This document shows, piece by piece, positions 1-27,312 of a stretch of DNA of 27,312 bases. The DNA is from a virus, in IMG/VR virus record IMGVR_UViG_3300032116_001097, positions 1-27,312 of that record; one strand, given 5' to 3'. Within the stretch, counting starts at the first letter, position 1, and every line of letters starts with the position of its first letter. The notes below the pieces were generated by a model. That model ran no database searches. It was given only the letters and a program-made list of their open reading frames with translations, and was not told where the DNA came from. The translations under genes were made by a program, and so were the position numbers.

Positions 1-76
1 CACCATCATCAGTTATTCTTGAATCTGCTACCAATAAACATTGGTCAGGTTTTTGTAAACCTATAATCGTTGTCAC
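1..76 (-). CDS. Proteasome-beta-like Ntn hydrolase, N-terminal 25 residues only
   Basis: The reading frame starts at a GTG preceded by GGGAG six bases upstream and runs off the left edge of the window. The visible protein begins MTTIIGLQ and continues to ADSRITDDG. A Thr directly after the initiator Met, a short beta strand and an (A)ADSR-type loop are the hallmarks of the N-terminal nucleophile hydrolase fold of proteasome beta and HslV subunits, where the exposed Thr is the catalytic residue. Removal of Met would leave Thr1 free with no propeptide. Function as a peptidase is inferred from these 25 residues only. The start is only 24 bp from the divergent start of the next gene. Confidence 0.55.
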   Translation of the reverse strand, partial: MTTIIGLQKPDQCLLVADSRITDDG

Positions 77-100
77 TTCTATCTCCCTAATGGATTCTAA

Positions 101-1192
101 TTGATTATAAGATTTCTATCTACAATATCAATCTTTGTGCTAACCACGCTGGTAGCGACACCCTCATATTCAGATGATGTAACCATTAATCTTGATTCTA
201 CTACACCTTATGTGGATGTTCCAGTAACTGTTCCAGAGGAGTCACTGGTTCATATTGAAACAACAACAGGTACACCTCAAACTAATCCTGGGTTCATTGA
301 CTCTTGGATATACTTTCTTGACTCTTCTTTAAATGTTTTGTTTGCTGATGATGATAGTAATCATAGTGCTAGCAATGTGCTAGCATCTAAGATTCATCAA
401 ATAGTTTCAGCAGGTGAGTATGTTATTCGTGCCACAAGTTATGCTTTAGTGTGCTGTAATTCATACCCTAATGGTTCTTATCTGTTGTCTACCAATTTAG
501 TAGTAACCACACCAAGCCCATCACCGACATTGATAGAACCGACACCAGAGCCAAGCCCTTCGCCAACTGAAACTCTGACACCTAGTCCAACCCCAACTCA
601 GACTTCATCTTCGCCAACTCCTGAGCCAACACCTGAGCCTTCTTCTCCTTCTCCGTCACCGACTGATACTCAGATGCCAACAGAAAATCCAGAGGTTCCA
701 ACTGGTCCAACTCAAGAGCCAGACGAGCCAGACCCTGTACCTTCTGAAGAGTTTTTACAGCCGACTGAACTTCCAGTTCCAGATGTTCAAGATACTTTAG
801 AAGAAGTTGTTGATGAGTCATTTAACGATTTCCCTTCTTCTTTAGAGAACGACTTGCCTTCTTTGGAAGACTTGCCTGAAGAAACTTTAAGTCCCTTTTC
901 CATAGACGAAATCCTATCTCTGATTGAATTTCTTCCAGAACTTTCATTAGAGAACTTGCAAGAAACATTCCAAGAAATATCTGAAACCATAACTGCTGCA
1001 TTTGAATCCATTCCTGGTGGTGAGCAAGTACTTGCTGCCACCGAATTTGTAGGTGAACAAATTACTGCTGCTGCAGAATTTGCAACCAATCTTGGTACCG
1101 AGTTTACACCTGAAGAGCGAGAGCAGGCTCAACAGGTTGTGCTTGGTGCTGTAATCGTAACACAATTAGCAGCCCCTAGGAGAATAAAGTAA
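101..1192 (+). CDS. Secreted protein: PPC-like beta domain, Pro/Ser/Thr linker, acidic region, C-terminal hydrophobic segment
   Basis: The TTG start is the only one that gives a full signal peptide: MIIRF, a hydrophobic core, then cleavage near SYS-DD (about residue 24). Residues 25-135 look like a bacterial pre-peptidase C-terminal (PPC) type beta sandwich, with a DSWIYFLD strand, an ADDDSN loop and a GEYVIRATSY strand. Residues 137-225 are a low-complexity linker built from PTPEPSPSP-type units. Residues 230-300 are strongly acidic and Leu-rich. The C-terminus has a short hydrophobic stretch (about 347-357, VVLGAVIVTQL) followed by basic PRRIK, resembling a membrane stop. The gene overlaps the holin candidate by one base (TAATG). 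I infer an extracytoplasmic role at the host envelope or virion surface. No enzyme motif is visible. Confidence 0.7.
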   Translation: MIIRFLSTISIFVLTTLVATPSYSDDVTINLDSTTPYVDVPVTVPEESLVHIETTTGTPQTNPGFIDSWIYFLDSSLNVLFADDDSNHSASNVLASKIHQIVSAGEYVIRATSYALVCCNSYPNGSYLLSTNLVVTTPSPSPTLIEPTPEPSPSPTETLTPSPTPTQTSSSPTPEPTPEPSSPSPSPTDTQMPTENPEVPTGPTQEPDEPDPVPSEEFLQPTELPVPDVQDTLEEVVDESFNDFPSSLENDLPSLEDLPEETLSPFSIDEILSLIEFLPELSLENLQETFQEISETITAAFESIPGGEQVLAATEFVGEQITAAAEFATNLGTEFTPEEREQAQQVVLGAVIVTQLAAPRRIK

Positions 1193-1386
1193 TGAGAATC
1201 GCCAAATTTATCTTGAAACATCTTGATGCGTGGGCTGGGGAAGCCTTCACGTTGACAGGTCTTTTGATAGCATGGATTGTCCTCCCTCCAGGAGACACAA
1301 GGAACGTAGTTGGTATATGTTGCTTGGGTGCCCTGGCTATGTGGACTTTGTTTAAGGTCACATTGAACAGTGAGGATGATAAGTAA
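1192..1386 (+). CDS. Small two-helix membrane protein, holin candidate
   Basis: This 64-residue protein has two predicted membrane helices (about residues 17-33, FTLTGLLIAWIVL; and 38-58, VVGICCLGALAMWTLF) joined by a short PPGDTRN turn. The N-terminus is basic (RIAKFILKH) and the C-terminal tail is charged (NSEDDK). This size and topology fit class II-like phage holins, which make membrane lesions that release the lysin. It begins inside the stop codon of the preceding secreted protein (TAATG) and lies 21 bases upstream of the lysin gene, a normal holin-lysin arrangement. The holin assignment is contextual. A simple membrane anchor is the alternative. Confidence 0.6.
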   Translation: MRIAKFILKHLDAWAGEAFTLTGLLIAWIVLPPGDTRNVVGICCLGALAMWTLFKVTLNSEDDK

Positions 1387-1407
1387 CCCTACTATCACTG
1401 GAGATGA

Positions 1408-1704
1408 ATGATTGTTGAGGCAATATTTGCTTTGGCTATGAAACATCCAACTCCAACGCCTGAACAATGGTCAGCGTTGAGGATGTGCGAGTCAAGTAAT
1501 AGAACCAATGCAGTATCAAGAACAGGAAAGTATAGGGGTCTTTACCAATTTGATTTACCTACCTGGAAATCAGTTGGTGGGACAGGAGACCCTGCCATAG
1601 CAAGCAGAGCAGAGCAGCACAGACGTGCTGTTATGTTATATGCTGAGCGTGGCTGGCAACCGTGGTATCACTGCGGTAAGGTAGCCAAACACACAACTGA
1701 ATAA
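1408..1704 (+). CDS. Rpf-like transglycosylase, probable phage lysin
   Basis: This 98-residue protein consists almost entirely of a transglycosylase-like domain of the resuscitation-promoting-factor family (residues 18-90), which cleaves the glycan chains of peptidoglycan and is typical of Actinobacteria and their phages. Visible family features are W21, the catalytic Glu E28 in RMCESSN, the GLYQFDLPTW core (44-53), the Ala/Glu-rich helix before YAERGWQPW (78-86), and Cys27 and Cys89, which can form the family disulfide. There is no clear signal peptide, so export via the adjacent holin candidate is likely. TGGAG lies four bases before the ATG. An alternative start is Met11. The gene is followed directly by a terminator. 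Confidence 0.8.
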   Translation: MIVEAIFALAMKHPTPTPEQWSALRMCESSNRTNAVSRTGKYRGLYQFDLPTWKSVGGTGDPAIASRAEQHRRAVMLYAERGWQPWYHCGKVAKHTTE

Positions 1705-1712
1705 GGAATAGG

Positions 1713-1750
1713 AAAAGGACCGTGCAGCCCCAACTGCACGGTCCTTTTTT
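1713..1750. terminator. Bidirectional intrinsic terminator between convergent operons
   Basis: A perfect stem AGGACCGTGCAG / CTGCACGGTCCT encloses a 6-base loop (CCCCAA). It has an A-run on the left and a run of eight Ts on the right, so it can terminate both the plus-strand lysis cassette and the minus-strand replication operon that converge here. Confidence 0.95.
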
Positions 1751-1755
1751 TTGTT

Positions 1756-1893
1756 TTAGTAAGCAGCCTTATCTTTCTTTAATATCCTGATAGCCCACTC
1801 AAGTCCACCATTGAAACCTTTACTCCACTCATCTTCTTCTGTACCAATCTTAGCATCTTCTATCTTCTTTATATAGTTATCTATCTCGCTCAT
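1756..1893 (-). CDS. Hypothetical 45-aa protein, last gene of the minus operon
   Basis: The ATG overlaps the stop of the upstream nuclease-like gene (ATGA), arguing for coupled translation. The product is small and mixed-charge: an acidic/basic helix (MSEIDNYIKKIEDAKIG), then EEDEWSKGFNGGLEWAIRIL and a Lys-rich end. The GFNGGLEWAIRIL pattern looks like a conserved short helix in small phage proteins, but I do not recognise a family. It ends five bases from the terminator stem. Confidence 0.6.
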   Translation of the reverse strand: MSEIDNYIKKIEDAKIGTEEDEWSKGFNGGLEWAIRILKKDKAAY

Positions 1894-2258
1894 TTGCGTT
1901 TAAATATATCTTCTATTGTAATCAGATATCCTTTAGTAGAATACTCTGCTCTTCTCATTTCTATTATCCTGCCATACTTTTCAACAACTTTTTTAAGATG
2001 TTCTATTGGAACCATAACAACTAAATCTTCTACAACATAAGACCAGTGTGTTGCCTTACTTGTAGTTAACCCAGACTTGTACCATATTTTTCTTTTGTCA
2101 GACCAGCATTGTGTTTCTATATAGATGTTACCTGTTTCTATCCAACGCTTGTCTCTTTTAACTTCAACTGTTTCAACATTTGTTAAAAGGTTTTCAACAT
2201 ACTTCTCACCTATTTGTCCGTATCTTAAATCAATATCCCAATTACTTTTAGTTCCCAT
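1890..2258 (-). CDS. Small PD-(D/E)XK-like nuclease family protein
   Basis: The 122-residue product has the order expected of a compact restriction-endonuclease-like fold: an N-terminal helix with a Glu (GEKYVENLL, about 18-26), a strand carrying VEVKRDKRW (31-39), then ETGNIYIETQCW (41-52), and a TSKATHWSYVV segment (66-76). This resembles small phage PD-(D/E)XK proteins in which E-x-K and a following I-x-I-E strand form the metal site. The preceding SD TAGGAGAATA is good and the start overlaps the upstream stop (TAATG). Its position at the end of the replication operon fits DNA processing or host DNA degradation. Assignment is by motif resemblance only. Confidence 0.5.
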   Translation of the reverse strand: MGTKSNWDIDLRYGQIGEKYVENLLTNVETVEVKRDKRWIETGNIYIETQCWSDKRKIWYKSGLTTSKATHWSYVVEDLVVMVPIEHLKKVVEKYGRIIEMRRAEYSTKGYLITIEDIFKRK

Positions 2259-2557
2259 TATTCTCCTATGAAATCTTCATCTAATGGGTCGCAGTCCCAA
2301 CAGTAACCGTCAATTAAACCTTCTTCTTCTTGACAGATTTTACATGGTGGAAATGGTTCCCTATCTAATGGTGTGGCTGGTGTAATTAGTGCACCACATC
2401 TAAAACATTCTGCATCCTCAAGTGCGTAAGCACTTGGCATGTAACCTATTTCGTCAAACATAACTGTCATACGAAACCAATTGCTTTGACAGTTAGGGCA
2501 TACAGGTGTTGGTATTCCTCTGTAGTCTTCACCTCGTTTTTTCTTTTTAGATGCCAT
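2258..2557 (-). CDS. Double zinc-ribbon protein
   Basis: I place the start at the internal ATG that gives MASKKKKRGEDY, because the longer form overlaps the sigma-like gene by 50 bases, while this one overlaps by 11. After a basic N-terminus the 99-residue product has two Cys-pair sets: CPNC (about 20-23) with CFRC (50-53), and CKIC (68-71) with CWDC (80-83). This indicates two zinc-binding knuckles. The C-terminus is acidic (DPLDEDFIGE). Such proteins usually bind nucleic acid or RNA polymerase. No specific family is recognised. The gene sits directly after the sigma-like gene, so a role in transcription control is possible. Confidence 0.55.
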   Translation of the reverse strand: MASKKKKRGEDYRGIPTPVCPNCQSNWFRMTVMFDEIGYMPSAYALEDAECFRCGALITPATPLDREPFPPCKICQEEEGLIDGYCWDCDPLDEDFIGE

Positions 2558-3176
2558 AGTCTGTTTCCGAATATGGTCTTTTACCACCGAGTTCATCTAT
2601 CATGGAACGTATCGCTCTGTCTACTCGTTTACGTGCAGCATCAGCACTGATACTTAATTCATTACCAACGTCTTCTAATGTTGTATTGATTGAAGTGAAT
2701 CTTAATCTTAAAACATTTTGATGACGTTCTTCTAATGCTTCAAATGCACCAGATATATCTGCTCTGACTGCTAACCATGTGTTGCTTTCAGCAACAGCAT
2801 TTCTATCTGGTTTATAGTTAACATCATTAACTCCAACAGGTAACATGTAGGAGTCGGTAAGAATGTAAGGTAAAAATTCTTCTATGATTTGGGGTTCATA
2901 ATAAAAGTTATCTTGTATTTCATAGCCTGCAGATTTGGCTTTTTCTTTTGTACAAAACTTTAGTGCAGCATTTCTAAGAGACCTGCCTATTAATTTGTCT
3001 CTGTCTTTTTGTTGATAGTTTTCATACCAGTCTTTTACTTTGTGTGGTCTTGTTGCAAACCATAACCAAAGTTCTTGCCTTATGTCTTGTCGGTCAACCA
3101 TCCGATATCGTTTAGCGTATTCGTTGGACAGGTAACCGACAAGTGATTCGTAGTCTTCTATGTAGTTGTGTTTCAT
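2547..3176 (-). CDS. Sigma-70-family-like regulator with region-4 HTH
   Basis: The 209-residue protein has an N-terminal helical region with YAKRYRMVDRQDIRQELWLW (20-39), reminiscent of the region-2 core helices of ECF-type sigma factors. The C-terminal segment (about 143-196) matches sigma region 4: EALEERHQNVLRLRF, then a helix-turn-helix in TTLEDVGNELSISADAARK and VDRAIRSMIDELG. It would bind -35-type promoter DNA and either redirect host RNA polymerase or activate late transcription. It is the third gene from the end of the replication operon, and no SD better than AAGAAAAATA precedes the ATG. Whether it is a true sigma factor or only a region-4-type DNA-binding protein cannot be settled here. 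Confidence 0.7.
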   Translation of the reverse strand: MKHNYIEDYESLVGYLSNEYAKRYRMVDRQDIRQELWLWFATRPHKVKDWYENYQQKDRDKLIGRSLRNAALKFCTKEKAKSAGYEIQDNFYYEPQIIEEFLPYILTDSYMLPVGVNDVNYKPDRNAVAESNTWLAVRADISGAFEALEERHQNVLRLRFTSINTTLEDVGNELSISADAARKRVDRAIRSMIDELGGKRPYSETDYGI

Positions 3177-3197
3177 TATTTTTCTTGTTGTCAGTTT

Positions 3198-3506
3198 TTA
3201 GTCTTCTTGACTAGGAACTCCTGACCATTTGCCACGAAGCACCATAAGGGCAATTGCTGAATAGTTTAGCAGGTCTATGAATGAATCTTCGATAGACTCA
3301 TTCTTTGGCGTGTCTTTAACTTCGTAGATTAGGTTGTTAAGTCTTGCCATCTTGTCATGCATACGCACCAGTAACCCATTAAGAGCCCCTCCTGGTGCGG
3401 ATGCAATGTTCTTTGGACCGTAGTCTAATTGTTTTTTAACTAATAGTTCCCATGCTTCGTTATATATGGCGACTGATTGGAACTTAAAGTCTTCTATGTT
3501 ATCCAA
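3198..3506 (-). CDS. Nmad1/DUF1599-like protein (nucleotide-modification-associated)
   Basis: The 102-residue protein shows the pattern of the DUF1599/Nmad1 group: VKKQLDYGPKNIASAPGG (23-40), GLLVRMHDKMARLNNLI (44-60), ESIEDSFIDLLNYSAIAL (70-87). The paired acidic residues in K-x-x-DYG and E-S-I-x-D-x-x-x-D are the likely metal/nucleotide site of an all-alpha MazG-like NTP pyrophosphatase fold. In phages such proteins sit with nucleotide-metabolism or base-modification genes. No modification enzyme is visible nearby, so a housekeeping nucleotide role is equally possible. The start overlaps the upstream gene by eight bases. Confidence 0.6.
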   Translation of the reverse strand: MDNIEDFKFQSVAIYNEAWELLVKKQLDYGPKNIASAPGGALNGLLVRMHDKMARLNNLIYEVKDTPKNESIEDSFIDLLNYSAIALMVLRGKWSGVPSQED

Positions 3507-3855
3507 GTTGTTTACCTAGTTTCTCTATCTCTTCATCTAGGTTTCGCATGTGTTCTTCTACCATAGTTTCGTGAACAAAATCTTGAGCCTTACTTGGGTC
3601 TAATGTTCCTACTACTATCATTCTACCCAGTTCATCTAGCCATCGTAGTCCTTCTTCTTTATCTTCACGAACCTTTGTGTAGATATCTCTCAATGCCTTG
3701 TACATATTGATACCAATGATTTCTTCTGAATCAACCTCTGGTTTTATGTACATATCAGTATCTACACTCATAAGGTCATAGATACTTTTATTAACTTCCC
3801 AAGGCATCTCTAACATGGTTGTTAATATATTCTGGTCCTTGTTTTCTGACGACAC
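3499..3855 (-). CDS. Hypothetical acidic helical protein following the primase
   Basis: The start is GTG with a strong GGAGAGG nine bases upstream. It lies 65 bases inside the 3' end of the Toprim gene in another frame. The 118-residue product is helical and acidic, with a KVREDKEEGLRWLDELGRMIVVG segment (about 61-83; Trp/Leu pattern) and a C-terminal charged helix (HMRNLDEEIEKLGKQLG) likely to form a coiled coil. No enzymatic motif is visible and I do not recognise a family. Its placement suggests a replication accessory protein, such as a primase or helicase partner, but that is a guess. Confidence 0.6.
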   Translation of the reverse strand: MSSENKDQNILTTMLEMPWEVNKSIYDLMSVDTDMYIKPEVDSEEIIGINMYKALRDIYTKVREDKEEGLRWLDELGRMIVVGTLDPSKAQDFVHETMVEEHMRNLDEEIEKLGKQLG

Positions 3856-4423
3856 TATTTACATCCTCTCCGTCTGGCATCTGTATTATTCGTACATTTG
3901 CACTTGTTCTTTGTATTCGTTTTCCGAACTCTAGTCCTGCTTCATCACCATCTGCAAGCACCAGTACTACATCAAAGTCTTCTAAGATTCTGGTGTAATG
4001 CTGTTTCCAACTGGCTGCACCTGGTGCACCAATTGTTGGATGGTCAGTCTTAGCAGCCATTGTTATTGTGTCCATCTCTCCTTCACATACACATAAGTAT
4101 TTATCTGCAGTGAATAAAGCATTGACATTAAACAATGTTGTTTCAGCACCTGTTAGTCCAAGATATTTTGGTTCTGAGTTATCTAATGACCTGAAGCGAA
4201 TGTCAACGACACCACTTCTTGTCATGTATGGAATGCTTAATCTACCTTTGTATTGCTCATGACCTGGTAGTGTCTCTTCCACGACGCCCAGATGGAACGG
4301 ACTTACTTCCTCTAGGGACAGTCCTCTCTCTTCCAAATAACTTGACGCTTTGTCTACGTGTTTTGCGTAGGTCTGTGCCGCTCTGATTAAGAATTGTTTC
4401 TGCGAACTCGACAGCCTTGGCAT
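3791..4423 (-). CDS. Primase, Toprim catalytic part
   Basis: The 210-residue protein is the catalytic half of a DnaG-type primase. It has an N-terminal helical lead (LIRAAQTYAKHVDKASSYLEERGLS, residues 12-36), a beta segment FHLGVV, then a Toprim domain with CEGEMDTITM (112-122), GAPGA (132-136) and LADGDEAG (156-163), which supply the Glu and Asp residues that hold catalytic Mg2+. It synthesises RNA primers for lagging-strand replication with the adjacent zinc-finger protein. The ATG, with AGAAGGG seven bases upstream, lies 167 bases inside the zinc-finger gene in the +1 frame. An in-frame TAG two codons before the ATG excludes a longer start. Confidence 0.85.
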   Translation of the reverse strand: MPRLSSSQKQFLIRAAQTYAKHVDKASSYLEERGLSLEEVSPFHLGVVEETLPGHEQYKGRLSIPYMTRSGVVDIRFRSLDNSEPKYLGLTGAETTLFNVNALFTADKYLCVCEGEMDTITMAAKTDHPTIGAPGAASWKQHYTRILEDFDVVLVLADGDEAGLEFGKRIQRTSANVRIIQMPDGEDVNSVVRKQGPEYINNHVRDALGS

Positions 4424-4631
4424 AATCTAACCCTTCTTTGTATTTGATTAAGTCTATGGCATCACCTTTAATACCACAAGCAAAGCACATATAGTATTCA
4501 TCATTAAAGTTTACTTGTCCTGATGCGTGGCTATCATCATGGAAGCAACATTTCATTTTCTTCCAACCGAAACCATCACGTGGTACTTTACCTTTGTAGT
4601 AAAGCAATACATCTTTAATGGGGAATTTCAA
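4257..4631 (-). CDS. Primase, CHC2 zinc-finger part
   Basis: Residues 1-85 form a CHC2 zinc-binding domain: KDVLLYYKG, CCFHDDSHASG (C28 or C29 with H31), and YYMCFACGIKGDAIDLI with C49 and C52. It recognises single-stranded template for the primase. After about residue 83 the frame becomes very basic and Ser-rich (RKTRRQSVKLFGRERTVPRG and onward to residue 124). This looks like out-of-frame sequence lying over the Toprim gene, where the normal primase linker is encoded in the other frame. The start is one base from the upstream stop. So the domain is real, while the C-terminal 40 residues may just be tail. Confidence 0.8.
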   Translation of the reverse strand: MKFPIKDVLLYYKGKVPRDGFGWKKMKCCFHDDSHASGQVNFNDEYYMCFACGIKGDAIDLIKYKEGLDYAKAVEFAETILNQSGTDLRKTRRQSVKLFGRERTVPRGSKSVPSGRRGRDTTRS

Positions 4632-4973
4632 TTATTTATATCCTGCTTGGATGAGTAGTTGAGTGTACATTTCAAATGTTAATGTGGCGTACCACTGTCC
4701 AACATCTGATTTGCCTTTCCTCTTATGAACTACTACACCTGTGTCTGCTTTAGCATTCACAGTTTCTATTAGCATTTCTTCTACCCATCCAGCAAGGTCC
4801 ATCTTGGCTCTGTTTTTTATTTCAAAACAAACACCATTAACTCCAGCGATATCGCCTTTGTCGTTTCTGTCCCCAGCAAGGCGACGTTCAGCATACTTCC
4901 AGCCTTGGGTCTGTAAGTATTTAACAACATCTAGTTCTGCTTTAGAACCTTTACGCTTGCTTGGGGTTGTCAT
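4632..4973 (-). CDS. Holliday-junction-resolvase-like PD-(D/E)XK nuclease
   Basis: The 113-residue protein matches small archaeal-Hjc-like/VRR-type phage nucleases. It shows KGSKAELDVVKYL with E13, ERRLAGDRNDKGDIAG with D41, and VCFEIKNR with E51-x-K53, the full E/D/E-x-K metal-binding set. It probably cleaves branched DNA made during recombination-dependent replication, before packaging. It overlaps the SSB gene by the stop-start ATGA and is followed directly by the primase zinc-finger gene. A general nicking role cannot be excluded. Confidence 0.8.
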   Translation of the reverse strand: MTTPSKRKGSKAELDVVKYLQTQGWKYAERRLAGDRNDKGDIAGVNGVCFEIKNRAKMDLAGWVEEMLIETVNAKADTGVVVHKRKGKSDVGQWYATLTFEMYTQLLIQAGYK

Positions 4974-5305
4974 TAGTATCTCTTAACTGCTAGACCAATA
5001 GTGTCTGTTGCAATTTCGTATACTGTTCTTTTCTGACCTTCATTGTTTTCATATGAACGTTGTTTAAGTTCACCAGTAATAATAACTGAGTCACCTTTTT
5101 TAAATGACTTAGCATTCTCTGCTGCCTTACCCCAAATACTTCCGTCCAAGTATGTGGTGTTGGCGTCAACCCATTCACCTGTTGCTTCATCTTTCTTTCT
5201 TTGATTAGCAGCAATTCTGTAATTCATTACAGTATCATTGTTGACTTGTTTAACTTGTACGTCTTCTGTTAGACGTCCGTTTACTACTATAAATGGTAAT
5301 GCCAT
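4973..5305 (-). CDS. ssb: Single-stranded DNA-binding protein
   Basis: The 110-residue protein has the bacterial SSB OB-fold order: FIVVNGRLTEDVQVK, MNYRIAANQRK, TTYLDGSIWGKAAENAKSFKKGD, VIITGELKQRSYENNEGQKRTVYEI. It coats ssDNA at the fork. It ends at AVKRY with no C-terminal acidic DDDIPF-like tip, so the usual docking site for host SSB partners is absent, a known feature of some phage SSBs. The ATG follows GCGGAGATAAGATA. It lies between the helicase-like ATPase and the resolvase. Confidence 0.9.
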   Translation of the reverse strand: MALPFIVVNGRLTEDVQVKQVNNDTVMNYRIAANQRKKDEATGEWVDANTTYLDGSIWGKAAENAKSFKKGDSVIITGELKQRSYENNEGQKRTVYEIATDTIGLAVKRY

Positions 5306-5325
5306 TATCTTATCTCCGCTTTTCT

Positions 5326-6120
5326 TTAGTCGTTTGTGTGTACATCTTTTAACTGCATGGTTGATGGGTCAAATGACAACATTACAAATGAGCCACCTGT
5401 TGCATCAGCCTTGCCGTACCTGTTCTTTACAGGTGCAACACACAGATATGTACTGTCACCAATAATCTCTTGTCCAATTGTAAGAATCAATGCAGGTATC
5501 TGATTGACCATACCTTGGACTGCTGACCTTGGTTGACATGGTGTGCCTATGAATCCTTCTTTTGTGTGATGCAAAACAAGGATGCAGGCGTTTGTATCTC
5601 TAGCAAGGTACTTCAATTCTTTCATTGCTGAACGCATGCCAGAGAACTCTTCGTGTCCATCCATTGCAACATCCATCAAGTTGTCAACAACTATTAGTTC
5701 AGGTGGTTGACCCCATTTGGTTTCAAACGCCATCACTAACTCGTCAATGTCATTCAATGTTGGTGTTGCATCAAATCCCCAGTGTAAGTTTTCAAACTGT
5801 TTCATAACTTGGTCTACTCTTTGGTCATTGCTTTTAATCATTTGTTCTGCATGATTCTGAGTAACACCTGTTGCCATAGATAACAGTCTCATACCCATTG
5901 TATGAGCATTAGTATCAGCAGATATGTATAAAGTTGGTACTTTAGTTTGTACTGCTAACGCTAATGCGATACTGGATTTACCTGCACCTGGGGTTCCAGC
6001 AATCAGATTTAATTCTGCTCGTCGCAAAATAATATCTGCTTGTTGGAAGGAACGGAAATGCTGAGGGAGTGGTTCTCCCCCAACATCTTTACCGTTTATT
6101 GCACGAAGTAATGTACGCAT
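5326..6120 (-). CDS. RecA/DnaB-like ATPase, probable replicative helicase or recombinase
   Basis: The 264-residue protein is a RecA-fold ATPase. It has Walker A GTPGAGKSS (42-50), a strand TLYISADTNAHTMGMRL, Walker B LIVVDN (142-147) and LVLHHTKEGF (181-190), which resembles the DnaB/RadA sensor region. It lacks the N-terminal helical domain of full-length DnaB and has no zinc finger, so it is a minimal core of the kind common in actinophages and T7-like systems. It would use ATP to move along or load on DNA. It shares its first base with the upstream gene's stop region (TAATG), fitting a replisome operon. Confidence 0.8.
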   Translation of the reverse strand: MRTLLRAINGKDVGGEPLPQHFRSFQQADIILRRAELNLIAGTPGAGKSSIALALAVQTKVPTLYISADTNAHTMGMRLLSMATGVTQNHAEQMIKSNDQRVDQVMKQFENLHWGFDATPTLNDIDELVMAFETKWGQPPELIVVDNLMDVAMDGHEEFSGMRSAMKELKYLARDTNACILVLHHTKEGFIGTPCQPRSAVQGMVNQIPALILTIGQEIIGDSTYLCVAPVKNRYGKADATGGSFVMLSFDPSTMQLKDVHTND

Positions 6121-6575
6121 TACTTCGCTAACTTATCAGGTACGAATGCTTCCCATTCTGGTGTACCTTTTCTAAGTGAGATACTCTTACACTTATCCAA
6201 TGCACCTTTAGGTGCAGGACACATATAAGATTTGTATATTTCACCTGCTTGGAATTTAGATACTCCTTGCATTGCTGTCATACGACCATGCAAACAAGTC
6301 TTAAATGGACCTGTTGATGTTTCACTTATGACAGTTCCACCCAACGCTGCAGCAACATTTGCTACTGCATGTTGATTTTGAAACACAGGTTGTGGTGCAC
6401 TTGGTGCTTTACCAATACCTGCTGCTTCAGCAAATGCTTCTAAAGTTCCGACGAAGGTTTCAGAAGTAACTGCTGCTGTAATTAATGTTTCAACTTCCTC
6501 TGTACTATCACCACGGAATAGTGGAATAGTTCCATTAGGTAGTTTGAAACTTACCTGTATTTTAGATTCGGACAT
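6120..6575 (-). CDS. Phage replication-module zinc protein (HGRM-type)
   Basis: Residues 1-60 form a small alpha/beta region (KIQVSFKLPNGTIPLFRGDS). A Pro/Ala/Gln linker follows. The C-terminal half holds a Cys/His cluster: CLHGRMTAMQG (93-103), a Tyr/Lys segment, YMCPAPKGALDKCKSI (116-131). The C-x-HG-x-M ... CP-x-PKG-x-x-x-x-C arrangement recurs in proteins next to helicase and Cas4-like genes of actinobacteriophages and should bind one zinc. The molecular function is unknown to me. An ssDNA-binding or recombination accessory role is suggested by context only. Confidence 0.65.
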   Translation of the reverse strand: MSESKIQVSFKLPNGTIPLFRGDSTEEVETLITAAVTSETFVGTLEAFAEAAGIGKAPSAPQPVFQNQHAVANVAAALGGTVISETSTGPFKTCLHGRMTAMQGVSKFQAGEIYKSYMCPAPKGALDKCKSISLRKGTPEWEAFVPDKLAK

Positions 6576-7201
6576 TATCCTAGTCCTTCCTTTTTCTCAT
6601 ACCAATCGCAACTGTTTTTATATCCGCATAGATTACAATGACTAAAGTTTGGCATGAATATTTTATTCTTCCTCGCTCTGTCAAAGTCACCTACTAGTTT
6701 AGTTAACCTCTCTACTGTGTAAAAGTCAAGGCTAACTGGTGGAGTCACATCCTTCTTGCGTGCCATCCAATAAGCACCAAGTTGAGGTCTTACTCCATGT
6801 AGTACTTCTATGCCAACTGCATAGAATCCTAGTTGTAAAGTACTGGTCGGTGTCCTTGAACCAGTCTTCACATCAACAACAATTAACTCACCTGTTGGTG
6901 TGACCATAACCCTATCAAGTGTCATCTTAACTTTGACACCATCTAGTTCTATGTTCATAGTTAATTCAATTGCTGGCTCACCACTTGGCAATGTCCATAT
7001 AGCCCATTGCTCACGTTCTCTCCAGTCAATCCAGTTCTTAAACATTTCAATACCATTCTGGTACCACCATGCTTTATCTTCTGGTCGACGTGGGTTTGCC
7101 GACCTAAATGGTTGGGCAAACCCATCGTCTCCTAATCTTTGACGGAACTCTACTTCAGTATTATCCCAAGCGGAACGCCAATAACTTTCTATCTCATTCA
7201 T
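6575..7201 (-). CDS. Cas4/RecB-like Fe-S nuclease, C-terminal part
   Basis: This frame carries the catalytic half of a PD-(D/E)XK exonuclease: GELIVVDVKTG (D-x-K metal site), LQLGFYAVG (the RecB Q-x-x-x-Y motif), and a C-terminal HCNLCGYKNSC cluster with three Cys that would ligate a 4Fe-4S cluster as in Cas4/AddB. The ATG (MNEIESYW) overlaps the stop of the N-terminal fragment (ATGA), so coupled re-initiation is possible. A GTG 18 bases upstream is an alternative. The fourth Cys and the GTAVH motif lie in the other frame at 7198-7450, so this product alone is unlikely to be active. It would resect DNA ends in phage recombination or host DNA breakdown. Confidence 0.8.
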   Translation of the reverse strand: MNEIESYWRSAWDNTEVEFRQRLGDDGFAQPFRSANPRRPEDKAWWYQNGIEMFKNWIDWREREQWAIWTLPSGEPAIELTMNIELDGVKVKMTLDRVMVTPTGELIVVDVKTGSRTPTSTLQLGFYAVGIEVLHGVRPQLGAYWMARKKDVTPPVSLDFYTVERLTKLVGDFDRARKNKIFMPNFSHCNLCGYKNSCDWYEKKEGLG

Positions 7202-7450
7202 TTGTTGTTGTCTTTCCACTTGTCTAAGTCCCAGATTTCTGTGGCTCTATGAACAGCAGTGCCACCATATAACCACCATGCTGGGGTTTCTTTTACTAGT
7301 TTAATTCTGGATAAGTAGTACATCCAGCCACAACTTAACCAATCCATGAGGCTGGAATAACTAACATGTTCAGGGACCTTTTCGTCCCCTATATTCACCA
7401 TTTGGTGGTGCAAGCGGAGAGAAAGGAGGAAGACCCCGCTTGCGTGTCAT
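7198..7450 (-). CDS. Cas4/RecB-like nuclease, N-terminal part, needing a +1 shift
   Basis: ATG at 7450 follows the GP88 stop directly (TAAATG) and opens a 26-codon frame (MTRKRGLPPFSPLAPPNG...) that ends CCC TGA at 7375-7370. One base on, the +1 frame reads EHVSYSSLMDWLSCGWMYYL, PAWWLYGGTAVHRATE and ends at TGA 7200-7198. Those are the N-terminal motifs of the Cas4/RecB nuclease family: the Y-S-x-L helix, the first Fe-S Cys (SCGWMYY) and the G-G-T-A-V-H motif. A product through the shift would have 83 residues. Without a shift, translation of the conserved part would need TTG 7413 or a nearby codon, and none has a credible SD. A single-base indel in the assembly is the main alternative. Confidence 0.7.
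7370..7375 (-). promoter_or_regulatory. Possible +1 programmed frameshift site, CCC-TGA
   Basis: CCC can re-pair as CCT one base on, placing GAA in the A site and joining the start frame to the conserved nuclease frame. A slow stop codon after CCC is the configuration reported for +1 shifting in Listeria phage PSA, and it is analogous to CTT-TGA in RF2. Purine-rich AGGGGA and AAAAGG lie just upstream in the mRNA and could act as Shine-Dalgarno-like stimulators. An 8-bp inverted repeat (GCAAGCGG / CCGCTTGC, 7410-7417 and 7436-7443) precedes them. Confidence 0.4.
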
Positions 7451-8212
7451 TTACTTCTTGCTGATTGCAAACCTTATGTTTGCTTTGTTTTCTGTACATA
7501 GCCCACAAGTGTAGCAGGCTCCTCCGTCTTTAGATATTAAAGGAATCTGGCGTGTTTGCTCAGGGCAAGACGCACCAGGTTTACCTGTTATATCTATCAA
7601 CGCATCCTTTGCTTCATCAAAAGTGTCAGACAAATAGGCTAACTTAATCTGATGCTGTTGCCATAGTTGTCTTGCTTGCTCTTCGTTGTCCTTGTCAGCA
7701 GAGAAATATAAACTAAGATTAGGAATCTTGTTTAACATTTCTGCTGCACTAGGTACCCTTGTGTATACCCAGAACTGTACCTCTGGATTATTTATTATCA
7801 CATTCTTCCAGGCAATAGTGTATGCATAGGAAAAGAAATCACCATCCCAATGTATACGAAAATATTTAGCAGCATTGTACTTGTTGCATTCCCAAATGAA
7901 ATCATCAATCATAAACTGAATCATTGATGTTAGTTCTTGTATGCTTTTATTTTGTACAGCATCCCAATTGGCAAGCAATAGTTCTCTGGTGCTTTTAAAT
8001 ACTTTCTCTAACTTACCTGCATAACATATTTTCTGACAGACTGATGTCGCATTCGGACAAGAAAAAGATTTGCCAGATGGGAGACCAAAAGTATTTGCTA
8101 TTAATGGTCTCTTACCATCTGGCGTGGATAGTGTTGCAGTTTTTCTATCGTTGTTGCGTCTCAGTCTGGGTAGACTAGAACTCAACCTCAATACTTTCTT
8201 CTGAGTATTCAT
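7451..8212 (-). CDS. GP88-family phage protein
   Basis: The conserved part begins at LSSSLPRLRRNNDRK and shows the Gene-product-88 pattern: NTFGLPSGKSFSCPNATSVCQKICYAGKL with three Cys, KYFRIHWDGDFFSYAYTIAW, a VQFWVYTRV strand, YFSADKD, and a C-terminal ACYTCGLCTENKANIRFAI Cys cluster. The Cys set may hold a metal or Fe-S centre. The family is common in actinophages and has no established activity that I know of. I chose ATG 8212 to limit overlap with the upstream gene. A GTG at 8248 gives 12 more residues, and TTG codons at about 8194-8200 are also possible. It ends immediately before the split nuclease. Confidence 0.7.
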   Translation of the reverse strand: MNTQKKVLRLSSSLPRLRRNNDRKTATLSTPDGKRPLIANTFGLPSGKSFSCPNATSVCQKICYAGKLEKVFKSTRELLLANWDAVQNKSIQELTSMIQFMIDDFIWECNKYNAAKYFRIHWDGDFFSYAYTIAWKNVIINNPEVQFWVYTRVPSAAEMLNKIPNLSLYFSADKDNEEQARQLWQQHQIKLAYLSDTFDEAKDALIDITGKPGASCPEQTRQIPLISKDGGACYTCGLCTENKANIRFAISKK

Positions 8213-8741
8213 CATCAGCATCAGAATCAATTGAGTATTCAAGACCACCGACAGCGTTCTTGACTTTATCTTCTGCTTCTTCTACTGAGTCTGCTTTAAC
8301 AGTGAATGTGAAAGCAATAGTCACACGACCTTCGAACTCTTGTTGCAATAGGTCAGCATCTATTTCACCAAGCAACTCGTTGGCTTCATCACGATGAATA
8401 GTTACTTCTTCTTCACCATCACTAAACTGTTCAGCAAAAAAGTTATGAACTGCTACTTGTATTTTACTGATATCACCTAGTCTTTTATCTAACCGTTCTG
8501 CTTGTTCTTTTATTGTTGTTTCATACTGATTTATCTTTTGTTGTAAATCATTTAACGGTCCATCAAATGTAACCGTTGCTCTTACTACTTCTTCTTCTGA
8601 CATTTGTATATCTCCTTTTCTTAGAGCGAGTGTGCCCTTACCTCTGCAGGTTGGGCACACGACGCTTATATCTTTTACTTGCCAATTGATAGTGATGTAG
8701 CCTAAGCCTTTGCAAAAGATACACCACATTTCGTTGTTCAT
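8175..8741 (-). CDS. Zinc-finger/acidic beta protein with a strong internal start
   Basis: The long form starts at an ATG coupled to the DUF932 stop (ATGA). It begins with a DnaJ-like Cys motif, CIFCKGLGYI (7-16) and CPTCRGKGTL (29-38), i.e. paired C-x-x-C-x-G-x-G. At residue 47 there is a second in-frame ATG (8603) preceded by AAAAGGAGA at ideal spacing, one of the best SDs in the operon. The short form (142 residues) would start MSEEEVVRATVTF and lack the zinc motif. The remainder has a coiled-coil stretch (LQQKINQYETTIKEQAERLD), a beta-rich TIAFTFTVKADS region and a very acidic end. Both forms may be made. Family not recognised. Confidence 0.7.
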   Translation of the reverse strand: MNNEMWCIFCKGLGYITINWQVKDISVVCPTCRGKGTLALRKGDIQMSEEEVVRATVTFDGPLNDLQQKINQYETTIKEQAERLDKRLGDISKIQVAVHNFFAEQFSDGEEEVTIHRDEANELLGEIDADLLQQEFEGRVTIAFTFTVKADSVEEAEDKVKNAVGGLEYSIDSDADDEYSEESIEVEF

Positions 8742-9751
8742 TGCAACAACAAATCCAATGCTCTGTCTTTCAACACTTCACCTTCTGCTAACACCACACG
8801 TTCAGCACGACGAGTATCACTACCACGTACTGCTGAATAGTAGTCAGCATATTCAGTAACAGAGTTGAACAAACGCCAAGCATTATTGTCTAGCATCTGT
8901 TGACCTGGAGAATTGTGATACAAGTTTTTAATTGTATCCTTCTTGTTATCCAGCATTGTAATAACTTTCAACTCATTCTTTTCTAATGGTCGCTTACCCA
9001 TAGCACCAGCAATATCTGCTGGGATAGGAAACAAATGAGATAAGAAGTTATCAATGTCATGCGAATGCACAACAGTGTTAACTAACTTGTCTGCTTGTTC
9101 TTGTAAGAAACCACCATACTCAAATGATAACTTCATAACATCACGTGCTTGAGCAATAGACTTATTACTGTTAGCAGTATGTCTGATGGTGTGTTTGTAC
9201 TGTGATGCACGACGTGCCATACGCCAAGTGTTTTGACATACCACACGTACTGCAGTTAGTGAAACATTCATACTGAATGAACCATCATGTGATGTGGTAG
9301 CAAAGATATACATATCTGATTTATCGTTGCCATCAACAAGGATTCCATTAGGCATACGCATAGTAATAAATACTTTGCGACCACCATCAATGGAACCAGC
9401 AGTTTCATATGATGAACCACTATCAACTAACGCATCAAGAAAGTTAAACACTTCCTTGTTTTGAATAGGTGTGTATCTGGTACCTACTACACCTAATGCG
9501 TCACGCTCACCAAGCATTGGATGTTTACGGATGACTGCGAACTTGTCCTCAACAGGTACAACTTCAACACCATCTGCACTCATCACACTTGAATACAAGG
9601 GATGTAGTTCTACTTCCCAATCAAGCATTGCTTTCTTGATAGCAGACTCGGCAGTTAGTTCTTCTTCAACTACTTGTCCTAGTCCATGCCATCCTGGTTT
9701 ACGGTAAGCAACGAATGCTGTCTCACCGTTTATCTGTTCTAGATTATGCAC
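8738..9751 (-). CDS. DUF932 phage/plasmid-like protein
   Basis: The 337-residue protein follows the DUF932 (phage/plasmid-like protein TIGR03299) pattern: KPGWHGLGQVV near the N-terminus, VIRKHPMLGERDALGVVGTRYTP, VFNFLDALVDSG, ETAGSIDGGRKVFITMRMP, and NVSLTAVRVVCQNT. The family is widespread on mobile elements and has no proven biochemistry. In phages it is expressed early and sits beside recombination genes, as here. The GTG start is well supported by GAGGAGGAATAA. It is the first long gene after the small-gene cluster and probably marks the start of the replication module proper. Confidence 0.85.
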   Translation of the reverse strand: MHNLEQINGETAFVAYRKPGWHGLGQVVEEELTAESAIKKAMLDWEVELHPLYSSVMSADGVEVVPVEDKFAVIRKHPMLGERDALGVVGTRYTPIQNKEVFNFLDALVDSGSSYETAGSIDGGRKVFITMRMPNGILVDGNDKSDMYIFATTSHDGSFSMNVSLTAVRVVCQNTWRMARRASQYKHTIRHTANSNKSIAQARDVMKLSFEYGGFLQEQADKLVNTVVHSHDIDNFLSHLFPIPADIAGAMGKRPLEKNELKVITMLDNKKDTIKNLYHNSPGQQMLDNNAWRLFNSVTEYADYYSAVRGSDTRRAERVVLAEGEVLKDRALDLLLQ

Positions 9752-9844
9752 TTATTCCTCCTCTATTTCTTTTAGTATTTGCCATAGCACTGGCTCTAGT
9801 TCTAGTGCTATGGCATCTAACTTTGCTTGTAGTTCAGCACCCAT
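9752..9844 (-). CDS. Hypothetical 30-aa peptide
   Basis: The ATG overlaps the upstream stop (TAATG). The peptide, beginning MGAELQAKLDAIAL and ending acidic (ILKEIEEE), is one amphipathic helix. The SD of the DUF932 gene forms its last codons (GAG GAG GAA TAA), so it may serve mainly to carry ribosomes to that start. A 10-bp hairpin lies inside it. Confidence 0.45.
   Translation of the reverse strand: MGAELQAKLDAIALELEPVLWQILKEIEEE
9781..9814 (-). repeat. 10-bp inverted repeat ahead of the DUF932 ribosome binding site
   Basis: GCCATAGCAC pairs with GTGCTATGGC across 14 bases, about 22 bases upstream of the GAGGAGGAA SD. It lies inside a 30-codon frame. It could stabilise the mRNA 5' end or modulate initiation. 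Confidence 0.55.
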
Positions 9845-10296
9845 TACAGATACTTTGCTACGCTTGCATAAGTTGCTGTCGAAATAACTTCTTCATCAGA
9901 CATCTCAAGCATACGAATAGCATTGCTCATGTCAGCAACAATATCTTCATAGTCATGGCTGACATAGTTCCTGCCGTAACCACGACCACCTTTGTAAGGA
10001 GGTGTTGGTTCGACTGGTTCTTTTGGCAACTTATCGTTGTCAACTTTTACTGTTATCTCAAACACAGTAACAGTGTTATCAGATTGCCATCTACTTTTAA
10101 CCACATCAGTAACTAGGTCAAGATTTTTAAGAGCAATCTTCTTAACTGCTTCTTGATAATCTTTCCAGTTATCTTCGTGTGTTTTAACTGCTGCTTCGTA
10201 AAGTGCTTGATTGCTATGCACTTCACTTAACTTATCCTTTAAAGCAGTCAAGAGTTTTGTTCTATATATCTTGATATTTATTCCTTTACTTGCCAT
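9844..10296 (-). CDS. Hypothetical 150-aa helical protein
   Basis: The start is set by AGAAGGAGGAAGT before ATG. Residues 1-70 are charged and helical (LLTALKDKLSEVHSNQALYEAAVKT), suggesting a coiled coil. Then come beta-like TVTVFEITVKVDND, a Pro/Gly-rich PVEPTPPYKGGRGYGR loop, and a C-terminal helix with MSNAIRMLEMSDEEV. The layout resembles small phage proteins annotated only as hypothetical. No function can be assigned. It follows a 186-bp gap full of inverted repeats that probably contains its own transcription or translation control. Confidence 0.65.
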   Translation of the reverse strand: MASKGINIKIYRTKLLTALKDKLSEVHSNQALYEAAVKTHEDNWKDYQEAVKKIALKNLDLVTDVVKSRWQSDNTVTVFEITVKVDNDKLPKEPVEPTPPYKGGRGYGRNYVSHDYEDIVADMSNAIRMLEMSDEEVISTATYASVAKYL

Positions 10297-10317
10297 ACTT
10301 CCTCCTTCTAATTGGTA

Positions 10318-10367
10318 AAGCCCTGCCTAGCGTGTACTAGGCAGGGCTTGTTGATGACATTGCTAGT
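10318..10367 (-). promoter_or_regulatory. Regulatory module copy 1: ACTAGCAATG box plus 13-bp perfect stem
   Basis: On the minus strand an ACTAGCAATG-TCAT box (10367-10358) leads into AAGCCCTGCCTAG, a 6-base loop and CTAGGCAGGGCTT, then after about 10 bases the strong SD AGAAGGAGG. There is no T-run on either strand, so it is not a normal terminator. The same box/stem/SD order recurs at 12238-12289. It is a candidate early promoter with operator, or a 5'-UTR stem that controls stability. Confidence 0.6.
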
Positions 10368-10482
10368 ATGGTTTCCCTAACACACAGGGGAAAAGTTGTG
10401 TGTTATTGCCTTAGATATCATCAACTAATCTGGTGGCACCGACTACGGTACTCTTACTCGTGTATCATTGCGAACCAGAAAT
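10368..10482 (-). other. Intergenic stretch with nested inverted repeats
   Basis: No gene is seen here. AACACACA (10379-10386) pairs with TGTGTGTT (10397-10404) around a GGGGAAAAGT loop. An outer pair GTTGATGA (10350-10357) / TCATCAAC (10418-10425) encloses it together with the box of copy 1. With the 13-bp stem next to it this is a compact structured leader or small RNA, in an operon that otherwise has almost no gaps. Confidence 0.4.
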
Positions 10483-10590
10483 TTATTTATCTTGTTCTTC
10501 CCATTCAGTAACCCAACCATAATCACTAGGTGGTTCAGGTACATCCTCTTTCTCCTTGTACCCATACCAACTACGCCATGTCTTTAGCAT
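10483..10590 (-). CDS. Hypothetical 35-aa Trp/Glu-rich protein
   Basis: ATG with GAGGAG seven bases upstream, overlapping the preceding gene by 20 bases. The product starts MLKTWRSWYGYKEKEDVPEP and ends WVTEWEEQDK. The DVPEPPSDYGWVTEWEEQD pattern looks like a short acidic docking peptide. No family recognised. Confidence 0.55.
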   Translation of the reverse strand: MLKTWRSWYGYKEKEDVPEPPSDYGWVTEWEEQDK

Positions 10591-10741
10591 TAAGCAACTC
10601 CTCACATGCAAACACTAACGTGACATTAAGTATGGAACCATTACATTTCTGGCACAAAGAATCATGCATGTCAACAGCCTTCCAGTCATGACTGTTCAGA
10701 TTCTTACGTGCAGTATCAATGTCCACGTTCAATCTACTCAT
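10571..10741 (-). CDS. Hypothetical 56-aa protein with Cys pair
   Basis: I use the ATG giving MSRLNVDIDTARKNL, since AAGGA lies five bases upstream and the longer form would cover the preceding small gene. The protein has one C-x-x-C (LCQKCNGSI) and a further Cys in FACEELL, so metal binding is possible but incomplete. A DSLCQKCNGSILNV pattern suggests a degenerate zinc ribbon. Function unknown. Confidence 0.5.
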   Translation of the reverse strand: MSRLNVDIDTARKNLNSHDWKAVDMHDSLCQKCNGSILNVTLVFACEELLNAKDMA

Positions 10742-10823
10742 TGCTGTCCTTACAATTTGAATCATGCCCAACTGTAAAGTTGCAACCACATACCCAATGA
10801 TGACAATTACATTTATCAGTCAT
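10734..10823 (-). CDS. 29-aa Cys/His-rich peptide
   Basis: This small frame overlaps the upstream stop (ATGACTGA) and the next start. The product has a dense ligand set, CNCHHWVCGCNF then GHDSNC: five Cys and three His in about 20 residues, enough for one zinc site. The dense cysteine/histidine content and start-stop overlaps argue that it is real. Confidence 0.5.
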   Translation of the reverse strand: MTDKCNCHHWVCGCNFTVGHDSNCKDSNE

Positions 10824-11088
10824 TGTTGTCTTCTTGTTCTTTAGGCTTAGGATAATTCCACTCATGACCCTTTTCCTTAAGCAACTCTTTCAACTTCTTG
10901 TTCTCATTCCACAACACTTGCATGTGCTTAACCTTTGTACTAGGTGCAAGCCCATACTCCTCTAGCAAACTATAATACACTTCTTGATACTCATCAATGT
11001 ATTTGTTTTTAATAGTATGTGCTGCTCTTGTAGCAAGATTGCTACGCAATCTTGTAATCTTTTGTGCATCAGTTAACTCTTTACTCAT
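10816..11088 (-). CDS. Hypothetical 90-aa charged coiled-coil protein
   Basis: Begins MSKELTDAQKITRLRSNLA and is helical throughout, with a Tyr-rich middle (IDEYQEVYYSLLEEYGL) and a Lys/Glu heptad region (WNENKKLKELLKEKGHEW) before an acidic tail. ATGA overlap with the upstream gene. The TKVKHMQVLWNENKKLKELL segment could dimerise as a coiled coil. No family recognised. Confidence 0.6.
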   Translation of the reverse strand: MSKELTDAQKITRLRSNLATRAAHTIKNKYIDEYQEVYYSLLEEYGLAPSTKVKHMQVLWNENKKLKELLKEKGHEWNYPKPKEQEDNND

Positions 11089-11312
11089 TTACCTTTATAC
11101 CTTTCCTTTAATGTGGCTTTAACTTCAGTCCATTCATCATCAGATAATTGACGGAATATATCTGAAGCAGACATCAACAACTCACAAGCATCTTCCTTAC
11201 CCCACCTGTAGTCGTCCTCCCTAGTGCGTACTCTGTCAACCACATTACAAAAAAAGTATGTGGCAACAGCACGATAATCAATAGTTAAATCTATTGTCTT
11301 CTCATCTGACAT
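11085..11312 (-). CDS. Hypothetical 75-aa acidic protein
   Basis: The start chosen is the ATG for MSDEKTIDLTIDY, which has AAGGAGG nine bases upstream. A longer in-frame start would bury that SD. The protein has a short beta lead (TIDLTIDYRAVATYFF), a Trp/Asp-rich centre and a basic end (ATLKERYKGK). It overlaps its upstream neighbour by 11 bases. No function visible. Confidence 0.6.
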   Translation of the reverse strand: MSDEKTIDLTIDYRAVATYFFCNVVDRVRTREDDYRWGKEDACELLMSASDIFRQLSDDEWTEVKATLKERYKGK

Positions 11313-11556
11313 TGGGTACTTCCTCCTTAGTTCCATCAGAATAAATAATTCTTGTCATACGTGGTGGCTCTTCACCACACGGATAAAGAGCAGCCTTGTG
11401 TGTGGTCCTACAATCACACTCAATGCATCTAATGTCACCATCTTCACTAGCAAAACGGTGCGTAAAATAATTCAACATAGCCTGAGCCTGTTGTTCAGAT
11501 GTATCAAAAGGAAAAGGCATTGGTACATCTATCCTGCTTACTACTTGTCTATCCAT
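11302..11556 (-). CDS. Hypothetical 84-aa protein with C-x-x-C-x-C and C-G motifs
   Basis: ATG (MDRQVVSRIDVP) preceded by GGGAGG at good spacing. Residues 14-35 are helical. Then IRCIECDCRTTHKAALYPCGEEP supplies four Cys and one His, consistent with one zinc site, followed by a beta hairpin (MTRIIYSDGTKEEVP). The small zinc-plus-hairpin design is shared with several neighbours. Function unknown. Confidence 0.55.
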   Translation of the reverse strand: MDRQVVSRIDVPMPFPFDTSEQQAQAMLNYFTHRFASEDGDIRCIECDCRTTHKAALYPCGEEPPRMTRIIYSDGTKEEVPNVR

Positions 11557-11671
11557 TGTTGTCCTCCCACCATTGGATTTCAGCCATGCCACAGTCGTAA
11601 CACAGCACTACTTCTTGATGTCCATCTGAAACAGTTTCAGCATTACATCTAGTACAAGATGCAGATGTCAT
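11549..11671 (-). CDS. 40-aa zinc ribbon
   Basis: The protein is a bare zinc ribbon: SCTRCNAETVSDG, then VVLCYDCGMAEIQWWE, i.e. two C-x-x-C pairs 15 residues apart. ATG overlaps the upstream TGA (ATGA) and its own stop overlaps the next start. Probably binds nucleic acid or a host protein. Confidence 0.6.
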   Translation of the reverse strand: MTSASCTRCNAETVSDGHQEVVLCYDCGMAEIQWWEDNNG

Positions 11672-11751
11672 TGTCTATCAATCCACATCCCTGCAAACAC
11701 ACCCCACATAAAGATGCATATACCTATTGCAAGATAGTCACCCCAATACAT
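11668..11751 (-). CDS. 27-aa single-helix membrane peptide
   Basis: Starts within the upstream stop (TGATG). A short MYWGDY lead is followed by one hydrophobic helix (LAIGICIFMWGVFAGMW) and IDRQ. Small enough to be a membrane-acting regulator or superinfection peptide, but no direct evidence for either. Confidence 0.5.
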   Translation of the reverse strand: MYWGDYLAIGICIFMWGVFAGMWIDRQ

Positions 11752-11954
11752 CAATCATTCCACTCATTGATGTCATCCACAAAATCATAGACAGGACTAT
11801 TGATATACAACTCATCATTAACCTGCCAAGTGAAAGGTGATTTAGTAATCACATAGGTGGCAATGTACTTGGTGCCATCCCAATACTGGGACTTATAGTT
11901 GGCACGCACACCACCACCCATATCAATACTGTCAACAAATTTATGCTGCATCAT
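11751..11954 (-). CDS. Hypothetical 67-aa beta-rich protein
   Basis: Two adjacent ATGs (11954, 11951) overlap the upstream stop (TGATGATG). The protein looks beta-rich, with a Gly-rich turn (SIDMGGGVRANY), aromatic strands (QYWDGTKYIATYVIT, FTWQVNDELYI) and an acidic C-terminus. No cysteine. Family not recognised. Confidence 0.55.
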   Translation of the reverse strand: MMQHKFVDSIDMGGGVRANYKSQYWDGTKYIATYVITKSPFTWQVNDELYINSPVYDFVDDINEWND

Positions 11955-12217
11955 CTGGCAGCATCCATTTCTGCTTGACCAATCTCACGCCACTCTTCTT
12001 GTTTAATCTGGGCAATCTCATCCATGCGTGCATTAATGTTATGCAACGCACGAACTAGTTGTAGTCCAGCCAATCCAAGACATGCATCAATATCATTTGG
12101 ACCATAATCAGCATCCAAATCATCATTCCAAACAGGTGTCGCATCCATAATCTCAGACATTGTCTGAATGTTATTGCGAATCCTACTTAACAACAACCAT
12201 TCTTTATCTAAACTCAC
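11951..12217 (-). CDS. Hypothetical 88-aa helical protein
   Basis: The start is taken as GTG 12217 because AAAGGAGG lies six bases upstream; the ATG at 12241 would place that SD inside the gene. The product begins MSLDKEWLLLSRIRNNI and is helical with an acidic middle (WNDDLDADYGPNDIDACLG). LGLAGLQLVRALHNINARMDEI could pack as a four-helix unit. It directly follows regulatory module copy 2, so it may be an early-expressed protein. Confidence 0.6.
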   Translation of the reverse strand: MSLDKEWLLLSRIRNNIQTMSEIMDATPVWNDDLDADYGPNDIDACLGLAGLQLVRALHNINARMDEIAQIKQEEWREIGQAEMDAAR

Positions 12218-12237
12218 TGCATTCCTCCTTTGTATAG

Positions 12238-12289
12238 GCAAGCCTTGCTATCACAGTGTGTAGCAAGGCTTGCTATGACCATTGCTAGT
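12238..12289 (-). promoter_or_regulatory. Regulatory module copy 2: ACTAGCAATG box plus 13-bp perfect stem
   Basis: On the minus strand the box ACTAGCAATGGTCAT (from 12289) includes the TAG stop of the upstream gene. GCAAGCCTTGCTA, a 10-base loop and TAGCAAGGCTTGC follow, then AAAGGAGG seven to eight bases on. The box and the AAGCCYTGC part of the stem match copy 1 at 10318-10367. Confidence 0.6.
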
Positions 12290-12653
12290 TGCAATAGTCA
12301 CACTCTTTAAGATTCTTGGACACATACAAATGACAACTTGGACATAGCCTTAGATTCTTCACATCATCAAGGCTATCCAAGTCGTCTGACATACCAAGAA
12401 ACTCTGGACTGTCCTCCAGTCTGTAACCTGCATAGTATTTATCTGATGCAAGAACACGACTATCATGACTTCTTGTTTCAACAAACTGTTTCTCAATACA
12501 CACCCAACGCATGAGGAATGTGTCATACATCCACTTGCTGTTGTCTTCCACGCTGGTTGCGATGACCTCTTCAAGGTCAGTCTCAACCTCATGCATGGAT
12601 TGGCTATCCTCATAATCTAACTGAGCCATAGCAATACCACTTTTATTACTCAT
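12285..12653 (-). CDS. Hypothetical 122-aa protein with C-terminal zinc ribbon
   Basis: Residues 1-45 are acidic and Met/Ser-rich, then WMYDTFLMRWVCIEKQFVE looks like a short beta/helix core. The C-terminus has CPSCHLYVSKNLKECDYCN, two C-x-x-C pairs making a compact zinc ribbon that ends the protein. Start set by AAAAGGAG and the ATGA overlap with the upstream gene. The combination resembles zinc-ribbon adaptors, but no partner is evident. Confidence 0.6.
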   Translation of the reverse strand: MSNKSGIAMAQLDYEDSQSMHEVETDLEEVIATSVEDNSKWMYDTFLMRWVCIEKQFVETRSHDSRVLASDKYYAGYRLEDSPEFLGMSDDLDSLDDVKNLRLCPSCHLYVSKNLKECDYCN

Positions 12654-12799
12654 TTGTTTTCTCCTTTTCTTTTACATGCATACAACCACCCTTGAATCCA
12701 GTAGTTGTTGTCCAACATCTTCCATGGGTGTAGGATTCCACACCTATCACACATGAAAGACTCATCGTTGTCAGTACAAATAATTTCTTGTACCCACAT
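12650..12799 (-). CDS. 49-aa Cys-containing protein
   Basis: The product (MWVQEIICTDNDESFMCDRCGI...) has one C-x-x-C plus two separate Cys and a C-terminal KRKGEN. Tyr/Trp-rich NNYWIQGWLYACKRK follows the metal motif. ATGA links it to the next gene, whose SD (AAAAGGAG) is formed by its last codons. Weak GGTGG SD of its own. Confidence 0.5.
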   Translation of the reverse strand: MWVQEIICTDNDESFMCDRCGILHPWKMLDNNYWIQGWLYACKRKGENK

Positions 12800-12800
12800 A

Positions 12801-12890
12801 TCAATACCACCTACTAACTACATCTGCTAACACCATTAAACCTACAAATAACATACTCCAAGCAAACCATTTCAAATTACTTTTCATCAT
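12801..12890 (-). CDS. 29-aa single-helix membrane peptide
   Basis: Starts at ATGATG after GGAG, within the upstream stop. MMKSNLKWFAW, a hydrophobic helix (SMLFVGLMVLADVV) and SRWY. Basic N-terminus predicts N-in topology. The second of two such mini membrane peptides in the cluster; they do not share sequence. Confidence 0.5.
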   Translation of the reverse strand: MMKSNLKWFAWSMLFVGLMVLADVVSRWY

Positions 12891-13003
12891 TCAATCTCCA
12901 AACAATCAGCACATACCACTACACCATCTGGATATATATGTCCACCCTCTTCATCAAAATCCACATCAACATTACATACACTGCACTTGTTATACTTCTT
13001 CAC
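12887..13003 (-). CDS. 38-aa zinc ribbon
   Basis: GTG start overlapping the upstream stop (GTGA). KCSVCNVDVDFDEEGGH and VVVCADCLEIE give two C-x-x-C pairs flanking an acidic loop with a His, a complete zinc-ribbon fold in miniature. Function unknown; part of the zinc-ribbon series. Confidence 0.55.
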   Translation of the reverse strand: MKKYNKCSVCNVDVDFDEEGGHIYPDGVVVCADCLEIE

Positions 13004-13206
13004 TTATAATCTCCAATCTCAATAAACCTTTCATCAAACTCATCAGTACAACCATTACTACAAACAAACTCAGGTCTATTACTAATCAAACAAAAAACTA
13101 CCCTCAAATTAGTAACAAACCAAGGACCACTACAAATACAACAATAAGCATCAAACTTATCGTTGTCCATACATTTATCCCAATATTCCTCTTTACTAAC
13201 TAACAT
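13000..13206 (-). CDS. 68-aa zinc-binding protein
   Basis: ATG after AAAAAGGAGATTGT, a strong SD. Cys ligands lie in YCCICSGPWFV and FVCSNGCTDEF, separated by a hydrophobic strand (NLRVVFCLI). The C-S-x-G-C element resembles a rubredoxin-like knuckle. Acidic C-terminus. It is the second gene of the minus operon and follows a 9-bp hairpin. Confidence 0.6.
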   Translation of the reverse strand: MLVSKEEYWDKCMDNDKFDAYCCICSGPWFVTNLRVVFCLISNRPEFVCSNGCTDEFDERFIEIGDYK

Positions 13207-13233
13207 ACAATCTCCTTTTTGTAGGACATCAGT

Positions 13234-13263
13234 AACTGCTACCGACAGACGCCAGTAGCAGTT
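13234..13263 (-). repeat. 9-bp inverted repeat ahead of a strong ribosome binding site
   Basis: AACTGCTAC pairs with GTAGCAGTT across 12 bases, lying between the 118-aa and 68-aa genes, about 16 bases before AAAAAGGAG. No T-run follows. Sequence differs from the module at 10318 and 12238, but the position is the same. Confidence 0.5.
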
Positions 13264-13277
13264 CTGAATCTGTTCTG

Positions 13278-13634
13278 TTAAGCAACAACTTCTTGAACAA
13301 CAAACTGGTCATACCATTTCTTGTTGTTCAATCGTTTGCTGTGGTATCCCTTAATGGTAAAGAGATGGTTGGCAGGGCGTACGGCTCTGTTTCTGTTAGC
13401 GTCATCTTCAGACTCAAACAAAACATTGCCACCTGTAGCGTCCTCGTTGGTGTCTTTGGCAACTCCGAAAACATTGCCACCCCAACATACGAAGAAGCCT
13501 GACCATTGGAACTTGTTATCGTCGTCACGGACAATCATCAGTCCGCGAGTTCCAATAACTTCGCCGTCCTTGGAGCGTTTGATACTCTCAAGGTTTTTTA
13601 CTTCAACACGCTCATATGCAATTGTTTGCATCAT
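13278..13634 (-). CDS. Hypothetical 118-aa protein, first gene of the minus operon
   Basis: Starts at ATGATG after GAAAGGAAACG. The protein has alternating short strands: IAYERVEVKNLESI, IGTRGLMIVRDDDN, FQWSGFFVCWGGNVFGVA, NHLFTIKGYHS, WYDQFVVQEVV. This suggests a small beta-barrel. The codon pattern is richer in G and C than in the neighbours downstream, and the whole gene lies in the left arm of the giant palindrome, with a decayed inverted copy at 13870-14198. This points to separate acquisition. As the most promoter-proximal gene it should be abundant early. Function unknown. Confidence 0.65.
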   Translation of the reverse strand: MMQTIAYERVEVKNLESIKRSKDGEVIGTRGLMIVRDDDNKFQWSGFFVCWGGNVFGVAKDTNEDATGGNVLFESEDDANRNRAVRPANHLFTIKGYHSKRLNNKKWYDQFVVQEVVA

Positions 13635-13869
13635 CGTTTCCTTTCTAATAGAGCGAGGTTTTCACATCTTGTCGAGGCGTGCCATGACGCAACGCCAATC
13701 GCGTGCGGTGTGGGCTGCGTGATTTACAGCATGCCTCGCTTTGGCTCGGCGATGCTTTACCAGCCGAGACAGAGGTGTGGTGTAAATCATGCAGTTCAAC
13801 GCACCGATTGCCGACGAAGGAGGTACGCGTTGCAATTGGCCACGCACTCGACGTGAAACCTCGCTCTAT

Positions 13870-14198
13870 GAAAGGAACGACGAAGCAAACGCTTAATTGC
13901 ATTATGAGCGAGTTGATATGGTAAAAAACCTTGTTCCAGTATCAACGCCCAAAGGACGCGAAGTTGGAACCGTGGACATGATTGCCCATGACACGATAAC
14001 GTTCCAGTCTTTGGGCAGGCTTCAAGTGTTGGGTGGCATGTTGAGTTGCCTGACCCAACAGGACGCCAAGGTGGACGTTTTGCGAGTCTGAACGATACGC
14101 AACAGAAACGTTCAGAGCAACGCCCAGCCAACCACCTTTCCATTTGGGTACCCAGCAAACGAGAACAACAGAAAGGTATCCAGTTTGATTGTTAAGAA
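13870..14198 (+). pseudogene. Decayed inverted copy of the 118-aa gene
   Basis: On the plus strand the region reads as a degraded relative of the gene at 13278-13634. From TTG 13897 the frame gives HYERVDMVKNL (against AYERVEVKNL), then GREVGTVDMIAHD, FQSLGRLQVLGG, aligned with GEVIGTRGLMIVRD and FQWSGFFVCWGG. Gaps in this first half are in multiples of three, as if it was once translated. After about 14070 a net frame change produces a TGA at 14089-14091, and the rest matches only as nucleotides, with several deletions. No good SD stands at TTG 13897 and a TAA precedes it, so expression is unlikely. Confidence 0.7.
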
Positions 14199-14246
14199 AG
14201 TTACCAACTGCAACAGAACAGTCAGAACTGGTTGGCGTCCTGTTAG

Positions 14247-14346
14247 TGCAGACTGAGGTCCCAAACAGGAGTGGTCAGATGTGACACTGGTACGTCGCAG
14301 GCAGTCTGCAACGGACCCCAGAGTGTTTAAATCTGACTCCACTCTG
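14247..14346. repeat. Overlapping inverted repeats at the edge of the palindrome
   Basis: TGCAGACTG (14247-14255) pairs with CAGTCTGCA (14302-14310), CAGAGTG (14319-14325) pairs with CACTCTG (14340-14346), and GAGTGG-TCAGAT near 14269 matches ATCTGACTCCACTC near 14331-14344 with a two-base bulge. No gene is seen. The region may fold as RNA or hold protein-binding sites. Confidence 0.45.
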
Positions 14347-14473
14347 TATATGAAACACCCACTATATTTTTTTGTTACGGTGTGATAGTCTGTTTTTGTT
14401 GTTTTTTGGTTTGTTTTATAACGATTTGGTTAAGAGTTGTCCGCTTTTGTATTTTGGACGGATTAGTATATAT
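14347..14473. other. AT-rich stretch upstream of the late operon
   Basis: No gene. Contains T-runs (14366-14373 and 14395-14409), TTGTCC at 14437-14442 with GTCC/GGAC symmetry around it, and TATATATA at 14468-14475. This is where a late promoter would be expected, but I cannot match a convincing -35/-10 pair at normal spacing. If the phage sigma-like protein is used, the promoter may be non-canonical. Confidence 0.35.
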
Positions 14474-14566
14474 ATGAGGGGATAAATACTATCCCCTCAT
14501 CTGTAACTGTAAATAGATATTTAAAGCCTTTAAGGGCTTTAAATATACTGTTCTGTACTGTTACAG
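14474..14566 (+). promoter_or_regulatory. Paired palindromes in the terminase leader
   Basis: ATGAGGGGATA / TATCCCCTCAT (11 bp, 5-base loop, 14474-14500) is followed by TATTTAAAGCC / GGCTTTAAATA (11 bp, 6-base loop, 14518-14545). The second is framed by CTGTAAC (14501-14507) / GTTACAG (14560-14566). Neither stem has a terminator T-run. They lie 36-130 bases before the terminase ATG, so they are candidates for late-operon operators or an mRNA leader structure. Confidence 0.55.
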
Positions 14567-14601
14567 AGTGTAGTATTCTAGAGTTACGGATAGGTGTAGG
14601 T

Positions 14602-16476
14602 ATGGGGTTCCAAAAGGGTAAGGAGCACCAGAATGCCACGGATTCTGTGGAGGCTAAAAGGTTAGTCCTTCAGTATGTTTCTGAGGGTGTAGGGGTTCAG
14701 CAAGCGATTGGGCTTGTGGGGCGTCAACCTGTTACCCTACGCCAATGGATGTCTCGTGACCCTGGGTTTGCTCGTAAACTTGAGGAAGCCAAGGAACTTG
14801 GGGCTTCTAAAGATTTATCTGGTGATAAGTATCAGATTGAGTTTTCTGAATTTTCTGAAAAATTTTTGAACAGCCGTATTTTCCCCCATCAACAAAATTG
14901 GGTTGATGTGTTGGAGGGACGTGAGCCTTCTTGGCTTCACCCTAGCATGGTGTATGAACCTGCTGACCCTACAAGGTTGTTGATTAACGTGCCACCTGAG
15001 CATGCTAAGTCAACTACCATTACTGTGAATTATTCAACTTATAAGATTTGTAAGGACCCTGACAATACTCGTATTATTGTTATTTCCAAAACCCTGACTA
15101 AGGCTCAGGAGTTTGTTTATTCTATTAAGCAACGTTTGACTCATCCTATGTGGGCTAAGTTGCAGGCAACCTATGCCCCTCCTGGTGGGTGGCGTGAGGA
15201 TGCTGATTCTTGGAAAGCCAACGCTATTACGTTGTCTCGTACTTCTACCGAGAAGGACCCTACGGTTCAGGCTCTTGGTATTGGTGGTCAAGTGTATGGT
15301 GCTCGTGCTAACTTGATAATTCTTGATGACTGTGTAACTGGGGCTAATGCCCATGAGTGGGCTAAACAGTTAGAGTGGATTCAGAAAGAAGTTGTTACTC
15401 GTCTTGACGACGAGGGTGTTTTGTTAATTGTTGGTACTAGGTTTGCTGCCACAGATTTGTATAGGGAGATTCGTAACCCTAAGCATTGGTCTAATGGTAA
15501 ATCTCCTTTCACTTATTTTTCTATGCCAGCAGTTTTAGAAACCTCGGAGGACCCAAAGGATTGGGTTACTTTGTGGGCTAAGACTGACCAGAAGTCAGGT
15601 ACTAAGAAAGAACCTGATGAGAATGGTTTGTATTCTAAGTGGGACGGTCCAGCCCTGTACCGTAGGCGTGGTGAAGTTACTCCTAGTACTTGGGCATTGG
15701 TTTATCAGCAACAAGATATTCAAGAAGATTCTATCTTCAAACCTTCTTGTGTGCAGGCTTCTACTAATGGTATGAGACGCACAGGTATTATTAATAATAA
15801 ACTTCCTGGGCACCCTAAAGATGGGGACTTCTACACCATCATGGGTATTGACCCTGCTATGACTGGTAAGACTGCCGCAGTTATGTTGGCTTATGACCGT
15901 AGAACACATATGCGTTATGTGTTGGATGTTTATAACATGGTTGACCCTAACCCTCAAAAGGTTCGTGCTTTGATGGAAGATTGGGTTAACAAGTATCACC
16001 CGCAGGAAATGCGTGTTGAGATTAACGCACACCAGAAAGCGTATGCGTTAGATGAAGAATTAAACCAGTGGTTAACAAATAGAGGGATTCAGTTCCGTTC
16101 TCATTTCACTGGTAAAAACAAATGGGATGTTGACTTTGGTGTAGCATCTATGGCTGCCTTGTTTGGTAGTGAACGTGATGGTAAACACCAAGATGACAAT
16201 ATGATTGAACTTCCTTCAGCAGAAGGAAATGAGCATGTTAAGGCTTTAGTAAATCAATTACTTACCTGGTCTCCAGGTGTAAAGAAATCACAAGCAACTG
16301 ACTGTGTGATGGCTTTATGGTTTTGTGAAATTAGAGTTAAAGAGTTAATCCAACAATCTGGGTTTGCTCAATCACATTCGTATAACAGGTATGCAACTAA
16401 GGCTGGTATACGTAATAGAGGAACAATTAATCTAGATGACCTTGCTGCAGCACAATATTCTGAAGCATACTTATAG
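14602..16476 (+). CDS. terL: Terminase large subunit with N-terminal HTH region
   Basis: The 624-residue motor packages phage DNA into the capsid. The ATPase domain shows a Walker-A-like VPPEHAKSTT (130-139), Walker B LIILDD (238-243) and the coupling motif VGTRF (277-281). The nuclease domain shows IMGIDPAMTG with D417, MRVEINAHQ with E473 and SQATDCVMALW with D567. Residues 15-65 (EAKRLVLQYVSEGVGVQQAI, TLRQWMSRDPGF) look like a helix-turn-helix of the kind seen in small terminases. No separate small-subunit gene is visible, so DNA recognition may be fused here. GGATAGGTGTAGGT precedes the ATG. First gene of the late operon. Confidence 0.9.
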   Translation: MGFQKGKEHQNATDSVEAKRLVLQYVSEGVGVQQAIGLVGRQPVTLRQWMSRDPGFARKLEEAKELGASKDLSGDKYQIEFSEFSEKFLNSRIFPHQQNWVDVLEGREPSWLHPSMVYEPADPTRLLINVPPEHAKSTTITVNYSTYKICKDPDNTRIIVISKTLTKAQEFVYSIKQRLTHPMWAKLQATYAPPGGWREDADSWKANAITLSRTSTEKDPTVQALGIGGQVYGARANLIILDDCVTGANAHEWAKQLEWIQKEVVTRLDDEGVLLIVGTRFAATDLYREIRNPKHWSNGKSPFTYFSMPAVLETSEDPKDWVTLWAKTDQKSGTKKEPDENGLYSKWDGPALYRRRGEVTPSTWALVYQQQDIQEDSIFKPSCVQASTNGMRRTGIINNKLPGHPKDGDFYTIMGIDPAMTGKTAAVMLAYDRRTHMRYVLDVYNMVDPNPQKVRALMEDWVNKYHPQEMRVEINAHQKAYALDEELNQWLTNRGIQFRSHFTGKNKWDVDFGVASMAALFGSERDGKHQDDNMIELPSAEGNEHVKALVNQLLTWSPGVKKSQATDCVMALWFCEIRVKELIQQSGFAQSHSYNRYATKAGIRNRGTINLDDLAAAQYSEAYL

Positions 16477-16484
16477 GAGTTTGA

Positions 16485-18209
16485 ATGGCACTTGATGTGC
16501 AACAAATAGCAGATAAGGTTGAGGCGTTAAAGCGTCGCAACCAAGACCGTGATACACGTATGGCAAATGTTTTGTCAGTGCGTCGTGGTGAAATCTCAAA
16601 TGTTTACCCTGACTTTTTCCCTGAAGGTATGCCTTCACCAATGATTGCTAACTTCATTGATGTTGCTGCACGCGATTTAGCAGAAGTGCTTGCACCTCTT
16701 CCTTCTTTTAATTGTAATACTGTTAACACAACTTCTGACCGTGCTAAAGCACAGGCAGAGAAACGCAGCATGATTGCGAACTTTTATGTTCAGTCCTCAC
16801 GCTTGCAGACACAGATGTATACAGGGGCTGATTGGTTTCTTACATATGGCTTTTTGCCAATCGTAATAGAATTAGATGTTAAAGATAATCAGCCCCGCAT
16901 CCGTGTCGACAATCCTCTAGGTGCATATCCAGAGTTTGACCGTTTTGGTCGTATAACTTCTTATTCACGTAGATATGTTAAAACTATTGCAGAGTTAGTT
17001 GCAGAGTTCCCAGAATACGAATCACAACTTGTTGGTCCACAAGGTCGCGAAAACACTGACATGTATGCATTGTTAGAAATGATTCGCTATGAAGATGATG
17101 ACCAAGTTGTTTTGTATGTTCCACAAAGACAGAATTTAGTTTTAAAACGCACACCTAATCCTTTAGGTGAAATGTTAGTACGTGTAGCAAGACGTCCAAG
17201 TATTGATGAAGAACCACGTGGACAGTTTGATGATGTTGTTTGGGTACAACTCGCACGTGCACGTTTCTCCCTTCTTGCTTTAGAAGCAGCAGAGAAATCT
17301 GTTCAGGCTCCGTTGGCATTGCCTAACGATGTTCAAGAATTAGCATTCGGTCCAGATGCAGTGTTGAGAAGTCAAAACCCTCAACAAATCCGAAGAGTCG
17401 GTTTAGAGTTACCGAATGCAGCATTTACTGAACAAGCAGTGTTGCAACAGGAAATGCGTCTGGGTGCTAGATATCCAGAAGGTCGCACAGGCAATATTGA
17501 TGCCAGCATCATTACTGGACAAGGCGTCCAGGCGTTATTAGGTGCATTTGATTCTCAAATCAAAGCAGGACAACAAGTACTTGCACAAACATTTGAAGAT
17601 GTTATTTCTCTTTGCTTACGTGTTGATGAAAAGATTTTCCCATTCGATAAGAACGTTCGCGGATACAATGATGGTTCACCTTATGAACTTAAATACAATC
17701 CTGCTAAAGACATTAAAGGTGACTACACTGTAGAAGTTCGTTATGGTTTAATGGCAGGTCTTGACCCATCTCGTGCTCTTATCTTCTCATTGCAAGCAAT
17801 GGGTGGAGATTTAGTTTCACGTGAATTTGTTATGAGTGAACTACCATGGTCATTGAATGTTTCTAAAGAACAAGAACGCATTGATATTCAAAAGATGCGT
17901 GACAATTTGAATCGTGCAGTTAATGCTGCTGCTGGTGCAATCCCTGAAATGATTGCAACAGGACAAGATGTTTCAACTCTTCTAGGTAAATTTGCTGACA
18001 TAATCGAGAAGCGTCGCGGTGGTGTTTCCATTGAAGATGCTGTAAAAGAAGCATTCTCTCCAGAAGAATTAGAACAACCTACTCCAGCAGAGGCTACCCC
18101 TTCACAGCAGGCTGTAGCACAACCGTCCCCTCCTAGTGCTCCCGCTGGTAGCCCTGCTGGAGCCCCTCCAGATATTGCCGCATTGATGGCACAGATGGCA
18201 GGTCAATAA
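16485..18209 (+). CDS. Portal protein
   Basis: The 574-residue protein directly follows terminase (AGGAG before the ATG) and has the size and composition of a portal. It has an N-terminal helical region (KVEALKRRNQDRDTRM), FIDVAARDLAEVLAPLPSF, a beta wing with VIELDVKDNQPRIRVDNPLGAYPEFD, a DDDQVVLYVPQ strand, the long stem/crown helices (NAAFTEQAVLQQEMRLGAR, QALLGAFDSQIKAGQQVLAQT) and a Pro/Ala-rich C-terminus from about residue 535. It would form the dodecameric ring for DNA entry at one capsid vertex. The assignment is by position, length and this pattern. Confidence 0.8.
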   Translation: MALDVQQIADKVEALKRRNQDRDTRMANVLSVRRGEISNVYPDFFPEGMPSPMIANFIDVAARDLAEVLAPLPSFNCNTVNTTSDRAKAQAEKRSMIANFYVQSSRLQTQMYTGADWFLTYGFLPIVIELDVKDNQPRIRVDNPLGAYPEFDRFGRITSYSRRYVKTIAELVAEFPEYESQLVGPQGRENTDMYALLEMIRYEDDDQVVLYVPQRQNLVLKRTPNPLGEMLVRVARRPSIDEEPRGQFDDVVWVQLARARFSLLALEAAEKSVQAPLALPNDVQELAFGPDAVLRSQNPQQIRRVGLELPNAAFTEQAVLQQEMRLGARYPEGRTGNIDASIITGQGVQALLGAFDSQIKAGQQVLAQTFEDVISLCLRVDEKIFPFDKNVRGYNDGSPYELKYNPAKDIKGDYTVEVRYGLMAGLDPSRALIFSLQAMGGDLVSREFVMSELPWSLNVSKEQERIDIQKMRDNLNRAVNAAAGAIPEMIATGQDVSTLLGKFADIIEKRRGGVSIEDAVKEAFSPEELEQPTPAEATPSQQAVAQPSPPSAPAGSPAGAPPDIAALMAQMAGQ

Positions 18210-18617
18210 ATGGCTGAACAAGTATCTGGTCCTGGACAATTATCTGAAAGAACAGATTTAAATACTTCAGCACAACCAACTAGATATATGTCTGGTGGTT
18301 CGTATGGTGAAGGTCAAGAACTTATGGGTCTTCAACAAGGTGCAGCAATGGCAGGTCAAACACCTCAACCATCTATGAATGCAATGCAAGCAGTTGCTGC
18401 TGCAAGACCTGTTACTCCTTTAACAGCAATGACTCAAAAACCTAATGAGCCTTTGACTGCTGGTGTTGATTATGGTGCAGGTCCAGGAAGTGATGTTTTA
18501 ACCCTGCCTACTCCGCAACAAAAAACTTTAAAATCAATTGTTGAAGAACTTATTCCTTTTGATGAAACAGGCGAAATATCTGCAATATATAATTTCTTAA
18601 ACGACAGAGGTAATTAG
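18210..18617 (+). CDS. Small virion-module protein, low-complexity
   Basis: The 135-residue protein starts immediately at the portal stop (TAAATG). It is Gln/Ala/Thr/Pro-rich (MAGQTPQPSMNAMQAVAAA) and mostly disordered, then ends with an ordered helix, LKSIVEELIPFDETGEISAI and YNFLNDRGN. Position between portal and a giant protein suggests a head-completion or scaffold-like helper. No family signature and no cysteine. Confidence 0.55.
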   Translation: MAEQVSGPGQLSERTDLNTSAQPTRYMSGGSYGEGQELMGLQQGAAMAGQTPQPSMNAMQAVAAARPVTPLTAMTQKPNEPLTAGVDYGAGPGSDVLTLPTPQQKTLKSIVEELIPFDETGEISAIYNFLNDRGN

Positions 18618-21600
18618 TGGCAACTTCATGGAGTGAATTAGTACCTGTTACTAATCCTGAACTTGCTGTTGCTGGATACAAAGCAGGTTTACAAGGCACT
18701 GATTTAAAACAAATCAGAACTTGGGATAAGTTATATGCAAAGCATCGTGAACTACTTGACATTAAAGATGACAAAGTAGCCTTTGATACTTACAACAAAC
18801 TTGACCCAGTTATCCAACAAATGCTTACCGATAACTTTCAAGCAAATTACATGGCTCGTCCAAAAGATTGGACTGCTGGTGACCTTATCGCTGATGCTTT
18901 GAAGTTAGCACAAAGCCCATTTAAAGCAGGATTCAAAGCATTAGAAACATACAGCCGTGCTATCTCTTTGCCATACCTTGCTGTTAAAGGAAAGATGCAA
19001 GGTGATGACACTTCACAACTTTGGAAAATTTGGCGTGACGATTGGGACGGCACCAAAATATTTGACAAAGGTGCAACAGCAACTCTTGATGAAGCATACG
19101 GAAAAGGCATTAGTGTTTTAGCCAAAGGCATTGTTTCAGGTATGACACCTGGTGAAGTAATTGAAGACCATGGTGGAATAGACCCTGAATTAGAATTTGC
19201 TTTAAACTTTATGTCAGAAAATCCTGCACAGTTTCAGGATATTCTTTCAGATTATAAAAGAACACAGGCTTCTGTTGGTCGTGATATTGCACGTGGTTTC
19301 TTTGGTGGACCTACACCAGGTATGCAAACTGCTGCAGAAAAATCATTTGACAGAGCATCAGGTGTATTTGATGCAACCTACCAAATACTTGCTGACCCTT
19401 TAACTTACGCTACTTTAGGTTTTGGTCCTGCATTAAAAGCAGGTGCTAAGTTAGCAAAGATTTATGACGAAATGGGTGGCGGCTCATTAGGTGTTAAAGC
19501 AGTATTTGAAAATAAAAGATTTGGTAAACAAGTTGTAAGATATTGGAACAACTTTGGTCCTTTACTTGATGACCTTGGTCGTGCAACATCCGATGCTGAA
19601 AAAGCAAACATTCGTGATGAGATTGCTTTAAAGTTTCCAGAATACAACAACCCAGCAATTGTTGACGAGTTAGTTAAAAACGGTGTCAAAGATGCTGATA
19701 CTGCTAAGAGTTTCTTTTCAAGTTACGAACATGGTGGAAAGTTAATTAATGGTAGAACTGATTCAATGCAGTACTATCGTAGTAACCAAGTAGCAACTGC
19801 TAATCGTTTATCTGTTGTTAACCGTACTGCACGTTCAATGGTTAGTTCAATTTTTAATCCAGCCAAGAATATTGAAAAGACTGATATTGCTTTAAGTAAA
19901 ATTGCTGAAGGTTATATTCAAACAGGTGAGGATATAACTCAAGCAGCACAAGTGTTAAAAGGTTTACGTGAAACTAATCCTGCTTTCGTTGAAGCAGAAA
20001 AAGCATTAAATACTATTAAAGGTAAGATTTCTAGATTTGCTTCACGTCATCCTTTAGATAAACCAATTTATATTACTGATGATATGGTTTTAGAATCATC
20101 AACAACATTTAATGAACTATCTAGAATTGTTTTACCTAAGAATCTTGCTGGTGCTTTAACACAAAGATTCATTGATTCTAATCAAGCAGAACGTATTGCT
20201 TTACTACGTGGTTTGATGACTGATGTTTTAACAGCAAGTGGTTTAGGTGCTACCCCTAAAGGTGTAGATATCATTAATACTATTCTTGACCAAAAGTTTA
20301 TTGGTTCTATTTCTAACAGAATTGAAGTTGCAGCAGATTTTGTACCAACATCAACCAATCTTGGTAAGATTGTTGAAGAGAATGGTAGAAAATTTTTAAT
20401 TAAAGAAGGTCCTACCCAACCAAATGGTTACTCAAATACTATTGGTAACCTTGATTGGCGTGGAATCAGTGAACTTGTTTCACAAACAATTACTAATAAA
20501 GACCCTAAATACATTTTAAGAAACCTTTCACCTATTGTTAATGGTAAATTTGCTACAGAGTTTACAAACGCATGGAGCGTATTAACCCTTTTTCCTAAAC
20601 TTGGTGTAAGAGCAACAGTTGACGAATTATTTTTCTTTGTTAACTATGCACCTAAAGAAGCATTGTATAACTTTTTTTCACTAAAAGGTCTTGCTGGTTC
20701 AAAGATTCGTAGTGCAGCCACAAGAAGTGCTACTGGTATTTCATTATCTGCAGAGAAATTACAAAAAATTCCTGATTTACTTAGTGAAACAGAAACAGTT
20801 GCTATCTTTAATAAGTTCTTTGAGGATGTAAGTCTTACAAAGAATGAACAAATACTTGGTGCACGTAAAGAAATAGCAGAATTAGCAGTAGAACGTTTCA
20901 CAGGTATAAGTACTAGAACATTATCACCTGACCAAAAGAAAGATTTTATTACTTTCTTAACCCATAATCCACAATTCGGTGATGCTATTGCTTCTGGCGT
21001 AGCAGGTAACATGTTAGGTATCAGAGGTAAGATTAATAGTTCTGTAACTATGTCTGCTTCTAAGTTAACCGAAGCATTTACTAAAGAAGGCTATACTCAA
21101 ATTCCTGATTATATTAAACAAGCAGAGAATTTAAGTACAAATCAAAAACAATTCCTTCACTATTACTTCTTTCACACAAAGGGTGCACGTAACTCTTTCA
21201 AAGATGCGTTTGATTTAAACATTGATGACCCAATTGAATACGCAATGCGTAACAATGGGTTAAAAACACCACAAGATGTAGACAATGCTGTTGATGAAAT
21301 AATGTCAGCAATGGGAGTAGTCTATTCTGGTCCATCAAGAACACTACAATTCATACCAAACTCAGCATCTGACCCTATTGTTCTTAATAGAAGCATGCTT
21401 AAAGACGGTAAGTTAAAACCACAACAAGCAAAGAAACAAAAGGCTTTAGAGAAGTATTTATATGCTGACGTTGAATCAGCATACTCAGGTGGAACATCAC
21501 CATTCTCAGTATTACGTGACCGTTTAGAAACAATGATGCTAGATTTGCGTCAAACCATTCACGGAACAGCAGACTTTAGTTCAGTTAACGATAACATTGT

Positions 21601-23662
21601 TAATGAGTTGAATCAAAGAGCAATAGAAAAAGGTGGAAGTTTTAGCCGTACTATTGCTAGTATGACATTTGATGAATTTAAAGCATTAACTGCTAAGAAC
21701 ACTATGGATGTTGAAGGTGTTTATGCACCTGTTGACTTTGTTGGTGACACAGTTGAATCATTATGGACTCGTGTTGGTAATAAGATGTTTGAATTTATGG
21801 ACCAACAAGTCACATCAATGTATAGAACACCAGCATTCTTTTCATTATACCTAGCAAACATGGACCGCTTTAGAAGAAATGGTCACTACTCAGGTTACTT
21901 AAATGAAGTAGTAAATAACTACAAAAAACTAGGTTATGAAGAAGCAACTGCAACAAGATTTGCAACAGATGTTGTAGATAGATTCTTTACTGAAGAAGCA
22001 GCAAAAGACTCTGCTAACTTAGTAATGAAATATGCAGATAACCCACAGATTCGTAGCCAACTAGCATTTAGTTTAAGAAACGGTGCACGTTTCTATCGTG
22101 CAACAGAAGACTTTATGCGTCGTGTTTATAGAATGAAAGATGTTTCATTAAGAACAATGATGCGTATGCGTCTTTCTGCTTTAGGTTTAGAAGCATCAGG
22201 TGTTGTTCATGAGGATGCACAAGGACAAAAATATGTTCTTATGCCTATGGATGATTTGATGTTCCAAGTAATTGATAAACCAATTAGAACATTAACTGGT
22301 GGTAAGAGCGGATATAGCCAACCATTGTTTGGTGATTTTACTATTCGTTTATCACAGATTAACCCATCATTTGGTCCTGATGCTGCAATGCCAACATTGT
22401 CTGGTCCTATTGCTGGTGCCAACGTTGTTATCTTTAAGGCTATCGCTGGTAGATTCGGTGAATCAGGTCGTATTCTTTCTGACAAAATAGATAACGTTTT
22501 ACTTGGTGATATCGGTGATAACATCACATTACGTAAAGCAATTCTTCCTGTATCTATAGATAGAATGTTAAAGATTGTTGATGCTAATGAAAAAGATAAA
22601 CAAGAATTAACTGCTATCCATCAAGCAATTGCTTACGATGCAGCACATGGTAGAGGTTTAGCACCAGATGCTACACCTGAAGAACAATATGAATACATTA
22701 AGAATGTTCGTATTGGTGCACATAACGTAGTTATTATGCGTAACCTTTTAGGTTTAACACCTGTACCATTCTCACCTACATTAAAAGAATCTAAAGATGT
22801 ACCTAAGTTCTTACAAGAAGTAGGCGTTACTAGCATTCGTCAAGAGTTCTTTGATATCTATGAGAATGTTTTAAAGGCACCTAACCCAAGAATAGATGAC
22901 CCATTTGAAGAAGCATTGGCTATCTATATTGGAAAGAACCCAGGTAAACTTGTATACACAGTATCTCGTGCTGAAAAAGATAGAGATATTGCATTCAGGA
23001 AAACTGATGAAGTTAAAGACTGGTATATAAAGAACACAGATTTAATTGAAAAGTATGGTGAAGTAGCATTCTTAGCAGCACCATCTATTGGTGACTTCAG
23101 TGCATCTGCTTACGCATGGTTTGAAGCAGCAGGTATGATTAATAATAAAGACTTACAAACATATTTAAATGATGTAAGAACTGCTGAAGATAAACAACTT
23201 TACTTTGACTTAGAAGAACGTGCAGGGGAAGCGTTAAATAAAACCTTTGACCCCACAGCACGTAAACAAATCACTGAGAGTTTAAAGAACTATCGTGATA
23301 TTTTAAAGATTCAAAATCCTTTACTTCGTGCACAACTTGAATCAGGTGAGTACGGTACTGCTAAAGAAGAAGCAATGCTTAACTCTTTACAGTTCTTAGT
23401 TGCTGACCCTAATGTTAAAATGGATGCAAAGAGTAGAGATAAGTTAACTAAAGCAGTTGAGATTCTAAGTGCTACTGCAGCCAAACTGCAATATGCAGGA
23501 TATGAACAAACCTTTGGTGTTAAGTTTAAACGCGAGGTTAGGGATTTGGCTATTAGAGATTTAGAAACTTTAGGAAGATTTGATTCTTCTGTTGCTCAAG
23601 CAAACAAAGCAATATTTATTCCAATACTTAAAAACTATAGCAGAGATACTAGGTTGAAATAA
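18617..23662 (+). CDS. Giant 1681-aa virion/ejection-type protein
   Basis: The GTG start overlaps the upstream TAG (TAGTG). The 1681-residue product is predominantly helical and contains no cysteine. Notable segments: VIEDHGGIDPELEFALNFM (about 180-200), ILADPLTYATLGFGPALKAG, NAWSVLTLFPKLGVRATVDEL with a following Phe-rich helix, NPSFGPDAAMPTLSGPIAG with Gly/Ala-rich hydrophobic stretches that could insert into membrane, and Lys/Glu-rich C-terminal helices. Size, helicity and a lytic transglycosylase two genes downstream resemble the internal core proteins (gp15/gp16 type) that podophages eject into the host. It may also be a large polyvalent injected protein. No catalytic motif was identified. 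Coding throughout with no frameshift. Confidence 0.7.
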   Translation: MATSWSELVPVTNPELAVAGYKAGLQGTDLKQIRTWDKLYAKHRELLDIKDDKVAFDTYNKLDPVIQQMLTDNFQANYMARPKDWTAGDLIADALKLAQSPFKAGFKALETYSRAISLPYLAVKGKMQGDDTSQLWKIWRDDWDGTKIFDKGATATLDEAYGKGISVLAKGIVSGMTPGEVIEDHGGIDPELEFALNFMSENPAQFQDILSDYKRTQASVGRDIARGFFGGPTPGMQTAAEKSFDRASGVFDATYQILADPLTYATLGFGPALKAGAKLAKIYDEMGGGSLGVKAVFENKRFGKQVVRYWNNFGPLLDDLGRATSDAEKANIRDEIALKFPEYNNPAIVDELVKNGVKDADTAKSFFSSYEHGGKLINGRTDSMQYYRSNQVATANRLSVVNRTARSMVSSIFNPAKNIEKTDIALSKIAEGYIQTGEDITQAAQVLKGLRETNPAFVEAEKALNTIKGKISRFASRHPLDKPIYITDDMVLESSTTFNELSRIVLPKNLAGALTQRFIDSNQAERIALLRGLMTDVLTASGLGATPKGVDIINTILDQKFIGSISNRIEVAADFVPTSTNLGKIVEENGRKFLIKEGPTQPNGYSNTIGNLDWRGISELVSQTITNKDPKYILRNLSPIVNGKFATEFTNAWSVLTLFPKLGVRATVDELFFFVNYAPKEALYNFFSLKGLAGSKIRSAATRSATGISLSAEKLQKIPDLLSETETVAIFNKFFEDVSLTKNEQILGARKEIAELAVERFTGISTRTLSPDQKKDFITFLTHNPQFGDAIASGVAGNMLGIRGKINSSVTMSASKLTEAFTKEGYTQIPDYIKQAENLSTNQKQFLHYYFFHTKGARNSFKDAFDLNIDDPIEYAMRNNGLKTPQDVDNAVDEIMSAMGVVYSGPSRTLQFIPNSASDPIVLNRSMLKDGKLKPQQAKKQKALEKYLYADVESAYSGGTSPFSVLRDRLETMMLDLRQTIHGTADFSSVNDNIVNELNQRAIEKGGSFSRTIASMTFDEFKALTAKNTMDVEGVYAPVDFVGDTVESLWTRVGNKMFEFMDQQVTSMYRTPAFFSLYLANMDRFRRNGHYSGYLNEVVNNYKKLGYEEATATRFATDVVDRFFTEEAAKDSANLVMKYADNPQIRSQLAFSLRNGARFYRATEDFMRRVYRMKDVSLRTMMRMRLSALGLEASGVVHEDAQGQKYVLMPMDDLMFQVIDKPIRTLTGGKSGYSQPLFGDFTIRLSQINPSFGPDAAMPTLSGPIAGANVVIFKAIAGRFGESGRILSDKIDNVLLGDIGDNITLRKAILPVSIDRMLKIVDANEKDKQELTAIHQAIAYDAAHGRGLAPDATPEEQYEYIKNVRIGAHNVVIMRNLLGLTPVPFSPTLKESKDVPKFLQEVGVTSIRQEFFDIYENVLKAPNPRIDDPFEEALAIYIGKNPGKLVYTVSRAEKDRDIAFRKTDEVKDWYIKNTDLIEKYGEVAFLAAPSIGDFSASAYAWFEAAGMINNKDLQTYLNDVRTAEDKQLYFDLEERAGEALNKTFDPTARKQITESLKNYRDILKIQNPLLRAQLESGEYGTAKEEAMLNSLQFLVADPNVKMDAKSRDKLTKAVEILSATAAKLQYAGYEQTFGVKFKREVRDLAIRDLETLGRFDSSVAQANKAIFIPILKNYSRDTRLK

Positions 23663-24804
23663 TGGCAAAACTTAAATGGAACGAAGAGAAACAAGCATTT
23701 GAATATAAGGCTGCTACTACTAGATTTGGTGGCGGTACCTTTTATTTCACCTTAGAAGAATTACCTGCTGGTATTAAAATAGAAACAGTTAATAGTACAC
23801 CTGTTAGTGTTGTTGTTGATGATTCTTGGCTTAACCCTAAACTTAATAGATTTAAAAGAGAAGATAAAGCACCTTCAGAGTTTTTAACTATTGAAGAATT
23901 AAATGCAAAAAAAGAAGAAGCATTATCTGGAACTCCTGATACCACACCTTTTGGTGAAGATGTAAGTAGAGTTTTAAATAAGTCTTTTCTTGCACAAAGT
24001 CCTAACTTTTCTAGAACAGCAGAAGGTGTTGGCTATATTGCACCTGACGCTCTTCCTGGAACAAAAGAATCTATGGTTTACATTAGACCAGGACTTGATG
24101 CTCGTGGTGCAATGTCTCCTGATGCTGTTGATGTTATATCAGCAGAGACTGCTTTAGAACAAGCATTAGAGAATGCTAGAAAACAACCAGGTGGTATTTC
24201 TGCTTTAAAACAAAAACTTGTTTCAGCAGGATTTTATGGCGGAGAACTAACAGCCTTAGCACCCTATAGTCTTTCAGTTAAAGATATGGAAGATGATTAC
24301 TTTGTTACTGCCTTAGCATCAGCATTACGTTCTCAATCAATACTTAACTATGGTTATGCTAAACAAGGTAGAGGATTACTTGATTTTGATTCTCACTTAC
24401 AAGAAAGTGAAGCAGCATACTCTTCTATCCTAAGTGATAAGACTATTAATCTTCCTAACCCTAAAGATGCTAGACAAGTATTCATTGAAAACTATCAAAG
24501 ATATGTTGGTGCAACACCAGATGATAATACTATTACAGCATTCATAGCATCTGCTAATGCTTACGCAAGTGCTAATCCAGATATGGTTACACCTGTTGTT
24601 CAAACTGGTGCAAGAATAGTTCAACCAGGATTTAATGCACAACAATTAGATGAGTTTGCTCAAGAATATATTTTCAATACACCTGAAGCCCAAGAATATG
24701 GAATGGGACAAGGTGGAGTTGATATGTTTAGTAATTCAATTAATGGTTTACTAAATGAATTACAAACAAGTATTAACCAAAATGCTAATGTTGGATTAAG
24801 ATAA
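23662..24804 (+). CDS. Virion-module protein, 380 aa
   Basis: Starts in the previous stop (TAATG). Residues 1-60 are beta-like (KWNEEKQAFEYKAATTRFGGGTFYF, then ELPAGIKIETVNSTPVSVVVDD). The middle has GVGYIAPDALPGTKESMVYIRPG and an Ala/Asp-rich helix. The C-terminal part is helical, with NYQRYVGATPDDNTITAFIA and a Gln-rich end. No cysteine. Position between the giant protein and the transglycosylase suggests it belongs to the same ejection or core complex. I do not recognise a family. Confidence 0.6.
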   Translation: MAKLKWNEEKQAFEYKAATTRFGGGTFYFTLEELPAGIKIETVNSTPVSVVVDDSWLNPKLNRFKREDKAPSEFLTIEELNAKKEEALSGTPDTTPFGEDVSRVLNKSFLAQSPNFSRTAEGVGYIAPDALPGTKESMVYIRPGLDARGAMSPDAVDVISAETALEQALENARKQPGGISALKQKLVSAGFYGGELTALAPYSLSVKDMEDDYFVTALASALRSQSILNYGYAKQGRGLLDFDSHLQESEAAYSSILSDKTINLPNPKDARQVFIENYQRYVGATPDDNTITAFIASANAYASANPDMVTPVVQTGARIVQPGFNAQQLDEFAQEYIFNTPEAQEYGMGQGGVDMFSNSINGLLNELQTSINQNANVGLR

Positions 24805-26073
24805 ATGGCTTATACCCAAGAACAGATTGCACAGTATTTAAGAAATGCTGGTTTTCCAGAAAGTGCAATACCTACCATGCTTCGCATTGCACAGTTAGAA
24901 TCTACTAACGACCCTAATGCTTTTAATCCTGATTCAAAAACAAAAGATTTATCTTATGGTTTATTTCAAATTAATATGTTTGGGAAGATGGGACCTGAAC
25001 GTAGAAAATGGTTTGGGATTAAATCGAATGAAGAATTGTATGACCCACAAAAGAATGCTGATGCAGCATATAAATTGTGGAGTAGTCGTGAGAAAAGTAA
25101 GGGTACAGGACAGGGGTATACCCATTGGTCTACTTACAATAATCAACTTGCAGGGAATCCAAATTTGAGAACACAGAATATAGAAGGTGCAGCAATGGAA
25201 GCATCAGGAGTTGTAGGTAATCCAACAGGTCAAGCATCAATTACTAATGACATTATTGCTAGAGCATTATTAGTTGACCCAGAACTTGCTGCTATTTATA
25301 AAAAGTATTTAGGTAAACAAGGACCTGAAGTAGAGGCTGCTTTACAAACAGAATTAAGAAACTCTAAGTGGTGGAAGAAAACTGGTGAACAAGCCAGAGC
25401 CGCAATGCTTACAGGTTTAAAGAAAGACCAGCCTTCTTTTAATGAACTTAAAACACAGAAGATTAACATTGTTAAAAGAGCAAGTGTTAAACTTGGTGGT
25501 AATTTAGATGCGAATGCTGTTGATGATTTAGCAACTAAAAGTCTTTTACTTGGTTGGAATGATGAACAAGTTGAAGATGCTATATTAAGTTCTGTTAAGT
25601 TTAGTCCTGATTATATTAAAGGTCAAGCAGGGGAAATATCTCAAAGACTTTACAATGGAATTAGAAGACTTGGTTTTACTGTTGATACTGCAGGTGCAGA
25701 GTTTAAAAATTATGTCACAGAAGTTATTAAAGGTTTTCGTAGTGAAGCAGATATCTTAGGAAGTTTTAGAAACATGGCTTCACAAATGTATCCACAGTAT
25801 GCTGATAGATTTAAAGCAGGTGCAAGTCTTTACGATATTGCTGAACCTTTAATGTATCAAGTTTCTCAATCACTAGGTGTTCAATTTAATGATGAGTTAC
25901 TTAACGACCCATTAGTTCAAGATGGTTTACAAAGAAACTTAACTGCTTATGATGTTAAGAAAGAAGTAAGAAAAGATAAACGTTGGCAATACAGTGAAGA
26001 AGGCTGGGATACTATACTAGACGCTTTTGAAAAGACTGCTAATACTTTTGGATTCTCAGGAGGTATCGCTTAA
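24805..26073 (+). CDS. Virion-associated lytic transglycosylase
   Basis: Residues 8-113 form a lysozyme-like/SLT fold: IAQYLRNAGFPESAIPTML, catalytic Glu E32 in AQLESTNDPNAFNPDS, the LSYGLFQINMFG core (49-60), LYDPQKNADAAYKLW and a YTHWSTYNN end. It would cleave peptidoglycan locally during DNA entry. Residues 150-422 are helical without known catalytic motifs (IIARALLVDPELAAIYKKYLG, ILGSFRNMASQMYPQYADRF) and end in EKTANTFGFSGGIA. No cysteine. It differs from the Rpf-type lysin at 1408, so the phage carries two peptidoglycan enzymes: one for exit and one for entry. Starts directly after the upstream stop (TAAATG). Confidence 0.75.
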   Translation: MAYTQEQIAQYLRNAGFPESAIPTMLRIAQLESTNDPNAFNPDSKTKDLSYGLFQINMFGKMGPERRKWFGIKSNEELYDPQKNADAAYKLWSSREKSKGTGQGYTHWSTYNNQLAGNPNLRTQNIEGAAMEASGVVGNPTGQASITNDIIARALLVDPELAAIYKKYLGKQGPEVEAALQTELRNSKWWKKTGEQARAAMLTGLKKDQPSFNELKTQKINIVKRASVKLGGNLDANAVDDLATKSLLLGWNDEQVEDAILSSVKFSPDYIKGQAGEISQRLYNGIRRLGFTVDTAGAEFKNYVTEVIKGFRSEADILGSFRNMASQMYPQYADRFKAGASLYDIAEPLMYQVSQSLGVQFNDELLNDPLVQDGLQRNLTAYDVKKEVRKDKRWQYSEEGWDTILDAFEKTANTFGFSGGIA

Positions 26074-27207
26074 ATGGCAAAGCCTTCTAGAAATGAATAC
26101 TTAAATCAAAGAGTTCAACTTGCTCAATCTTTAGGTAGAGATATTAATGTTAAGATTCCTACTAATCCTACTAAAGCACAACTTACAGCACTAGATGCTC
26201 AAATAAATAAAATTCTTTATCCATCTGGTAACTATGGTGATACTACTAGTCAAGCAGAGTTAGATAGACAAGCAGCAGCAAGAGCAGAAGCAGCACGTCA
26301 AGCAGAATTAGAAGCACAAAAAACTGCAGCCAAGGCTGCTGAAACTGCTGAGAAACGTCAAAGTGTTTATGACTTTATTAAAACTCAAGCAGAGACAATG
26401 GGTATTGGTGTTGGCATTGCTGATAGAATTATTGACCTTGTTGCTAATCAAGGTTATTCAAGTAGAGCAGTTGATTTAGCAATTGCTGATACACCAGAAT
26501 ATAAAGCACGTTTTGCTGGTATAGAAAAGTATAAGAAAAACTTTGCATCAGATATTGCAGCAGGTAAGAAAGCAGCACAGCCTACACCTGCAGAATATAT
26601 TGCTTATGAGAAGCAAGCACAGAATGTTCTTAACAGATTTGGTTTAGCAGACCTTGCTAATCAAGAAACATATTCTGATTTAATTGGTGGGGATGTTTCT
26701 ATTCTTGAAGTGACTGAAAGAATTACTGATGTTTATGACAGAGTACAGAATGCTGATGATGTGTTGAAAACACAACTATCAACTTACTTCCCAACATATG
26801 GTACTTCAGATTTTGCTAGAGCATTATTAACTGGTAAGACACCACAAGATATGGCTTCTCAATTAAAGAGACGTTTAACTGCTGCTGAGATTTCATCTGA
26901 AGCAAGTAGAGCAGGTTTAGCAACTAGTGCTGAAAGAGCACAACAACTTGAGCAGATGGGTGTAAGTAGAACTCTTGCTCGTGCAGGTTATTCAAAGATT
27001 TCTGAATTGCAGCCAACCGTATCTAAACTTCAAAGCATTTATGGTGGAGAAGAAATTACTCAAGCAGAATTAGAAGCAGAACAGTTCCAAGGTTTGGCTT
27101 CACAGAAACGAAAGAAACTTGAGCAAACAGAGCAAGCAACGTTTGCTGGTAGAAGTGGTACTTCTCAAGTATCTCTTTCACAACGAGGTACAGCAGGTAC
27201 CTTCTAA
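26074..27207 (+). CDS. Virion-module coiled-coil protein, 377 aa
   Basis: Begins at TAAATG. After MAKPSRNEYLNQRV comes an Ala/Glu/Arg coiled coil (RQAAARAEAARQAELEAQ, about 68-85). Helical repeats follow with IADRIIDLVANQGYSSRAVD, TPEYKARFAGIEKYKKNF and STYFPTYGTSDFARALL. The last 60 residues are Gln/Arg/Ser-rich and disordered (KKLEQTEQATFAGRSGT). The PxYxxRFxG/PxYADRFKAG phrasing recurs in the 422-aa protein (MYPQYADRFKAG) and suggests a shared domain. No cysteine. Probably a structural or ejection partner. Confidence 0.6.
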   Translation: MAKPSRNEYLNQRVQLAQSLGRDINVKIPTNPTKAQLTALDAQINKILYPSGNYGDTTSQAELDRQAAARAEAARQAELEAQKTAAKAAETAEKRQSVYDFIKTQAETMGIGVGIADRIIDLVANQGYSSRAVDLAIADTPEYKARFAGIEKYKKNFASDIAAGKKAAQPTPAEYIAYEKQAQNVLNRFGLADLANQETYSDLIGGDVSILEVTERITDVYDRVQNADDVLKTQLSTYFPTYGTSDFARALLTGKTPQDMASQLKRRLTAAEISSEASRAGLATSAERAQQLEQMGVSRTLARAGYSKISELQPTVSKLQSIYGGEEITQAELEAEQFQGLASQKRKKLEQTEQATFAGRSGTSQVSLSQRGTAGTF

Positions 27208-27312
27208 AGCCACACACAGACCGACCAGCCCTGTGGTGAGTTAAAAGACTGGGAGCAAGAGCCATAGATATTCCCCCAAATATAAATGAGGCTTGCGAAA
27301 CTACAACGATGG
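27208..27312 (+). other. Intergenic tail with a possible gene start
   Basis: The segment has CACAG/CTGTG symmetry (27213-27233) but no clear terminator. ATG at 27286 opens a frame (MRLAKLQRW) to the window edge without a recognisable SD. Too short to call as a gene. The late operon may continue here. Confidence 0.25.

Follow-up and report, generated by a model that had tools for sequence, protein, structure and literature searches.

A conserved kilobase palindrome in which a non-coding arm co-evolves with the first early gene of a phage

Introduction

Why should a phage keep a palindrome of about 1 kb in which one arm is a gene and the other a non-coding mirror of that gene? Palindromes of this size should not last in the DNA of bacteria and phages, and a dead copy of a gene should drift away from it. 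The non-coding mirror described here has tracked its gene through a large divergence. The window, by which we mean the whole stretch of DNA that was analysed, is an entire virus record of 27,312 bases. A preliminary description had proposed the palindrome and had suggested, among other readings, a replication origin, a hairpin-forming locus or the scar of an inverted duplication; it had named a chimeric join as the artefact to test for. Here, the structure, its relatives and the evolution of its arms were characterized.

Results

Geometry of the palindrome

Local alignment of the reverse complement of 13100-13757 with 13758-14420 spanned 582 columns, of which 417 were identical and 116 held gaps. 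It scored 206, and none of 200 dinucleotide shuffles scored above 21.5. A self-BLAST of the window returned the same structure (13212-14271, 72% identity, E 1.7e-94). The palindrome is real, and its coordinates and 12-base loop are as first described (Table 1). The arms had been put at 25–30% divergence. Between the reverse complement of 13211-13757 and 13758-14275, identity is about 72% when gaps are counted and 89% in ungapped columns; the difference between the arms consists mostly of indels rather than substitutions. Relative to the left arm (L), the right arm (R) has about 46 small deletions, 17 insertions and 49 substitutions, and the longest exact runs between arms in three genomes are 14, 19 and 17 bases. 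Runs as short as these would fit the earlier suggestion that divergence of the arms may relieve the instability of so long a palindrome.

Table 1. Features of the palindrome locus, in coordinates of the window.
Feature	Position	Strand	Basis or remark
Left arm (L): leader, gene and 3' hairpin	13211..13757	-	Alignment with R; present in ten contigs
Intact 118-codon gene, first of the leftward early block	13278..13634	-	ORF; orthologues at 46–100% identity
Shine-Dalgarno-like AGAAAGGAAACG before the start codon	13636..13647	-	Faces complementary R bases
Central loop GATGCTTTACCA, 12 bases, flanks CTCGGC / GCCGAG	13751..13762		Axis ~13756.5
Right arm (R): non-coding mirror of L, small indels scattered throughout	13758..14275	+	Arm alignments; best match is its own L
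Outer block at outer end of R, non-coding, nearly invariant	14243..14345		Alignment of relatives
Predicted leftward promoter CGGACA-17 nt-TATAAA	14415..14443	-	30/43 loci; start would be near 14408

Read on the minus strand, L gives the gene's sense RNA and R its antisense. The distinction first drawn between a live left arm and a degraded right arm was borne out, as R carries many indels and holds no ORF comparable to the left gene. The Shine-Dalgarno region sits in matched segments of the arms in the alignments of the window and of relatives L016, L012, L013 and L014. In L012–L014 a shorter apical loop replaces the 12-base loop, and the flanking stem GATTTAYAGC / GTGGTRTAAATC is retained. 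The outer block is kept even in relatives whose two arms have both diverged. Its motif CCCAGNGT...TTAA recurs in more distant relatives; when the block was used as a probe for further lineages, none new was found.

The palindrome lies, as had been noted, where two sets of genes part: leftward early and replication genes, including those for a DnaB-like helicase and a primase-like protein, and rightward genes for the terminase large subunit and portal. The 118-codon gene belongs to an orphan family confined to this locus in related phages. Its product had no relative in Pfam, PHROG, PDB, phage records or bacterial genomes, and profile comparison found it unrelated to the first gene of L031-type phages. 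An AlphaFold model of the protein, mostly strands, was of low confidence (pLDDT 49.7), too poor for a fold search.

Two further observations concern the surrounding genes. A second short imperfect palindrome (14500-14567; 68 bases, about 81% identity) lies just ahead of the terminase start and is kept in near relatives. The mRNA of the early leftward genes (4632-10296) is predicted to fold far more stably than codon-shuffled sequence (z to -7.4), which is not so for the late genes. We do not treat this as special, since an unrelated Streptomyces phage gave a mean of -3.2 for its late genes when tested in this way, which makes the baseline uncertain.

The palindrome is conserved among related phages

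Besides the window, ten viral contigs from nine metagenomes carry the palindrome junction or a diverged equivalent. Seven have the same junction at about 88–100% identity. In six of these the distance from gene start to terminase start is 967–971 bases, and the seventh, L006, aligns throughout. In the remaining three (L012, L013 and L014) the terminase is 97–98% identical to that of the window and the left-gene protein only about 50%; their palindromes, of 364–543 bp, stand at the same place. The palindrome is thus phylogenetically conserved, with lengths from about 364 to 1060 bp across lineages, although a long palindrome is absent from many relatives. R of L012 and L014 is a series of blocks identical to the gene, mostly 8–11 bases long, between which mostly 4–7 bases are missing.

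The indel-rich divergence of one arm resembles long-read error, and a template-complement chimera had been named as a possible artefact. The recurrence of the junction in seven more contigs, and of its equivalent in three, shows that it is not confined to one read set or assembly. A chimera was therefore rejected, and the probability that sequencing or assembly created the structure is negligible.

The arms co-evolve

In three lineages whose left-gene proteins share about 50% identity, each R best matches its own L. The R–L scores were 208 (window), 140.5 (L013) and 77.5 (L012), as compared with 26–62.5 for cross pairs between these lineages. In a strict test of covariation, homologous columns were taken from L–L and R–R alignments, and the changes in L that were matched in R were counted. 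There were 10 matched changes out of 14 for window/L016 (null mean 0.56, maximum 2) and 12 out of 25 for window/L006 (null mean 1.0, maximum 4). The L016/L006 pair gave a modest 4 of 14 (null mean 0.33, maximum 3), and the 2 of 7 in L012/L014 did not exceed the null maximum. A looser count on each genome's own L–R map was set aside in favour of the strict one, as free gap placement inflates its null; despite that high null, it rose above the null maximum for both pairs that include L006.

R changed less often at columns where it matched L than at mismatched columns (12% versus 38%, 13% versus 36%, 9% versus 21% and 5% versus 26%). Changes of L in one genome that break a match were fewer than expected from random placement, most clearly in the coding part of L016/L006 (10 versus 19.4). 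Small gaps were shared beside the matched changes in three pairs (40, 37 and 46), and the matched sites were spread over 7–14 separate inter-gap blocks. This scatter, together with the persistence of the gaps, argues against long conversion tracts.

In these alignments the arms co-evolve, even though R is non-coding and rich in small indels, and the palindrome is therefore not a passive scar. An inverted duplication, as first suggested, accounts for how the structure arose but leaves the joint evolution of its arms unexplained. The original observation is confirmed and is stronger than when first described, given the conservation of the palindrome and the covariation between its arms.

A leftward promoter-like element and predicted folding

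The promoter-like element to the right of the palindrome occurs at the same place in the loci that have it, with a spacer of 17 in 29 of them and 16 in one, and the sequence between its boxes varies. No matching rightward sigma-70-like element was found in the stretch that holds it. We infer that the early leftward mRNA starts here. If the element works, R would make up the antisense portion of a roughly 770-base leader before the first gene. The start region of the gene lies in matched arm segments; whether both arms lie in one transcript depends on the predicted promoter. In relatives without the long palindrome, several hundred non-coding, hairpin-rich bases separate the promoter-like element from the first leftward gene. 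Near the centre, the minus strand of L013 carries TGC-TATAAAT; the window equivalent is only TGTAAA and is doubtful.

When both strands of the 1.1-kb stretch were folded, each gave a predicted single-strand hairpin with a minimum free energy of about -615 kcal/mol, and of the readings first offered a hairpin-forming locus fits best. Counts of G-U versus A-C pairs, minus:plus, were 13:10, 13:9, 12:5, 1:7, 5:2 and 4:3 and did not single out a strand; nor did the conserved outer block or the leaders of relatives. Indels in R create local stems, namely TCTGAACG/CGTTCAGA in the window, TCTGAACAGT/ACTGTCAGA in L006 and GGCAAGTTAT/ATAACTTGCC in L016. Folding of R alone gave z values of -0.5 to -7.4, both strands taken together.

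Several other elements were seen upstream of terminase. A block at 14438-14473 (TGTCCGCTTTTGTATTTTGGACGGATTAGTATATA) is kept in most relatives; part of it coincides with the -35 of the predicted leftward promoter, and it may hold late-gene signals as well. A separate palindrome of about 130–155 bp lies further upstream in L038, at about -1266 to -1120 from terminase, and also occurs in L032, L040, L047 and L054; in L038 it has TATAAT boxes facing both directions. L031, L058, L027 and L028 share 235 nt that comprise a bulged hairpin, which is conserved, a region resembling a pseudoknot and a ACCCAGGGTTATTAA end, for which Rfam gave no match. L038-type phages have a similar but distinct domain with nine covarying pairs.

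Discussion

We suggest that the first early gene was duplicated in inverted orientation long ago and that its non-coding copy now lies in the 5' leader of the leftward early transcript. Starting from the element at 14415-14443, the RNA would run through the antisense copy (R, minus strand) and the loop into the gene, and could fold into a bulge-interrupted hairpin of about 1 kb covering the first gene from end to end, its Shine-Dalgarno region included. RNA rather than DNA would then be the working molecule. The hairpin would reduce or time the output of the first protein when the long early message is translated. Genes further downstream would escape this silencing, as would a shorter message starting nearer the gene, for instance one from near the centre, where L013 has the TGC-TATAAAT site. 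The explanation as a whole, in which a duplicated antisense leader folds over the first gene and holds back its translation, is drawn from sequence comparison and prediction, and we put it at somewhat less than an even chance.

One alternative requires no function and ascribes the upkeep of the palindrome to mutation. Polymerase template switching would copy short stretches of the live gene into the dead copy, and deletions would accumulate because a perfect palindrome is unstable. Homogenization of arms by template switching, at times of no more than a few bases, has been documented, with early descriptions from phages (PMC8604942), and short-tract copying would yield much of the same pattern without function. 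The faster evolution of R than of L, the numerous gaps and short exact runs, and the near-complete matching of L changes in R close to the centre are all consistent with such copying. Copying should, however, also repair the small gaps, whereas the window and L016 have 40 of about 57 gap sites in common beside matched changes. Nor does one-way copying from L to R predict the depletion of match-breaking changes in L, and three lineages retain the palindrome at the same place beside the same gene. We regard upkeep by mutation as rather unlikely and, on the pattern of substitutions and gaps, lean towards selection for pairing, rather than copying, as what has kept the arms alike.

The local hairpins of R could instead mark it as an independent RNA. 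R and the conserved outer block would then be a structured non-coding RNA, read rightward, gene-derived and mRNA-like, that could titrate whatever binds the mRNA. The stems built by indels in the window, L006 and L016 are consistent with this proposal, as is the finding that R of L013, L012 and L014 exceeds shuffled sequence in stability chiefly on the plus strand, where L038-type leaders also fold better and with fewer A-C cells. It is made improbable by the leftward orientation of the conserved promoter-like element, by the failure to find a rightward promoter in the same stretch and by the lower folding energy of R in the window clade on the minus strand. A DNA-level element, that is, a cruciform or hairpin that helps to initiate replication or acts in regulation where the operons diverge, would suit the position between divergent gene blocks and the conservation of the central stem. 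The great variation in arm length across lineages, and the absence of a long palindrome from many relatives, speak against such an element, which we consider very improbable.

If the leader hairpin is real, the message would be self-silencing, its leader a running copy of its own coding sequence. The fuller claim, that an early phage mRNA carries a 5' leader evolved as an antisense mirror of the entire first gene, with compensatory evolution across lineages diverged by about 50% in that gene and self-silencing as the outcome, is put forward tentatively and falls well below an even chance. Either selection acts on pairing along a whole gene, which would be a new control of phage messages, or short-tract copying sustains long concerted evolution. 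The existing lineages allow selection and copying to be tested against each other.

By sequence comparison, no known RNA or protein family matches the locus, and literature searches for imperfect palindromes of phages associated with non-coding RNA or dsRNA gave nothing relevant. T4-type early transcripts conceal a ribosome-binding site in a hairpin, as in the lysozyme gene e. There, as in the logic proposed here, a long early message sequesters the start site and a shorter message exposes it; the T4 hairpins are tens of bases long, whereas the pairing predicted here spans the leader and the whole gene. The large RNAs GOLLD, ROOL and OLE usually, if not universally, lie near tRNA genes. Rfam gave no match to them (cmscan, window 12000-15500, E up to 5; ten sources at gathering score), and ARAGORN found no tRNA in the window. 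The locus resembles GOLLD and ROOL (PMC12286853) in that it is a large phage sequence, folds strongly and is conserved at one end but variable elsewhere, and differs from them in having neither an Rfam match nor tRNAs nearby.

Mitochondrial genes of Nematomorpha hold long inverted repeats, perfect and up to 284 bp, with both arms coding (PMC6649704). These also overlap coding sequence and persist while it evolves, whereas the present repeat is in a phage, about 1 kb long and imperfect, with one arm non-coding. Template switching is known to homogenize the two arms of an inverted repeat, in some cases in stretches of a few bases (PMC8604942). Repeats homogenized in this way (PMC8604942; PMC3820800) share with our locus the similarity of the arms in short stretches, but they are short, whereas here a kilobase repeat has kept dozens of gaps while its substitutions are matched.
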